Below, piece by piece: positions 1-64,000 of a DNA stretch of 64,000 nt. The notes beneath the pieces were generated by a model. It made no database searches. It was not told where the DNA came from and was given only the letters and a program-made list of their open reading frames with translations. Source of the DNA: Halobaculum litoreum (GTDB lineage: Archaea > Halobacteriota > Halobacteria > Halobacteriales > Haloferacaceae); the NCBI RefSeq assembly GCF_030127125.1, contig NZ_CP126156.1, positions 2,294,001 through 2,358,000 on the forward strand. The letters run 5' to 3'. The position numbers and the translations under genes were made by a program. Numbering within the stretch: the stretch's first letter is position 1; every line of letters begins with the position of its first letter.

Positions 1-1
1 C

Positions 2-151
2 GTGTTGGCGGTCGTCGTCACGCTCGTCGCGACGTACGCCGCCTACCGGCTCTCGCTCGACCCCGACGACGTGGTGATCCCCGTGGTGACGAACGTCTGC
101 GACGTGCTCGGGGTGGTGGTGCTGTTCGCCGCCGTGCTCGTGTTCGCGTGA
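2..151 (+). CDS. MgtE-type divalent cation transporter, C-terminal fragment
   Basis: Only the last 49 codons are present; the gene begins before the window. The visible residues form two hydrophobic segments around a DPDDVVIPVVTNVCDVLG stretch, which resembles the D-x-x-D-x-x-x-x-P-x-x-T motif of the MgtE/SLC41 integral membrane domain that lines the Mg2+ pore. The role as a membrane Mg2+ or other divalent cation channel/transporter is taken from the family. The regulatory N-terminal domains, if any, cannot be seen. It ends 30 bp before the convergent yjbQ-like gene. Confidence 0.6.
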   Translation: MLAVVVTLVATYAAYRLSLDPDDVVIPVVTNVCDVLGVVVLFAAVLVFA

Positions 152-181
152 GGCCGGGGGCGCGACGACGACGCCGACCGC

Positions 182-565
182 TCACTCGGCGATCACCCGG
201 ACGGTCCGCGTCCGCGGGCCGTCACACTCGACGAGGAGCACCGACTGCCAACGGCCGAGCGCGAGGTCGCCGTCGGCGACCGGCACCGTGACGCTCGTGC
301 CCAGGAGGAGCGCCCGGAGGTGCGAGGCCGCGTTGCCGTCGAGGTCGTCGTGGGCCCACCCGCCCTCCGGCGCGAGCCCCTCGACGAACGCCTCGACGTC
401 GCCGAGCAGTCGCCGCTCGGCCTCGTTGACGACGAGCCCCGCGGTCGTGTGCTCGCAGAAGACCGTGCAGGTGCCGGCCGCGTCGGCGGGGAGCGCGTCG
501 CGGACGCGGTCGGTCACGTCGTGGACCGCGGTGTGGCCGTCGGTGTCGACGGAGAACGTCGCCAT
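182..565 (-). CDS. YjbQ family protein (secondary thiamine-phosphate synthase-like)
   Basis: The 127-residue protein matches the compact single-domain UPF0047/YjbQ family along its whole length. Conserved features are CEHTTAGLVVNEAE (about residues 37-50), HDDLDGNAASHL (72-83), the VPVADGDLALGRWQS block and a C-terminal CDGPRTRTV. Family members have weak thiamine-phosphate synthase activity; the physiological role is unsettled. An upstream in-frame extension has no halophilic composition, so the ATG at 565 is chosen. It is divergent from the SRPBCC gene that starts 70 bp away. Confidence 0.85.
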   Translation of the reverse strand: MATFSVDTDGHTAVHDVTDRVRDALPADAAGTCTVFCEHTTAGLVVNEAERRLLGDVEAFVEGLAPEGGWAHDDLDGNAASHLRALLLGTSVTVPVADGDLALGRWQSVLLVECDGPRTRTVRVIAE

Positions 566-635
566 GGGAGTCCCCTCGGGGGCGCGGGAGAAGAAGCCCC
601 CCGAGCGTTTTGCGGGTCGCCCGCGTCGTGCCGAC

Positions 636-1079
636 ATGGTCACCGTCAGCCACACGGTCCGCGTCGACGCCCCCGTCGAGGACGTGTTCGGGTACGTCGA
701 CGAGCCCGAGCACCACGTCGAGATGACGCCCAGCATCGCCGCGGTGTCGAACGTCGAACCGCTCGACAACGGCGGCAAGCGCCTCGAGTACACCTACGAG
801 ATGGTCGGCGTGTCGCTCACGGGGACGATGGAGACCCCCGAGTACGTCGAGAACGAACGCATCGTGTTCGAGTTGGCCGGCGACCTCGCGGGGACGCTCA
901 CGTGGGCGTTCGAGGCCGACGGCGACGCCACGCGCGTGACGTACACCGCCGAGTACGACCTCCCGGGCGGCGTGCTCGCGAAAGCGGCCGAGCCGTTCGC
1001 CGTGCGCTACAACGAACGCGAACTGCGAACGACGCTGCGGAACCTCCGCGACCGGCTGGAGTCGGGGAGCGCTCCGTAG
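636..1079 (+). CDS. SRPBCC family protein (START/Bet v 1-like fold)
   Basis: The 147-residue protein starts with the typical beta-strand VTVSHTVRVDAPVEDVFGYV and ends with a long C-terminal helix, as in polyketide cyclase/dehydrase-like SRPBCC domains. These bind hydrophobic ligands in a deep cavity; the ligand is unknown here. The middle strands alternate acidic and hydrophobic residues. An upstream in-frame extension reads through the opposite yjbQ gene and is rejected. It stands alone, convergent with the UPF0201 gene. Confidence 0.8.
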   Translation: MVTVSHTVRVDAPVEDVFGYVDEPEHHVEMTPSIAAVSNVEPLDNGGKRLEYTYEMVGVSLTGTMETPEYVENERIVFELAGDLAGTLTWAFEADGDATRVTYTAEYDLPGGVLAKAAEPFAVRYNERELRTTLRNLRDRLESGSAP

Positions 1080-1113
1080 CCGTCCGGGCCGGACGCGGCG
1101 CGTCGGGGGCGGC

Positions 1114-1536
1114 TCACCGACGGTCGGGGTCGACCGGCGTCCCGTCCTCGGTCGGCGGCGCGAGGTGGTCGATGTACTCCTCCACGGTCGGCGACCGGAC
1201 CGTCACCGCGACCTCGATGTCGCCCAACTCGTCTGGCTCGCCGACGGCGAAGTTGATGACGCCCTGAAAGGCGGCCTGCTTCTTCAGCGCGAACGAGAAC
1301 CCGTCGTCGGTGGCGCCGTTCGCGAACTCCCGGCGCGCGGTGTCGAGGATCTCCTGTTCGTGGAGTTTGTCCGAGAAGTCGTCGAGGGTGTGGGCCTCCG
1401 CGACGAGCTTCCCCGGCTCGGAGACGAACTCGGCGTTGGTGAACAGCGCCTCGACGGCGTCGCGGACGCGGTCGGTCACCTCGGTGTCGCGCACCGGCGC
1501 CTCGATCCGGACGTCGACGCTGTAGACGGCCGTCAC
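1114..1536 (-). CDS. UPF0201/COG1325 RNA-binding domain protein
   Basis: This 140-residue protein is a member of the archaeal UPF0201 family, a ribosomal L5-like fold described as a predicted exosome or RNA-binding protein. It begins with GTG at 1536; that codon overlaps the TGA of the upstream UPF0200 gene by 4 bp (GTGA), which fixes the start and implies translational coupling. Typical features are the N-terminal strand VYSVDVRIEAPVRDTEVTDRV and the C-terminal DIEVAVTVRSPTVEEYIDHL. The pairing with UPF0200 is common in haloarchaea. No biochemical function is established. Confidence 0.8.
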   Translation of the reverse strand: MTAVYSVDVRIEAPVRDTEVTDRVRDAVEALFTNAEFVSEPGKLVAEAHTLDDFSDKLHEQEILDTARREFANGATDDGFSFALKKQAAFQGVINFAVGEPDELGDIEVAVTVRSPTVEEYIDHLAPPTEDGTPVDPDRR

Positions 1537-2132
1537 TTCTCCACCTCCGCGGGCGCGTCGGCGTCGTGGGCCGCCCCGCCGTCCGCGGCGCCGTGCAACA
1601 CCCCGCGGATCCGGTCGCGGAACGCCGCCAGCGTGTCGGTGTTCTCGACGGTCACTTCCGCGACCTCGATCACCTCGCCCATGCCGAAACCCAACTCCCG
1701 CTCCTCGCGCCGCTTCAGGGCCTCGGTGTCGACGTCGGAGTCGTCGCGGCCGCGCGCGCCGAGGCGCTCGGCCCGGAGGTCGAACGGCGCGGTGATGGCG
1801 ACGAGCGTGAAGTCGTCGCCGAAGCGGTCGCGGAACCGCTCCAGTTCGACCGGCGCGCGGAGCCCGTCGACGAGGACGGTCGCCGCGTCGCCCCCGGCCG
1901 CCGCCTCCTCGATCAACGGGATCGACCGCTCGGCGATGGCCGCGGGACCGTTCTCCTCGCGCAGCGCCCGCGCGATGGCGCCGTGGTGTTCCGCGGGGTC
2001 GAGTCCGCGGTCGCGACACTCCGCCCGGATGACGTCGCCCATCGTGACGACGGGCACGCCCTCCTCCTCGGCGACCGCGGCGGCCTCCCCCTTTCCGCTG
2101 CCCGGGAGGCCGACCGTTCCGATGACTCGCAT
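1533..2132 (-). CDS. UPF0200 P-loop nucleotide kinase-like protein
   Basis: The 199-residue protein opens with RVIGTVGLPGSGKGEAA, a Walker A loop (GLPGSGKG) like those of adenylate and dephospho-CoA kinases. The VTMGDVIRAE segment follows, as in the NMP-binding region. COG0237-type UPF0200 proteins are often labelled dephospho-CoA kinase-like, but archaeal CoA synthesis uses an unrelated GTP-dependent kinase, so the substrate is unknown. It is the first gene of a two-gene operon with the UPF0201 protein. ATG at 2132 is preferred over an adjacent GTG. Confidence 0.8.
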   Translation of the reverse strand: MRVIGTVGLPGSGKGEAAAVAEEEGVPVVTMGDVIRAECRDRGLDPAEHHGAIARALREENGPAAIAERSIPLIEEAAAGGDAATVLVDGLRAPVELERFRDRFGDDFTLVAITAPFDLRAERLGARGRDDSDVDTEALKRREERELGFGMGEVIEVAEVTVENTDTLAAFRDRIRGVLHGAADGGAAHDADAPAEVEK

Positions 2133-2244
2133 CACCGGCCGTTCGCCGTTCGTCCGATTAAACCCTGCGAGAGCGGGGACCGCGGGGGCGCCGCCCGCGC
2201 GCGACCGCGCCGTTTTTTGCCCCGCCGCGTGTCACCACGACCGA

Positions 2245-2350
2245 GGGCGCGTAGCTCAGTCCGGATTCAGAGCGTCGGACTTCTAACCGCGCCGGTGATC
2301 CGGCGCGGGGAGCCATCCGACGGTCGCGGGTTCAAATCCCGTCGCGCCCG
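2245..2350 (+). tRNA. tRNA-Arg(UCU) with a 29-nt intron
   Basis: Acceptor arms GGGCGCG (2245-2251) and CGCGCCC (2343-2349) pair, and G2350 is the discriminator. The D arm GCTC/GAGC and T arm around GGGTTCAAATCCC are present. The anticodon stem TCGGA (2275-2279) pairs with TCCGA (2316-2320). The loop reads CTTCTA, then an insertion from about 2286 to 2314, then A. The anticodon is TCT. The insertion lies at the canonical 37/38 site and folds into an 8-bp helix (2287-2294 with 2301-2308), as expected for a bulge-helix-bulge intron cut by the tRNA splicing endonuclease. Confidence 0.88.
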
Positions 2351-2486
2351 TGTTCCGTGTCGCGAGCACCGCGAGCGGCCGCCACCGCTCTGTGGGACCC
2401 GGATCCGAGGGGGAACGCGACGCGACCGACGCGACTCGGCCGACGCCGGGACAAGGGCTTCACCCGCCCGGCGCGTGCGCTCCGAT

Positions 2487-2864
2487 ATGGCACAACGATC
2501 GCTGTTCACCCGTGCGCTGTGGTTCGTCGCGATCGGCTGGTGGGCGACGCCGGCCGTCGTCAACGTCGCGTGGTTCCTCAACGCGACGATCATCGGGCTC
2601 CCGCTGGGCATCAAGCTGATCAATCTCGTTCCCACCGTCCTGACGCTCAAGGAGCCGCGGTCGCTCGTCGTCCCCGAGGACGCCCGCGGTCAGCGGTCGC
2701 TGCTCGTGCGGGGACTCTACTTCCTCCTCGTGGGGTGGTGGCTCAGCCTCCTGTGGGCGAACGTCGCCGCGTTCCTCGCGGTGACCGTGGTCGGGCTGCC
2801 GGTCGCCTACTGGATGTTCAATCGCCTGCCGTACGTCACGTCGCTGTACCGCTTCGACGGGTAG
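2487..2864 (+). CDS. YccF domain membrane protein
   Basis: The 125-residue protein holds two tandem copies of the YccF domain (DUF307), each with a W-F/L-x-x-x-G-W-W hydrophobic segment (about residues 12-35 and 76-100) followed by a GLP motif (GLPLGIK, GLPVAYW). It should be an inner-membrane protein of unknown function. The start ATG lies 21 bp after a CG-rich stretch; no strong Shine-Dalgarno is seen. It lies downstream of tRNA-Arg. Confidence 0.8.
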   Translation: MAQRSLFTRALWFVAIGWWATPAVVNVAWFLNATIIGLPLGIKLINLVPTVLTLKEPRSLVVPEDARGQRSLLVRGLYFLLVGWWLSLLWANVAAFLAVTVVGLPVAYWMFNRLPYVTSLYRFDG

Positions 2865-2930
2865 CCGTCGCTCGCGGGTCGCGGAGGACGGACCGAACCG
2901 AGCCCGCGGGAGAAGGACGGCGCCCCGCGT

Positions 2931-3800
2931 TCAGTACCGGGACGGCATGTACGCCAGCCCGACGAGGAAGAACGCCGAGACACCGCTGAGGATCGTGACG
3001 CCCCACAGACCGTTCGTCAGCGTGGTCTGGGTGGCCGTCTCCTCCTCGTACTGCGCGTACGTGTCGAACTCCTGGGTCAGGACCATCGTGGAGTTGTCGG
3101 GGAAGTGTGCGAAGTACGTCGTTCCCCCGACGGTCACGTTCGCGTGGTTCGCGACGTCGATCTCGTTGGTGCGCGGGGCGGTGTATTCCAGCGTCGCCGC
3201 CTCCGGCGTCACGCTCGCGACGGTCGCGGTGTTGTCCTCGACGTTGTCGAGGTCGTCGCCGACGGCGTACTCGCGCGTCTCGGGCGCGGGGAAGTACTCG
3301 TCGGCGGGGATCAGCGTCCGGTTCTCGCCCGAACGCTCGACGACGTACTCTTGGCCGTCGACGGTGGTCGTCTCGTTCTCGACGTCGTCGTCCGCCATCA
3401 GGATGCCCGTCCGGTTGATCTCCTCGACGAGCGTGAACGCGCCGGAGGCGTTGTCGGTCCGGATGGTCCAGCTCTGGTCCTCGTAGGTCACGGACGACCC
3501 GTTGGCCCACTCGACGGTGTACAGCGCGGACTCGTTGGTGTACTCGAGCGTCCCCGAGCGGACGAGTTCCTCGCCGCCGCCGCCCCCGTGGCCGCCGCCA
3601 CCGCCGCCCTCGACCTCGGCGGAGACCGCGGAGACGGTGTACTGCTGGTCGTCCACGGAGAACGTGTCGCCCTGGTTCAAGCGGTGGTCGGGGTTCTCGA
3701 AGGAGAGCTGCGGCGCGCTCGCTGTCGCGATGAGCGAGAACGATGCCGCTCCCACGACGATGAAGAACGCGACGTAGATGGCCGCGGCGCGTCGTTGCAT
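2931..3800 (-). CDS. Hypothetical exported, membrane-anchored protein
   Basis: The 289-residue protein has an N-terminal membrane or signal segment (about residues 8-28), an extracellular acidic and Thr/Asn-rich beta domain with several N-glycosylation-type NxS/T sequons, and a C-terminal hydrophobic segment (about 262-284). A Gly/His linker near residues 67-80 (GGGGGGHGGGGG) could bind metal. I do not recognise a functional family beyond similar haloarchaeal hypothetical proteins. The start is the ATG directly before the hydrophobic segment; a longer frame would run through the tRNA-Cys region. Confidence 0.7.
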   Translation of the reverse strand: MQRRAAAIYVAFFIVVGAASFSLIATASAPQLSFENPDHRLNQGDTFSVDDQQYTVSAVSAEVEGGGGGGHGGGGGEELVRSGTLEYTNESALYTVEWANGSSVTYEDQSWTIRTDNASGAFTLVEEINRTGILMADDDVENETTTVDGQEYVVERSGENRTLIPADEYFPAPETREYAVGDDLDNVEDNTATVASVTPEAATLEYTAPRTNEIDVANHANVTVGGTTYFAHFPDNSTMVLTQEFDTYAQYEEETATQTTLTNGLWGVTILSGVSAFFLVGLAYMPSRY

Positions 3801-3887
3801 ACGTGAGGGACGGGTCGCCCGGAGTTTAACCGTTTTCTTTCCGAGAACGGGTGCCGCGGCTCCGCGTCGCGTGCGGGTCGACGTAGA

Positions 3888-3963
3888 AGCCAAGGGCCGG
3901 ATTTGAACCAGCGTGATTCTCCTCTGCAGGGAGATGCGTATGGCCGGACTCTGCCACCTTGGC
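3888..3963 (-). tRNA. tRNA-Cys(GCA)
   Basis: Acceptor arms GCCAAGG and CCTTGGC pair. The anticodon stem TCTCC/GGAGA encloses the loop CTGCAGA with anticodon GCA, and the T arm contains GGTTCAAATCC. It is 76 nt, with no encoded CCA. It is the last gene of the rRNA operon, about 190 nt downstream of 5S, a standard haloarchaeal position. Confidence 0.95.
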
Positions 3964-4099
3964 GCATCCGAACGGAGACGTGTGAGGCGTTTAAGCCTAG
4001 CGGATCCGCGTGTCCGCGTCGATCGCGACGGGCCGTGTCGAGCGCCCTCGGTCGGGATGGCCGTGGCTGTCGGTCTGCTCGTGTGTGTAAAATGAAGAA

Positions 4100-4129
4100 A
4101 GCCCACCAGCACGCGTGTGCTGGTGGGCT
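4100..4129 (-). terminator. Perfect 13-bp hairpin between 5S rRNA and tRNA-Cys
   Basis: Arms AGCCCACCAGCAC and GTGCTGGTGGGCT are exact reverse complements around a 4-nt loop. In the operon direction the hairpin is followed by TTCTTCATTTT. It could be a partial transcription terminator or a processing stem that separates 5S from tRNA-Cys. The T-tract is interrupted, so I favour processing or attenuation over full termination. Confidence 0.55.
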
Positions 4130-4149
4130 CTCGAACTGCGTGTATGAGT

Positions 4150-4271
4150 GGTGGGCGGCGAACCGGTGTTTCCAGAGGCTCTCGCACTCCAGGACTGGCC
4201 GGAACGCTGGCGGGCTTAACTTCCGTGTTCGGGATGGGTACGGGTGGTGCCCCGCCGCTGTGGCCGCCCGA
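4150..4271 (-). rRNA. rrf: 5S ribosomal RNA
   Basis: The minus strand contains the archaeal 5S core with CCCGTACCCATCCCGAACAC and GCGAGAGCCTCTGG, closed by GGGCGGC/GCCGCCC terminal arms. Length is about 122 nt. Exact ends are uncertain by a few bases. It lies about 100 nt downstream of 23S. Confidence 0.93.
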
Positions 4272-4330
4272 AGGCCGACCATCGGGAACGATCCGATGTG
4301 TGCCAACGTCGGTCTTCGACCGATACGTAC

Positions 4331-4374
4331 GTGCAATCCAGGTAACGCCTGGACCCGTTCACGGGTCCCAGTGC
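4331..4374 (-). other. 23S processing stem, 3' arm
   Basis: This stretch pairs with 7302-7346 on the other side of 23S: the reverse complement of one (CACTGGGACCCGTGAACGGG...) closely matches the other (CACTGTGACCCGGTGAACGGG...). The mismatched positions form bulges, as expected for the bulge-helix-bulge site where the splicing endonuclease releases pre-23S. Confidence 0.8.
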
Positions 4375-7290
<2,916 letters not shown>

Positions 7291-7301
7291 AACTGATGGT
7301 A

Positions 7302-7346
7302 CACTGTGACCCGGTGAACGGGTCCAGTGGACGTCTGGATTGCACG
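7302..7346 (-). other. 23S processing stem, 5' arm
   Basis: Mate of 4331-4374. It lies 12 bp upstream of the mature 23S 5' end and can form a long interrupted helix with the downstream arm, enclosing 23S. Confidence 0.8.
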
Positions 7347-7505
7347 TACATACGGTCGTCATCGTACGTCGCGTGGGTGGCACGCGAGCGTACTCGACCC
7401 TTCCCATCCCCGCTCTCGCGGGATGGTGCATCGGTCTTGCGTCGGGTTTCACCGTATCCCCGTCTGCCGTATAAGGCACACGGTTCGCGACGGAACCCGA
7501 AGACA

Positions 7506-7577
7506 TGGACCCACTGGGATTCGAACCCAGGGCATCCTCCTTGCAAAGGAGGCACTCTACCACTGAGCTATGGGCCC
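7506..7577 (-). tRNA. tRNA-Ala(UGC)
   Basis: It is 72 nt in the 16S-23S spacer. Acceptor GGGCCCA pairs with TGGGTCC (G-T tolerated), the D arm is GCTC...GAGT, the anticodon stem CCTCC/GGAGG encloses TTTGCAA with anticodon TGC, and the T arm is CTGGGTTCGAATCCCAG. This is the usual spacer tRNA of euryarchaeal rRNA operons. Confidence 0.96.
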
Positions 7578-7602
7578 ACCCCCTTGTCGGGGGCTGAGCG
7601 AG

Positions 7603-7645
7603 CCACGATGGTTCGAAGGTGCCCGATCGGCGTCGGGAACCGGAC
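7603..7645 (-). other. 16S processing stem, 3' arm
   Basis: CCACGATGGTTCG...CCCGATCGGCGTCGG pairs with 9222-9268, whose reverse complement begins CCACGATGGTTCGG. Internal mismatches give bulges. The stem encloses the whole 16S gene, with the 3' arm between 16S and tRNA-Ala. Confidence 0.8.
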
Positions 7646-7684
7646 CGAAAGGTGAGCCAGGGCGTCGCCCTGGTCTCGGGTCTG

Positions 7685-9156
<1,472 letters not shown>

Positions 9157-9221
9157 GTTCCTCCCCGCGAGGGGAGGGGGTGGCGGGAAGTCACGCGCAA
9201 AGCGTGACCTCACCATTGCGT

Positions 9222-9268
9222 GGTCCGAGTTCGGCGACACCGATCGGGTGACACCGAACCATCGTGGC
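9222..9268 (-). other. 16S processing stem, 5' arm
   Basis: Mate of 7603-7645, in the 5' leader about 65 nt before mature 16S. It forms the pre-16S processing helix. Confidence 0.8.
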
Positions 9269-9346
9269 TCACATCAGATACCGTCTTGCGGCGGACCGCA
9301 GGGGCGGAATCCTCATCTCTTGCGGATATGGACATACTCCGAGAGG

Positions 9347-9357
9347 GTACTTAACCC
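9347..9357 (-). promoter_or_regulatory. rrn promoter, 16S-proximal
   Basis: On the minus strand TTCGATGGGGTTAAGTAC resembles known Halobacterium rrn promoters (TTCGATG-CCCTTAAGTA). The TATA-like element is GGTTAAGTAC. Transcription would start about 25 nt downstream, within the 16S leader. Confidence 0.65.
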
Positions 9358-9419
9358 CATCGAAGCACGCCCACGAGGCGAATCGAGGCGGACTTGAACC
9401 GCAGTGATTCGCGTCGTGT

Positions 9420-9463
9420 CTTCGCATTGCGTCCGAAGCCCTTGCCGTTGATAAGGGCATCGG
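9420..9463 (-). promoter_or_regulatory. rrn promoter, middle
   Basis: Minus strand: CCGATGCCCTTATCAACG (TATA-like CTTATC at about 9450-9457), followed about 24 nt later by TTCGGACGCAATGCGAAG. The latter matches the start-region motif of the distal promoter. Confidence 0.65.
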
Positions 9464-9522
9464 AACGAACTCCGACACACCCCGGAAGGGTGTGCCGTGT
9501 CGCCCGGGGCGTCCCGTGCGAC

Positions 9523-9562
9523 CTTCGCATTTCTTCGAATGGCAGGGGAACATAAAAGGTCG
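9523..9562 (-). promoter_or_regulatory. rrn promoter, distal
   Basis: Minus strand: CGACCTTTTATGTTCCC (TATA TTTTATG at 9551-9558), followed by TTCGAAGAAATGCGAAG around the expected start site. The shared start-site motif with the middle promoter supports a tandem-promoter arrangement. Confidence 0.68.
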
Positions 9563-9753
9563 TCGTCTCGACCCCGCCACGTCACGCGGTTTCACGGAAC
9601 GGTGTGAGGAACGACCGTGTAGGATGCCGGCCGAAAGGCCGGACCGACGGGCGGGGGCGGGAAGGGGCGGGGGTGGGAAGGGGCGGGGATAGGCGGCGCT
9701 CGCGGGGGCGTGTGGGTGTCCACATACCAAAGAACAGTCGACTCGACCCGAGA

Positions 9754-10062
9754 TCAGTTTTCCAAGTGCTCGATGCCCTTCTTGGCGACGTTCGCCTCGG
9801 TGATCTCGTCGGGCATCCAGTCGGGTTTGTTGTCCGGCGCGGACTCGCGCCACGACCACCCCTCGTAGATGTGGACCTTGTCGGTCCCCTTCTCCCGGAG
9901 TCGGAGCTCGACGCGGTCGGCGGCGTCCTCGGAGCTGGCCGGCTCGAGCCGACGAGCAGCCTTCAGCGCGGCCTGTCGCGGCGTGTTTCCGGAGAAGACG
10001 CTCTCCTCGGTGCCGTCGCCCTCGCGCAGCGCGAAGTTCCGCTTACCGTCCTCACGTACCAT
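9754..10062 (-). CDS. Non-histone chromosomal protein MC1
   Basis: The 102-residue protein has the MC1 core: RNFALREGDGTEESVFSG near the N-terminus, TPRQAALKAARRL, then ELRLREKGTDKVHIYEGW. MC1 is a monomeric archaeal DNA-bending chromatin protein. A TATA-like TTTATC box at about 10098-10105 and a GGAGG Shine-Dalgarno (10072-10076) precede the ATG at 10062, so this mRNA has a short leader, unlike most genes here. The C-terminus is more acidic than in methanogen MC1. Confidence 0.88.
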   Translation of the reverse strand: MVREDGKRNFALREGDGTEESVFSGNTPRQAALKAARRLEPASSEDAADRVELRLREKGTDKVHIYEGWSWRESAPDNKPDWMPDEITEANVAKKGIEHLEN

Positions 10063-10304
10063 GGTTTTTCGCCTCCGTGTGAAGGGAACACACACGCTAT
10101 GATAAACGTATCGGGGAATTTACCCCTCGACGGGGAAAGTTTGATATACGAGGACGCTACGGACCCCCCGACGAGATGTCGGAAACGGGGGAACGCGCCG
10201 GCCCGCGGACCGCGTGACGGCTCGCGCGACAGCCGAGGGCGTGGACGGGGGGCGTAAACAACACTTATGTGTCTCGTGGGGCGACTCTCGGGGTACCGAA
10301 GGCG

Positions 10305-10502
10305 ATGGTCCGGAAGAAGACGCTCAGCCCGAGTGGCGCCAAAGACGAGAACGGCGAGTACCACAACGTCCACGTGAACCTCCACGAGGACGAGCTCGCG
10401 GTCGCCGGTATGGAGATCGGCGACGAAGTGTTCGTTCGCGTCCGTGACGGCAAGATTATCATCCAGAAAGCGGACCCCGACGAGGTAGAACACGACTTCT
10501 GA
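10305..10502 (+). CDS. Small AbrB/SpoVT-like domain protein
   Basis: The 65-residue protein contains a swapped-hairpin AbrB-like pattern: VHVNLHEDELAVAGMEIGDEVFVRVRDGKIIIQKA. Such domains usually bind DNA as dimers and act as transcription regulators or antitoxins. No toxin lies next to it. A TATA-like CACTTATG at 10261-10268 precedes a likely short leader. It lies 60 bp upstream of pyrD in the same direction, so it may be co-transcribed. ATG at 10305 is chosen because the basic MVRKKTLSP start is typical of haloarchaeal members. Confidence 0.7.
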   Translation: MVRKKTLSPSGAKDENGEYHNVHVNLHEDELAVAGMEIGDEVFVRVRDGKIIIQKADPDEVEHDF

Positions 10503-10562
10503 CACCGGGACACCCCCGCAGTTCAAGAGCGTGTCCGGCCTGACGTCCGGACAGGCACCGAT

Positions 10563-11618
10563 ATGAAGGCTTACGACGTCGCGAAGCCCGCGCTGTACGC
10601 GCTCCCGGCCGAGACCGCCCACGAGAGCACCCACCGCCTGTTGCGCGCCGTCCAGGGGACCCCAGTCGAGTCGTTCCTCCGCGAGCGATACGCCGTCGAC
10701 GACGAGCGGCTGCGCACGACGGCGTTCGGGCTCGACTTCCCGACGCCGGTGGGCGTCGCCGCCGGGTTCGACAAGAACGCTCGGATCCCACGCGTGCTGG
10801 CGTCGCTCGGCTTCGGCCACGTCGAGGTCGGCGGCGTCACCGCCGAGCGCCAGCCCGGCAACCCCCGCCCGCGGATGTTCCGCCTCCGCGAGGACGAGGC
10901 CATCGTCAACCGCATGGGCTTCAACAACGACGGCGCCGACGCCGTCGGCGAGCGACTCGACCGCGAACCGGCGCCCGACGTCCCGTTGGGCGTCAACGTC
11001 GGCAAGTCGAAGTCGACCCCCCTCGAGGACGCCGCGGACGACTACCTGTACACCTACGAGCGCGTGGGGGCGCACGCGGACTACGTCGCCGTCAACGTCT
11101 CCTCGCCGAACACGCCCGGGCTCCGCTCGCTCCAGAACCGCGAGTCGCTGGAGCGCATCCTCGGGACGCTGTCGGACGCCGGCGCCGACCCGCTGCTCGT
11201 GAAGTTCTCGCCGGACCTCCCCGAACCCGCCGTCGAGGAGGCGCTCGCGGTCGTCGACGACCTCGACCTCGACGGCGTCGTCGCCACCAACACGACGACC
11301 GAGCGGCCCGACACCCTCCGGAGTCCCCAGCGGGCCGAACGCGGCGGGCTCTCGGGCAAGCCCATCGAGGACCGGGCCACGGGGATGGTCCGGTTCATCG
11401 CCGAGCGGACGGACGTGCCCGTGGTCGGCGTCGGCGGCGTCTCCGACGCCGCGGGCGCGTACGCGAAGATCCGCGCCGGCGCGAGCCTCGTCCAGTTGTA
11501 CACCGGCCTCGTGTACGAGGGGCCGAGCCTCGCGCGCGACATCAACGAGGGGCTGCTCGACTTGCTGGAGCGGGACGGCTTCGACTCCGTCGCCGACGCG
11601 GTCGGAGCGGACCTGTAG
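10563..11618 (+). CDS. pyrD: Dihydroorotate dehydrogenase (quinone), class 2
   Basis: The 351-residue FMN enzyme oxidises dihydroorotate to orotate in pyrimidine synthesis, passing electrons to quinone at the membrane. Class 2 features are the N-terminal membrane-associating helices (about 1-45), VGVAAGFDKNA, the NRMGFNNDG loop, the catalytic serine in NVSSPNTPGLR, NTTTERP and the FMN phosphate-binding GVGGVSDAAGAYAKIRAGASLVQLYTG at the end. Length matches the class. It follows the AbrB-like gene. Confidence 0.95.
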   Translation: MKAYDVAKPALYALPAETAHESTHRLLRAVQGTPVESFLRERYAVDDERLRTTAFGLDFPTPVGVAAGFDKNARIPRVLASLGFGHVEVGGVTAERQPGNPRPRMFRLREDEAIVNRMGFNNDGADAVGERLDREPAPDVPLGVNVGKSKSTPLEDAADDYLYTYERVGAHADYVAVNVSSPNTPGLRSLQNRESLERILGTLSDAGADPLLVKFSPDLPEPAVEEALAVVDDLDLDGVVATNTTTERPDTLRSPQRAERGGLSGKPIEDRATGMVRFIAERTDVPVVGVGGVSDAAGAYAKIRAGASLVQLYTGLVYEGPSLARDINEGLLDLLERDGFDSVADAVGADL

Positions 11619-11645
11619 GCGGCGTCCGGACCCCGCGACCGGTGG

Positions 11646-11918
11646 TTACAACGAGAGCAGGACCAACAGCGTCAGCCCCGTCGAGACGACGCCGCTGAAC
11701 ACGCCCACCGCGACGAACAGCGGCCGGGTCGCGAGCCCGTTGAGGTCGTCGCCCCGCACGAGCGCGCGCCCGAAGACGACCGCGAGCATCCCCCCGGCGA
11801 GCACCGAGAAGAACGGGCTTCCGACCCCGGCACCGGTCGTGTACCGGATCACGCCGAGGGCGACCTGTGCGGCGCCGGCGACCGCGAGACCGCCGACCGA
11901 GAGGACTCGTCTGTTCAC
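11646..11918 (-). CDS. Small hypothetical membrane protein (three helices)
   Basis: The 90-residue protein has three hydrophobic stretches (about residues 8-26, 36-54 and 67-89) with short polar loops. No known family is recognised. It lies downstream of valS on the same strand, with a gap of 69 bp on the upstream side, and is convergent with pyrD. Confidence 0.65.
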   Translation of the reverse strand: MNRRVLSVGGLAVAGAAQVALGVIRYTTGAGVGSPFFSVLAGGMLAVVFGRALVRGDDLNGLATRPLFVAVGVFSGVVSTGLTLLVLLSL

Positions 11919-11987
11919 GCGCGGGGAGAGACGGGGGCGAGAGAAGAAGGGTTCGGGTGGCGAGCGGTCGCCGACCGCGCGGACCGG

Positions 11988-14642
11988 CTACTCGTCGTGG
12001 ACGATGACCACGGCGTCCTCCGGCTGGAGCAGTTCGCCCGTCCCGGAGTAGCGTCGCTCGCGCTCGACCGCGAACAGGTCGGCGCCGAGCGTCTCGCCGG
12101 CGACGTGGAGCTCGCCGTCGACGATCTCGTAGTCGTCCCGCGCGAGCGCGGCCTCGATGTCGCCCACCGTCTCGCCGAACTGCGGCCCGACCTGCGCGTA
12201 GTCGAGGTCGATGCCCGTGATCACGGACTCGACCTCGGGCTCGGTGTCGAGCACGGCGAGTTCCCCGACGTTCATCACGCCGCGGACGTCGTCGGCGTAC
12301 GCCGCGAGGTCGCCCTCCCCGAACACCTCGACGCGGTCGAGGGCGGCGTTGAGCGGGAGGCCGCGCTCGCTCTTGTAGCGGCGCAGCGCCCCGACGACGG
12401 ACATGGCGGCGGCGCCGGCGTCGCGGTCCGCCTCGACGCCGAGCGGCTCCGGCCAGTCGGCGAGGTGGATCGAGTCGAACTCGTCGCCGGCGCGCTCCTC
12501 GGCGTACATGTCCTGCCACAGCTCCTCGGTGACGTGCGCCAGCATCGGCGCGAACAGCTTGAGGAAGCGCTCGTGGGCGACCGACAGCGTGTAGCGCGCG
12601 GCGGGGTCGTCGTCGTCGGCCTCCCGGACGCGGGTCTTCGCCACCTCGAGGTAGTCGTCACAGAACGTGTGCCAGAAGAAGCCGCGCAGGCCGTCGCGCG
12701 CCTTCGAGAACTCCCGCCGGGCGAACTGCTCGGTGAGCGTCTCGGTGAGGTCGTCCAACTCGGCGAGCAGCCAGCGGTCGAGTTCGCGCAGGTCGTCGTG
12801 GTCGACGTCCGGGCGCTCCTCGCGGGCGTCGCCGACGAGCGACTCGACGAGCCGCGACGCGTTCCACAGCTTCTGGAGCAGCTTCTCGCCGGCGCGCAGC
12901 CCCTTCTCCTTGTACGGGAGGTCGTCGCCGACGGCGGAGCCGGCGGCCCAGAACCGGGCGGCGTCGACGGGGTACTCCGCGAGCACCTCCCGCGGGAGGA
13001 CGACGTTCCCCTTCGACTTGGACATCGCCTCGCGGTTCTCGTCGAGCACCATCCCGTTGATGAGCGTCTCCTCGAACGGCACCTCGTCGGTGTGCTCGTA
13101 GCACTTGACGACGGTGTGGAACAGCCAGAAGCTGATGATGTCGTGGCCCTGCGGGCGCATGTCGAAGCGGTACAGCTCCGGGTGCTCCATCGTGTACTCC
13201 TCGGCCTCGTCGTCCCAGTCCCAGCCGGCGTTGATGAGCGGCGTGAGGCTGGAGGTGGCCCACGTGTCGAGCACGTCCTCCTCGGGGACGAACGCGCCGT
13301 GGCCGCACTCGGGGCAGGCGTCGACGGGCGGGTCGTCCGACAGCGGGTCGACCGGGAGGTCGGCCTTGTCGGCGATCACCGGCTCGTCGCAGTCGCCGCA
13401 GTACCAGACGGGGAACGGGATGCCCGAGGAGCGCTGACGGGAGATGAGCCAGTCCCACTGCAGCCCCTCGACCCAGTGTTTGTACCGGGTGAACATCTTC
13501 TCCGGGAACCACTCCATCTCCCGGCCCGCCTCGAGGTACTCGTCGGCCCTGTCGAGCATCCGGATGTACCACTGCTCGGTGACGAGGAACTCGACGCTCG
13601 TGCCGCACCGCTCGTGGACGTTCACCGTGTGGGTGATCGCGCGGCGGTCGAGGAGGGCCCCCGCGTCGTCCAGATCGGAGACGATGGCCTCGCGGGCCTC
13701 GCCGGAGTGCATCCCCTCGTACTCGTCGGCGACGTCGGTCATGTGGCCCGACTCGTCGATGGCGACACGCAGGTCCAGGTCGTGGATCTGGTACCACTCG
13801 ATGTCGTTCTGGTCGCCGAACGTACAGCACATCACGATGCCCGAGCCGGTGTCCATGTCGACGCCCTCGTCCGCGAGGATCGGCACCTCGTGGCCGAACA
13901 GCGGGATCTCCGCGGACTCGCCGACGAGGTGTTGGTTGTCGTCGTCGTCGGGGTGGACGAACACCGCGACACACGCCGGCAGCAGTTCGGGGCGCGTCGT
14001 CGAGATGGTGAACGTCTCGTCGCTCCCGGCGACGGAGAACGCGATGTCGTGGAAGTGGGAGTCCTGTTCGTCGTCCTCGGTCTCGACCTGCGAGATGGCC
14101 GTCTCGCACTCGGGACACCAGATGGCGGGCGCCTTCTCGCGGTACTCGCGGCCCTGCTCGTACAGGTCGACGAACGACAGTTGGGAGACGCGCTGGACGC
14201 GCGGCTCGATGGTCTGGTAGGTGTGGTTCCAGTCGACCGAGACGCCCAGCCCCTGGATGTTCTCGGTGAACTGCTCCTCGTAGTTGGCGCACACCTCGCG
14301 GCACTTGCGCTGGAACTCCCGGCGCTCGAAGTCCTGGTGGCGGATGCCGAGCTCCTCCTCGGCGAGCCGCTCGGAGGCGATGCCGTTGTCGTCGTAGCCG
14401 AACGGGAAGAACGTCGTCTCCCCGTTCATGCGCTCGAAGCGTGCGACGAAGTCCTGCAGGGTGAACCCGTACAGGTGGCCCATGTGGAGGTCGCCGGATA
14501 CGGTCGGCGGCGGGGAGTCGATGGAGAAGACGGTGTTCGGGTCGGTCGCGGCCTCCGCGTCGTACGCGTACGTCTCCTGGTCGACCCATCGCCGTTGCCA
14601 CTCGGACTCGGCGGTCTCCGGGTCGTAGTCCCCACTGGGCAT
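11988..14642 (-). CDS. valS: Valyl-tRNA synthetase
   Basis: The 884-residue class Ia synthetase charges tRNA-Val. The HIGH-type motif is HMGH in SGDLHMGHLYGF (about residues 50-60) and the KMSKS motif is MSKSKGN. CP1 editing domain segments (STTRPELLPACVAVFVHP, and a zinc-ribbon-like CPECGHG) lie between them, and a C-terminal anticodon-binding domain follows. Length fits archaeal ValRS. It has its own promoter region, divergent from the SDR gene. Confidence 0.96.
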   Translation of the reverse strand: MPSGDYDPETAESEWQRRWVDQETYAYDAEAATDPNTVFSIDSPPPTVSGDLHMGHLYGFTLQDFVARFERMNGETTFFPFGYDDNGIASERLAEEELGIRHQDFERREFQRKCREVCANYEEQFTENIQGLGVSVDWNHTYQTIEPRVQRVSQLSFVDLYEQGREYREKAPAIWCPECETAISQVETEDDEQDSHFHDIAFSVAGSDETFTISTTRPELLPACVAVFVHPDDDDNQHLVGESAEIPLFGHEVPILADEGVDMDTGSGIVMCCTFGDQNDIEWYQIHDLDLRVAIDESGHMTDVADEYEGMHSGEAREAIVSDLDDAGALLDRRAITHTVNVHERCGTSVEFLVTEQWYIRMLDRADEYLEAGREMEWFPEKMFTRYKHWVEGLQWDWLISRQRSSGIPFPVWYCGDCDEPVIADKADLPVDPLSDDPPVDACPECGHGAFVPEEDVLDTWATSSLTPLINAGWDWDDEAEEYTMEHPELYRFDMRPQGHDIISFWLFHTVVKCYEHTDEVPFEETLINGMVLDENREAMSKSKGNVVLPREVLAEYPVDAARFWAAGSAVGDDLPYKEKGLRAGEKLLQKLWNASRLVESLVGDAREERPDVDHDDLRELDRWLLAELDDLTETLTEQFARREFSKARDGLRGFFWHTFCDDYLEVAKTRVREADDDDPAARYTLSVAHERFLKLFAPMLAHVTEELWQDMYAEERAGDEFDSIHLADWPEPLGVEADRDAGAAAMSVVGALRRYKSERGLPLNAALDRVEVFGEGDLAAYADDVRGVMNVGELAVLDTEPEVESVITGIDLDYAQVGPQFGETVGDIEAALARDDYEIVDGELHVAGETLGADLFAVERERRYSGTGELLQPEDAVVIVHDE

Positions 14643-14785
14643 TTCACCCGTACTTTCCCCGAACGCCTGTTAAGCGCCTCGGTTGTCCGGGAGACGGTCG
14701 CACGGCGCCCGCTCGGCCCGGCCGAGGGGAGCTGGAGCGGCCCCCGGCGCCAACGGTTATGCCTCGCGCGGGCGACACGTCGCCC

Positions 14786-15484
14786 ATGACAGTCGCAGTC
14801 GTCGCCGGCGTCGGTCCGGGGCTCGGGGAGTCGGTCGCGCGGCGCTTCGCCGCCGAGGGCTGTGCGATCGGCCTGCTCGCGCGCAGCGACGACTACCTCG
14901 ACGACCTCGCGTCCGACCTCCCGACCCGGGCGCTGGGCGTCTCGACGGACCTCGCCGACGCGGGCGACATCGCGACGGCGTTCGACCGCGTCCGCGAGGC
15001 GTTGGGGCCCGTCGACGTGCTCGTCAACCACGCCAGCGCCGCCTCCTGGACCGGGCTCCGGGACACCACCCTCGGCGCGTTCGACCGCGCGTACGAGGTC
15101 GGCCCCCGCGCCGACTTCCTGTGCGCGCAGGCGGCCGTCGACGACATGCTCGACGAGGAACGGGGCGCCCCCGGCGGCACCGTGATCGTCACCGGAGCGA
15201 CCACCTCCGTCCGGGGGCGCGAGGGAGCCGTCGGGTTCTCGATGGCGAAGTTCGGCTCCCGGGGGCTCGCGGAGTCGATGGCGCGGGAGCTCGGCCCCGA
15301 GGGCGTCCACGTCGCCCACGTCGTCGTCGACGGCGGCATCCTCGGCCCCGACGTGGAGACGGACACGCCCGAGGCGTACCTCGACCCCGACGCCGTCGCC
15401 GACAACTACTGGCACCTCGTCGAACAGGACCGCTCGGCGTGGACGCTGGAGCTCGACCTGCGACCGCACGTCGAGGAGTTCTGA
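14786..15484 (+). CDS. SDR family oxidoreductase-like protein lacking the catalytic Tyr
   Basis: The 232-residue Rossmann protein has the nucleotide-binding VVAGVGPGLGES near residues 5-15, an NHAS motif in place of the common NNAG (about 81-84), and a TGA-TTS segment. The usual YxxxK active site reads FSMAK (F151, K155), so the catalytic tyrosine is replaced by Phe. It may be a divergent dehydrogenase or a non-catalytic member. A TATA-like GGTTATG about 27 nt upstream supports leaderless ATG at 14786 over an upstream ATG at 14759. Confidence 0.8.
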   Translation: MTVAVVAGVGPGLGESVARRFAAEGCAIGLLARSDDYLDDLASDLPTRALGVSTDLADAGDIATAFDRVREALGPVDVLVNHASAASWTGLRDTTLGAFDRAYEVGPRADFLCAQAAVDDMLDEERGAPGGTVIVTGATTSVRGREGAVGFSMAKFGSRGLAESMARELGPEGVHVAHVVVDGGILGPDVETDTPEAYLDPDAVADNYWHLVEQDRSAWTLELDLRPHVEEF

Positions 15485-15640
15485 CCCGACGGGAGCGTTC
15501 GCGGCCGCCCGAGTCGAGGGAGCCGCACCGACGACGGAGCCGACGACGACGGCGAAGGCGAGCACACCGACACCGACCGCGACAGCGAACGATACGGAGA
15601 CCGTCGCGCTTAACCCCGGCCCGTCACCACCACCACCCGA

Positions 15641-16735
15641 ATGAACCCGCGCCACGCCCGCTATCCGTTCTTCGCGGCGGCCCGCGAGGCCGTCCGCGAG
15701 TCGGGCGTCGATCTCGCGGCGCTCGTCGCCGAGGGCGACCCGGCCGTCGAGCGCGGCCGCGAGCGCATCGAGCGCGCGCTCACCGAGGGGACGGTCGACC
15801 CCGCGGACCCGCGCGAGTGGAGCGACCGCGACAACCTCCTCTCGTACCCCGTCGCACGCATCCTCGTCTCGTTGCTCGACTCCCACGCGGCGGTGGAGAA
15901 GTACGCCGAGGCGGAGGCCCGCACCGCCTACCGCCGCTTCACCGAGGACCTCGAACGCGACCCGGACGCCCGGCCCGACCCCGCGCGGGTCGACCGCGAC
16001 GACCTGCTCCGCGAGTTCGACCTCGACGGGGCGGTCCGCGTGGAGGACCCCAAACCCGGCCAGCCCGCGGGGAAGTGGCTGTGGCTCGGCGTCGGCGCGT
16101 ACCTCTCGTACGTCGACCCGAAGTGGGGAGACGACTGGCGCCTCGTCAACCGGGAACTCGTCGCCGGCGAGGTCCGCACCGAACGCGAGGAACTGTACCG
16201 GCTGCTCCGGGAGGCCGTCGGCGACCGCGTCGCCGAGGGGCTCCCGTTCGAGGGCGTGAGCGACGACCTCGCGGACGAACTGGAGGCGGAGATCGGCGAC
16301 CTGCGCGACCTGTTGGCCGACCGCAGCGTCCGGTCGGACATCGAGGTCGTCGACCCCGACTACTTCCCGCCGTGCATCGCCCGCCTGCTGGAGCGCGCCC
16401 GCGCCGGCGAGGAACTCGACCCCCACGGGCGCTTCTCGCTGCTCGCGTTCCTCGCCGGGCTCAACCTCGAGGCCGACGAGGCGGTCGCCCTCTCGGGGCT
16501 GGACCCGGAGCTCGTGGCCGACCGCTTCGGCTACCTCCGCGACGAGTCCGGCGCGCAGTACCCGCCGCCGTCGTGCCGGACGCTCGGCGAGTACGGCCTG
16601 TGTGACAACGCACGGAACCACCGGAGCGTCGCGCCGCACCCCCTCGAGTACTACAGCAGGAAGATCCGCGAGGCGGACGACGTCACCGACTGGCGCGACC
16701 GGGAGAACCCCGACGCGGACGGCGCGCCGGCCTGA
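15641..16735 (+). CDS. priL: DNA primase large subunit
   Basis: The 364-residue protein matches archaeal/eukaryotic PriL: N-terminal helical RHARYPFFAAAREAV and a C-terminal 4Fe-4S domain with conserved cysteines (FPPCIARLL, PPSCRTLGEYGLCDN). With PriS it makes RNA/DNA primers for replication; PriS is not in the window. A GCTTAACCCC TATA-like box at 15609-15617 lies about 27 nt upstream, consistent with a leaderless transcript. It is followed by a convergent small membrane protein gene. Confidence 0.92.
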   Translation: MNPRHARYPFFAAAREAVRESGVDLAALVAEGDPAVERGRERIERALTEGTVDPADPREWSDRDNLLSYPVARILVSLLDSHAAVEKYAEAEARTAYRRFTEDLERDPDARPDPARVDRDDLLREFDLDGAVRVEDPKPGQPAGKWLWLGVGAYLSYVDPKWGDDWRLVNRELVAGEVRTEREELYRLLREAVGDRVAEGLPFEGVSDDLADELEAEIGDLRDLLADRSVRSDIEVVDPDYFPPCIARLLERARAGEELDPHGRFSLLAFLAGLNLEADEAVALSGLDPELVADRFGYLRDESGAQYPPPSCRTLGEYGLCDNARNHRSVAPHPLEYYSRKIREADDVTDWRDRENPDADGAPA

Positions 16736-16765
16736 TCCGACCCGACGGCGACCCGTCGGACCGCC

Positions 16766-16969
16766 TCAGCGGTTGTCCAAGAAGACGCCGGCGGCACCCA
16801 TCAACACGACGAACAGCGCGATCACGCCGACGAGGTAGTACGCCCCGACGTCCGAGAGGTTGTGGTTGACCGAGAACTGCGTGCCGATGGCCACCAGGAG
16901 GGCGATGAAGACGACGACAGCGCCGACGGAGACGGCGATCTTGCGGCGCATCCCGGCGTCGATTTCCAT
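16766..16969 (-). CDS. Small two-helix membrane protein, hypothetical
   Basis: The 67-residue protein starts MEIDAGMRRKIAVSVGAVVV and has two hydrophobic helices (about 12-30 and 42-63) linked by NHNLSDVG. Similar short proteins occur in haloarchaeal genomes without a known role. The ATG at 16969 is preferred to a longer frame whose extra residues look non-coding; a CTTTTAGCGAG box lies about 25 nt upstream. Convergent with priL. Confidence 0.65.
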   Translation of the reverse strand: MEIDAGMRRKIAVSVGAVVVFIALLVAIGTQFSVNHNLSDVGAYYLVGVIALFVVLMGAAGVFLDNR

Positions 16970-17303
16970 GCCCCGGAGTTCCGGTGGACTCGCTAAAAGG
17001 GCTTCGAAGCGACGCCAGACGCCGGATCGGCCGTCCGCGAGGGCCACGGGGCGCGGCGCGGCCGAGGGCTTACCTCCGTTCGGCGCGTATCTCTACCGAT
17101 ACGATGACCCCGACACTCGCCGCCGACCGCCGGGACCGAACCGCCGACCGTGGCGACCGTCGCGACGCCGACCGCCGCCGACCGCCGGAACGACGCGCGC
17201 GGACGCGCCTCCCCCGACGGGGCCCGACGCTCCCGACGGCCCGGACGGCCCTCGCGGGGCCGACGCGGACGCCGAGCGGAGCGACCGCGCCCGCCGCGAG
17301 CCG

Positions 17304-17873
17304 ATGGCCGTGTTCGCGCTCCGCAGCGACGACCAGTACCTCGTCGACACCGACGGGGGCAGCTACGTCGTCGACGTCGGCAGCGACACCTGCACCTGCC
17401 CGGACCACGGGATCCGCGGCCGGCGCTGCAAACACCTCCGCCGCGTCGACATGGAGATCGGCATCGGGCGCGTCCCCGCCCCCGGCGAGCGCGTCGCCGC
17501 CTGCGCGGTCTGCGGCGCCGGCGTGTTCGTCCCGGCCCGCGAGGCCGGCGCGGTCCTCTGTGGCGCCCACCGCCCCGCGGTCGGCTCGTTCGTCCGCGAC
17601 CGCGAGGCCGACAAACTGCTCGTCGTCACGGGCGTCACGCGGACCCGCGCCGACGAGTACCGCACGAGCGACGGCACCCGGATCAGCGACTACGGGACGA
17701 ACGCGGAGTACGGCGACCACGAACCCGTCGTCGAGGCGGTGTACGTCGGCAACGCGATGCGGAGCCCGGGGCCGCTCGACGTGTCCGGGCGCAAGCGCTA
17801 CGGCTTCCCCGCCTCCCGACTGCGGCGACTCGCGCCCGACGAGCGCCCGCACAAGCCCGTGATCGGGATCTGA
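17304..17873 (+). CDS. SWIM zinc finger domain protein
   Basis: From ATG 17304 the protein has 189 residues. The SWIM motif CxCxnHxC is seen as CTCPDHGIRGRRCKH (about residues 32-46), and a second CxxC pair with a later C-x-x-H (CAVCGAGVF...CGAH) could bind another zinc. SWIM domains mediate DNA or protein contacts. The in-frame codons upstream (GPDAPDGPDGPRGADADAERSDRARREP) look coding but have no start, whereas a promoter-like region and an ATG at 17104 are in another frame. The real N-terminus may therefore lie upstream of a frameshift. Confidence 0.75.
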   Translation: MAVFALRSDDQYLVDTDGGSYVVDVGSDTCTCPDHGIRGRRCKHLRRVDMEIGIGRVPAPGERVAACAVCGAGVFVPAREAGAVLCGAHRPAVGSFVRDREADKLLVVTGVTRTRADEYRTSDGTRISDYGTNAEYGDHEPVVEAVYVGNAMRSPGPLDVSGRKRYGFPASRLRRLAPDERPHKPVIGI

Positions 17874-17925
17874 CCGGCCGAGCGAACGGTGGCCTTTTTG
17901 CCGCGTCCGCGACACGAGCGCGTCC

Positions 17926-18723
17926 ATGCCCGACGGTCCCCGCTTCGACAGCACCGCCGAGCACTACGCCCGCCACCGGCCCGGCTACGGGGACGCGGTG
18001 GTCGACCGCCTCCGCGACCGGTTCTCGCTCGACGGCGGCGACGGCGGCGCCGGGCCGCGGGTGCTCGATCTGGGCTGCGGCACCGGCGAACTCGCCGTCC
18101 CGCTCGCCGCCCACGCCGAGAGGGTGGTCGCGATGGACCCCAGCCCGGCGATGCTGGAGGCCACTCGCGCACGCGCCGCCCGAGCCGGCGCCGAGAACGT
18201 CCACGCCGTCGAGGGGGACGACACCGACGTGGGTCGCCTCGACGCCGCGAACGGTCCGTTCCGACTCACGACGATGGGGCGGTCGTTCCACTGGATGGAC
18301 GGCGCGGCGACGCTCGACCGGATCCGCGACGTGACCGAACCCGGCGGCGGCGTCACCCTCGTCTCCGACGGGGAGTGGCTCACGAAGGGGACCGAGGGGT
18401 GGCAGGACGCGGTGTACGCCGTCGCCGACGAGTACGTCGACGACCTCCCCGAGCGCACCGGGCCCGTGGCGTACGACCGCACGTGGGCCGACCACCTCCG
18501 GGACGCCGGGTTCGACGACGTGCGCGTCGCGTCGGTCGGGGAGCGGCGCGACCTCGACGCCGACGCCGTCGTGGGGTACGTCCTGTCGCTGTCGTTCTGT
18601 TCCCCGGAAAGACTGGGCACGGATCGCCGGGCGTTCGAGGACGCCCTCCGGGCGCGGCTCGCGGAGGTCGGCGGCCCGTTCACGTACGAGCGGACCGTCG
18701 AGGTGACGAGCGGCGTCGTCTGA
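17926..18723 (+). CDS. Class I SAM-dependent methyltransferase
   Basis: The 265-residue protein begins with the FDSTAEHYARHRPGYG signature of a methyltransferase-11-type subgroup. SAM-binding motif I is VLDLGCGTGELAVPLA (about 46-61), followed by the acidic MDPSPAMLEATR. The FHWMDG segment is also typical of this subgroup. The methyl acceptor is unknown. It begins 52 bp after the SWIM gene and may be co-transcribed, though a CCTTTTTGCC box lies at about 17891-17900. Confidence 0.88.
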   Translation: MPDGPRFDSTAEHYARHRPGYGDAVVDRLRDRFSLDGGDGGAGPRVLDLGCGTGELAVPLAAHAERVVAMDPSPAMLEATRARAARAGAENVHAVEGDDTDVGRLDAANGPFRLTTMGRSFHWMDGAATLDRIRDVTEPGGGVTLVSDGEWLTKGTEGWQDAVYAVADEYVDDLPERTGPVAYDRTWADHLRDAGFDDVRVASVGERRDLDADAVVGYVLSLSFCSPERLGTDRRAFEDALRARLAEVGGPFTYERTVEVTSGVV

Positions 18724-18748
18724 GCCGCGGGCGACCCCCCTCGCCCGG

Positions 18749-19204
18749 TCACTCCGCCGGCGGCACCCGCAGGAGCGTCCGCGCCCGCTCGCGGAGCCAC
18801 CCGAGCGCCGCGCCGCCGAACGGGGTGAGACACAGCGCGGTCGCGACCGCGACCGCGAGGACGCGGCCCGCGACGGTCGCCCACGCGCCGAGCCCCGCCG
18901 ACGAGAGCCCCGGCGTCGCGACGAGGTGGACGCCGGCCGCGACGACGAGGAACGCAGCGCCGGCCCGGATCGAGGGGCGGACGCCCGCCACCCACGCCGC
19001 GGCCACGACGACCGTCGCGAGCAGGAGGCCGACGTCCCACCCCGAGAGGGTGAGGGTGCCGACGGCCACCTCGTCGTAGCCGACGACCGCCCGCGTGAGG
19101 TCGATCCCCAGCCCGACGAACGACGAGCCGACGAGGATCCAGACCGCGAGCAGGCGGCCGAGAGAGGAGGGCTCCGCGGACGAGCGGGGGGACGTGTCGC
19201 GCAC
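18749..19204 (-). CDS. Hypothetical four-helix membrane protein
   Basis: The 151-residue protein has a Ser-rich N-terminus, then four hydrophobic segments (about 16-37, 49-66, 74-93 and 100-124) and an Arg-rich C-terminus. The likely start is GTG at 19204; CACTTACAC about 25-30 nt upstream on the minus strand is a plausible TATA box for a leaderless message. No known domain is recognised. Confidence 0.62.
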   Translation of the reverse strand: MRDTSPRSSAEPSSLGRLLAVWILVGSSFVGLGIDLTRAVVGYDEVAVGTLTLSGWDVGLLLATVVVAAAWVAGVRPSIRAGAAFLVVAAGVHLVATPGLSSAGLGAWATVAGRVLAVAVATALCLTPFGGAALGWLRERARTLLRVPPAE

Positions 19205-19260
19205 GGTGGGAGTGGCCTCGGCCGGCGTGTAAGTGTCTTGCCGTCGTGTCGCGCCGACGG

Positions 19261-19749
19261 TTACAGCATCTCTTCGGCCTCGTCGGCCGAGAGGATCCCC
19301 TGCTCGACGGCGTTGAGCACCTCCGCGACGCTGGTGTCGGACTCGGTGTCCTCGCTGGCGGCGAGGAGGTCGTCGATGGTCTCGCCGTCGGCGATGGCGG
19401 TCTCCTTCTTCACGCGGTAGTTCCCGCCGTCGGTGACGTACAGGTCGCCCGGGTGGAAGAAGTACCAGTCCTCGCGGTCGAAGCGCACCCCGATCTTCGG
19501 GGTGGCGCCGAAGTTGCGCGCGAAGTAGATGAGCGCCTCCACCTCCTCGCCGCGGAGGTAGATGGGGTCGCCCGAGGAGGACTTCGCCTCGACGGCGTAG
19601 AACACCCGCCCGTCGCCCGCGAGCACGTCCGGCAGCTCGCGGTCGGTGGAGGAGCCGCTGGCGGGCGCGCGCATCACCGCGAACCCGGCGTCGTGGAGCC
19701 TGTTGACGAGTTCGCGCTCCCGGCGGTCGCCCTTCGGGTTGCCCGGCAT
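19261..19749 (-). CDS. hjc: Holliday junction resolvase Hjc
   Basis: The 162-residue protein has the nuclease core of archaeal Hjc: [13 protein letters not shown] with the first catalytic Glu, a [11 protein letters not shown] segment with catalytic Asp, then the E-x-K pair in [15 protein letters not shown]. It resolves four-way recombination junctions as a dimer. A C-terminal extension beyond about residue 120 is helical and acidic. The TATA-like GGTTATGC lies 27 nt upstream of ATG 19749, favouring this start over the ATG 9 codons upstream. Confidence 0.92.
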
Positions 19750-19861
19750 GGGAGGAGGTGGCTCGCTGGCGGGCATAACCCACACGGTCGCGACCGGGTC
19801 CGGGGTGAACGTGAACGCGGCTGCCGCGGTATCGGGGTGGAGTCGGGGCCGGCGGCCCGTC

Positions 19862-20541
19862 TCAGTCCCGCCGCGCGAGCACCGACTCGCCGGCGCGGAC
19901 CGCCTCGCCGCGGCGCACACGGACGTCGTCGACGGTGTAGCCAGCCGGCAACACCACGTCGGCCCGCGAGCCGAACGCGATGTATCCGATCCGGTCGCCC
20001 CGTGTGACCGTGTCTCCAGGCGAAACGTAGGGGGTGATCCGCCGGGCGAACCAGCCCGCGATGAGCGCGCCGTCGACGCGCTCGGCGCGGCCGTCGGCTC
20101 CCGCCGCGGCGCCGTCGCCCTCGCCCTCGGCGTCGCCGTCGCCGTCGCCAGCGTCGAGCGTGTACTCGAACCGCTCGTTGCGCTCGGACTCCTTCGCGAA
20201 CGCCGGCTTGTGGGCGGCGCCGCGGTGGTCGAGGCGCGTCACCGCGCCGTCGGCCGGCGCCCGGCAGACGTGCACGTCGAACGGGCTCATGAACACGCCG
20301 ACGCGGACGCGGTCGCCGTCCTCGCGGACCACCGAGACGTGGCCGTCCGCGGGCGACACCACCCCTCGCCCGCCGGCTCGCGCTCGGGGTCGCGGTAGAA
20401 GTACACCGAGAACGCCGCGACCGCCAGCAGCGCGAGCCCCAGCGGCGGGAACACGACGAACGCCGCGGCCGCGAGGACGAGCGGGACGGCGACGCGGCCT
20501 TCGCTCCCCGGCGCCAGATCCGGGATCGGGAGCGGGATCAC
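19862..20541 (-). CDS. Phosphatidylserine decarboxylase-like protein, split by a one-base frameshift
   Basis: Two frames join into one pyruvoyl-dependent decarboxylase of about 226 residues. The N-terminal part has a transmembrane pair and [10 protein letters not shown]; the C-terminal part has [20 protein letters not shown] and the self-cleavage region [13 protein letters not shown]. The frames meet at the C4 run 20362-20365; one more base would restore [10 protein letters not shown]. The enzyme would make (archaetidyl/phosphatidyl)ethanolamine lipid. GTG at 20541 overlaps the RFC stop by 4 bp. An acidic insertion ([12 protein letters not shown]) sits mid-protein. Confidence 0.85.
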
Positions 20542-21587
20542 GCGTCGACGGGGTCGCGGACGGTCGTCTCGGTCGTCCGTCGACCGGCGCCCCACGCCGC
20601 CAGCAGGTGGGTGAGGTGGAGGCGGTCGTCGCTCCCCTCGACGAGGTCGAGGTCGACCTCGCCCGCGAGCGCGTGCAGGCGAGCGACCGCCGCGGGCGAG
20701 GCGTCGGACTTCGAGCGGGCGACCCGGAGCAGTTCGCGGAGCAGGTCGCCGCCCTCGTAGCCGTCATCGTGGAGCAGGTCGTCGAGGGCGGACCGGGCCT
20801 CCTTCAGCTCCCCCGCCTGTGCGGCCTCCAGCGCCCCGAGCACCGCCTCGTCGGTGCCGACCTCGCCGAGCGTCTCGTAGGCGGCGCTCATCGTCACCTC
20901 GCCGTGCTCGACGGCGGTCGTCTGCGCCGACAGCACCGCCTTCCGGAGGTCGCCGGCGGCGGCGCTGGCGACGAACTCCAGCCCGTCGTCGTCGTAGGCG
21001 ACGCCCTCGGCCGAGACGATACCCGCGAGCACGTCGATGGTCTCGTCGGTCGTCGGCGCGCGCACGGGCACCGGGAAACACCGCGAGCGGATCGGCGGGA
21101 TGAGCTTCGCGGGCTGGCGCGTCGCGATTACGAACTGCGTCGTGCGGTGGTACTGCTCCATCACGCGCCGCAGCGCCTGCTGGAAGTCCTCGCGGATCGC
21201 CTCGGCGTTGTCCAAGAGGACCGTCTTGTACGTGCCCGACATCGGCGCGTTCGCCGCCGACTCCTTCAGCACGCGGTTGATCATGTCGCGTTTCGCCATC
21301 CGCGAGCGTCCCTGCAGGAACGACGCGAAGCGGGGGTCTTCGCGGATCTCCTTTTTGGTGCGCCCGAAGAAGTCCGCGACGTTGATCTCGACGAGGTCGT
21401 TGTCCGGGTCGTCGTGGGCCGCCGCCGCGAGCGCGCGGACGGCGGCGGTCTTCCCCGACCCGGGCGGGCCCTGCACCACGAGGTTCATCGGCTCGTCGAC
21501 CGCCCGCGACAGGCGCTCGCGGACGCCGGCTTGCGGGAGGTCCGCGAGCGCGGGGGCGTGCGTGTCCGTCCACAGCGGGCCGTCCAT
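20538..21587 (-). CDS. Replication factor C small-subunit paralogue (AAA+ clamp loader)
   Basis: The 349-residue AAA+ protein has Walker A GPPGSGKTA (about residues 39-47), sensor-type ATRQPAKLIPP and the arginine-finger motif SRC (IRSRCFP). The Walker B region reads LLDNAE rather than the usual DEAD, so ATP hydrolysis may be altered. Haloarchaea usually encode RfcA, RfcB (large) and RfcC; this fits RfcC, part of the loader of the PCNA clamp. It is upstream of and overlaps the decarboxylase gene. Confidence 0.85.
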   Translation of the reverse strand: MDGPLWTDTHAPALADLPQAGVRERLSRAVDEPMNLVVQGPPGSGKTAAVRALAAAAHDDPDNDLVEINVADFFGRTKKEIREDPRFASFLQGRSRMAKRDMINRVLKESAANAPMSGTYKTVLLDNAEAIREDFQQALRRVMEQYHRTTQFVIATRQPAKLIPPIRSRCFPVPVRAPTTDETIDVLAGIVSAEGVAYDDDGLEFVASAAAGDLRKAVLSAQTTAVEHGEVTMSAAYETLGEVGTDEAVLGALEAAQAGELKEARSALDDLLHDDGYEGGDLLRELLRVARSKSDASPAAVARLHALAGEVDLDLVEGSDDRLHLTHLLAAWGAGRRTTETTVRDPVDA

Positions 21588-21733
21588 TACCTCCCGGTAG
21601 CGGACCGGTCGGCTTGAACCCTGCCGTTCGCGCGCCGGCGCCGCGACTCCCGGCGAGGGGAGCGTGCTCACCGAGCGGCGGTCGAAACGGGGACAGAAGC
21701 GAGAGCGGCGCGTCGCGGTCGGTGGGCGTCTCC

Positions 21734-22024
21734 TCAGTCCGCGGTGACCTCGCGCCGCGTGTCGGTGCCCGCGGCGTCGGTCGCGGCCATCCGGTAGAGC
21801 CCGACGCCGAACAGGACGACGAGCCCGAGGATCACCAGCCCGGTGCGGATGGCGGGGTCGACCGTGGGCGTCGCCACGACCTCGCCCGCGTCGTTGGTCA
21901 TCGGGGCCGCCCCGAACGGCTTGCCGGTCAGGGTCTCGACGAGCCCCAGGCCGACGATGCCGACGAGGATGGTCCCCGCGCTGAACGCCGTCGCCACCTT
22001 CTCGACGATGTCGAGTTGCGTCAT
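21734..22024 (-). CDS. Hypothetical two-helix membrane protein paired with DoxX
   Basis: The 96-residue protein has hydrophobic segments at about 12-31 and 60-80, separated by a polar loop with PMTNDAGEVVATPTVDPAIRT. It lies 20 bp downstream of a DoxX-family gene on the same strand, so the two probably form a membrane complex, possibly in quinone or redox chemistry. No named family is recognised. Confidence 0.65.
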   Translation of the reverse strand: MTQLDIVEKVATAFSAGTILVGIVGLGLVETLTGKPFGAAPMTNDAGEVVATPTVDPAIRTGLVILGLVVLFGVGLYRMAATDAAGTDTRREVTAD

Positions 22025-22044
22025 TCGTGTTCACCTCCGTGTGG

Positions 22045-22569
22045 TCACCCGAGCAGGTACCGCAGCTTCGGGTACTTGTCCACGATACCGGTCGTCTCGA
22101 GCACGCCGTCGATGCCGAAGTACCGGCCGGCGCCCAGGACGATCATCGTCCCGAACAGCAGCAGGCCCATCAGGTCGCTGTTGACGAGCCCGTGGCCGAA
22201 GCCGGCGTTCCCGACCCAGAACAGGGTCATGAAGAACGCCCCGCCGACCGACGCCAGCCGGACGGCCGCGCCCGTGATGAGCGCGAGGCCGATGAGCGTC
22301 TCGAACAGCGGGACGCCCGGCTTGATGAGCCACGCGAGGTTGTTCCCCATCCACACCGGGATGGGACCCAGCGCGGTGCCGGTCATCCCCTGCAGGTACG
22401 CCGGCCCGTAGCCGAAGTTCAGGCCGCCCTCGATGATCTTCGTCACGCCGCTGTGGAAGAACCACCACCCCGTCACGACGCGCAGCAGGGCGATCCAGGC
22501 GGCAGCCAGCGGTCCACCGACGTCGAAGCCGAACTCGTTCGCGAGTGGGTTGGTTTCCGAGTACGCCAT
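22045..22569 (-). CDS. DoxX/TQO-small-subunit-like membrane protein
   Basis: The 174-residue protein has four hydrophobic helices and DoxX/DoxD landmarks such as RVVTGWWFFHSGVTKI and GVPLFETLIGLALITGAAVRLAS. DoxD/DoxX proteins include the thiosulfate:quinone oxidoreductase small subunits, but most homologues are uncharacterised. A GAGGTGAG Shine-Dalgarno-like sequence precedes ATG 22569. It is the first gene of a two-gene unit. Confidence 0.78.
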   Translation of the reverse strand: MAYSETNPLANEFGFDVGGPLAAAWIALLRVVTGWWFFHSGVTKIIEGGLNFGYGPAYLQGMTGTALGPIPVWMGNNLAWLIKPGVPLFETLIGLALITGAAVRLASVGGAFFMTLFWVGNAGFGHGLVNSDLMGLLLFGTMIVLGAGRYFGIDGVLETTGIVDKYPKLRYLLG

Positions 22570-22705
22570 CTGTCTCACCTCACATGTGGTCATGTGGACG
22601 GCAACCCGGTATAAACGGGAGCCGGTTCCCAGTCGCTGAAAGCCGGCGAAAGCGCTCGGCTGCGGCGCGGTCGCGGCCGTTCGAGGAAGAGCGGACCGCC
22701 GCGCG

Positions 22706-24604
22706 TCAGACCGCGGCGTGCAGCGCGGGGTTGTCCTCGTCGTCGCCGTCCGTGGCGGCGTCGTCGTCCGTCTCGAACTCGCGCTCGAGCTCGGCCTCGT
22801 CGTCGCCGTCGACGACGTCGACGGTCACCTCGGTGGCGTTGGCGTCCACGAGGAACGTCGCCGTCCCGTTCGCGTCCGTCTCGTACTCCGCGACCGACAG
22901 TTCGCCGTCGGCCCGCTGGGCGACGGTCACGGTCGCGTTCTCCACGGCCGAGCCGTCCCGCGTCACCTCGACGGTCGCGTTCTCGCCGGCCGTGACGTTG
23001 CCGACGAAGGAGGCGTTCAGCTCGCCCTCCGCCTCGTCGGCGTCGTCCTCGTCCTCGTCGGCGTCCGACTCGAACTCGCGCTCGAGCTCGGCCTCGTCGT
23101 CGCCGGCGACGACCTCGACGGTCAGTTCGGTCGCGTTCGCGTCCACGAGGAACGTCGCCGTCCCGTTCGCGTCCGTCTCGTACGCCTCGGTCGTCTCGTC
23201 GTCGCCGACGACCTGCTCGACCGTGACGGCGGCGTTCTCGACGGCCGAGCCGTTCCGCGTCACCTCGACGGTCGCGTTCTCGCCCGCCGTGACGTTCCCG
23301 ACGAACGCGGCCGTCAGTTCGGCCTCCTCGTCGTCGTCCTCGTCGTCGGAATCGTCCTCGTCGACGTCTTCGATCTCGACCTCGTCGCTGGTGCCGGAAT
23401 CGCTCACGACGGGCTTGAGGATGTACTTCCCGGAGTTGCCCGCCTCGAACACGGACATGTCGTACACGAAGTCGACGTCCTCGCCGTTGCCCACGGTGAA
23501 CTCCGTGTTGAGCTGGAGCTTGTTGGAGGGGAGCTTCACGGTCGTCGACTCGCCGTTCTCCAGCGTCGCGTCGATCTCGTCGACGTGGACGAACACCTTG
23601 GTGTAGGTGCCGTCCTCGACGCCGAACGTGCCGAGCTTCGTCGCGTTCGCGCCCGGCAGCGTCGTCAGGTCGACCGATCGGTCGTCGACGTCGTGTTCGA
23701 CCCACGAGCCGTTCGCTTTCCTGAGGCCGACCTCGGTGACGGTGACGTTCAGGTGCGCGAAGTCGCCCATCGCGTTCCGTTCGTCGCTGAGGTAGAAGTC
23801 CATCGACGACTGGCCGGCGTCGGAGCCGTTCCCGTTCGCCTCGCCCTCGTCGTCGGGCGTCTCGTCCTCGGGCTCGGATTCGGACGCCTCGTCGTCCTCG
23901 GCCTCGTCGTCGGCGTCCTCGGTCCGGTCGTCGACCTCCTCGATCTCGACCTCGTCGCCGGTGCCGGACTCGCCGGCGACGGGCTTGAGGATGTAGCCGT
24001 TGTTGCCGCGCTCGGTCACGGTGATGTCGAACACGAAGTCGACCTCCTCGCCGTCACCGACGGTGAACCCCTTGTTCACGCGGAGCTTGTTCGAGGGGAG
24101 CTTCACCGCGGCCGACTCGCCGTTCGTCAGCGTGCCGTCCACCGACTCCACGTGGACGACGACCTGCGTGTACGTCCCGTTCGGCACCGAGAGGTTGCCG
24201 ATCTTCGTGGAGTTGGCGCCCTGCAGCTCCGTCAGGTCGACGGTGACGTTGTTCACGTCGTAGGCGACGCGCTCGCCGCCGTCCGCCTCGTCGTCGGTCT
24301 CGGTCTCGGTTTCGGTGGCTTCGGTCTCCGTCTCGGTCTCGTCGTCGGCCGCTTCGGTCTCGTCGTCAGTCGTCTCGTCGGCCGCGTCCGCGCGGACGAG
24401 TTCGACCTGCGAGACGGTGACGTTGAGGTGTTCGAACTGGTCGATCGCGTTCTGCTGGTCGCTGATGTAGAAGTTCACGGAGCCGGCGCCGTCGCCGCCG
24501 GTCACCGCGCCCCCCGCTCCCGGAGAGACGCCGCTTCCACAGCCAGCGAGCACGAGCATGAGTGCCGCGGCGACCGCGGCGAGCGTCGTCGTGTGCCCTG
24601 ACAT
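22706..24604 (-). CDS. DUF4382 lipoprotein with duplicated domains
   Basis: The 632-residue exported lipoprotein has a signal peptide ending at the lipobox LAGC (about residue 21). Two DUF4382 domains follow, each with NFYISDQQNAIDQFEHLNV / DFYLSDERNAMGDFAHLNV starts and V-K-L-P-S-N-K-L endings, separated by an acidic linker. The C-terminal third holds two copies of a roughly 100-residue beta unit (FVGNVTAGENATVEVTR...YETDANGTATFLVDANAT). It is very acidic and rich in NxT sequons. The role is unknown; a surface or adhesion role is an inference. Confidence 0.85.
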   Translation of the reverse strand: MSGHTTTLAAVAAALMLVLAGCGSGVSPGAGGAVTGGDGAGSVNFYISDQQNAIDQFEHLNVTVSQVELVRADAADETTDDETEAADDETETETEATETETETDDEADGGERVAYDVNNVTVDLTELQGANSTKIGNLSVPNGTYTQVVVHVESVDGTLTNGESAAVKLPSNKLRVNKGFTVGDGEEVDFVFDITVTERGNNGYILKPVAGESGTGDEVEIEEVDDRTEDADDEAEDDEASESEPEDETPDDEGEANGNGSDAGQSSMDFYLSDERNAMGDFAHLNVTVTEVGLRKANGSWVEHDVDDRSVDLTTLPGANATKLGTFGVEDGTYTKVFVHVDEIDATLENGESTTVKLPSNKLQLNTEFTVGNGEDVDFVYDMSVFEAGNSGKYILKPVVSDSGTSDEVEIEDVDEDDSDDEDDDEEAELTAAFVGNVTAGENATVEVTRNGSAVENAAVTVEQVVGDDETTEAYETDANGTATFLVDANATELTVEVVAGDDEAELEREFESDADEDEDDADEAEGELNASFVGNVTAGENATVEVTRDGSAVENATVTVAQRADGELSVAEYETDANGTATFLVDANATEVTVDVVDGDDEAELEREFETDDDAATDGDDEDNPALHAAV

Positions 24605-24787
24605 CGTGGCCGGTCGTTGCGGCGTCGCGGGGATATACCGTGCGGCTACCGAATCGGAATTCACCCGGATTAATCCCGGTACGGCGCCGCTGTACCCCGG
24701 CGAGGAGCGGCGGCCGGACGGCGGGCGCCTCGGGAGGGACGACCGCGCTCCGACAGCGTTTCACCCCCGGCCCCACCACTCCCGCGC
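24605..24787. other. Divergent promoter region between lipoprotein and rnz
   Basis: This 183-bp region contains a less GC-rich stretch around 24645-24680 (GAATTCACCCGGATTAATCCC) that probably carries the promoter for the lipoprotein gene. No coding frame or RNA structure is recognised. Confidence 0.4.
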
Positions 24788-25717
24788 ATGATCCGGGTCA
24801 CCTTCCTCGGGACGAGCGGCGCGGTGCCCACGGTGGAGCGCGCCCCCAGCGCCGTCTACCTCAACCGCGAGGGCGACGAGTTCCTGTTCGACTGCGGGGA
24901 GGGGACCCAACGGCAGATGATGCGCTTCGGCACCGGGTTCGGCGTCTCGCACCTGTTCGTCACGCACCTCCACGGCGACCACGTGCTCGGCATCCCCGGG
25001 CTGGTCCAGAGCCTCGACTTCAACGACCGCGAGGCCGCCCTCGCCATCCACGGCCCGCCCGGGTCGAAGCGCCACCTCCGCGAGTTGGTCCACGCCGCCG
25101 GCCACGACCCCGGCTTCCCGGTGACGATCCGCGAGGAGCGCGCCGGCGCGGTCGCGCTCTCCCGCGAGGAGTACGAGGTGCGCACCTTCGCCACCGAGCA
25201 CCGCACCTCGTCGGTCGGCTACGCGCTCGTCGAGCACGACCGCAAGGGCCGGTTCGACCGCGAGAAAGCCGAGACGGAACTGGACATCCCGCCCGGCCCC
25301 GCCTACGGAAAGCTCCACGAGGGGCAGTCGGTCGAGTTGGACGACGGGCGCGTCATCGACCCCGAACAGGTGGTCGGCCCGCCCCGCCCCGGTCGGCGGG
25401 TCGTCTACACGGGCGACACCCGGCCGGTCGACGCGACCGTCGAGGCCGCCGCGGGCGCGGACCTGCTCGTCCACGACGCGACGTTCCTCGACGAGGCGAG
25501 CGACCGCGCCCGCCAGACCGCCCACTCGACGGCGGCGGAGGCCGCCCGGATCGCCCGGCGCGCCGGCGCGAAGCGACTCGCGCTCACGCACCTCTCCTCG
25601 CGGTACGCCGGGCAGGCGCGACGCTTCGAGCGCGAGGCGCGCGAGGCGTTCGACGGCGAGGTGTTCCTCCCCGACGACGGCACCGAGGTCGAGGTGCCGT
25701 TCCCGGACGCCGAGTAG
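24788..25717 (+). CDS. rnz: Ribonuclease Z (tRNA 3' endonuclease)
   Basis: The 309-residue metallo-beta-lactamase fold protein removes 3' trailers from pre-tRNA. The zinc motif is VTHLHGDHVLGIPG (about 57-70). Further zinc ligands occur in the EHRTSSVGY region, the YTGDTRP motif and the late LTHLSSRY. Archaeal tRNA genes in this window lack CCA, consistent with this maturation route. Length matches short-form RNase Z. Confidence 0.94.
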   Translation: MIRVTFLGTSGAVPTVERAPSAVYLNREGDEFLFDCGEGTQRQMMRFGTGFGVSHLFVTHLHGDHVLGIPGLVQSLDFNDREAALAIHGPPGSKRHLRELVHAAGHDPGFPVTIREERAGAVALSREEYEVRTFATEHRTSSVGYALVEHDRKGRFDREKAETELDIPPGPAYGKLHEGQSVELDDGRVIDPEQVVGPPRPGRRVVYTGDTRPVDATVEAAAGADLLVHDATFLDEASDRARQTAHSTAAEAARIARRAGAKRLALTHLSSRYAGQARRFEREAREAFDGEVFLPDDGTEVEVPFPDAE

Positions 25718-25824
25718 GCGTGGGACGCGCGGTCGTGTGGCCGGCCGGACCCGGTTTCCGTGCGACAGTGTGACACGGTGATCCCGGCGCGGAGTTTTTC
25801 AACGCCTGCCGCCAAGACGCGGCC

Positions 25825-27798
25825 GTGAACGCCCGGACGAGCGCGCTCGACTCCCTCGTGTTCGGGGTCGACATCCAGAGCGGCGACATCCGGGGCGACG
25901 CGCCCTCCTACGCCCTCGTCGTCTTCGACGGGGAGTCGATCGAACGGGACGTCGTCTCCCACCGCAAGCTCCGCCGGCGGATCGAGTCCGAGGAGCCGGC
26001 GATCGTCGCCACCGACAACGCCTACGAACTCGCCGCCGACAAGGACGCCCTCGTTCGGTTCCTGCGGTCGCTCCCCCACGGCACCGCGCTCGTGCAGGTG
26101 ACGGGCGACGAACGCCCCGAGCCGCTCTCGCGGGTCGCCTCCCGCCACGGCGTCCCGTACGGCAAGAAGCCGATGAAGGAGGCGGAGGCCAGCGCCCGCC
26201 TCGCGGCCGCGAACGTCGGCTACGAGGTGACGGCCTTCACGGACACGACGACGGTGAAGGTGTCCAGAGGGCGCTCGACCGGCAAGGGCGGCTGGAGTCA
26301 GGACCGTTACACCCGGCGGATCCACGGCAACGTGAAGCGGCGCACCCGCGAGGTGGAGGCCGCGCTCGACGACGCCGGACTGGAGTACGAGGTGGACATC
26401 ACCGAGAAGTACGGCGGCTACCAGAACGCCGTGTTCTCGGTGGCCGCGCGCCCGGAGGACATCCCCGTCTCGGCGAACCGCTCGGGCGACACCCGCGTCG
26501 AGGTCGAGCGCGAGCGCCGCGACGGCATCGAGTTCGAGCCGCTGGTGAAGCGCCGCGACCGCGTGATCGTCGGCATCGACCCCGGGACGACCACGGCGGC
26601 GGCCGTCGTCGGCCTCGACGGCACCGTCTTCGACGTCCACTCCACCCGGACGGCCGACACGGCCGCGCTGATCGAGTGGCTCGTCGAACGCGGCCGGCCG
26701 GTGATCGTCGCCGCGGACGTGACGCCGATGCCGGAGACGGTCGAGAAGTTCCGGCGGAGCTTCGACGCCGCCGGCTGGACCCCCGAGTCGGACCTGCCGG
26801 TCGACGAGAAGCTCCACCGGACCCGCGAGGAGGCGTACGACAACGACCACGAGCGCGACGCGCTGGCGGCGGCGCTGTTCGCGGTCGACGCCCACGCCGA
26901 CCAGTTCGCGCGCATCGGCCGCCAGATCCCCGCGGGCATCGACCGCGCGGAGGTGATCGCCCGCGTCGTCGGCGACGAGCAGTCCGTCGAGGGGGCGCTG
27001 GCTGACCTGCGCGACGACGACGGCGACGAGGAGGAGGAACGCGGGCCCGAGCCCCGCGAGTTGGACCCCGAGGAGAAGCGGATCCGCGACCTGGAGTCGC
27101 AGGTCGAGCGCCTCCGCGAGCACGTCGACGACCTGAAGGACGACCTCGCGGCGAAGGACGACGAGATCGAGGAGTTGGAGGCGGAGCTGTCGGACGCCCG
27201 GCGCGAGGAGCGCCTCGAGGCGCGTCGCGACCGCGAGGTGACGCGGATCCGCCGCGAGAACAGCCGGCTGGAGCGCGAGCGCGACGAGGCCGAGGAGACC
27301 GTCGAGGAGCTGGAGGAGAAGCTCGCGCGGCTGAAGACGCTGTGGAAGCTCGACCACGACAACTTCGCGGACGTGTCCGAGGGGCGCGACCTCGTGCCGG
27401 TGAAGGCCGTCGAGCAGTTCACCAAACGCGCCATCGAGGACGCCGACGAGCAGTACGGGCTCGCCGCCGGCGACGTCGTGTACCTCCGGGACGCCTCCGG
27501 CGCGGGCCGGGCGACCGCCGAGCGCCTCGCGGCGACGGAGCCGCGCGTGGTGCTCCGCTCGGGCGGGCTGTCGGACGCCGCCGACGAGGTGCTGTTCGAG
27601 CGCGACGTGCCCGTCGGGCCCGCCGACGACGTGGCCATACAGGAGGTCGACGAGCTCGCGGTCGCCCGCGAGAGCGACGTGGAGGCGGTGATCGCCGACT
27701 GGGAGCGCCGCGCCGAGGAGCGCGAGCGCGAGCAGACGGAGGCGATGGTCGACGAGATCATCTCCGAACACCGGGCGAGCGAGGGCGAGCGAACGTAG
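25825..27798 (+). CDS. DUF460 (COG2433) RuvC-like coiled-coil protein
   Basis: The 657-residue protein has an N-terminal domain (1-240) with FGVDIQSGDIRG, then a second RNase H-like/RuvC-like domain starting VIVGIDPGTTTAAAVV (about 249-264) and closing with the DNDHERDALAAALFA motif. A long coiled coil (about 400-515) and a C-terminal domain follow. COG2433 is archaeal and has no experimentally assigned role; a nuclease acting on structured nucleic acid is an inference. The start is GTG at 25825, after a TTTTTCAACGC box about 28 nt upstream. Confidence 0.82.
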   Translation: MNARTSALDSLVFGVDIQSGDIRGDAPSYALVVFDGESIERDVVSHRKLRRRIESEEPAIVATDNAYELAADKDALVRFLRSLPHGTALVQVTGDERPEPLSRVASRHGVPYGKKPMKEAEASARLAAANVGYEVTAFTDTTTVKVSRGRSTGKGGWSQDRYTRRIHGNVKRRTREVEAALDDAGLEYEVDITEKYGGYQNAVFSVAARPEDIPVSANRSGDTRVEVERERRDGIEFEPLVKRRDRVIVGIDPGTTTAAAVVGLDGTVFDVHSTRTADTAALIEWLVERGRPVIVAADVTPMPETVEKFRRSFDAAGWTPESDLPVDEKLHRTREEAYDNDHERDALAAALFAVDAHADQFARIGRQIPAGIDRAEVIARVVGDEQSVEGALADLRDDDGDEEEERGPEPRELDPEEKRIRDLESQVERLREHVDDLKDDLAAKDDEIEELEAELSDARREERLEARRDREVTRIRRENSRLERERDEAEETVEELEEKLARLKTLWKLDHDNFADVSEGRDLVPVKAVEQFTKRAIEDADEQYGLAAGDVVYLRDASGAGRATAERLAATEPRVVLRSGGLSDAADEVLFERDVPVGPADDVAIQEVDELAVARESDVEAVIADWERRAEEREREQTEAMVDEIISEHRASEGERT

Positions 27799-28100
27799 CG
27801 AGCCGGGAGCGCGAACGGCGCTGCGCGAACGCGCCCGGCGGCGCGACCACCCCGACCCGAACCGAGGGGGTCGGACGGCCGGCGCCGCGAGCGTCGTGGT
27901 CGACCGCCGTCACGAGTCCGGCACGCGACCGCCGGACGCGTGCGCTCCGACGGCTGCGCGTCGGACAACTCGAAACGTTCGCAGCGTTGTGTCAGTTCCG
28001 GAAACCGCCGGACGACTCGGCGAGTACCCCTTCGTTTCGACTGGAGTGTGGAACGGTACCACGATCCGAGTGAACGGGGCGAGCGGGATCGCCGCGGGGG
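27799..28100. other. Convergent intergenic region with an ORB-like dyad
   Basis: No gene is seen in these 302 bp. At 28025-28044 lies ACCCCTTCGTTTCGACTGGA, the same 20 bases seen at 35289-35308 and nearly the same as the ORB before orc1 (50424-50446). A degenerate GTTCCGGAAAC sits at about 27995-28006. Confidence 0.55.
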
Positions 28101-29321
28101 TCAGTTGACCCGCGCGACCTCGTAGTCGCGCTCGCGGATCGCCTCCATCAGCCGGGTCGCGTGCTCGCGGCCGGCAGCGGCGACCTCGAACACGAGGTAC
28201 GCCTCGCCGACCCGGAGGTCCTCGACCGCGCGGTCGTGGCGGACGTGGCGGACGTTGGCGCCGCGGTCCGCGAGCACCGTCGACAGCGTCGACAGCTCGC
28301 CCGGCTCGTCCTCGATGCGGACGCGGAGCCGGAGCAGTTGGTCGCGGTCGGTCATCGCGTGTTCGAGCACGGTGTCGAGCATCGACATGTCGATGTTGCC
28401 GCCGCACAGCAGGGGGACGACCGTCTCGCCGCTCACGTCAAGATCGCCCGAGCACAGCGCCGCGACCGACGCCGCGCCGGCGCCCTCGACCAACTGCTTG
28501 GCGCGCCCGAGCAGCGTGAGGATCGCGTGGGCGATCTCGTCGTCCGACACGGTGACCACCTCGTCGACGTGGCGCTCGATCGCGTCGAACGTCAGGTCCG
28601 CGACGCCGCCGGTGGCGATGCCGTCGGCGATCGTCCGCGTCTCCTCGCGGTCGACCGGCGCCCCCTTCGCGAGGCTGTCGGGGACGGTCGCGGCGTCCGC
28701 GGCCTGCACGCCGACGACGCGGACCTCGGGGGCGACGGCGGCGAGGGCGGTCGCCACGCCGGCGATCAGACCGCCGCCGCCGACGGGGACGATCACGGTG
28801 TCGAGGTCCGGTACCTGCTCGGCGACCTCCAGCCCGAGGGTGCCCTGCCCGGCGACGATGGCGGGGTCGTCGTACGCGTGGACGAAGACGGCGGCCGGGT
28901 GGTCGGCGATGTCGCGGGCACGGGCGACCGCCTGTTGGAACGTCCGGCCGTGGAGGATCACCTCGGCGCCGTAGCCGCGGGTGGCGTCGACCTTCGCCTG
29001 CGGCGCGTCGGCCGGCATCACGACCGTCGCGGGGATGTCGGCGTTCGCGGCCGCGAGCGCGACGCCCTGTGCGTGGTTGCCGGCGCTGGCGGCGACCACC
29101 CGATCGGCGTCGCCGGCGGCGGCGACCGCGGCGACCTTCGTCGACGCGCCCCGGGTCTTGAACGACCCCGTGCGCTGGAGGTGCTCCATCTTCAGGCGGA
29201 CGTCGGCGCCGCTCATCGCCGACAGCGAGCGCGAGCGCTCGACGGGCGTCTCGCGGACGATCTCCGGGTCGAACCGCTCGCGCGCCCGCCGGATGTCGGT
29301 GACTGTGACGGGGTCGGTCAT
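28101..29321 (-). CDS. ilvA: Threonine ammonia-lyase (threonine deaminase)
   Basis: The 406-residue PLP enzyme converts threonine to 2-oxobutanoate for isoleucine synthesis, or acts in catabolism. PLP lysine is in GSFKTRGA (about residue 52), with the phosphate-binding [11 protein letters not shown] and [13 protein letters not shown]-terminal ACT domain (about 325-406, [17 protein letters not shown]) suggests allosteric control by an amino acid. The single short ACT makes it closer to the TdcB/YkrX type than to E. coli IlvA, so the symbol is by general convention. Confidence 0.9.
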
Positions 29322-29493
29322 GTCGTCGTCCGGCCGTCTCGGTCGCCCCGCAAAAATTGCGCGGATCGCCGGCCGACGGCCGCCCCCGACCCCCAGCGGC
29401 GCCGACCGCCGCGGCGACGACGCGACCCGGGCCGCGGGGTCGCCGGCGGCCCGCTCCGACAACTTAAACCCGAGAACCCCGCTACCACGGGTA

Positions 29494-31926
29494 ATGAAAC
29501 CCTCCGACGTCGCGACCCTGCCCGACGGCGTCCCCGAGGCGCTGGAGGCGGAGGGGATCGCGGAGTTCTACCCGCCGCAGGCGGAGGCCGTCGAGAAGGG
29601 CGTCGCCGACGGCGAGAGCCTCGTCGCCTCCGTGCCGACCGCCTCCGGCAAGACGCTGATCGCGGAGCTGGCGATGCTGTCGTCGGTCGCGCGCGGCGGG
29701 AAGGCGCTGTACATCGTGCCGCTGCGCGCGCTCGCCAGCGAGAAGCAGACGGAGTTCGAGCGGTGGGAGGAGTTCGGCATCGACGTCGGCGTCTCCACGG
29801 GCAACTACCAGTCCGACGGCGAGTGGCTCGCCTCCTGCGACGTCATCGTCGCCACGAGCGAGAAGGTGGACTCGCTCATCCGCAACGGCGCGCCGTGGGT
29901 GAGCGACCTCACCTGCGTGGTCTCCGACGAGGTCCACCTCGTCGACGACGGCGGCCGCGGCCCCACCCTCGAGGTGACGCTCGCGAAGCTCCGCCGGATC
30001 GCCCACGACCTCCAGATCGTCGCGCTGTCGGCGACCGTCGGCAACGCCCACGAGGTGGCCGACTGGCTCGACGCCGCGCTCGTCGAGTCCGACTGGCGCC
30101 CCATCGAGCTGAAGACGGGGGTCCACTACGGCAACGCCGTCAACTTCGACGACGGGAGCCAGCGCGAGGTGCCCGTCGGCCGCGGGGAGAAGCCGACGGC
30201 CGCGCTCGTCGGCGACGCCTTAGACGAGGAGGTCGACGGCCAGCGCGGCTCCTCGCTCGTGTTCGTCAACTCCCGGCGCAACGCCGAGGCCGCCGCCGGC
30301 CGCCTCGGCGACGTGACGGCGAAGCGGCTCGCCCCCGACGAGCAGGCCGAGTTGGAGCAGTTGGCACAGGAGATCCGCGACGTCTCCGACACCGACACCT
30401 CCGACGACCTCGCGGACTGCGTCCGGCGCGGGGCGGCGTTCCACCACGCCGGCCTCGCGAGCGAGCACCGCAGCCTCGTCGAGGACGCGTTCCGCGACCG
30501 GCTGATCAAGTGCATCTGCGCGACCCCGACCCTCGCCGCCGGGGTCAACACCCCGGCCCGGCGGGTGATCGTCCGCGACTGGCGCCGCTACGACGGCGAG
30601 TTCGGCGGGATGAAGCCGCTGGACGTGCTGGAGGTCCACCAGATGATGGGCCGGGCGGGCCGGCCCGGGCTGGACCCGTACGGCGAGGCGATCCTGCTGG
30701 CGAAGGACCGCGACACGATGGACGAACTGTTCGAGCGCTACCTGTGGGCCGAGCCGGAGGCGGTCCGCTCGAAGCTGGCCGCCGAGCCCGCGCTGCGCAC
30801 CCACGTGCTCGCGACGGTCGCCTCCGGGTTCGCCACGACGCGGGAGGGGCTGCTCGCGTTCCTCGACCGGACGCTGTACGCGAGCCAGACCGACGACGAC
30901 GCCCGGCTCGCCGAGGTGACCGACAGGGTGCTCGACTACCTCGCGGCCAACGACTTCCTCGAGCGCGACGGCGACGCGCTGCAGGCGACGGGCATCGGCC
31001 ACACCGTCTCGCGGCTGTACCTCGACCCGATGTCGGCCGCCGAGATCGTCGACGGGCTGCGCGAGGGCGTGGAGGCGGCCGACGCCGACGCCGTGTCGGC
31101 GAACCGCCGGAGCCGGCCCGCCGGCGACGGCGAGGTGCCCGCCGACGCCGAGGCCGGGTTCGCGACCGCGAGCGACCTCGCGGCGGCGGACGAAGGGGGC
31201 GACGGCGACGGCGGGGCCGACGACGCGGACGACGGCCCGACGGTGACCCCGCTGGGGCTGTACCACCTCGTCGCGCGCACCCCCGACATGTACCAGCTGT
31301 ACCTGAAGTCGGGGGACCGCCAGACGTACGAGGAGGAGTTCTACGAGCGCGAGGCGGAGTTCCTCGGGCACGCCCCCTCGGAGTTCGACGACGTCGCCTT
31401 CGAGGACTGGCTGGCGGCGCTCAAGACCGCGCGGCTGCTGGAGGACTGGGCCAGCGAGGTCGACGAGGACCGCATCGCCGAGCGCTACGGCGTCGGCCCC
31501 GGCGACATCCGCGGGAAGGTCGACACCGCCGAGTGGCTGCTGGGCGCGGCCGAACAGCTCGCGACCGAACTCGACCTCGGCGTCGTCCGCGACGTCCGGG
31601 CGGCGAGAAAGCGCGTCGAGGACGGCGTCCGCGAGGAACTGCTCGAACTGACGGGCGTGCGCGGCGTCGGCCGCAAGCGCGCCCGCCGCCTGTTCGAGGC
31701 CGGCATCGAGACGCGGACGGAACTGCGCGACGCGGACAAGTCGGTCGTGCTCGGCGCGCTCCGCGGGCGCGAGAAGACGGCGGAGAACGTCCTCCGGGCG
31801 GCCGGCCGACAGGACCCCTCGATGGACGGCGTCACCGAGGACGCCGCCGCCTCCGCGGCGGCCGCCGACGGCGACGACGACGCCGACGGGGAGGACGGAC
31901 AGGCGACGTTCGGTGATTTCTCGTGA
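29494..31926 (+). CDS. hel308: ATP-dependent DNA helicase Hel308
   Basis: The 810-residue superfamily 2 helicase unwinds forked DNA at stalled replication forks. Visible motifs are the Q-motif-like YPPQAEAV, Walker A PTASGKT, the DEVH box ([13 protein letters not shown]), SATVGN, and motif [12 protein letters not shown]. The winged-helix and ratchet domains follow. An acidic insertion (about 535-585) and a C-terminal helix-hairpin-helix ([16 protein letters not shown]) are seen. AACTTAAACC lies about 27 nt upstream, giving a leaderless ATG at 29494. It overlaps cgi121 by 4 bp. Confidence 0.95.
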
Positions 31927-32423
31927 GGCTCGTCGAGGGGTCCGCGCGGATCGACGACCTCGACGCGTTCCTCGGGGCGCTGACGGCGATCGGCGAGGAG
32001 ATGGCGTGTACGGTGCAGGCGTTCGACGCGCGCTACGTCGTCGACCGCGCGCACCTCGAACGGGCGCTGGCGCTGGCGGACCGGGCGTTCGAGCGCGGCG
32101 AGAACGTCGCGCGCGACCGCGGCGTCGAGGTCATGCTGTACGCCGCCGGCCGCCGACAGATCGACCGGGCGCTGACCGTCGGCGTGAGCGAGGGCGAGGG
32201 GCCGGTCGTGGTGCTCGTCGCCGCCGACGGGGAGTCCGGGGACGAGGCGGCCGCCGCGGACGCCGTGGGCGACCTGCTCGACCGTCCCGGGACGGCGACC
32301 GACTACGACGAGGCGCTCGTGTGCGACTACTTCGACGTGGACGAGCGGGAACTGGCCGCGACCGCCGGGTCGCTCGCGGCCGTCGTCCACGAACGGGTCG
32401 CGCTGCTGGACGTGCGCAAGTGA
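31923..32423 (+). CDS. cgi121: KEOPS complex subunit Cgi121
   Basis: The 166-residue protein belongs to the Cgi121/TPRKB family, which binds Bud32 and the tRNA CCA end in the KEOPS complex that makes t6A37 in ANN-decoding tRNAs. Typical segments are [33 protein letters not shown] and the [11 protein letters not shown] end. The GTG at 31923 overlaps the hel308 TGA (GTGA), so the two are translationally coupled. This hel308-cgi121 order is common in haloarchaea. Other KEOPS subunits are not in the window. Confidence 0.88.
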
Positions 32424-32481
32424 GCGGGGCGCGACGGGGCGCTCGGGGAACGAGGCCGGCGTCGACGGGGCGGCGGCGCGG

Positions 32482-32778
32482 TCAGACCGGGCGCAGGGAG
32501 ACGCCGCCCCCGCCGGTCACGGAGACGACGTGGCCGCCGTGGGTGAACGAGACGGCGACGTGCGTGCCGTCGCCCGACCGGACGAGGCGGTCGAGCGCGT
32601 CGCAGTCGACGGCGTGCTGAAGCGGGTCGACGTCGCCCGGCGCGACCCCGGTCGCCGAAGACAGCGACTCGACGACCGCCGTCACCGGGTCGGTCACGGA
32701 CCAGTCGTACGTCCGGTGTGCGATCGGCGACTCCGTCGGCTCGCCGTCATCCGGGGCCGACCGATGTGGGTCTTCCAT
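32482..32778 (-). CDS. HalOD1 output domain protein
   Basis: The 98-residue protein has the haloarchaeal output domain HalOD1: VTDPVTAVVESLSSATGVAPGDVDPLQHAVDCDALDRLV followed by VAVSFTHGGHVVSVTGGGGVSL. The domain is usually fused to or located near sensory and regulatory modules; its target is unknown. It starts at ATG 32778, about 70 bp downstream of a TrmB-type regulator on the same strand. Confidence 0.82.
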   Translation of the reverse strand: MEDPHRSAPDDGEPTESPIAHRTYDWSVTDPVTAVVESLSSATGVAPGDVDPLQHAVDCDALDRLVRSGDGTHVAVSFTHGGHVVSVTGGGGVSLRPV

Positions 32779-32846
32779 GTACCGAGTCCGTCGCTCCGGA
32801 GCGGAATCACTCTTGTGAGGAAGAACCGGGTGAAACTCGAGACGAC

Positions 32847-33677
32847 TCACTCGTCCGCGGCCGGCCCGCGGGCGTCGGCGTCGCCGGCCCGTCCCGACTC
32901 GTGGAGCCGCCAGGTGAACAGCGCCTTCAACACCGTGACGAGGCTGTTCGACTCGCCGACCCCCCAGATCGCCGTCTCGGTCGCCTCGTCGTGGTCGTCG
33001 TCGCCGTCGGCCGTGAGCACGCTCGCGAGCGTGCGGGTGCCGTCGGCCATCAGGAGCCGACCAGCGGGCGTGTCCGACCACAGCCACAGCGAGTCGAACA
33101 CGGACGCGTCGGGCGCCACGTCGAGGATGCGCTCTTCGACCCCGGGTGGGCTCCCGGCGAGTTCGATCGAGACGCCGCGGTCGGCCGCCGACTCGATGGC
33201 GTCGAGCACCTGATCGTCGAGCAACTCCTCGACGGTCATGTAGACGATCTCCGACTCGGCGTCGTCGATGAACTCGACGACCCGGTCGGTGACGGCCGCC
33301 CGGCCGTTCGCGGTCCACACGCCGCGCTGTTCGCCGCGGCCGTCGGCGGCGCGGATCGCCGACAGCGCCGCCGTGAGTTGGTCCGTCCGGTGCTGGAGGT
33401 CGTTGCGGAACGTCCGCCCGGCCGACTCCGCCGAGACGGCCCAGAACTGCTTCGGGTGCGCCTGCTGGACGTCCACGAGGCCGAGTTCGTGGAGTTCGTC
33501 GACCGCGTCGTACACGCGGGTCCGGGGGACGTCCGACACCTCGCTCACGTCCTTGGCGGTCGCGGTCCCCAGCGCCGTGAGCGCGACGAACGTCCGCGCG
33601 GCGTACGTACTCAGTCCGAGGTGTCTGAGCTGGGCGATCGCCGTCGCGTGCGGGTCACCGTGTGGGTCTGTGGTCAT
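32847..33677 (-). CDS. TrmB-family transcriptional regulator
   Basis: The 276-residue protein has an N-terminal TrmB winged helix (AIAQLRHLGLSTYAARTFVAL ... VPRTRVYDAVDELHELGLVDVQ, about 13-72), then a linker and a C-terminal phospholipase D-like or effector domain (YMTVEELLDDQVLDAIESAADRG). TrmB regulators control sugar or central carbon genes. It is divergent from a second TrmB-like gene at 34027; the 349-bp gap probably carries operators for both. Confidence 0.82.
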   Translation of the reverse strand: MTTDPHGDPHATAIAQLRHLGLSTYAARTFVALTALGTATAKDVSEVSDVPRTRVYDAVDELHELGLVDVQQAHPKQFWAVSAESAGRTFRNDLQHRTDQLTAALSAIRAADGRGEQRGVWTANGRAAVTDRVVEFIDDAESEIVYMTVEELLDDQVLDAIESAADRGVSIELAGSPPGVEERILDVAPDASVFDSLWLWSDTPAGRLLMADGTRTLASVLTADGDDDHDEATETAIWGVGESNSLVTVLKALFTWRLHESGRAGDADARGPAADE

Positions 33678-34026
33678 TGACTCTGTGGAACTCCTTCGCC
33701 GCCGTCTCCCCGACTGCGGGGCGGACCGATGCCACCGGACGAGTGAGACGAGTTGTACACCCGGCTACGCGTCGGGTGGTGATACAATTTTTGATTATCC
33801 GGGTGAACACAGTTGGTCGGCAGATTGTGAGTGAACACGTTAACACCGTTGGACGCGCGGCGAGGCGAACTGGCGGCCCTCAGCCACCACGCCACGTCTT
33901 CGACTACCTCCGTGCCGAGCGTCGTGGTTCGGCGATCCGTCCCGATCCGCCAGTGCGAACCATTATTAACTCACATAGTGAAAGTGTGGACAACGTCCGA
34001 GGCCCACGCGCCGACGGGACCCCATC
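33678..34026. promoter_or_regulatory. Divergent promoter region between two TrmB-like genes
   Basis: This 349-bp region is AT-richer than its surroundings. GTGAACACAGTTGG (33801-33814) and GTGAACACGTTAACACCGTTGG (33832-33853) share the half GTGAACAC and the end GTTGG, and may be operator sites. ACCATTATTAACTC (33959-33972) is a likely TATA for the plus-strand gene, and a TTGTATCACC segment near 33780-33790 (minus strand) may serve the other gene. Confidence 0.5.
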
Positions 34027-34827
34027 ATGACAGACGACGAAACAGTCAGCGAGGCCGTCGAGCTCCTCCAACAGTTGGGACTCAAGGAGTACGAGGCCGC
34101 CTGTTTCGTCGGGCTGTCGCGGCTCCCGACGGGGACGGCGAAGGACCTCAGCGAGATCACGTCCGTCCCGCGCACCCGCGTGTACGACGCCGTGCGGGTG
34201 CTGGAGGCGCGGGGGTTGGTCCAGGTGCAACACTCGACGCCGCAACGGTTCAAGGCGGTGCCCGTCGAGGAGGCGGTGCGAACCCTCCAAGACGAACACG
34301 AACAGCGGTTCGAGCGCCTCCAGCGCGCCCTGCACGACACCGAACCGGTCGGGGAGCCGGACGAGGGGCCGGTGCAGGAGGTGTGGACGCTGACGGGACG
34401 GACACCGATCGCCAATCGCAGTCAGGACCTGATCGCCGCCGCCGAGTCGGAGGTCGTGTTCGTGCTCGGCGAAGCGTCGTTGCTGACCGACGACCTCGTG
34501 GAGACGTTGACGTCGCTCGCCCGGTCGGTCGACCTGTTCATCGGGACGGCGTCCGAGGCCGTGCGCGACACCGTCGAGCGTCGCGTGCCCAGTGCACGGG
34601 TGTTCGTCTCCGGACTGGAGTGGCTCGAGAGCGACGAGCATACGCCGACCGACCCCGCGATCGGTCGCCTGTTGTTGGTCGACCGCTCGGCCATCCTCGT
34701 CAGTACGCTCCTCACGGGAACCGGAGACGAGCACGCGGTGTTCGGGACCGGGTTCGGGAACGGGATGATCGTCGTCACCCGGCGGCTGTTGGCACAAGGG
34801 TTGCCCACCGACTCCGGGTCGGTCTGA
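34027..34827 (+). CDS. TrmB-family transcriptional regulator
   Basis: The 266-residue protein is built like the divergent gene: winged helix (EAVELLQQLGLKEYEAACFVGL ... VPRTRVYDAVRVLEARGLVQVQ, about 9-71) and a C-terminal domain with VWTLTGRTPIANRSQDLIAAAESEVVFVLGE. The two proteins are clear paralogues with the same domain order. The promoter TATTAACTC lies about 60 bp upstream, so the message probably has a leader. Effector and targets are unknown. Confidence 0.82.
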   Translation: MTDDETVSEAVELLQQLGLKEYEAACFVGLSRLPTGTAKDLSEITSVPRTRVYDAVRVLEARGLVQVQHSTPQRFKAVPVEEAVRTLQDEHEQRFERLQRALHDTEPVGEPDEGPVQEVWTLTGRTPIANRSQDLIAAAESEVVFVLGEASLLTDDLVETLTSLARSVDLFIGTASEAVRDTVERRVPSARVFVSGLEWLESDEHTPTDPAIGRLLLVDRSAILVSTLLTGTGDEHAVFGTGFGNGMIVVTRRLLAQGLPTDSGSV

Positions 34828-34845
34828 GCCGTCTCGGCGGGCGGA

Positions 34846-35181
34846 TCAGTCCGACGCCGAGCGCGGCACGGTGAACGTCCCGTCCCACAGGTCACGGTTC
34901 GCGACCAGGAGCTCCAACAGCGGCTGGATGTCCCCGAACGAGGGGCCACGCCGGACGTGCTCGTCGGCGTCGACCGAGACGACCACGCCCATCTGTGCCA
35001 ACAGCGGGAGGTGGGTGTGGTACAACAGGAGCCGAGCCCGCTCGGTGTTCGGCTCCCCCGCGGCCAACGTCGACCCGATCGGAACGGTCGCGTCCGGTTC
35101 TCGCCCGAGTAGTTCGACCAGCACTCGTCGCCGCGCGGGGCTTCCGAGGGCGCGGAGTTGGTCGTCGAATGGTAGTGGCAC
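34846..35181 (-). CDS. Small winged-helix regulator (DUF7344-like)
   Basis: The 111-residue protein has an N-terminal helix-turn-helix pattern (LRALGSPARRRVLVELL, then LLLYHTHLPLLAQMGVVVSVDADEHVRRG), typical of short haloarchaeal DNA-binding proteins. It lies convergent to the TrmB gene with an 18-bp gap. ATG 35181 is the first start after a GATACGGGC box. Target genes are unknown. Confidence 0.7.
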   Translation of the reverse strand: MPLPFDDQLRALGSPARRRVLVELLGREPDATVPIGSTLAAGEPNTERARLLLYHTHLPLLAQMGVVVSVDADEHVRRGPSFGDIQPLLELLVANRDLWDGTFTVPRSASD

Positions 35182-35288
35182 GATGTTTCGTACACTGGAA
35201 TGGTCTCCAGCCCGTATCTACCCCGCCGTATTTCATCCGACCATCGTGTTGTGAGAAAACGGGTAACACCTGACGAACCGATGGCGGA

Positions 35289-35308
35289 ACCCCTTCGTTT
35301 CGACTGGA
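35289..35308 (-). other. ORB-like element upstream of tRNA-Gln region
   Basis: ACCCCTTCGTTTCGACTGGA is identical to 28025-28044 and differs by one base from the reverse complement of the orc1-proximal ORB at 50424-50446. It is 15 kb from the origin. Confidence 0.5.
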
Positions 35309-35361
35309 GAACACGAGACGTGGTCGGGGTGGACGTGCAACGGAAATCGACAGAACGGGAG

Positions 35362-35434
35362 TAGTCCCAGAAGGATTCGAACCTTCGTCGTTGCCCCCAG
35401 AAGGCAACAGGATTGGCCACTACCCCATGGGACT
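35362..35434 (-). tRNA. tRNA-Gln(CUG)
   Basis: It is 73 nt. Acceptor AGTCCCA pairs with TGGGACT, the anticodon stem TTGCC/GGCAA encloses TTCTGGG with anticodon CTG, and the T arm is AAGGTTCGAATCCTT. No intron and no encoded CCA. Confidence 0.94.
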
Positions 35435-35507
35435 GCTGCGTGTCTGCGCTTTCGGGTAGTCGATACGACGTTATGAGTGTTGCGAAGGCGACCGCGGTGC
35501 GGGGGCG

Positions 35508-36098
35508 CTACGAGGCCGGATCGGTCGCGTCCGCGCCGGCGTCGGGCGCCGCCCCCAGTCGTCCCTCGACGAACGCCGCCACGTCGTTCGCGAACGCCTC
35601 GACCTCGTCCCAGTCGGTGAACTCCGTGTCGCCGGCGGGGTCGGCCTCGGGGAAGCTGTCGCCGACCATCCGGCGCATCACCAGTCGCCGCAGGAAGCCG
35701 TACTTCGAGTAGCGCAACGCGCCGCCGAACTGGGCGACGCGGTCGGGGTGCCAGTCCACCGCCTCGAGGAACGCCTCGACGTAGCCCGCGGCCTCCGCGA
35801 CCGCGTCGTCGGAGCCCTCGGCCGACGCCAGCGAGAGCTGGAAGAACGCCGTCGGCCGCGCCGCCAGCGCCGCCCGGTTGTCGCGGACGAACCGGCGGAC
35901 CCGCTTCCCGTGGCGTCCGTAGTGGACCGACGAGCCGACGATCACCGCGTCGTACGAGACGACGCCGGGGGCGGCGTCCCCCCCGAGGTCGACCACGTCG
36001 ACGTCGTGGCCGCGCCCGCCGACGACCGTGCCGACCCGGTCGGCGACGGCCGCGGTCTGTCCCTCACCGGTCGCGTACGCGACGAGGATCGAACTCAT
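35508..36098 (-). CDS. Flavodoxin-domain protein (HemG-like)
   Basis: The 196-residue protein begins ILVAYATGEGQTAAVADRV, the FMN phosphate-binding loop of flavodoxins. It continues with YDAVIVGSSVHYGRHGKRVRRFVRDN and FFQLSLASAEGS, as in the menaquinone-dependent protoporphyrinogen dehydrogenase HemG family. In haloarchaea its substrate is unproved, so heme-pathway activity is only a possibility. The start follows from the flavodoxin loop position. Confidence 0.82.
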   Translation of the reverse strand: MSSILVAYATGEGQTAAVADRVGTVVGGRGHDVDVVDLGGDAAPGVVSYDAVIVGSSVHYGRHGKRVRRFVRDNRAALAARPTAFFQLSLASAEGSDDAVAEAAGYVEAFLEAVDWHPDRVAQFGGALRYSKYGFLRRLVMRRMVGDSFPEADPAGDTEFTDWDEVEAFANDVAAFVEGRLGAAPDAGADATDPAS

Positions 36099-36191
36099 CC
36101 CGGATCGTGTCGTCACGTCGCCACGACCGGGCAAGAAGGTGTGTCGTCAGCTACCGATCCGATGGCGGTCCGATACCGTCCGACGGCGCGC

Positions 36192-36629
36192 TCACCGGCG
36201 GTACGCCTCCCGCAGGAACGCCAGCGCCGCCCCGAACATCGCGAGGTTGCCGAAGAACGCGAGGCGCTCCCCGCTGGCGTCGCCCTCCTCGTTCCAGAAG
36301 TCGTGCATCGTCGCCGTCACCACCGCGAGGAAGGTGGCGGCGCCCCCCGTCGAGAGCCGCGGGAGCCGCCACAGCGCGACGCCGAGCCCGCACACGAGCA
36401 TCATCCCCGACGCGAACGGGGCGGCGATCTCGGGCATCGGCACGCCCGCGGAGTCGGCGTACTCGACGGTGTCCTCCATGTCGCGGAAGTCCTCCGACGC
36501 CTGCAGGGCGAGCCCGAGCCCGAACAGCACCCGCCCGATGCGCGAGAGGGAGCGGCGGTCCGCGGCGGGCGCCGCCTCGGCGGTCGCGTCCGGGTCGGCC
36601 TCGTCGACTGAAGCTGTCGCTTCGCTCAT
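36192..36629 (-). CDS. DoxX family membrane protein
   Basis: The 145-residue protein has an acidic Ala-rich N-terminus (1-25), then four membrane helices with DoxX landmarks (RIGRVLFGLGLALQASEDF, VPMPEIAAPFASGMML, HDFWNE). It is distinct from the DoxX gene at 22 kb. Function unknown. It lies downstream of a TetR gene on the same strand, with a 59-bp gap. Confidence 0.75.
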   Translation of the reverse strand: MSEATASVDEADPDATAEAAPAADRRSLSRIGRVLFGLGLALQASEDFRDMEDTVEYADSAGVPMPEIAAPFASGMMLVCGLGVALWRLPRLSTGGAATFLAVVTATMHDFWNEEGDASGERLAFFGNLAMFGAALAFLREAYRR

Positions 36630-36688
36630 ACGAACCGCACCACGGCCGGCGCCAAAGCCTACCCGCCGGAGCGCTCCCGGCGGCGGCG

Positions 36689-37333
36689 TCAGTCGTCCCG
36701 GCCGGCCTCGAACTCGTCGAGGCGGCCGTGGACCATCGCCCGGACCGGCGACACCACGTCGTACTCGGCGGTGTGCCGCTGGAGCATCGCGCCCGTCAGC
36801 GCCGCGAGCAGCCACGTCGCGACCGCCTCGGGGTCGGCGTCGTCGTCGATCGTCCCGTCGGCGACGCCGTCGGCGACGGCCTCCGCGAGCCGGTCGCGGA
36901 TGTGGGCGTCGATGCGGTCGAACTCCGCGCGGAAGCGCGGCTCCGACACCGCCTGCGCGCGCAGGTCGATCATCGCCCGCTGGGCGGCGGTCATCTCGTC
37001 GTCGACCTCCGCGGCGAGGTAGATGTCGACGAACGCCCGGAGCCGGTCCAGCGGGTCGTCGGCCTCGCGCTCGGCCGCGTCGAGCATCGCGAGGAAGTGG
37101 TCGCCCGCGAACCCGAGGAAGCCGGCGATGAGGTCGTCCTTGGAGTCGTAGTGGTAGTACAGCAGCGACTTGCTCTTCTCGAACTCCTCGGCGATGTGGG
37201 CGACGGTCAGGTCGGCGTACCCGTGCTCGGTCAGCGCGCGGTACGTCGCCTCCATGATGAGCGTCTCCACTTCGCTCCTGTCGTCACACACGGTGACCTC
37301 GTCGTCGCCGGGTTCGCTCATCGGTTGGTCCAT
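36689..37333 (-). CDS. TetR/AcrR-family transcriptional regulator
   Basis: The 214-residue protein has the TetR helix-turn-helix (TLIMEATYRALTEHGYADLTVAHIAEEFEKSKSLLYYHYDSKDDLIAGFL, about 19-68) and a C-terminal ligand-binding helical domain. It lies 72 bp downstream of an ABC exporter permease on the same strand and probably represses that operon in response to a substrate. ATG 37333 is chosen ahead of the acidic start MDQPMSEPGDDE. Confidence 0.88.
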   Translation of the reverse strand: MDQPMSEPGDDEVTVCDDRSEVETLIMEATYRALTEHGYADLTVAHIAEEFEKSKSLLYYHYDSKDDLIAGFLGFAGDHFLAMLDAAEREADDPLDRLRAFVDIYLAAEVDDEMTAAQRAMIDLRAQAVSEPRFRAEFDRIDAHIRDRLAEAVADGVADGTIDDDADPEAVATWLLAALTGAMLQRHTAEYDVVSPVRAMVHGRLDEFEAGRDD

Positions 37334-37405
37334 CTCGCGGACGGGCGGTAATGAACTCCTCGAAACCGGGGGCGAGGCGACGCCGGCGGCGACGCGGCGA
37401 CCGCG

Positions 37406-38587
37406 TCACCCGCGCAGCGCCTCGACCGGGCGTTCGCGCGCGGCCCGCCACGCGGGGTAGATGCCGGCGAGCAGGCTGGCGACGACGCCGAACACCATCC
37501 CGCCGACGACGTACTGGAGCGCGGCCGCGGAGTACGCGAACGGCGCGCCCAACAGCGCGTCGTTGATCACGGCGACGATGGCGAGCGTGACCGCGCCGCC
37601 GAGCAGCGAGCCGATGGCGCCCAGCAGCGTCGCCTCCGCGAGCATGATCCGGACGATGTCGACCTTCTCGTAGCCGACCGCCCGGAGCACGCCGATCTCC
37701 TCGCGCCGCTCGATCGCCGCCATCAGCATCACGTTCGCGATGGACACGCCCGCGACGACCAGCGAGATGGCGCCGATGCCGACGAGGAACAGGTTGATCA
37801 GCCGGAACGCCTCGTCGATCTGTTCGGCCACGTCGCCGCGCTCGAACACGCCGACGAGCTGGCGGCGGCCGTTGAACGTCCGCTTGATCGCCATCGCCGT
37901 CTCGTTGGCCGTCGTCGCGTCGTCGGCGCGGACGATCACCTGCGCGAACACGTCGTCGTCGAACTCCCGCGTCGGGAGCACGAACGCCTCGTTGGGGTTG
38001 GCGATGTCGGCCTGTCCGGCCTGCGCGAGCACCGCCTTCACGCGGTACTCGTCGGTCCGGCGGACGGCCTCGCCGTCCTCGATGGTCGTCCGGCTGAGCG
38101 TCACCTTCGAGCCGGGGCGGAGGTCGTAGCGGTCGGCGAGCGTCGAGCCGACGAGCACGCCGTTGCGCCAGTTCGCCGGGATCGACCCCTCGTCGACCTC
38201 GTACAGCTCCGTCGGCTCGTCGACGCCGTACAGCGTCGCGCTCCCGGCGGTCGAGCCGTCCTCTATCACGTCGGCGTTCTCCTGTTTCAGCGGGACGATC
38301 TCTGCGGTGCCGCTGACGCGGTCGATCGTGCCGACGTCCGTCGCCGTGAGGTAGCCGTTCTCGTTGTCCTCGCCGGCGAACACCTGCACGTCCGCGCCGA
38401 TGGTGCCGAGCGTCTCGAACTGCGACTCCTGGAAGGCGACGCCGCCGGCGCCGATGGCGCCGATGGCGACGACGCCGATGAGGATGACCGCGACCGCCAG
38501 CGCCGAGCGCGTCTTCGCGCGGACGACGTTGCGCCGCGCCATCAGGAACGCCGGAAACGACCCCCACAGGCGTTCGAGCGGCGTCAT
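37406..38587 (-). CDS. ABC transporter permease, MacB/FtsX type
   Basis: The 393-residue protein has an N-terminal membrane helix (about 25-45), a large extracellular MacB periplasmic-core-like domain, then three C-terminal helices of the FtsX family (LFLVGIGAISLVVAGVSIANVMLMAAIERREEIGVLRAVGY). With the ATPase (4-bp overlap upstream) it forms a mechanotransmission-type exporter or lipoprotein-release complex. Substrate unknown. Confidence 0.88.
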   Translation of the reverse strand: MTPLERLWGSFPAFLMARRNVVRAKTRSALAVAVILIGVVAIGAIGAGGVAFQESQFETLGTIGADVQVFAGEDNENGYLTATDVGTIDRVSGTAEIVPLKQENADVIEDGSTAGSATLYGVDEPTELYEVDEGSIPANWRNGVLVGSTLADRYDLRPGSKVTLSRTTIEDGEAVRRTDEYRVKAVLAQAGQADIANPNEAFVLPTREFDDDVFAQVIVRADDATTANETAMAIKRTFNGRRQLVGVFERGDVAEQIDEAFRLINLFLVGIGAISLVVAGVSIANVMLMAAIERREEIGVLRAVGYEKVDIVRIMLAEATLLGAIGSLLGGAVTLAIVAVINDALLGAPFAYSAAALQYVVGGMVFGVVASLLAGIYPAWRAARERPVEALRG

Positions 38588-39390
38588 CCGGTGACCGCCT
38601 CCGCGTCCTCGCGCACGGTGCCGTCGATGAGGTTGACGACGCGGTCGGCGAACTGCGCGACGTAGTCGTCGTGGGTGACGGTGACGACGGCGACGCCCTC
38701 GTCGGTGATGGCGTCGAACTCCGCGAGGATCTGGTCGCCGGTGTCCCGGTCGAGGTTCCCGGTCGGCTCGTCGGCCAGCAGGAGCCGCGGCTCGTTCACC
38801 AGCGCCCGCGCGATGGCGACGCGCTGCTTCTGCCCGCCGGACAGCTCCTCGGGGTAGTGGCCGAGGCGGTCGCCCAACCCCATCCGTTCGAGCAGGTCGG
38901 TGGCGACCTCGCGGGTCCGCTTCGGCGTCCGGTCGAGCAGGCGGGGCACCTCCACGTTCTCGACGGCGGTGAGCGTGGGGATGAGGTGGAAGCTCTGGAA
39001 GACGAAGCCGATGGTGTCCTTGCGCTTGCGCGTCTGCTCGGTGTCGTCGAACGTCTCCACGTCGACGCCCTCCAGCTCGACGACGCCGCTCGTCGGCACG
39101 TCGAGCAGGCCGAGCATGTTCAGGAGGGTGGACTTCCCCGACCCCGAGGGGCCGACGATGGCGACGAACTCGCCGGGGTCGACGCGGAAGTCGATCCCGC
39201 GGAGCGCGCGCACCGTCTCGCCGCCGGTGACGTACTCCTTCACCACGTCGCGCCCGGAGATGATCGGGGTCGCCGCGTCGCCGGCGGCGTCGGCGCCGCT
39301 CGCGGCGGCCGGGACCGCCTCGGCCACGCCCGCGCCGTCGGGGGCGGGTGCGGCGCCGTCCGCGACGGGGCCGTCGTCGGAGTCCGTCAT
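38584..39390 (-). CDS. ABC transporter ATP-binding protein, MacB/LolD type
   Basis: The 268-residue ATPase has Walker [10 protein letters not shown], the LolD-type [15 protein letters not shown]-loop [21 protein letters not shown], signature LSGGQKQR, and Walker [13 protein letters not shown]. An Ala/Gly-rich 40-residue N-terminal extension is unusual. It overlaps by 4 bp both the upstream CARDB-type gene and the downstream permease, so all three are coupled. Confidence 0.9.
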
Positions 39391-40595
39391 CGGCGGCGGA
39401 TCACCAGCACGGCCGCGAGCACGACCACGAGCACGCCCAACACCGTCGGGAGGAGCGGCACGCCGCCGAGCGGGCCGCCCTGTTGGGGCGGTTCGGGCGT
39501 CGCGAGCGCGGCCTGACTCACGCGCACGTCGGTCGTGAACGAGCGCTCGACGCCGTCGACGACGTACTCGACGCGGACCGGCACCGTGGTGCGGTCGCCC
39601 GACAGTTCGGCGTTGAGGTCGAAGGAGGCGAAGTCGCTCCCCTCGACGCCGCCGACGAAGTAGTCGGGCTGGGGGTCGGCGGGCGTCACGCCGTCGTCCT
39701 CGACGACGCTGACGAGCACGCTCTCGACGTCGGTGCCGCCGACGTTCGCGGCGCTGCCGGCGATCTGGAGCACGCCGTCGTCGCCGCGGACGACGCTGAC
39801 GCCGGTCAGCCGGATCCGACCGGGGTTCTGCGGCTCGGAGAAGTCGGCACCGAACGTCCGGGTCACGCTACGCCGGTCGCCGTCGAGGCTGTAGCTGAGT
39901 TCGACGGTCACGGGGAACCGGCCGGCTTCGGTCGCTCGCACCGGGAACGAGAAGACGGCGGTCTCCCCGCCGGCGAGCGTCGAGCGCACGCGACCCCGCG
40001 TGCGGAACGCCAGCGCGTCGGCGTCGGTGTCGACGCGCACGTCGAGTTGGCGGACGGTCGACTCCAGCCCGTTGGCGACGGTGACGTTCACCGTTCGCTC
40101 GGCGCCGACGACCGCGTCGGTCACGTCGAGTTCCAACTGCGGGTTCGGCTGGTCGACGTCGACGGTCACCGGCTGGACGACGTACTTCCGGTCGCCGCGG
40201 GGACCGAGCAGGACGGCGTGGACGTAGACGGTCCGCTCGCCGGTGTCCTCGAGGGTCACGTTCAGGTCGTACGTCCGCGCGGCGCCGGGCGCCAGCGAGT
40301 CGGAGACGTCGAGCGCCGCGAGTTCCTCGTCGTCGTCGTAGCTGCGGTCGTCGACCTCGACGACGGAGAGGTCGATGACGCGGTAGGTGTCGTCGCCCGC
40401 GTCGTCGCTCGCCAGCGTGGTCGTGATCGTGAACGGTTCGTCGGGGACGGGGTCCTCGGTGGAGACGCTCGTCGTCATCGTCACGAACACGTCGGCGCTG
40501 GCGGGCGCCGCGACGCCGGCGACGCCGCCGAGAACGAGGAGGGCACACACCGCCACGGCGACTGGGGTTGAATGTGACACGGGTACTGAGGCCAT
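39387..40595 (-). CDS. Exported CARDB-like protein of the ABC cluster
   Basis: The 402-residue protein has a signal peptide (about 6-33, ending ASADVF), about three immunoglobulin-like beta domains with CARDB-type spacing, and a C-terminal membrane helix (about 378-400) followed by RRR, so it is anchored outside the cell. It begins the exporter operon and may gather or present the substrate. A TATA-like AAAAAGTTTATCGGG lies at about 40612-40625 on the opposite sense of transcription. Confidence 0.78.
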   Translation of the reverse strand: MASVPVSHSTPVAVAVCALLVLGGVAGVAAPASADVFVTMTTSVSTEDPVPDEPFTITTTLASDDAGDDTYRVIDLSVVEVDDRSYDDDEELAALDVSDSLAPGAARTYDLNVTLEDTGERTVYVHAVLLGPRGDRKYVVQPVTVDVDQPNPQLELDVTDAVVGAERTVNVTVANGLESTVRQLDVRVDTDADALAFRTRGRVRSTLAGGETAVFSFPVRATEAGRFPVTVELSYSLDGDRRSVTRTFGADFSEPQNPGRIRLTGVSVVRGDDGVLQIAGSAANVGGTDVESVLVSVVEDDGVTPADPQPDYFVGGVEGSDFASFDLNAELSGDRTTVPVRVEYVVDGVERSFTTDVRVSQAALATPEPPQQGGPLGGVPLLPTVLGVLVVVLAAVLVIRRR

Positions 40596-40725
40596 CCACG
40601 GGTGACGCCCCGATAAACTTTTTGAACGCTCGTTCAGCGCGTCGGCGGCGGGCGTCCGCCGCGGGAGCCCGCCCGACCGTGTATAGATCACTACCTACTT
40701 GTCGAGTGAGTATCCACACTCGTGT

Positions 40726-41322
40726 ATGTACATCGGACGATTCGTCGTGGTCGGGCCGAAGGTGGGCGCGTATCGGGTCTCCTCGCGCTCGTTCCCGAAC
40801 CGACAGGTGACCCGCCGCGGCGACGACACGCTGACGGTCGTGCCGACCGCCGAGGCCGAGGCGACGGACAACCCCTACGTCTCGTACAACTGCGCCCGGA
40901 CGGCCGGCGACGGCGCCGTGATCGGCAACGGCTCCCACGTCGACCCGATCGCCGAGAAGTACGATCGGGGGTACCCGGCCCGCGACGCGCTCGTCGAGGC
41001 GCTCCACGCGATGGACTACGAGAAGGACGACTACGACACGCCCCGGGTCGCCGGCATCGTCGAGGCGGACGCCGGCTACGTCGGCATCGTCCGCCGCGAC
41101 GCGCTGGTCGTCCGCGCGGTCGACGAGCCGCACCTCGTCGCGACGTACGAGGAGGACGACCCGCGGCCGTTCGAGTTCGCGCCGCGGACCGCCGTGGCGG
41201 CCGCGCGGACCGCCTACGGCCTCGAGTACGAACACGCGGTGTGTGCGGCGGGCGTCCGCGTCGGCGACGGCGGCGTCGGGTACGGCCTCCAGAACGCCGC
41301 GCCCGACGGCGACGCGGAGTGA
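40726..41322 (+). CDS. purO: IMP cyclohydrolase PurO
   Basis: The 198-residue protein matches archaeal PurO, which closes FAICAR to IMP in the last purine step in place of the bacterial PurH domain. Landmarks are [45 protein letters not shown] and [30 protein letters not shown]. The 7 to 9 codons upstream in frame are less typical, so ATG 40726 is chosen. Confidence 0.93.
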
Positions 41323-41376
41323 GCGGACGGGCGACGCGCCGCCGGAGGTAACACGCCGGGCGTCGTTGCCCCGGCC

Positions 41377-42069
41377 ATGCGACTGGGACTGCTCTCGGAC
41401 GTCCACGGCAACCGGATCGCGCTGGAGGCCGTCCTCGCGGACATGCCGCCCGTCGACGGCCTCGTGTGCGCCGGCGACGTCGTCGGCTACGGCCCGTGGC
41501 CCGGGGAGTGTGTCGCGATGCTCCGCGAGCGCGACGTGCCGACCGTGTTGGGGAACCACGACCGCGCGGTCGCCGGCGGGTCGACCGCGGGGTTCAACGG
41601 GATGGCGAAAGCCGGCGTCGAGTACGCCCGCGAGGCGCTCGACGACGACGCGCTCGCGTGGCTGTCGAACCTCCCCGAGCGGCGCACCGTCGCCGACGGC
41701 CGGGTCGCGGTCGTCCACGGCCACCCCGACGACCCCGACCGCTACACCTACCCGCACCAGATGTCCGAGCGGCTGCTGGCGCGGGCGGCCGACCGGCTCG
41801 ACGCGAACGAGTGGGAGCTGGACGCGCTCGTGTTCGGCCACACGCACCTGCAGGGCACGGAGTCGTTCCCCCGGGGCGTCGTCGTCAACCCCGGGAGCGT
41901 CGGCCAGCCCCGCGACGGCGACCCGCGGGCGGCGTACGCGGTGCTCGACGTGGCGGCGCGGGAGGTCGACCTGCGGCGGGTCGCGTACGACGTCGAGGCC
42001 GTCGCCGAGGCGGTGGCGGAGGCGGGGCTCCCCGAACGGATCGGCAGCCGCCTGTTCGAGGGGGAGTGA
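41377..42069 (+). CDS. Metallophosphoesterase (YfcE/MJ0936-like)
   Basis: The 230-residue protein has the calcineurin-type motifs in order: LLSDVHGNRIALEAVL (8-22), GDVVGYGPWP (about 34-43), GNHDRAV (59-65), VHGHPDDP and FGHTHLQG, ending NPGSVGQPRDGD. It is a di-metal phosphodiesterase whose substrate is unknown. It follows purO by 54 bp and could share its transcript. Confidence 0.87.
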   Translation: MRLGLLSDVHGNRIALEAVLADMPPVDGLVCAGDVVGYGPWPGECVAMLRERDVPTVLGNHDRAVAGGSTAGFNGMAKAGVEYAREALDDDALAWLSNLPERRTVADGRVAVVHGHPDDPDRYTYPHQMSERLLARAADRLDANEWELDALVFGHTHLQGTESFPRGVVVNPGSVGQPRDGDPRAAYAVLDVAAREVDLRRVAYDVEAVAEAVAEAGLPERIGSRLFEGE

Positions 42070-42114
42070 GGGAGGGATCGAACGGGTCCGTCGGACCGGC
42101 GGGGGATCGAGCGG

Positions 42115-42225
42115 CGGGTCGGGCGGCGGAGCGGGTCGGTGGAGGGTCGGGCGGCGGAGCGGGTCGGTGGAGGGTCGGGCGGCGGAGCGGGTCGGTGGAG
42201 GGTCGGGCGGCGGAGCGGGTCGGCG
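42115..42225. repeat. 27-bp tandem repeat, about four copies
   Basis: The unit GGTCGGGCGGCGGAGCGGGTCGGTGGA repeats four times with few changes, between the convergent ends of the phosphoesterase and DUF2391 genes. 27 is divisible by three, so open frames run through it, but there is no start or plausible protein. No ORB-like core is present. Confidence 0.8.
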
Positions 42226-42255
42226 CGGGCGGACGGGGTGGATCGCCGATCCCGG

Positions 42256-42696
42256 TCAGAACACGGAGTCGGCGGTCGCCGCGCCGATGACCGAGAAGAC
42301 GGCGCCGACGCTCATCGCCTTCAGCGTGATGTACACCTGATCGCGCATCGACACCGGCGGCTCGACGTGGTTCGGGATGAGCGTCGCGGGGGCGTCGAAC
42401 GACAGCGCCAGGATCGCGACCGAGAGGTACGCGACCGCGATGAGCGAGACGAACCGCAGGGGGATCCCGCCCACCTCGGCCTCGCGGTCGGGGTCGCGCT
42501 CGTCGTCGGCCTTGTAGAGGGCGCCGTAGCCGACGAGGAGCACGATGATCGCCGTCGTCACCGCCTGGTACCACTCCATCCCGACGGCGAGCCCCCACAC
42601 CTCGTCGGTGACGACGAACGGCCCCGCGAGGAGGAACCCCCCGACGATCTGTTGGGCGGTGTCGGCGAGGGCGAACCGCCTGCTGCGTCCGACCAT
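42256..42696 (-). CDS. DUF2391 integral membrane protein
   Basis: The 146-residue protein has four hydrophobic helices and matches the DUF2391 pattern (TAQQIVGGFLLAGPFVVTDEVW at the start; ITLKAMSVGAVFSVIGAATADS at the end). The function is unknown. GTTTTTATTCCC about 25 nt upstream of ATG 42696 is a clear TATA box for a leaderless message. Confidence 0.8.
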   Translation of the reverse strand: MVGRSRRFALADTAQQIVGGFLLAGPFVVTDEVWGLAVGMEWYQAVTTAIIVLLVGYGALYKADDERDPDREAEVGGIPLRFVSLIAVAYLSVAILALSFDAPATLIPNHVEPPVSMRDQVYITLKAMSVGAVFSVIGAATADSVF

Positions 42697-42921
42697 ACCC
42701 GCTCGTGTCGGGGCGGGAATAAAAACACCCCGTGACGGGGAACACGCCCCGAACGGACCGCGAACGCCCGAGCGCGGCGGTTTCCCGCGCTGACGACCCG
42801 GACCGGCGGTCGACGGGAGGCACGGGGACGACCCGCCGATCGCGTCGTGTCGGCCGACCGCACCGCGGCGACCATTGCGACAGAGGACAGGGTTAAACAG
42901 CGACCCGTGTTATCCGGCGGC

Positions 42922-42978
42922 ATGAATCTCCGAGAATCTCACGTACGTCCACCGGTCCGAACCGGGGTGGGCGCCTGA
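42922..42978 (+). CDS. Possible 18-residue leader ORF of aspartate kinase
   Basis: ATG 42922 opens MNLRESHVRPPVRTGVGA and stops at TGA 42976-42978, which shares its A with the ATG of aspartate kinase (TGATG). GGGTTAAACAG at 42889-42898 is a TATA-like box about 27 nt before this ATG, so the transcript would start at the leader ORF rather than at ask. It is too short to judge by codon use. It may be a coupling or regulatory peptide; it has no run of Lys, Thr or Met codons as in attenuators. Confidence 0.45.
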   Translation: MNLRESHVRPPVRTGVGA

Positions 42979-44159
42979 TGCGCGTCGTCGCCAAGTTCGG
43001 CGGCACCTCGCTGGGGTCGGGCGACCGCGTCGAGCGCGCGGCCGACTCGATCGCGGCGGCCGTCGAGGAGGGACACGAGATCGCCGTCGTCGCCAGCGCG
43101 ATGGGGTCGACCACCGACGACCTGCTCGACGAGATCACCTTCCAGGTCGGCGACCAGGACCGCGCGCAGATCGTCTCGATGGGCGAGCGCACCTCCGTCC
43201 GGATGCTCAAGGCCGCCCTCTCGGCCCGCGGCGTCGACGCCGTCTTCCTCGAACCGGGCGTCGACGACTGGCCCGTCATCACCAACGACGTCGGCGAGGT
43301 CGACGTCGAGGCGACGAGGGAGCGCGCGGCCGCGCTGGCCGCGAAGCTCGACGGCGTCGTCCCCGTCATCACGGGCTTCCTCGCGCAGACGCTCGACGGC
43401 GAGGTGACGACGCTCGGCCGCGGCGGCTCCGACACGACCGCCGTCATGCTCGGGAAGTACATGGACGCCGACGAGGTCGTCATCGTCACCGACGTCGAGG
43501 GCGTGATGACGGGCGACCCCCACGTCGTCGAGGGCGCGCGCAACGTCGCGCGCATCACCGTCGACGAGCTCCGCAACCTCTCGTTCCGCGGCGCCGAGGT
43601 GATCGCGCCCAGCGCGCTCGTGTACAAGGACGAGGGGCTCGACGTGCGCGTCGTCCACTACCAGCACGGCGACCTGCTCGGCGGCGGCACCCGCATCGAG
43701 GGGAGCTTCGAGAACCTCATCGACATGCGCGAGGAGGAGCTCGCGTGCATCACGGTCGCCGGCCGCGCCATCCGGAACCGGCCGGGGATCCTCGCCGACC
43801 TCTCGGAGGCGCTCCGGGAGGAAGGGATCAACATCGACGCCGTCGCCTCCGGGATGGACTCGGTGACGTTCTACGTCGACACCGCCGCCGCCGAGCGCGC
43901 CGAGGCGGCGCTCCACGACGAAGTGGTCGTCGGCGACGGCTCGCTCTCGTCGGTGTCCACCGAGGGCGGCTACGCCGTCATCCGCGTCATGGGCGGGGAG
44001 CTCCCGAACCGGCCGGGCGTCGTCTCCGACATCGTCGGCCCCATCGCCGAGGCCGGCATCACCGTGCAGGACATCATCACCTCCGCCACCTCCGTCGCCA
44101 TCTTCGTCGCGTGGGACGACCGCGAGGAGGTGCTCGGGATCGTCCAAGACGAGTTCTGA
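42978..44159 (+). CDS. lysC: Aspartate kinase
   Basis: The 393-residue enzyme phosphorylates aspartate at the start of Lys/Thr/Met synthesis. The kinase domain begins VVAKFGGTSLGSGDRV (2-17) with TLGRGGSDTTAV, and two C-terminal ACT domains (about 260-393; CITVAGRAIRNRPGILADL and AVIRVMGGELPNRPGVVSDI) point to feedback control. The ATG overlaps the leader ORF stop. In Haloferax the aspartate kinase gene is also near oriC1. Confidence 0.94.
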   Translation: MRVVAKFGGTSLGSGDRVERAADSIAAAVEEGHEIAVVASAMGSTTDDLLDEITFQVGDQDRAQIVSMGERTSVRMLKAALSARGVDAVFLEPGVDDWPVITNDVGEVDVEATRERAAALAAKLDGVVPVITGFLAQTLDGEVTTLGRGGSDTTAVMLGKYMDADEVVIVTDVEGVMTGDPHVVEGARNVARITVDELRNLSFRGAEVIAPSALVYKDEGLDVRVVHYQHGDLLGGGTRIEGSFENLIDMREEELACITVAGRAIRNRPGILADLSEALREEGINIDAVASGMDSVTFYVDTAAAERAEAALHDEVVVGDGSLSSVSTEGGYAVIRVMGGELPNRPGVVSDIVGPIAEAGITVQDIITSATSVAIFVAWDDREEVLGIVQDEF

Positions 44160-44247
44160 GCGGCCGGGTTCTCGCCGCCGCCGCGCGCCGGGCCCGTCGG
44201 GCGTCGCCCCCAACGGATTTTAAGTCCGAGCGGCCGGTGTCGGTACC

Positions 44248-44841
44248 ATGGACTACACGCTCGCCGTCGGCGACGTCGACACCACCATCCCCGGCGGAAC
44301 GGGGGTCCTCCTCCTCCACCCGAGCATCGGCGAGACCGACCGCATCGACACGGACTTCCTGAAGGCCGACACGGACAACTTCCTCGTCGTCTCCACGCGA
44401 ACCACCGCCCGCGAGGTCGAACAGAAGCTCGAACACTACGACGTCGACGAGTCGCGCGCGGAGATCCTCGACACCATCTCCGTCGAGCGCGGCTACTCGC
44501 GGCGCAGTTCCGACCACTTCCACTACGTCTCCGCGCCGGACGACCTCGACGGCGTGGTCGAGCAGGTAGAACGCTTCCTCTCGTCGCACGCCGGGAAGCG
44601 CCGCCTCAGCGTCGACTCGCTCACCGAGTTGGCGTACTACGCGGACGTCGACGGGGTGTACGACGCCACCGTCGAGATGCTCGACCTGCTCGGCGAACAC
44701 GACGCCGTCGGCCTGTTCCACCTCTCCCACGAGGTCCACGACGACGACGTGCTCGACCGTTTCCGGTCGCTGTTCGACGTGGTGATCGACCTCGACGACG
44801 GCGGCGACGTGACGGTGAGCGTCGACCTCGACGAGGAGTAG
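44248..44841 (+). CDS. KaiC/RecA-like domain protein lacking Walker A, hypothetical
   Basis: The 197-residue protein starts YTLAVGDVDTTIPGGTGVLLLHPSIGETDRIDTDFLK, a RecA/KaiC-like beginning without the GxxGxGKT P-loop. It ends with alternating acidic strands (VVIDLDDGGDVTVSVDLDEE). Similar haloarchaeal proteins are called HTR-like; I cannot assign a function. A TTTTAAGTCC box at 44218-44226 lies about 27 nt before the ATG, so the start is well supported. Confidence 0.7.
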   Translation: MDYTLAVGDVDTTIPGGTGVLLLHPSIGETDRIDTDFLKADTDNFLVVSTRTTAREVEQKLEHYDVDESRAEILDTISVERGYSRRSSDHFHYVSAPDDLDGVVEQVERFLSSHAGKRRLSVDSLTELAYYADVDGVYDATVEMLDLLGEHDAVGLFHLSHEVHDDDVLDRFRSLFDVVIDLDDGGDVTVSVDLDEE

Positions 44842-44876
44842 TCGCGGCCCGACTTCGAAGGGGACCGCCGGCGACG

Positions 44877-45739
44877 CTACTCGGCCAGTTTCTCGAACGT
44901 CTTCTCGGCCCACCGCACCGCGTAGTCGGGGCCGTGTTCGCGGTACGCCGCGGTGTCGAGCGCCGAGAACGGCGCGGGCAGGTCGAGGTCGTGTTTCACC
45001 GCGGCGCAGGCGTACTCCGTCGCCGCCGTGAACGACAGCGAGCCGGTGGCGACCTCCGCCGAGAGGTCGTCGAGGCGGTCGACGAGTCGCTCGCCCGCGT
45101 CGACCCACGCGGCGTGGACCGCGGGGTGGTGGCGGTCCGCCGGTGGGTCGCGGCCGGCGGCGGTCCCCCTGCCGCGTCTGCCGCGTCGACCGCGTCGGCG
45201 TCGGGGTCGTCCCACGCCCGGAACTCCTCGCGGGCTTCGAGTCCGACCCACGCGTCGAACAGCGCGGCGGCCAGTTGGTACGTCTCGTTCGGCCCGAGCG
45301 GCGTCGCCGCGTCGAGGTCGCGGTACGCCTCGCCGAAGAACGGGAGGAAGTGTTCGGGCACGTCGAGCCACACCTCGACGAACGCCTCCGCCAACAGGAA
45401 CCCGAGGAAGTCCTCGGGCGTCCCCTCGGCCCGCTGCTTGACGAGCACGGTCGGCGGGACGGTCTGGCGGGTCCACACGACGGTCCCGTCGCCGGGCATC
45501 CCGATGGTGAAGTCCGAGCCGGCGTAGCGCCGGAGCTGTGCGGGCGCGTCCTCGGGGAGCCACTCGGTCGGGTACGCCGCCGGGTCGAGGCGGTCGACGA
45601 GGAGGCCGAGTTCCTCGGCGGCCTCCGGCGGGACGGTCTCGAAGTCCGCGGCCGCGTCGAGGACGACGCTGTCCGGGGCGTACGCCTCGCGGACGGCCGC
45701 GACGTCGGCGCGCAGGTCGCGCCGCTCGAAGCCGGCCAT
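44877..45739 (-). CDS. Conserved haloarchaeal hypothetical protein, split by a one-base frameshift
   Basis: Two frames join at the C5 run 45165-45169; one added base would give AADAAGGTAAGRDPPADRHHP and one protein of about 287 residues. It is helical, with LKRYAGSDFTIGMPGDGTVVW-like and FLGFLLAEAFVEVWLDVPEHFLPFFGEAYRDL segments, and no motif I can name. It is followed upstream by a 29-codon ORF with no gap. Confidence 0.65.
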
Positions 45740-45829
45740 CTACCCGAACGCGAGAACGAGGATGATGCCGACCGAGAGGACGGCCGAGACACCGACGGTA
45801 CCGAGCACGATCTTCGTCGCCTTGCTCAT
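45740..45829 (-). CDS. 29-residue single-helix membrane peptide
   Basis: The ORF begins MSKATKIVLGTVGVSAV and is one hydrophobic helix ending in FG, with a stop directly adjacent to the ATG of the next gene (45739). The start ATG is at 45829, after a GGGGC segment and a TTTATGCACC TATA-like box about 25 nt upstream. Third positions are strongly GC, as in real genes here. The sequence looks like conserved small haloarchaeal membrane proteins, but I cannot prove it. Confidence 0.6.
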   Translation of the reverse strand: MSKATKIVLGTVGVSAVLSVGIILVLAFG

Positions 45830-45953
45830 GCCCCGACGTGGCGTGGCGTGGTGCATAAAGGCTTCAATACGCCGCCGCCGCGTCGCGCGGTCGCGGCGGT
45901 CCGTGGGTCGTTTCCTCGCGACGGGCGGCGTGACGCTCCCTCGGGGGACGGGC

Positions 45954-47465
45954 TCAGTCGGCGTCCGCCGACGCCCCCACGCCGGACTCGCGGGCGACGC
46001 GCTTCCACGCGTCGCTGTGGTAGCGCACGAGGTTGACGACCGCGCGGGCGTACAGGTCGCCGACGATGGCCGCGTACACCGCGATCAGCCCCAGGTCCAT
46101 CCCGGGGAGCGGGACGACGAGCGGGGCCAGCCCGACCGTCGCCGCGAGCGGGCCGGCGAACAGCGTCACCGCGTACCCCGCGGGGAGCGCCAGCACCGCG
46201 ATCGGCAGGCGGACGGCGTAGGTGCCGAGGAGGCCGCCGTACAGCGGCCACCGGGTGTCGCCGGCGCCGCGCAGGCCGCCGCGCATCGTCCGGGCCACCG
46301 CGAAGCCGGCGACGCCGAGGCCGAACACGCGGATGAACGTGACGGTGAGGTCGACGCTCTCGGAGCCGAACGCCGCCGCCAGTGGCCGGGCGAACAGCGC
46401 GATGAGCCCGCCGATGAGCAGTTGCGTAACGAGCGCGAGGCGGAGCGTCTGCCAGCCGTACTCGTCGGCCTCCTCCTCGTCGCCCGCGCCGATGGCCTGC
46501 CCGACGAGGGTGGAGGCGGCGGTGGAGTACCCCCACGCCGGCATCAGCGCCAGCAGCATCACCCGACGACCGATGGCGTACGCGGCGACGACCTCGGTGC
46601 CGAGGACGCCCAACACGAACAGGAACGGGAACCGGCCGAACGTCCGCGACAGCCGGGTGCCGGCCAGCGGGAGGCTCACCCGGACCAGTTCGCGCGCGAC
46701 GTCGGTGTCCCACTGCTTGCCCCGGACCGGGAGCCGCACGGAGTACCGCCCCGACAGCAGCGCCCACGCGAACACGACGCCCGCGAGGGTGGTGGCCGCG
46801 ACGGTGCCCCACGCGGCGCCGACGACGCCGAGTTCGGGGAACGGGCCGAGTCCGAAGATGAGCGCCGCGTTCAGCCCGACGTTCGTGGGGAGGGTGAGCA
46901 GCCGAACGTACATCGGCGTCCGGGTGTCGCCGGAGCCGGCGAGCGCCCGGGCGGCGATCATCGACCAGAAGCGGAACCCCACCGAGTACATCACCACGCG
47001 GAGGTAGTCGCCGCCGAGGGCGATGGTCCGCGGGTCGTTCGTGAGGACGCCGATCAGTTCCTCGCTGTAGAAGTGGGTGAACAGCGTGATCGGGACGGCG
47101 AGCGCGAGCGCGAGCCACAGCGACTGCTTGATCGCGAAGTTCGCCTCCGCCGGCTCGTCGGCGCCCTGGAACCGGGAGACGACGCTGATGGTGCCGGAGG
47201 TGAGCGCGAGCGCCAGCCCGAACGGGACGAAGTAGTACTGGAAGCCGAACTCCAGGGCCGCGATGGCGGCGCCGCCGGCGTACAGTCCCACCATCAGGAA
47301 GTCGGCCACCCGCAGGAGCGTCCGCAGTCCCCCCGTCACCATCACCGGGACGGCGAGGTCGAACGCCTCCTCGCCCTTCTCGCGGTCGAGCAGGCCGACC
47401 GCCGCGAGGAGGGCGGGGAACCGGAGCAGCGCCGACCGGACGCGCTCGCGCACCGAGGACAGCAT
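45954..47465 (-). CDS. MATE family efflux transporter
   Basis: The 503-residue protein has about twelve hydrophobic helices and MATE landmarks (EEAFDLAVPVMVTGGLRTLLRVADFLMVGLYAG, RALAGSGDTRTPMYVRL, TLVGQAIGAGDEEEADEYGW, TMRGGLRGAGDTRWPLYGG). MATE proteins export drugs or metabolites by Na+ or H+ antiport. It lies just beyond the 43-bp repeat array, convergent neither with nor coupled to oapC. Confidence 0.92.
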   Translation of the reverse strand: MLSSVRERVRSALLRFPALLAAVGLLDREKGEEAFDLAVPVMVTGGLRTLLRVADFLMVGLYAGGAAIAALEFGFQYYFVPFGLALALTSGTISVVSRFQGADEPAEANFAIKQSLWLALALAVPITLFTHFYSEELIGVLTNDPRTIALGGDYLRVVMYSVGFRFWSMIAARALAGSGDTRTPMYVRLLTLPTNVGLNAALIFGLGPFPELGVVGAAWGTVAATTLAGVVFAWALLSGRYSVRLPVRGKQWDTDVARELVRVSLPLAGTRLSRTFGRFPFLFVLGVLGTEVVAAYAIGRRVMLLALMPAWGYSTAASTLVGQAIGAGDEEEADEYGWQTLRLALVTQLLIGGLIALFARPLAAAFGSESVDLTVTFIRVFGLGVAGFAVARTMRGGLRGAGDTRWPLYGGLLGTYAVRLPIAVLALPAGYAVTLFAGPLAATVGLAPLVVPLPGMDLGLIAVYAAIVGDLYARAVVNLVRYHSDAWKRVARESGVGASADAD

Positions 47466-47535
47466 TCGGGTCGGATCGGTGCCGGCGCCGGCAAGGCTCT
47501 ACCGGAACCGGACGACGGCTGGAGAGAAGGGACCC

Positions 47536-47764
47536 GTTTCGGGTGGAACGGCGATCGAGGTCGGGAGGAGAGGGGGCCGGTTCGCGTGGAACGACCACCG
47601 AGGTCGGGAGGAGAGGGGGCCGGTTCGCGTGGAACGACCACCGAGGTCGGGAGGAGAGGGGGCCGGTTCGCGTGGAACGACCACCGAGGTCGGGAGGAGA
47701 GGGGGCCGGTTCGCGTGGAACGGCGATCGGGGCCGGACGAGGAGGCCGTCGGTTCGGGTGGAAC
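47536..47764. repeat. 43-bp tandem array of six ORB-like dyads
   Basis: GTTTCGGGTGGAAC (47536), four copies of GGTTCGCGTGGAAC (47579, 47622, 47665, 47708) and GGTTCGGGTGGAAC (47751) are spaced exactly 43 bp, about four helical turns. Between them the unit CGAGGTCGGGAGGAGAGGGG repeats. The first and last dyads match the core of the origin ORB TTTCGGGTGGAAC. 43 is not divisible by three, and there is no gene. The array lies between MATE and oapC, about 2.2 kb from the origin. Confidence 0.85.
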
Positions 47765-47779
47765 GCCGGCCGCCGTCGC

Positions 47780-48438
47780 TCAGCGGTCGTCCCAGCTCTC
47801 GGGCATCTCGATGACGTAGCGGCCGTCCTCGCGCAGCGAGATGATGTACTCCTCGCGGTCGTACAGTTCCATGAGGTTCAGTTCGTACTGGCCCGGGCTG
47901 ACGATGCGGATCGACTCGAACTGGTCGTTGAGCTTCTGTCGCAGCGCGTCGAGGTTCGGGTCGACCGGCTCGGAGTCGCCGCCGTCGTCGGCGGCCTCCG
48001 CGGCACCCCGGCGTCGGCGGTCGCGGACGACTCGCCGGGCTCCGGCGCCGCGGCGGCGATCTCGTCCTCGGAGACGATCTCCGAGCGGGCGCTGGCCTGC
48101 GCGCCGTCCTCGCCGGCGTCGGTCGCGGCCGGCGGGGTCGTCGCGCTCGGGTCGCCGTCGGCCGGCGTCGACCGCGACCGCTCCGCGGGAGCCGCCCGGT
48201 CCGCGACCGGCTCGGTCGCTGCGTCGGACCGGGTCGGCTCCGTCCGCTCCGTCCGCGCGGCGTCGGCCGGGGACGGCGACGGGTCCGACTCCGTCGCCGC
48301 GTCGTCCGCCGTCGAGGGGTCGCCCGCGCCCGCGGGCCGGAACTGGAACTTGTTGCCCCCGCAGTCCGGACAGCCCGACAGCATCTCCTTGGAGCCGTCG
48401 GCGAACGTGCGGCCGCAGTTGGTGCACTGGTGGGGCAT
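47780..48438 (-). CDS. oapC: OapC/ArvC-family zinc-ribbon protein, split by a one-base frameshift
   Basis: An N-terminal zinc ribbon has CTNCGRTF and CPDCGGNKFQF (C5, C8, C23, C26). A long acidic, Ser/Thr/Pro-rich linker follows, then a C-terminal domain VDPNLDALRQKLNDQFESIRIVSPGQYELNLMELYDREE. The two frames meet at the C4 run 48006-48009; one more base gives about 219 residues. It is the third gene of the origin-associated operon with oapB and oapA, 3 bp from oapB. Confidence 0.82.
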
Positions 48439-48441
48439 CGA

Positions 48442-48843
48442 CTACCTCCGGGAGACGAGCGCGCTGATGAGGTCCTCGTCTTTGTGCAGCGTCTCGATCT
48501 GGTTGGCCGGCCCGATCACGGTGAGCTTCTTCGGCGCCTCCTCCTTGCCGAGGAGGCGTCCCATCAGCCCCTGGTTGGGCTGGTGGGTCGAGGGGTACGT
48601 CTCGATCTCGATGCCGGAGAAGTCGTCGGGGCTGATCTCGGTCATCGTGACCTCGATGAGCTTCGACTCCTCCTCGGGCGACAGTCCCGCCTCGAGCACG
48701 ACGATGTCGCCGTCGCGCACCGAATCGAGGATGAGGCGGATCTTCTCCATCGAGGTGAGCCCCTCCATGCGGGCGCCGCTGATGAGGTCGAGTCTGACCC
48801 CGTCGCCGGCGTCGCCGTCGTCGGGTGTGGTTGCCTCGGGCAT
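48442..48843 (-). CDS. oapB: OapB/ArvB-family protein (DUF2073)
   Basis: The 133-residue protein matches DUF2073 (LDLISGARMEGLTSMEKIRLILDSVRDGDIVVLEAGLSPEEESKLIEVTMTEI). It acts with the GTPase OapA; the exact role is unknown. ATG 48843 shares a base with the oapA stop (TAATG), so translation is coupled. Confidence 0.85.
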   Translation of the reverse strand: MPEATTPDDGDAGDGVRLDLISGARMEGLTSMEKIRLILDSVRDGDIVVLEAGLSPEEESKLIEVTMTEISPDDFSGIEIETYPSTHQPNQGLMGRLLGKEEAPKKLTVIGPANQIETLHKDEDLISALVSRR

Positions 48844-49484
48844 TATCCGAAGTACTCCGCGATCTTCTCGTACACTTCGTCCATGTTGTCCCCCTCCAGC
48901 GCCGACAGCGGCACCGTCTCGTGTTGCGGGAACGCGTCGGAGATGCGCTTCACGTCGGACTCGTCGAGGTCGACCTTGTTCGCGAAGATGAGGACCGGCA
49001 GGTCCTGACTCTCGATGATCCCGATGAGCATCGTGTTCACCTGCGTGAACGGGTCCGTCGTGGAGTCGAGCACGTAGATGACCCCGTCGACGTCCTCGCG
49101 GAGCCAGTGCATCGCCTCGGCGACGCCCTCGGTCGCCTCGCGCGACCGCTTGACGGCGTCGTCCTTCTCCATGTCGTGGTCGAGGAACTCCTTGTAGTCG
49201 ACCTTCGTCGTCACGCCGGGCGTGTCGACGATGTCGATGGTGACGGTCTTCCCGTTCCGCTCGATGGTGACGTTCTCCTTTCTGCGCGCGCGACGCGTCT
49301 CGTGCGGGATGTGACTCTCCGGCCCGACCGCGTCGCCGGTCCAGTCGCGGGCGATGCGGTTCGCCAGCGTCGTCTTCCCGGCGTTCGGCGGCCCGTAGAT
49401 CCCGATGCGTTTGGGTTCCTCGTCGGCGAAGAGCCGATCGGTGACCCGTGTGATGCTATCCCTGAGATTGGTGAGCAGACCCAT
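48843..49484 (-). CDS. oapA: OapA/ArvA Era-like small GTPase
   Basis: The 213-residue GTPase has G1 GPPNAGKTT (about 29-37), G3 DTPG (IVDTPGVTT) and G4 NKVD (FANKVDLDES), with a G5-like SALEG. In Haloferax volcanii this gene is next to the origin and the GTPase has been reported to drive extracellular vesicle formation (name ArvA). A GGAGG Shine-Dalgarno just upstream of ATG 49484 is clear; the transcript seems to begin near the TTAAG box at 49548-49553, giving a leader of about 40 nt. Confidence 0.9.
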   Translation of the reverse strand: MGLLTNLRDSITRVTDRLFADEEPKRIGIYGPPNAGKTTLANRIARDWTGDAVGPESHIPHETRRARRKENVTIERNGKTVTIDIVDTPGVTTKVDYKEFLDHDMEKDDAVKRSREATEGVAEAMHWLREDVDGVIYVLDSTTDPFTQVNTMLIGIIESQDLPVLIFANKVDLDESDVKRISDAFPQHETVPLSALEGDNMDEVYEKIAEYFG

Positions 49485-49905
49485 CCTGGCCTCCGTGCGC
49501 CTCCGTCCCGTGTGGAGGGCGTTATCGCCCCAAACCAGCCACGCCACTTAAGCACTACGTCAGACGGGTTACGTCACGCTTTCCGGCTCCCGGGTGGCCG
49601 CCGTCCGGGGAGCGCTCGACCGGAAGGAGGGGGCGGGTAGGGTCGGCGTCCGGTCGGGAAGGGTACCGCTACGGGACTGGCGGTCCGGAACCGACGGCCC
49701 GAGCGTGGACGTCGCGTGTCGCCGCGAGGACGAACCGTGGCACCCGCGACCGGGGGCGGTTCGGCCGCTGGCGACGCTAGCGGCGTCGGCTAAGCGGACG
49801 GTCTCCTGAACGGTGCCCGTCCGGGAGCGGCAGCGAACGCGGCGGTCGTGTCGAACGGCTGTCCGTTCTGCCCGGCTGTCCCCCCGTCGAGCCCCCGAGA
49901 AGGAC

Positions 49906-49935
49906 ACCCCCACCCCCTCGTTTCGGGTGGAACCC
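49906..49935 (-). other. ORB element 1 with G-string
   Basis: Minus strand: GGGTTCCACCCGAAACGAGG, then GGGTGGGGGT. The G-rich end points away from the AT-rich segment, as known for halophile ORBs. It pairs in opposite orientation with ORB 2. Confidence 0.82.
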
Positions 49936-49969
49936 GCCTGAGGAGGTGGGTCGGGTTCCGGCGCCGCGG

Positions 49970-50064
49970 TTCTCTAGTTCACCCCACCACACAAAATAAA
50001 ACCAATCTGCTAGTCGTGCGGATATTGTTGGCTGGCATTCGATATAAAGATGCCGGCATCTAGA
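49970..50064. other. AT-rich candidate DNA unwinding element
   Basis: A 95-bp segment, far AT-richer than the rest, includes CACACAAAATAAAACCAATC and GCATTCGATATAAAGATGCC, the second a small stem with AT loop. It lies between inverted ORBs 1 and 2. Confidence 0.8.
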
Positions 50065-50094
50065 CGGACCCACCCCCACCCCCGTCCCCGTGCC

Positions 50095-50124
50095 GTTCCA
50101 CCGGAAACGAAGGGGTGGGGGGGT
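50095..50124 (+). other. ORB element 2 with G-string
   Basis: GTTCCACCGGAAACGAAGGGG followed by TGGGGGGG. It is inverted relative to ORB 1, with the G-string pointing away from the AT-rich segment. Confidence 0.85.
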
Positions 50125-50423
50125 TCGGATCGGCCCCCGGCGACGCCCGCCGAGATGCCGACGGCGGTACGGCCCGCCCCCTCTTTCTAGTCGAATCCGG
50201 TTACGCCGGACGAACCGGCTCCCGGTCGGCTCGACTCCCTCGCGGGGGACGGCCGCCGGTGTCGGACCCCCCGTCGCGAGGATCCCGTCCGAATAGTAAC
50301 GCTTTTGAGGAGGCTGTCCGACCGTTTCGATTGCATCATCTGGACACCGGCCGTCCCCGAGGTGAGGACCAACTTCGACGGACACGGGGTCACGCGCCGT
50401 GATTCGGTGGGTGAGCGGTTCGG

Positions 50424-50446
50424 GTTCCAGTCGAAACAAAGGGGTA
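50424..50446 (+). other. ORB element 3, directly before orc1
   Basis: GTTCCAGTCGAAACAAAGGGGT lies 10 to 30 bp before the orc1 ATG and may also serve autoregulation of orc1. Confidence 0.78.
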
Positions 50447-50454
50447 TCCGATCG

Positions 50455-52080
50455 ATGACACGGGACGAGGGAACGACGGAGGGATCGGCGGACGGGGCGA
50501 GCGACGCCGACACGGACACCGACGCCGAAGACGACGAGACCGGATCGAGCGTACGAACGGACCCGGAGGCGACGCCGGGAGGCGACGGCGACGAGCCGGC
50601 GTCCGCCGGCGGGTCGTTCCAGTTCGGATCCGGGTCGCGCTCGCGCGCCGACGTGGACCTCGACGTCGACGAGGTGTTGAGCGACGACGACGAGGCCAGC
50701 ACGGGGCTGTTCGACGACCTGCTCTCGGGGGAACCGATCTTCGAGAACAAGGAGGTGCTCCGTCCCTCCTACACGCCCCACGAACTCCCTCACCGGACCG
50801 ACCAGATCAACAAGATGGCGACCATCCTCGTGTCCGCGCTGCGCGGGGAGACGCCGTCGAACATCCTCATCTACGGGAAGACGGGGACCGGGAAGACGGC
50901 GTCCGCGAAGTTCGTCTCCCAGGAGTTGGAGTCGACGAGCCAGAAGTACGACGTCCCCTGCGAGGTCGAGTACATCAACTGCGAGGTGACCGACACCCAG
51001 TACCGCGTGCTCGCACAGCTGGCCAACAAGTTCATCGAGAAGAACGAGGCCGTCATCGACGAACGCCTCGCGGAGCTCCGCGACCTCCGATCGGCCGCGA
51101 CGGACCACCCCGACGCGCTGACCGACACGGAGTTCGACGCCGTCGACGCCGTCGACGACCGGATCGCCGACCTCGAGGCCGACCGCGAGGAGATGGAGGA
51201 GGTGCCGATGACGGGGTGGCCCACCGACCGCGTCTACTCGACGTTCTTCGACGCCGTCGACTACCACGAGCGCGTCGTCGTCATCATGCTCGACGAGATC
51301 GACAAACTCGTCGAGAAGTCGGGCGACGACACGCTGTACAACCTCTCGCGGATGAACTCGGAGCTGAGCAACTCCCGGATCTCCATCATGGGGATCTCGA
51401 ACGACCTGAAGTTCACCGACTTCCTCGACCCGCGCGTCAAGTCGAGCCTCGGGGAGGAGGAGATCGTGTTCCCGCCGTACGACGCGAACCAGCTCCGGGA
51501 CATCCTCCAGCACCGCTCCGACATCGCGTTCAAGGGCGACGCGCTCACCGAGGACGTGATCCCGCTGTGTGCGGCGTTCGCCGCGCAGGAGCACGGGGAC
51601 GCGCGGCGGGCGCTCGACCTGCTCCGGACGGCGGGCGAACTCGCCGAGCGCTCGCAGGCGGACCTCGTCGAGGAGGCGCACGTCCGGCAGGCGCAGGACA
51701 AGATCGAGTTGGACCGCGTCGTCGAGGTCGTGCGCACGCTCCCGACCCAGTCGAAGATCGTCCTCTTCTCGATCATCCTGCTGGAGCAGAACGGCGTCCA
51801 CAACGTGAACACCGGCGAGGTGTTCAACATCTACAAGCGGCTCTGCGAGGAGATCGACGCCGACGTCCTCACGCAACGCCGCGTCACCGACCTCATCTCC
51901 GAGCTCGACATGCTCGGCATCGTCAACGCCGTCGTCGTCTCCAAGGGCCGGTACGGCCGGACGAAGGAGATCAGCCTCTCGGTCCCCGTCGAGGAGACCG
52001 AAGCCGTCCTCCTGTCGGACTCCCGTCTCGGCGACATCGAGGACGTCCAGCCGTTCGTCCAGGCGCGGTTCGACAACTGA
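50455..52080 (+). CDS. orc1: Orc1/Cdc6 origin-binding initiator
   Basis: The 541-residue AAA+ initiator binds ORBs and loads the replicative helicase. An acidic N-terminal extension of about 95 residues is followed by PHRTDQINKMA, Walker A YGKTGTGKTAS (140-150), an insertion with a helical acidic segment (about 200-255), Walker B VVIMLDEID (275-282), sensor 1 GISNDLKF, the arginine region LDPRVKSS and a C-terminal winged helix. ATG 50455 follows ORB 3. It is the origin-linked paralogue. Confidence 0.95.
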   Translation: MTRDEGTTEGSADGASDADTDTDAEDDETGSSVRTDPEATPGGDGDEPASAGGSFQFGSGSRSRADVDLDVDEVLSDDDEASTGLFDDLLSGEPIFENKEVLRPSYTPHELPHRTDQINKMATILVSALRGETPSNILIYGKTGTGKTASAKFVSQELESTSQKYDVPCEVEYINCEVTDTQYRVLAQLANKFIEKNEAVIDERLAELRDLRSAATDHPDALTDTEFDAVDAVDDRIADLEADREEMEEVPMTGWPTDRVYSTFFDAVDYHERVVVIMLDEIDKLVEKSGDDTLYNLSRMNSELSNSRISIMGISNDLKFTDFLDPRVKSSLGEEEIVFPPYDANQLRDILQHRSDIAFKGDALTEDVIPLCAAFAAQEHGDARRALDLLRTAGELAERSQADLVEEAHVRQAQDKIELDRVVEVVRTLPTQSKIVLFSIILLEQNGVHNVNTGEVFNIYKRLCEEIDADVLTQRRVTDLISELDMLGIVNAVVVSKGRYGRTKEISLSVPVEETEAVLLSDSRLGDIEDVQPFVQARFDN

Positions 52081-52109
52081 CCCGGCCGCCGTCCGACACG
52101 GCGGCTCAC

Positions 52110-52188
52110 ACCCGATCGTTTCGACTCCACCGCCCCCGCGGAGCCCCCGGTTTCGGACGCGATATCGGTTCCAAACGAAACCGGGGGG
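52110..52188. other. Two ORB-like elements downstream of orc1
   Basis: ACCCGATCGTTTCGACTCCACC (52110-52131) and GGTTCCAAACGAAACCGGGG (52167-52186) lie in the 231-bp gap between orc1 and the convergent signal peptidase gene, in opposite orientation with C/G tracts outward. The second has a six-G tail. Confidence 0.6.
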
Positions 52189-52311
52189 CGCGCCCCCGAC
52201 GCGACCGGACGTGACCGGACGCGCCGTCCGTCGGCTGTCCTGTACGGGTGCATCGTCGACCGCGCCCTCGCGCTATCGGCCGACCGCTCGCGCTACCGGC
52301 GGTCAGTCGGG

Positions 52312-53109
52312 CTACCGGACGCCGAGCGCGACGGGTCCGGCGTTCGCGCTCCGGGGCGACGCGGCGGTCGGCGGCGACGGCTCGCCCGGCGGCGTCGTCG
52401 CGTTCGTCGCACCGCCGTCGACGGGAGCCGTCGGGGTCGCCGCGGCGACGTCGACGCCGGGCCCCGTCTGTGCGAGGATCGCCTCCGAGAACACGAGCCG
52501 GACGTAGCCGAGGTACGGGACGCGCACCCGGGCGACGCCGCGGACCCACTCGGGCTTCACCACGGGGGCGATGCCGCTGACCTGGTCGTACTGCGAGTTG
52601 GCGTCGCCCTTCGTGATGAAGCCGGCGTAGGGGGCGGGACACGACGGCACCTGCTCGCACGAGGTCGCCGGGAGGTAGTCGGGGTTCGCGCGGTCGACCC
52701 AGTTTTCCCCCTGTTCCACGTGCAACCGTGCCCGGTGGATGATCGGCGGCCCGCCCTCGCCGGGCGGACGGTAGACGACCACGGAGCCGGCCATCCCGAA
52801 CGTGGAGTACCCCTCCACGGCCCCGGTCTCGTAGGTCACGACGCCGGTGTCGTCGTGGCCGAACGCCGGCGAGAAGCGATCGGGCTCGGTGATGAACACG
52901 AGGTCGCCGCGCTCCATGTGCGGCTCCATGCTCCCGGACTCGACGGCGACCATCGGCGGCCACACGCCGGCGATGGCGAACAGCAACACCCCCACCAGCG
53001 CGACCGCCAGCGCCGAGGAGAGCACCTCGCGGACGAACAACAGCGCGCCGCTGTCGGCCTGGAGGAACCGCGTCAGCGGGTCGTCGGGCGACCGCCCGTC
53101 GTCGCTCAT
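52312..53109 (-). CDS. sec11: Signal peptidase I (archaeal Sec11-type)
   Basis: The 265-residue membrane protease has an N-terminal helix (about 27-50), the catalytic Ser in VESGSMEPHMERGDLVF, a conserved IIHR (His) and the GDAN motif (ITKGDANSQYDQ). It removes signal peptides outside the membrane. A C-terminal helix or anchored tail ends the protein in a Pro/Ala/Thr-rich stretch. It is divergent from polD1, as in other haloarchaea near the origin. Confidence 0.92.
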   Translation of the reverse strand: MSDDGRSPDDPLTRFLQADSGALLFVREVLSSALAVALVGVLLFAIAGVWPPMVAVESGSMEPHMERGDLVFITEPDRFSPAFGHDDTGVVTYETGAVEGYSTFGMAGSVVVYRPPGEGGPPIIHRARLHVEQGENWVDRANPDYLPATSCEQVPSCPAPYAGFITKGDANSQYDQVSGIAPVVKPEWVRGVARVRVPYLGYVRLVFSEAILAQTGPGVDVAAATPTAPVDGGATNATTPPGEPSPPTAASPRSANAGPVALGVR

Positions 53110-53251
53110 TGCCCACACGAACCCGGCGGGCGGTGTTGAACCTTCTGTTACCCGCCCACACGGCCCGCCTCGGCGCCGCTCCCCGTCCCGCGGTCCCGCC
53201 GCCCGGCCGCCGTCCGCTACCCTTTTGCCCGCCGCCGGCTCACCTCGGTCC

Positions 53252-54917
53252 GTGCCGCTGGAGTCGTCCTCGCGTGTCGTGCAGGCGCTCACCAGCCGCG
53301 GCCTCAACGCCGAACGCGAGGCCGTGACCCTCATCGCGGAGTCGGCGGCGCCCGCGACGACGCTCGAGGCGGCCGTCGAGGCCGCCCCCGACGACGCGCT
53401 CGTGCTCACCGTCGCGCACGTCCGCGCGGCGCTCGAGGCCGACCCCGCGCCGGACCCGCCACAGGTCGACGGCGACTCGCGCCGGGACGGACCGACCGGG
53501 GGTCGCCCGCCGACCGACCCGCCGACCGGCCCGCCGACGCCACACCCGAGGCGTCCGCCGACCCCGAAGCGGGGGCCGGACCGTCCCCGTCCGCCGCGGC
53601 CGACGACCCCTCCGTTTCGACTGGAACCGACCCGACCGGATCGACACACGCGACCGGCGACGCTCCACGCGAAACAGGGGGGTCGGGATCGGCCGTCGGG
53701 AGCCGCTCCCCGACGAAGCCGGTCGTCGCCAACGACATGACCGGCGAGTCGACCGGGACGGGCGCGTACGACGAGTTCGTCGGCGTGTTCCGCGACCGCT
53801 ACGAACGGCTGTCGGGGCAACTGCGCGGTCGGGTGAACCACCGGCCGGCCGACTCCGTCGAGGCGATGGGCGGCGGCGCCGACGTGGAGATCATCGGGCT
53901 CGTCAACGACATCCGGTCGACCGCCTCGGGCCACTGGCTGATCGAGTTGGAGGACACCACCGGGACGTTCCCGTGTCTCGTGATGAAGGACCGCGACATC
54001 GCGGACCTTGTGAACGAACTCCTCATGGACGAGTGCATCGCGGTGTCGGGGACGCTCGCCGACGACGCCGGCATCGTGTTCGTCGACGCGATCCACTTCC
54101 CGGACGTCCCCCGCACCCACCGCCCGAGCACCGCCGACCGCCACGTCCAGGCGGCGCTCATCTCCGACGTGCACGTCGGCTCCCAGGAGTTCCTCGCGGA
54201 CGCGTGGTCCCGCTTCGCCGACTGGCTCCACACCGAGGCGGCCGAACACGTCGAGTACCTCCTCGTCGCCGGCGACATGGTCGAGGGGGTGGGCGTCTAC
54301 CCCGACCAGGACGAGGAGCTGACGATCGTCGACATCTACGAGCAGTACGAGGCGTTCGCGGAGCACCTCAAGGAGGTCCCCGGCGACATGGAGATCGTCA
54401 TGATCCCCGGCAACCACGACGCCGTCCGCCTCGCCGAACCCCAACCCGGCTTCGACGAGGAACTCCGCGAGATCATGAGCGCGCACGACCCCCAGATCGT
54501 CAGCAACCCCGCGATGGTCGACGTCGAGGGCGTGAACGTCCTCATGTACCACGGCGTCTCCCTCGACGAGGTGATCGCCGAGTTGCCCGCCGAGAAGGCC
54601 AGCTACGACGAGCCGCACAAGGCGATGTACCACCTGCTGAAGAAGCGCCACGTCGCCCCCCAGTTCGGGGGGTCGCACCCGCGTCGCGCCCGAGGAGCGC
54701 GACTACCTCGTCATCGACGAGGTGCCCGACGTGTTCCACACCGGCCACGTCCACAAACTGGGCTGGGGGGAAGTACCACAACGTCCTCGCGGTCAACTCC
54801 GGCTGCTGGCAGGCGCAGACCGACTTCCAGAAGTCCGTCAACATCGACCCCGACGCCGGCTACGCCCCGATCCTCGATCTCGACACGCTGGAGATGACCG
54901 TCCGCAAGTTCGTCTGA
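53252..54917 (+). CDS. polD1: DNA polymerase D small subunit DP1, with three one-base frameshifts
   Basis: Three frames combine into about 554 residues. The N-terminal domain starts GTG 53252 (PLESSSRVVQALTSRGLNAEREAVTLI), then a Pro/Asp-rich linker, an OB fold (LVNDIRSTASGHWLIELEDTTG) and the calcineurin-like exonuclease domain with SDVHVGSQEF, AGDMVEG, PGNHDAV, YHGVSL and HTGHVHKLGWG. DP1 pairs with DP2 in PolD. Breaks are at G5 53498-53502 (one base missing), G6 54667-54672 and G6 54765-54770 (one extra each); removing them restores one frame with no stop. An ORB-like dyad lies in the linker. Confidence 0.92.
53606..53628. other. ORB-like dyad inside the polD1 linker
   Basis: ACCCCTCCGTTTCGACTGGA, followed by ACC, is read in frame as DPSVSTGT with the codons GTT TCG ACT GGA. 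GTT and ACT are rare among neighbouring genes. Confidence 0.55.
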
Positions 54918-54965
54918 CGGCGACCGCCGCTGGTCGGGCGACGACCCGCGTGTCTCGCCCGCGTC

Positions 54966-54984
54966 GGTTCCACCCGAAGCGACG
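54966..54984. other. ORB-like dyad downstream of polD1
   Basis: GGTTCCACCCGAAGCGACG lies in the 132-bp gap between polD1 and the convergent phosphoesterase gene. It shares GGTTCCACCCGAA with ORB 1. Confidence 0.5.
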
Positions 54985-55049
54985 CCCCCGTCGTTCGCCC
55001 GCCTCCCGTCGGTCGCGGCGAGGGCGGCCGGGGGCCCGCCGACGACTCG

Positions 55050-55736
55050 CTACCCGTCGGCCTCGTGGAGGGTCACGTCGACGTCGCCGTCGGCCGCCTC
55101 GACGGTCATCATGGTCGTCCGCGGCCCGGGGTCGGCGCCCGTCACGGTGCCCGGGTTCAACACCGTGACGCCGCGGCGGGTGTCCTCCACGACGCGGTGG
55201 CTGTGGCCGCCGACGGCGACGACCGTCCCCTCGGGGTCGGGCGCGCGGTCGGCGGCGGCCGCGACGGCGTCGGCGTCGGCGGCCTCGACCTCGGCCGGGA
55301 CCGGGACGCACGCGCGCTCCAGTTCCGGGGTGACGCCCTCGGCGGCGACGACTCGGGCGGTCGTCGTCACCGCCGCCAGCCAGTCGTGGCCGTCGGCGAC
55401 GACGCCCTCGGCGGCCATCCAGTCGTCGGGGTCGGGATCGGGACCGATCGTCGGGTCGCGGGTCGCGGGGTTCACCGCGCCGTGAACCGCGACGACGGTC
55501 ACGCCCGCCGCCTCGACCGTCGCGACGGTGGGGAGGCCGATGTCGGCCGGGTCGATGTTGCCGCGGACGCCGGTCAACTCCCCGGCGAGGTCGCGGAACG
55601 TCGCGAGCGCGTCGGGCGTCTGGACGTCGCCGACGTGGAGGGTGTGGTCGGCGGCGGCGACGCGCTCGCGGAACCGCTCGGGGATCGCGTCGGCCCGTTC
55701 CGGGATGTGCGAGTCGGAGACGATCGCGAGCTCCAT
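55050..55736 (-). CDS. Metallophosphoesterase (YfcE-like)
   Basis: The 228-residue protein has IVSDSHIPERADAIP (6-20), LHVGDVQTPDA, GVRGNIDPAD, VHGAVNPATRDP and GGHSHRVVEDT, ending LNPGTVTGADPG. It is a di-metal phosphodiesterase with unknown substrate; the AVNPATRDPTIGPDPDPDDWMAAEG loop is long compared with small YfcE proteins. It is convergent with polD1. Confidence 0.85.
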   Translation of the reverse strand: MELAIVSDSHIPERADAIPERFRERVAAADHTLHVGDVQTPDALATFRDLAGELTGVRGNIDPADIGLPTVATVEAAGVTVVAVHGAVNPATRDPTIGPDPDPDDWMAAEGVVADGHDWLAAVTTTARVVAAEGVTPELERACVPVPAEVEAADADAVAAAADRAPDPEGTVVAVGGHSHRVVEDTRRGVTVLNPGTVTGADPGPRTTMMTVEAADGDVDVTLHEADG

Positions 55737-55820
55737 GGCCGAACGTGTCGGCCCGCGGACGTAGTTCTGCCGACGGGACCCGGCTTCGAGGGACGGACCC
55801 ACGCCGCGCGACGGGCCGCC

Positions 55821-56249
55821 TCAGGGGTCGTCGGCGCGGTACCTGGTCGTCGTCTTCCCCTCGAAGCGGGGGCCGGCGCCGACTTCCGCGAACCCCGCGC
55901 TCTCGGCGGCCTCGCGGAGGTCGTCCTCGCCCTCGACGACGAGCAACTCGACGGCGAACGCCTCGGTCGCGGCGAACCGCAGCGGCTCCGCGAGCAGGCG
56001 CTCGGCGGCCGCGCGCGTGCCGCCGAACTGTGTGACGTGGACCGTGTCGCCGCGGACGTCGAAGCTGACGAACCCGAGCAGGTCGTCGGGGTCGGCGTCG
56101 AGGTCCTCGTTCGGGTCCGTCGCGGGTTCGTCCTCGACGGCGACGCGGACGGTTCGGTCGTGGACCAGTCCCCGCATCGCGTCGGCCGGGGCGTCCGCGA
56201 TGGCCGCGAGCGCCTCGGCGTCCGCCTCCACCGCGTCCCGGACGTGCAT
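55821..56249 (-). CDS. GNAT-like N-acetyltransferase
   Basis: The 142-residue protein has a GNAT fold pattern: a helical MHVRDAVEADAEALAAIA start, strands GFVSFDVRGDTVHVTQFGGTRAAAERLLAEPLRFA and a FAEVGAGPRFEGKTTTRY end. The acetyl-CoA signature (Q/RxxGxG/A) is not obvious, so the activity is uncertain. It shares a strand with the phosphoesterase gene 85 bp downstream. Confidence 0.7.
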   Translation of the reverse strand: MHVRDAVEADAEALAAIADAPADAMRGLVHDRTVRVAVEDEPATDPNEDLDADPDDLLGFVSFDVRGDTVHVTQFGGTRAAAERLLAEPLRFAATEAFAVELLVVEGEDDLREAAESAGFAEVGAGPRFEGKTTTRYRADDP

Positions 56250-56384
56250 ACCGACGCTTGGACCGCATCCGTCCTAAACCCTCACCTCGCGTTCGTGTCG
56301 CGCGCCCCGGTTCGGCGCCGTCGCCGCGGGGGTCGGCGCGCTCGACACCGACGGGGATTTGGCGCCCGCCGCCGACCCGCCGCC

Positions 56385-57077
56385 ATGAGCGTCCGCGACG
56401 AGTTCGACGCCTGGGCGGCCGACGGCCGGGACAAAGGGATGGAGGAGCGCCACTGGCACACCGCGAAGCACGTCCTCGCGCGGATGCCCGTCGAGGACGG
56501 CGACCGCGTGCTCGATCTGGGTACCGGGAGCGGCTACGCCCTGCGCGCGCTGGCCGACACCACCGGGATGGCGCGCGGCTACGGCCTCGACGGCGCGCCA
56601 GAGATGGCGCACAACGCCCGCGAGTACTCCCGAGAGGCCGAGCCCGACGCCGACCTCGGCTTCGTCGTCGGCGACTTCGGCCACCTCCCGTTCGCCGACG
56701 ACTCGCTCGACCACGCGGTCACGATGGAGGCGTTCTACTACAGCCACGACCCCCACCGGACCCTCCGCGAGGTCGCTCGCGTCCTGAAGCCCGGCGGCAC
56801 GTTCCACTGCGCGGTCAACTACTACGAGGAGAACGTCCACAGCCACGAGTGGCAGGACACCATCTCGGTCGACATGACGCGGTGGGACGCCGCCGAGTAC
56901 CGCACGGCGTTCCGGGAGGCCGGCCTCCACGTCGCCGCGCAGGACAACGTCGCCGACCGCGAGGTCGACATCCCGCCGGCCGAGGAGTTCCCCACCTCCT
57001 CGTGGGAGAGCCGCGAGGCGATGGTCGAGCGCTACCGCGAGTTCGGGACGCTCCTGACGGTCGGCGTCGCGCCCTGA
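56385..57077 (+). CDS. Class I SAM-dependent methyltransferase
   Basis: The 230-residue protein has motif I RVLDLGTGSGYALRALA (about 41-57), the acidic GLDGAPEMAHNARE, GDFGHLPFADDSLDHAVTMEAFYY and LREVARVLKPGGTFHCAVNYYEEN. It is of the UbiE/methyltransferase-11 type. The substrate is unknown. ATG 56385 follows a GGGGATTTGG box about 27 nt upstream. Confidence 0.87.
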   Translation: MSVRDEFDAWAADGRDKGMEERHWHTAKHVLARMPVEDGDRVLDLGTGSGYALRALADTTGMARGYGLDGAPEMAHNAREYSREAEPDADLGFVVGDFGHLPFADDSLDHAVTMEAFYYSHDPHRTLREVARVLKPGGTFHCAVNYYEENVHSHEWQDTISVDMTRWDAAEYRTAFREAGLHVAAQDNVADREVDIPPAEEFPTSSWESREAMVERYREFGTLLTVGVAP

Positions 57078-57125
57078 CCGGACGCCGACCGAGGGGGTTG
57101 GTCCGCTCCGGCTCCGATCCCCGCG

Positions 57126-58322
57126 TCACTCCTGCTCGACCACCCGCACGTCGTCCGGGTCGACGCCCAGGGTCACGCCCTCGCCGACGGCGAACGACCG
57201 CTCGCCGCCGGTGCGCGCGGTGACGGCCACGCCGTTCCAGTCGCAGCGGAGGCGTGTCGAGTCGCCGAGGAACTCGGTGTGCTCGACCGTCGCGGGCAAC
57301 GCCGCGCGCCCCTCGCCGACGCCGCGATCCCCCCGACGTACCCGGATCCGCTCCGGCCGGACGCAGACGGTCAGGGTGGCACCCGGTCGCACCGACCCCC
57401 CGGCTTCCACTGGAACCGGGAGCACGTGCGCGTCGGTGTCGCCCACGCGGACTCCGGGGACGTCGAGGTCCGCGAGCGTCGCGCCGGCGGCGGCGGACCC
57501 GCCCCCGGCGGCGCCGTGTCCCGTGACCGTCCCGTCGAGGACGTTGTTGTCGCCGAGGAACCCGGCGACGAACCGCGTCGCCGGCGCGTCGTACAGCTCC
57601 CGGGGCGCGCCGACCTGCTCGATCCGGCCGTCGTTGACGACGGCGACGCGGTCGGACACCGACAGCGCCTCCTCCTGGTCGTGGGTGACGTACACCGTCG
57701 TCAGCCCGACCTCGCGTTGGATCTCGCGCACCTGCACCCGGAGCCGCTCGCGGAGGCGGGCGTCCAGCGCCGACATCGGCTCGTCGAGCAGGAGCAGGCG
57801 GGGCGCGGGCGCCAGCGCCCGCGCCAGCGCCACGCGCTGCTGTTGCCCCCCGGAGAGGGTGTCGGGGTCGCGGTCGGCGAAGCCGGGGAGGTCGACCAAC
57901 GCCAACAACTCGGCGACGCGTTCGTCCCGCGTCGTGCCCCCCGGCGGGTCGGCGAACCGGAGGCCGTAGGCGACGTTCTCGCCGACGGTCATGTGGGGGA
58001 ACAGCGCGTAGCTCTGGAACACGACGCCGACCCCCCTCGCTTCGGGTGGAACCCCCGCCATCGACTCGCCGCCGATCTCCACCGTGCCGCCGGTCGGCTG
58101 CTCGAACCCGGCGAGACAGCGCAGGGTGGTGGTCTTGCCGCAGCCGGAGGGGCCGACGAGCGTGAAGAACTCGCCCGGCTCGACCCGGAAGTCGACGCCG
58201 TCCAGCGCGGTCGTGGCGCCGTACTCGACGCGGAGGTCCTCGACGCGGACGCCCGCCGGCTCGGCGCCCGCGTCGCCGCCGCGGGCGTCGTCGGCGCCGG
58301 GGTCGCTACCCACGGAACTCAC
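57126..58322 (-). CDS. ABC transporter ATP-binding protein (thiamine/iron/polyamine type)
   Basis: The 398-residue protein has Walker A GPSGCGKTT, Q-loop VVFQSYALFPHMTV, signature LSGGQQQRVAL, Walker B LLLLDEPMSALD and H-loop YVTHDQEEALSVSD, then a C-terminal TOBE domain. It completes a three-gene importer with the downstream-oriented permease and binding protein. The start is probably GTG at 58322 or 58313, overlapping the permease end. Two ORB-like dyads lie within the coding sequence. Confidence 0.9.
   Translation of the reverse strand: MSSVGSDPGADDARGGDAGAEPAGVRVEDLRVEYGATTALDGVDFRVEPGEFFTLVGPSGCGKTTTLRCLAGFEQPTGGTVEIGGESMAGVPPEARGVGVVFQSYALFPHMTVGENVAYGLRFADPPGGTTRDERVAELLALVDLPGFADRDPDTLSGGQQQRVALARALAPAPRLLLLDEPMSALDARLRERLRVQVREIQREVGLTTVYVTHDQEEALSVSDRVAVVNDGRIEQVGAPRELYDAPATRFVAGFLGDNNVLDGTVTGHGAAGGGSAAAGATLADLDVPGVRVGDTDAHVLPVPVEAGGSVRPGATLTVCVRPERIRVRRGDRGVGEGRAALPATVEHTEFLGDSTRLRCDWNGVAVTARTGGERSFAVGEGVTLGVDPDDVRVVEQE
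57394..57420. other. ORB-like dyad inside the ABC ATPase gene (TOBE part)
   Basis: GACCCCCCGGCTTCCACTGG is followed by AACCGGG. In frame (minus) it is CCG GTT CCA GTG GAA GCC GGG GGG. GTT and CCA are rare here. Confidence 0.45.
58029..58054. other. ORB-like dyad inside the ABC ATPase gene
   Basis: GACCCCCCTCGCTTCGGGTG, then GAACCC, is nearly identical to ORB 1 (CCCCCTCGTTTCGGGTGGAACCC; one base differs over that span). In frame it encodes GVPPEARGVGV using GTT CCA. Confidence 0.55.
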
Positions 58323-60024
58323 CCCCGACGCGCTCGACGACGACGAACGCGGCCGCCGTCACCGCCAGCAACACGGTGCCCATCGCGGTCGCGGGGCCGA
58401 GCCGGCGCCCGATGAACCGCTCGACGGCGACGGGCATCGTGTAGGTGCCGCCGCCCTCCGCGAGGATGACCGTCGAGTCGAACTCGCCGATGGAGATGGC
58501 GACGGCGAACGCCGCGCCGGCGACGACGCCGGGCCACACCAGCGGCAGTTCGGCGTCGAGCACCGTCCGCGCCCGCGAGGCGCCGAGCGCCCGCGCCGAC
58601 TCGACGAGCGCGCGGTCGAGGCGGTCCAGCGGCGGCGCCACCGTCCGCACCACGAACGGGTAGGCGGCGACGGCGTGCGCCGCGACGATGGCGACGGCGC
58701 CCGTGACGGTGAAGCGGTAGCCGAACGCCTCGACCCCGAACACGAGCCCCCGGAGGAGACCGAGGCCGACGACGATACCCGACACGGCCAGCGGCGCCAT
58801 CGAGAGGGCGTCGACGGCCCACCGACCCCTGAACCGCCGGGTCGTGAGCACGCCCATCGCGACGCCCAGCGGGAGCGCGACGGCGAGCGTCGCCGCCGCG
58901 AACACCAGCGAGTTGACGACTGCGGGGAACGGCTTCACCTGGAACGCCGCGCCCGTCGTCTGCCGCTCCAGGAGGAACCGGTAGGCGTCGAGGGTGAGCC
59001 GCCCCTCGACGCTCACGCTGGCGTAGATCATGCTCGCCAGCGGCGCGAGGAACACGAGCGCGACGACGACGGCGTAGCCCGCGACCGCGGCGCGCCGGAC
59101 GAGCCGCTCGCGCGTCCACGAGTCGGGGACCAGCGGGCGCCGGACGAGCGTCCGCACGCCCCGACGCCGTGCCGACTGCTCGCGCTCGTACCGGAGGTAC
59201 AGCGCCATCAGCGACAGCGACACGCCCGTCTCCAGCACGGCGAGGGAGGCCGCGCGGCCGTACTCCAGCTGCCGCCGGGCCGAGTAGATGAAGACCTCGA
59301 TGGTCGCGAACTGCGCGCCGCCCAGCGCGAGCGGGATGGCGAAGGAGGCGAAGGTGAACACGAACGTCAGCGCCGCGCCCGTGAGCACGGCGGGGAGCAG
59401 CTGCGGGACCACCACGTCGCGGAACGCCCGCCGGCGCGACGCCCCGAGCGAGCGGGCGGTCTCGACGGCGCCGGCGTCGACCGACTCCCACGCGGCCGTC
59501 ACCACCCGGGTGACCAGCGGCGCGTTGTAGAAGGCGTGCGCGACGAGGATCGCCCCCAGCGAGGGCAGCAGGTCGACCGCGGGGAGGCCGAGCGCCGACA
59601 ACACCGTGTTGAGGCTCCCGTTGGCGCCGAACGTGGCGTAGAAGCCCGCCGCGACGAGGACGGAGGGGAGGACGAACGGCACCATCGTCACCGAGCGCAG
59701 CGTCCGCCGACCGCGGAACTCGAAGCGGGCGAGCACCCACGCGCCCGGCAGTCCGAGGAGGACGCTCAGCCCCGTCGAGAGGAGCGCCTGATACGCCGTG
59801 AACCCGAGGACGCGGCCGACGTAGAACCGGTCGGTGAGCACCGCGACCAGCGGGCCGAAGGTGAGCCGGCCGTCCTCGACGACGGCGTCGACGAACACCG
59901 TCGCCACGGGGTAGTAGAACAACAGCGCCAGCAGGAGGGCGGCGACCAGCGCCAGCAGGGGGAGCGCGAGTCGTTCCGCGGCGACCGAGCGGTCGCCGCT
60001 CGCGGCGGCGCGGGCCTCGTTCAC
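58306..60024 (-). CDS. ABC transporter permease (ThiP-like, fused two-domain)
   Basis: The 572-residue protein has two tandem permease halves with about twelve helices. Each carries an EAA-type loop (ETARSLGASRRRAFRDVVVPQLLPA and ESARALGASRARTVLDAELPLVWPG), the site that contacts the ATPase. This duplicated layout is typical of ThiP and FbpB. GTG 60024 overlaps the TGA of the binding-protein gene by 4 bp, which sets the start. Confidence 0.9.
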   Translation of the reverse strand: MNEARAAASGDRSVAAERLALPLLALVAALLLALLFYYPVATVFVDAVVEDGRLTFGPLVAVLTDRFYVGRVLGFTAYQALLSTGLSVLLGLPGAWVLARFEFRGRRTLRSVTMVPFVLPSVLVAAGFYATFGANGSLNTVLSALGLPAVDLLPSLGAILVAHAFYNAPLVTRVVTAAWESVDAGAVETARSLGASRRRAFRDVVVPQLLPAVLTGAALTFVFTFASFAIPLALGGAQFATIEVFIYSARRQLEYGRAASLAVLETGVSLSLMALYLRYEREQSARRRGVRTLVRRPLVPDSWTRERLVRRAAVAGYAVVVALVFLAPLASMIYASVSVEGRLTLDAYRFLLERQTTGAAFQVKPFPAVVNSLVFAAATLAVALPLGVAMGVLTTRRFRGRWAVDALSMAPLAVSGIVVGLGLLRGLVFGVEAFGYRFTVTGAVAIVAAHAVAAYPFVVRTVAPPLDRLDRALVESARALGASRARTVLDAELPLVWPGVVAGAAFAVAISIGEFDSTVILAEGGGTYTMPVAVERFIGRRLGPATAMGTVLLAVTAAAFVVVERVGGEFRG

Positions 60025-61196
60025 CCGCCGGCGAAGCGCCGCGACCACTGGTCCGTCCATGTGCTGAGGTTGGCTTCGAGGTCGTCGTACGTGAAGGTGA
60101 CCGCTTCGGCGGGTTCCTTGGCGTACTGCGCGTAGTCGTCGGGCAGCGGGGCGTCGGTGATCGCCGGGAAGGCGACGTTGCGCTGGGCGATGCCCGCCTG
60201 GATCTCCGGCCGGAGCACGAACTCCATGAACCGCCGGGCGAGCCGGGGCGCGTCGCTGGCGGCGAAGCGGGCCATCCCCTCGGGGTTGGCGTACCCCTGG
60301 TCGTTCAGGAAGCGGATCTGGTGTTTGTCGAGGTCCTGCCCCTCGGCGGAGGCGAACACCTGGTCGGTGGAGTAGGAGACGACCATCGGCGCCTCCTCGT
60401 TGAGGTACGCCGAGTACGAGGACGACCAGTCGCCCAGCACCGTGACGCCGTTGTCCTGCAGGCGGCTCCAGTAGTCGAGGAAGCCGTCCTCGCCGAAGGC
60501 GTCGACCGTGTGGAGCATGAACGCCTCGCCGGTCGAGGACGTGGTCGGGTTCTGCGCGATGAGGTCGTTCGCGTACGGCGCGGTCGCCAGCTCCTCGAAC
60601 GTCTCCGGCGCGACGAACTCGCCGTCGTCCATCGTCGCGTTCCACACCAGCGAGACGTAGCCGGTGTCGAACGGGACGACGCGGTTCTGCGGGTCGAAGC
60701 GGAGGCCCTCCTTCACGCGGTCCAGCCCCGCGACGTCGCCGGCCTCGGCGAACAGCGGGTCGGTGAACTGCCCCTCGCCGCGCTTGCCGTCGGCGTCGAT
60801 GAGCTGGCCGGTGTCGAGGCCGACGTACACGTCCGCCTCGAAGTCGACGCCCTGCACGGCGCGCTCGATGTAGTAGTTCAGCTCCGAGTCGGGCGTCTGG
60901 TACACCAGCGTCGCGTCGAACGCCGACTCGAACTCCTCCTTCAGCCACGCGCCGGGGCTGGTGGAGGGCGCGTCGACGAACGGCGGGTACGTCGCGACGA
61001 CGAGCGTGTCCGCCATCGCGGCGGTCGGCTCGCCGGTCGTGGTCCCCGCCGTCGTCACCTCGTCGTCGCTCGTCCCGCCCGCCGAGTCGCTCGGCCCGTC
61101 CTCCACGGGCTCGGCCGCACAGCCGGCCAGCCCGGCCACGCCCGCCGCGCCCGCGACCCGGAGGAACCGCCGTCGACTCCGATCCGTGTGTGTCAT
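60021..61196 (-). CDS. Thiamine-type ABC transporter substrate-binding lipoprotein
   Basis: The 391-residue protein has a TAT signal (SRRRFLRVAGAAGVAG) and lipobox LAGC (about residue 26), a short spacer, then a ThiB/iron-binding-type domain with LVVATYPPFVDAPSTSPGAWLKEEFE and VYQTPDSELNYYIERA. The typical ThiB signature DSELNYYIERA and VPFDTGYVSLVWNATM support thiamine or thiamine phosphate as ligand, with moderate certainty. No TPP riboswitch is visible upstream. A GTTAACTATC box is at about 61218-61225. Divergent from the AI-2E family gene. Confidence 0.88.
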   Translation of the reverse strand: MTHTDRSRRRFLRVAGAAGVAGLAGCAAEPVEDGPSDSAGGTSDDEVTTAGTTTGEPTAAMADTLVVATYPPFVDAPSTSPGAWLKEEFESAFDATLVYQTPDSELNYYIERAVQGVDFEADVYVGLDTGQLIDADGKRGEGQFTDPLFAEAGDVAGLDRVKEGLRFDPQNRVVPFDTGYVSLVWNATMDDGEFVAPETFEELATAPYANDLIAQNPTTSSTGEAFMLHTVDAFGEDGFLDYWSRLQDNGVTVLGDWSSSYSAYLNEEAPMVVSYSTDQVFASAEGQDLDKHQIRFLNDQGYANPEGMARFAASDAPRLARRFMEFVLRPEIQAGIAQRNVAFPAITDAPLPDDYAQYAKEPAEAVTFTYDDLEANLSTWTDQWSRRFAGG

Positions 61197-61295
61197 TACT
61201 GGGTGGTCACACCCGGAGATAGTTAACGGCGACGGTCCGCCCGTCGCGTCGCGTTCCGGGCAACCGTTTTGTACCAGGGAGGGCCGTGTACGTGC

Positions 61296-62495
61296 ATGCA
61301 GCCAAGCCGGCGGACCGCGCTCGCGGCGTTGCTCGCCGGTATCCTCGTGTTGACCGCGGTGGTTCTGGAGAGCGTCCTCTCGACGGTCGTGTTCGCCGTG
61401 ACGGTGGCGTACGTGCTGTACCCGCTGCGGCAGTGGGTCAGCGACCGGGGCTACCCCGCCCGCGCCGCCGCGGGCGCGGCGACTGTCGCGGGGTTCCTCG
61501 GCGTCGTCGCGCTCGCGGTGCCGCTGGCGTACGTGTTGTACCGGCGCCGGCGGGACCTCCTCGACTTCGTCGCCACGATCCCCGCGGAGATCGTCGTCGA
61601 CCTCGGTTCGATGGTGTACGTCATCGAGACGGACGTCGTGTTCGTGACCGCGCAGGCGACGCTGCGGACGCTCGCCATCTCGCTGGCGGCGGCCGCGCCG
61701 GTCATCGCGCTGAAACTGGTGGTGTTCGTCATCCTCGTGTACGGGCTCCTGCTGAAGCCGCGGGCGCCGCGGGCGGCGCTGTTGCGGCTGTGTCCCGGCG
61801 AGTACCACGACGTCCTGCTGGCGCTCCACCGGCGGACCGCCTCGACGCTGCGGGCGATCTACGTCCTGCAGGGGGCGACCGCCGTCGCCACGTTCGTCGT
61901 CGCCCTCCTCACGTTCGCCGCGTTGGGCTACCAGTCGCCGTTCGCGCTGGCGGTGGTCGCGGGCGTCCTCCAGTTCGTCCCGGTGCTCGGCCCCAGCATC
62001 GTCGTCGTCGCGCTCGCCGTCGTCGACCTCGTCGCCGGCGACGTGTTCCGCGCGACCATCGTGCTCGTCGTCGGCTTGGTCCTGATCGGGTTCGTCCCGG
62101 ACGCGGTGATCCGCCCGCGCCTCGCCGGCGGCGCGACCGACCTCCCCGTCTCCGTCTACTTCATCGGCTTCGTCGGCGGCCTGCTCACCCTCGGCGCCAT
62201 CGGCTTCGTCGTCGGCCCGCTGGTCGTCGCGCTGCTGGCCGAGACGGTCAGCCTCCTCTCGGCCAACGGCGTCACCACCCAACAGCAGTTACCCGGGTCG
62301 TCGACGCCCGCGGCCGACGCGGGCTCCCGGCCGGGCGCCGGGGGCGGTCGCGACGCGCGCCCCGGCCGCGACCCGGACCCCCTCGGCGACGGGGGCGAGG
62401 ACCGCGCCGGCGCGGGGACGGCGTCGGACACCGAGTCGGAGCCGGACACGACCTCGGAGCCGGACGCCGACGCGGACGACGACGCTACTCGCTGA
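61296..62495 (+). CDS. AI-2E family transporter
   Basis: The 399-residue protein has about seven membrane helices with AI-2E exporter landmarks (FAVTVAYVLYPLRQWVSDRG, YRRRRDLLDFVATIP, LGYQSPFALAVVAGVLQFVPVLGPSIVVVALAVVDL, LPVSVYFIGFVGGLLTLGAIGFVVGPLVVALLAE). A 65-residue acidic Ser/Thr/Asp-rich tail is extra to the family. The cargo in archaea is unknown. ATG 61296 is chosen; a weaker ATG lies 9 codons upstream. Confidence 0.84.
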   Translation: MQPSRRTALAALLAGILVLTAVVLESVLSTVVFAVTVAYVLYPLRQWVSDRGYPARAAAGAATVAGFLGVVALAVPLAYVLYRRRRDLLDFVATIPAEIVVDLGSMVYVIETDVVFVTAQATLRTLAISLAAAAPVIALKLVVFVILVYGLLLKPRAPRAALLRLCPGEYHDVLLALHRRTASTLRAIYVLQGATAVATFVVALLTFAALGYQSPFALAVVAGVLQFVPVLGPSIVVVALAVVDLVAGDVFRATIVLVVGLVLIGFVPDAVIRPRLAGGATDLPVSVYFIGFVGGLLTLGAIGFVVGPLVVALLAETVSLLSANGVTTQQQLPGSSTPAADAGSRPGAGGGRDARPGRDPDPLGDGGEDRAGAGTASDTESEPDTTSEPDADADDDATR

Positions 62496-63267
62496 CGGTC
62501 TCGCCGCCGCGCCGCTCCCACTCGGTGAGGCTCCCCTCGTAGAACAGCACGTCCCCGTAGCCGAGGTGCCGGAGCACGAGGTACGTGTGGCTGATCCGGC
62601 GGGCGGTGTTGCAGTAGAGGAGCACCTCACGGTCCGGCGTGATCCCGTGGTCCGCGAGGATCGCCGTCAGCTCCTCGCGGGGCTTCAGCCCGCGCGTGTC
62701 GGCGTCGACCAGCTCGAGCCAGTCGAGGTTGACCGCGCCGGGGAGGTGGCCCGCGGCGTACTCGTCGGGGTCGCGCGTGTCGACGATCACGGTGTCGCCG
62801 TCGAGTCGCGCCTCGACGCCGGCGAAGTCGACGAGCGGCGAGCGCCGCGGCTCGCGCGGCTCGTACGCCGTCGGCGCCGGGTCGGGCGCCTCCCGCTCGG
62901 TGGGGTGTTCGCGGCTCCACGCGCTGTAGTCGCCGTCGAGGACGCGGAGCCTCGCGGGGTCGTGGCCGTACAGCTCCGCGGTCACGAGGAAGCGCGCCGC
63001 GAACACGCCGTGTTCGTCGTCGTAGGCGACGAGGTCGTCGTCGGCGTCGACGCCGGCGGCCGACAGCAGCTCGCTCCAGCGCTCGGCGCCGGGGAGCATC
63101 CCCTCGTCGCCCGCGCTCGACCGGAACTCGTCGAACGGGACCGACACCGCGCCCGGCAGGTGCCCGATGCCGTCGTACTCCCACCCGTCGCGGACGTCGA
63201 CCACGCGGACGTCGGGGTCGTCGAGGCGCTCGGCCAGCCACGCCGCGGAGACGAACGTGTCGCTCAT
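62485..63267 (-). CDS. Thiosulfate/3-mercaptopyruvate sulfurtransferase, two rhodanese domains
   Basis: The 260-residue protein has two rhodanese domains. The N-terminal one begins WLAERLDDPDVRVVDVRDGWEYDGIGHLPGAVSVPFDEF, is likely inactive and has no loop Cys. The C-terminal one has the active-site loop LYCNTARRISHTYL with the catalytic cysteine. It transfers sulfur from thiosulfate or mercaptopyruvate to thiol acceptors. It overlaps the tail of the convergent AI-2E gene by 11 bp. Confidence 0.9.
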   Translation of the reverse strand: MSDTFVSAAWLAERLDDPDVRVVDVRDGWEYDGIGHLPGAVSVPFDEFRSSAGDEGMLPGAERWSELLSAAGVDADDDLVAYDDEHGVFAARFLVTAELYGHDPARLRVLDGDYSAWSREHPTEREAPDPAPTAYEPREPRRSPLVDFAGVEARLDGDTVIVDTRDPDEYAAGHLPGAVNLDWLELVDADTRGLKPREELTAILADHGITPDREVLLYCNTARRISHTYLVLRHLGYGDVLFYEGSLTEWERRGGETVSE

Positions 63268-63520
63268 GCCCCGCCGTTCACGCCGGGCGGGCAAAAGCCC
63301 GCCCGAGTCGGCGAGGTCGGCAGCGCGTCCGGAGCGGTGGCAACATCTTCCGGCTCCGTCGCGCGACCGCTCCGGCGCCCCGAGGGCGTGTCGTCGTCGC
63401 GAGGGGCTGTCGACCCCGCGCCCCGGATCCGGCGGCAACATCGTCCGGTTCGACGGACGATTGGCCGCCTCTGCCGCGGCTGGCGGATTAATACGGCGAG
63501 CGCGCGTACACCCTCACGCA
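63268..63520. promoter_or_regulatory. Divergent promoter region between two sulfurtransferases
   Basis: This 253-bp region holds two copies of GGCAACATCNTCCGG (63339-63353 and 63433-63447) in the same orientation, 94 bp apart. GGCGGATTAATACGG at 63482-63496 is a TATA-like box for the plus-strand gene, about 27 nt before its ATG. No gene or RNA is seen. Confidence 0.45.
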
Positions 63521-64000
63521 ATGACAGACTACGCGAAGGACGTGCTCGTCGACGCCGACTGGGTGGAAGCCCACCTCGACGAGTTCCAGTCCGACGACCC
63601 GGCGTACCGACTGGTCGAAGTGGACGTGGACACGGAGGCGTACGACTCCGGCCACGCGCCCGGCGCGATCGGCTTCAACTGGGAGACCGACCTCCAGGAC
63701 CAGACCCAGCGCGACGTGCTCACGAAGGCGGACTTCGAGGCGCTCAACGCCGAGCACGGCATCGCGAACGACTCGACGGTCGTCCTCTACGGCGACAACT
63801 CGAACTGGTTCGCGGCGTACACCTACTGGCAGTACAAGTACTACGGCCACGACGACGTGAAGCTGCTCGACGGCGGCCGCGAGTACTGGATCGAGAACGA
63901 CTACCCGACCACCGAGGCGGAGCCGTCGTTCCCGGCGACCGAGTACACGGCCGAGGAGCCCGACGAGTCGATCCGCGCGTACCGCGACGACGTGGACGCC
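63521..64000 (+). CDS. Thiosulfate sulfurtransferase, partial at window end
   Basis: The first 160 codons are present. The first rhodanese domain reads WVEAHLDEFQSDDPAYRLVEVDVDTEAYDSGHAPGAIGFNWETDLQDQTQRD, with VVLYGDNSNWFAAYTYW, the inactive loop with Asp. The active-site domain would lie beyond the window. This layout is the common haloarchaeal TssA-type sulfurtransferase. ATG 63521 follows a GATTAATAC box. Confidence 0.88.
   Translation, partial: MTDYAKDVLVDADWVEAHLDEFQSDDPAYRLVEVDVDTEAYDSGHAPGAIGFNWETDLQDQTQRDVLTKADFEALNAEHGIANDSTVVLYGDNSNWFAAYTYWQYKYYGHDDVKLLDGGREYWIENDYPTTEAEPSFPATEYTAEEPDESIRAYRDDVDA

Follow-up and report, generated by a model that had tools for sequence, protein, structure and literature searches.

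Which of the ORBs around the replication origin of Halobaculum litoreum make up the origin itself, and what could be the role of those lying outside it? The question arises from a window of 64,000 nucleotides (NZ_CP126156.1, positions 2,294,001 to 2,358,000; the whole stretch of DNA analyzed, to whose first letter the coordinates below refer). A sequence-only reading of this window had described an AT-rich segment enclosed by two inverted ORBs with outward-pointing G-strings, with a third ORB immediately upstream of orc1 and with oapABC and polD1 on the flanks, and had named the locus oriC1. All features of this description stand, while an ORB pair within polD1 and other outlying ORBs, here called satellites, are missing from it.

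The inverted arrangement is confirmed by exact pattern matches. ORB1 (49906-49935, minus strand, 40.1 bits in the PWM) has its core at 49913-49933 and a G-string that extends to 49907, and ORB2 (50095-50124, plus strand, 39.3 bits) has its core at 50095-50115 and a G-string that extends to 50123. Both match GTTCCANNNGAAACNNNGGGG exactly and carry the dyad with the extended G-string directed outward, to the left in ORB1 and to the right in ORB2. The two boxes also form the arms of a 39-nt inverted repeat, 82% complementary, with the G-strings outward. Their spacing is 180 to 183 bp in 11/11 compared loci of the genus. The presumed unwinding element between them (49970-50064, 56% AT) has the highest AT content of any 95-bp stretch in the 64 kb and lies between the 19-nt arms of an imperfect G-rich inverted repeat (repeat I2; 49942-49960, plus strand, and 50065-50083, minus strand; 74% complementary). 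ORB3 (50424-50449, plus strand, 35.9 bits) is likewise an exact GTTCCANNNGAAACNNNGGGG match in its core (50424-50444), lacks the extended G-string, and is followed ten bases further on by the ATG of orc1 at 50455, a position that makes it a possible autoregulatory site. With up to 2 mismatches allowed, the 21-base ORB pattern matches 11 times in the window, compared with 0.04 times on average and at most twice in 100 dinucleotide shuffles.

The neighboring genes were assigned by protein-family matches. The gene orc1 (50455-52080, plus strand; NF001625, 653 bits, cut-off of 501) encodes an Orc1/Cdc6 initiator of the oriC1 type. Eight Cdc6-lid matches are found in this genome, six of them above the family cut-off, and point to other Orc paralogues. 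On the minus strand lie oapC (47780-48442; PF09845), oapB (48442-48843; PF09846), and, in the place of oapA and identified by protein family and position, a gene for a small Era-like GTPase (48843-49484). According to the available part of PMC10927574, oapA is now called arvA and encodes a GTPase driving vesicle formation, so the name "oap" need not imply a role in replication. By family and place, 48843-49484 is predicted to be this arvA vesiculation GTPase, and the label "origin-associated" may mislead. The conserved part of polD1, encoding the DNA polymerase D (polymerase II) small subunit, occupies one frame at 53737-54675 (plus strand; NF003116, 674 bits, cut-off of 425). Between oapC and a MATE-type transporter gene, a 43-bp unit is repeated 5.4 times (47534-47765); each unit contains an ORB-like dyad without a G-string, and the array was not counted among the ORBs. 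A weak match 3' of orc1 (52168-52188, plus strand, 14.9 bits) was set aside as well, as it forms the right arm of a G/C-rich hairpin (52140-52200) that is probably a terminator.

The features of oriC1 used for comparison come from PMC3936714, PMC3528665, and PMC4010727, which, like the other PMC articles cited here, are represented by parts of their texts. The minimal oriC1 of Haloarcula hispanica is the AT-rich region between two inverted ORBs, neither of which can lose its extended G-string without abolishing the origin; a G-rich inverted repeat within this region acts as an enhancer, and some haloarchaea possess just one half of it (PMC3936714). The window contains an oriC1-type orc1/cdc6 gene with oapABC and polD1 as neighbors, as well as an AT-rich segment enclosed by two inverted ORBs that both carry the extended G-string. 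The outward inverted pair with the extended G-string recurs in 63 of the 71 named haloarchaeal loci with orc1 in reach. Layout, initiator family, and neighboring genes thus support the name oriC1: the locus is almost certainly the conserved haloarchaeal oriC1 in Halobaculum, of the ordinary known kind, with predicted origin activity.

The most constant of the outlying boxes lie in polD1. Site A (53607-53627, minus strand, 36.8 bits), which reads DPSVSTGT in the polD1 frame, and site B (53662-53682, plus strand, 28.0 bits), which reads APRETGGS, form an inverted pair within the coding sequence (53607-53682), 56 bp from start to start. As in the other satellites, the dyad TTCCA-N3-GAAAC is followed by GGGG(T) at the fixed distance. 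The polD1 frame is broken in this genome (53341-54900), with the N-terminal part in another frame and a second break near residue 313. Since the assembly is 85.9% complete, sequence errors are the likely cause. In 9 loci of the same genus, the N-terminal linker reads through without interruption, and the nearest named PolD1 sequences are those of Halobaculum saliterrae (94%), the metagenome-assembled QS_6_71_20 (93%), and Halobaculum gomorrense (92%).

At a threshold of at least 13 bits, at least one ORB is found in the polD1 linker in 80/80 named haloarchaeal loci. Both sites occur in 58 of them, with a spacing of exactly 56 bp in 54 and of 53, 68, 68, and 71 bp in the remaining 4. In Haloarcula, 10/10 named loci have both sites at this 56-bp spacing. 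A scan of the class with a fixed-spacing pattern (at most 3 mismatches) found the 56-bp pair in 176 of 292 genomes and in 54 of 77 genera, with no match of the reversed-pattern control in any row; several genomes belong to both this set and that of the named loci (e.g., L132 = G002). Four class genomes (G132, G176, G194, and G272) carry two 56-bp ORB pairs instead of one. In a sample of the phylum, the same kind of scan detected the pair in 13/33 genomes of the class and in 0/163 genomes from the rest of the phylum. Among the matches listed for the 176 genomes with a pair, 69/69 of those checked outside the genus lie inside polD1, 203 to 380 bp into the polD1 match.

The exact spacing is not universal. 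A sample of 30 was taken from the 116 genomes that do not show the 56-bp pair, with linker sites assigned by their position in the locus: 13 contain both sites (at spacings of 53, 56, 68, or 74 bp), another 13 a single one, and the remaining 4 no site in the linker. This indicates that the 56-bp pair is not indispensable. It is absent from 34/34 genomes of the large genus g21, two of which were examined and retain one strong site. Nor is a fixed distance to oriC1 needed. In 9 of the 80 named loci, polD1 lies more than 10 kb from orc1, and each retains at least one linker ORB. When the inverted exact ORB pair is taken to mark oriC1, the polD1 pair is separated from it by roughly 130 kb in Halorarius litoreus and by 85 kb in its congener Halorarius halobius, and the distance is 37 kb in Natrarchaeobius and 12 kb in Haladaptatus; in a further genome (G024), polD1 lies 10.4 kb from orc1 and contains a strong pair. 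Because it stays in polD1 when the gene is distant, the pair belongs to polD1.

The linker that holds the pair is a variable stretch of the protein, and the codons within the boxes show what is being kept. The first codon of site B (codon 0) is TCT, ACT, GTT, GCT, GAT, or AGT, encoding S, T, V, A, or D, and its third base is T in 72/72 sites, where about 6 would be expected from the codon use of the same genes. To avoid the bias that comes from picking sites by the motif, one site was used to predict the other. Sites counted for this purpose had to be in the expected codon phase and no more than 400 bp from the polD1 match, which left 72 and 66 of them in the 80 loci. Starting from site B, a site A (3 mismatches or fewer) turns up at 56 bp in 59/72 cases, compared with 5/864 at other in-frame spacings; from site A, site B is found in 60/66 cases, compared with 5/792. 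At the predicted sites, third bases are A or T in codons 3, 5, and 6 of site A in 69/71, 67/72, and 69/72 cases and in codons 0, 1, and 3 of site B in 64/66, 64/66, and 63/66 cases, with 5 to 17 expected. A/T-ending codons keep the bases of the motif even as the amino acid changes, and selection therefore acts on the DNA. The training set of the PWM, 104 exact core matches from the 28 loci scanned, includes polD1 and other satellite sites; in view of this circularity, the fixed pattern, the spacing prediction, and a core-only score were used as well.

Core-only scoring of the 80 named loci yields 497 ORB matches, compared with 0 in the reversed control, and divides them by the extended G-string, defined as at least 5 G among the 6 nt that follow the core. 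Of the sites upstream of orc1, 127/227 possess it, compared with 2/132 in polD1, 2/122 elsewhere, and 0/16 just downstream of orc1. The polD1 pair and the other satellites of the window are devoid of this halophile-specific extension. A second class of box thus surrounds oriC1, consisting of the dyad and GGGGT without the extended G-string, with the polD1 pair as its most constant member. The conservation of the pair suggests an element of replication control.

A genome-wide search with YTCCANNNGAAACNNNGGGG, allowing at most 1 mismatch, found 14 sites in 3.04 Mb (control, 1), 11 of which fall in a 38-kb part of the window. In addition to ORB1 to ORB3, the sites found comprise the polD1 pair, two intergenic boxes (28027 and 35290), and boxes within two other genes. 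Of these satellites, one lies in the convergent gap beside a threonine ammonia-lyase gene (28027-28047, minus strand) and is found in the same place in 10/10 congeners; another, in the intergenic gap 35181-35508 (35290-35310, minus strand), has the same neighbors in G004 only. Two lie inside coding sequences and recur in 9/10 congeners each: one in a phosphatidylserine decarboxylase-like gene (20013-20033, plus strand, 18.7 bits), written in A/T-ending codons, and one with a single core mismatch in an ABC-transporter ATPase gene (58032-58052, minus strand, 22.4 bits), written in A/T-ending codons and AGG. The view of these two as chance matches in conserved coding DNA is overturned by the codon choice, and the case made from their codons is weaker than that for polD1 because it covers one genus only and the motif itself served to find the sites. 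A weak match in the same ATPase gene (57396-57416, minus strand, 17.9 bits) occurs in this genome only and is doubtful.

Beyond the window, an ORB adjacent to serA is present in 8/8 loci obtained from Halobaculum, in 5 of which serB was detected on its far side; loci were obtained only where a pattern match was listed, and three other genomes of the genus fall outside this count. Where contigs permit measuring, the box lies about 185 to 217 kb from oriC1. In locus L020 (1501-1520), at a distance of 184 kb, it is situated between serA and serB, which are divergent, and it stands beside serA in 7 congeners. An exact core match (L019; G000:C1:2083791-2083810) occupies the gap between genes for an Lrp-type regulator and an aminopeptidase, 260 kb from oriC1, and in G004 the corresponding gap holds a core match that scores below 14 bits in the PWM. 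The boxes cluster around the origin. In 8 Halobaculum chromosomes (3 of the 11 genus genomes, G002, G005, and G010, were left out for their short contigs), half of the 68 exact boxes (34) are no more than 5 kb from oriC1, and a further 24 are no more than 60 kb from it; each genome has 3 to 5 exact satellites outside the core. The sites are inherited and not independent, and no probability is therefore claimed for this clustering.

What these boxes would do is suggested by what they lack. Since they do not have the G-string that is essential to oriC1 in H. hispanica (PMC3936714), the satellites would bind Orc1 without firing; the binding itself is likely. At the origin, Orc1 would bind ORB1 and ORB2, and the AT-rich segment between them would open. 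At the satellites, Orc1 would bind and replication would not start. Lying mostly near the origin, the satellites would be duplicated soon after oriC1 fires, and the new copies would absorb free Orc1 and hold back a second firing; by analogy, they would act like oriC2D of Haloarcula hispanica and datA of Escherichia coli. The account as a whole, in which the satellites bind Orc1 without initiating and most likely titrate it after initiation, has about as much for it as against it, and titration as their main role is somewhat doubtful. A plasmid with the H. hispanica oriC1 is compatible with the wild type, unlike one with oriC2 (PMC3936714), so extra boxes of the oriC1 type do no obvious harm, which counts against titration. 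So do the small number of satellites, 3 to 5 per genome against 11 ORBs in oriC2D, the dispensability of the 56-bp pair, and its absence from all 34 genomes of g21.

A broader proposal places Orc1 docking sites around oriC1 throughout the class, partly written into genes by codon choice and with the polD1 pair as the most constant, which would restrain or time replication. In H. hispanica, cdc6A is far harder to delete than oriC1, and those authors infer a vital function outside oriC1 (PMC3936714). The satellites are candidate places where this function might act, and Orc1 bound there could explain it. The broader proposal is put forward tentatively.

DnaA acts as a transcription regulator, and in the main rival explanation Orc1 would do the same, with the satellites as regulatory sites for polD1, for its own gene through ORB3, and for a few metabolic genes. 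The position of ORB3 directly upstream of orc1 fits this explanation, as do the satellite beside serA in the Halobaculum loci fetched, the vital function proposed for Cdc6A outside oriC1 (PMC3936714), and the persistence of the pair in polD1 at 12 to 130 kb from oriC1. However, the polD1 pair lies 203 to 380 bp inside the polD1 match and thus away from the promoter, other satellites are situated in coding sequences or between convergent genes, and clustering near the origin would be unexpected for a general regulon. Regulation of this kind is unlikely to be the role of the satellites.

In bacteria, parS sites organize the origin region, and satellites bound by Orc1 could similarly serve its folding, anchoring, or segregation. 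The scatter of boxes around a single origin, across tens to hundreds of kilobases and in part within genes, and the retention of the polD1 pair at 85 to 130 kb from oriC1 would suit such a role, but a spread array would not need a pair at fixed spacing. We know of no partner for it, and this explanation is improbable. Less probable still is a second or dormant origin at the polD1 pair, whose sites share with ORB1 and ORB2 the inverted, outward-facing arrangement; the 36 bp between its sites are GC-rich here and contain no unwinding element, and the sites are without the extended G-string needed by the H. hispanica oriC1, the minimal form of which is ORB1, the AT-rich region, and ORB2 (PMC3936714). 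That the motif is a conserved peptide (DPSVSTGT ... PxETKG) with a coincidental likeness to ORBs is hardly credible: the peptide does recur in an otherwise variable linker, but the amino acid of codon 0 in site B varies under a constant third base T, and the match to PWM and core is that of noncoding ORBs, 497 in the 80 loci compared with 0 reversed.

Provided that Orc1 does bind them, the satellites would be an archaeal candidate for what prevents a second firing of oriC1. They would also be a physical candidate for the vital role of Cdc6A away from the origin and an instance of initiator sites sharing DNA with coding sequence across a whole archaeal class. The origin itself is known; the satellites and the polD1 pair appear to be new, with no earlier report found. 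A search of titles and the starts of abstracts in the open full-text literature, a scope that excludes Norais et al. (2007) and Coker et al. (2009), gave no report of an ORB pair in polD1, and there is no mention of it in the available parts of PMC3936714, PMC3528665, PMC10927574, PMC4595724, PMC2841640, PMC4010727, PMC7776575, PMC4441112, and PMC3119063. ORBs downstream of other orc/cdc6 genes are already known (PMC3936714). A survey of haloarchaeal origins from 2012 counted, according to its available text, only the gaps directly beside orc/cdc6 genes (PMC3528665), which would be why boxes embedded in coding sequence are unlisted there.

Compared with known systems, the core of the locus has the same inverted G-string ORBs, AT-rich segment, orc1, oapABC, and polD1 as the haloarchaeal oriC1-orc1/cdc6A origins of Haloarcula hispanica, Haloferax, and Halobacterium, as far as the available texts describe them (PMC3936714 and PMC4010727). 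No feature distinguishes the core from the known oriC1; the inner G-rich inverted repeat, described as perfect in H. hispanica, is imperfect here (74%).

The satellites have looser counterparts. In Sulfolobus, a protein that binds an origin element, UBP, likewise has many other genomic sites; contrary to Orc1, it is described in the available text as a nucleoid-associated protein and not an initiator, with sites in the hundreds (PMC12141716). The datA locus of E. coli, named as a bacterial parallel (PMC4010727), consists of initiator sites outside the origin that restrain reinitiation, a role that the satellites would share. Initiator, sequence, and domain of life differ from those considered here, where a 56-bp pair is embedded in coding sequence. 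The ORB-rich oriC2D of H. hispanica, downstream of cdc6E, lacks origin activity and holds oriC2 in check, probably by titrating Cdc6E (PMC3936714). It likewise represents ORBs near an origin that are not the origin and for which uptake of the initiator is proposed. Directly downstream of orc1 in the window, where a dense cluster of this kind was looked for, one weak hairpin-like match only was found. While oriC2D is a dense intergenic cluster of 11 ORBs in 722 bp for Cdc6E, the satellites comprise an inverted pair within a coding sequence and scattered single boxes, all of the oriC1 type of ORB.
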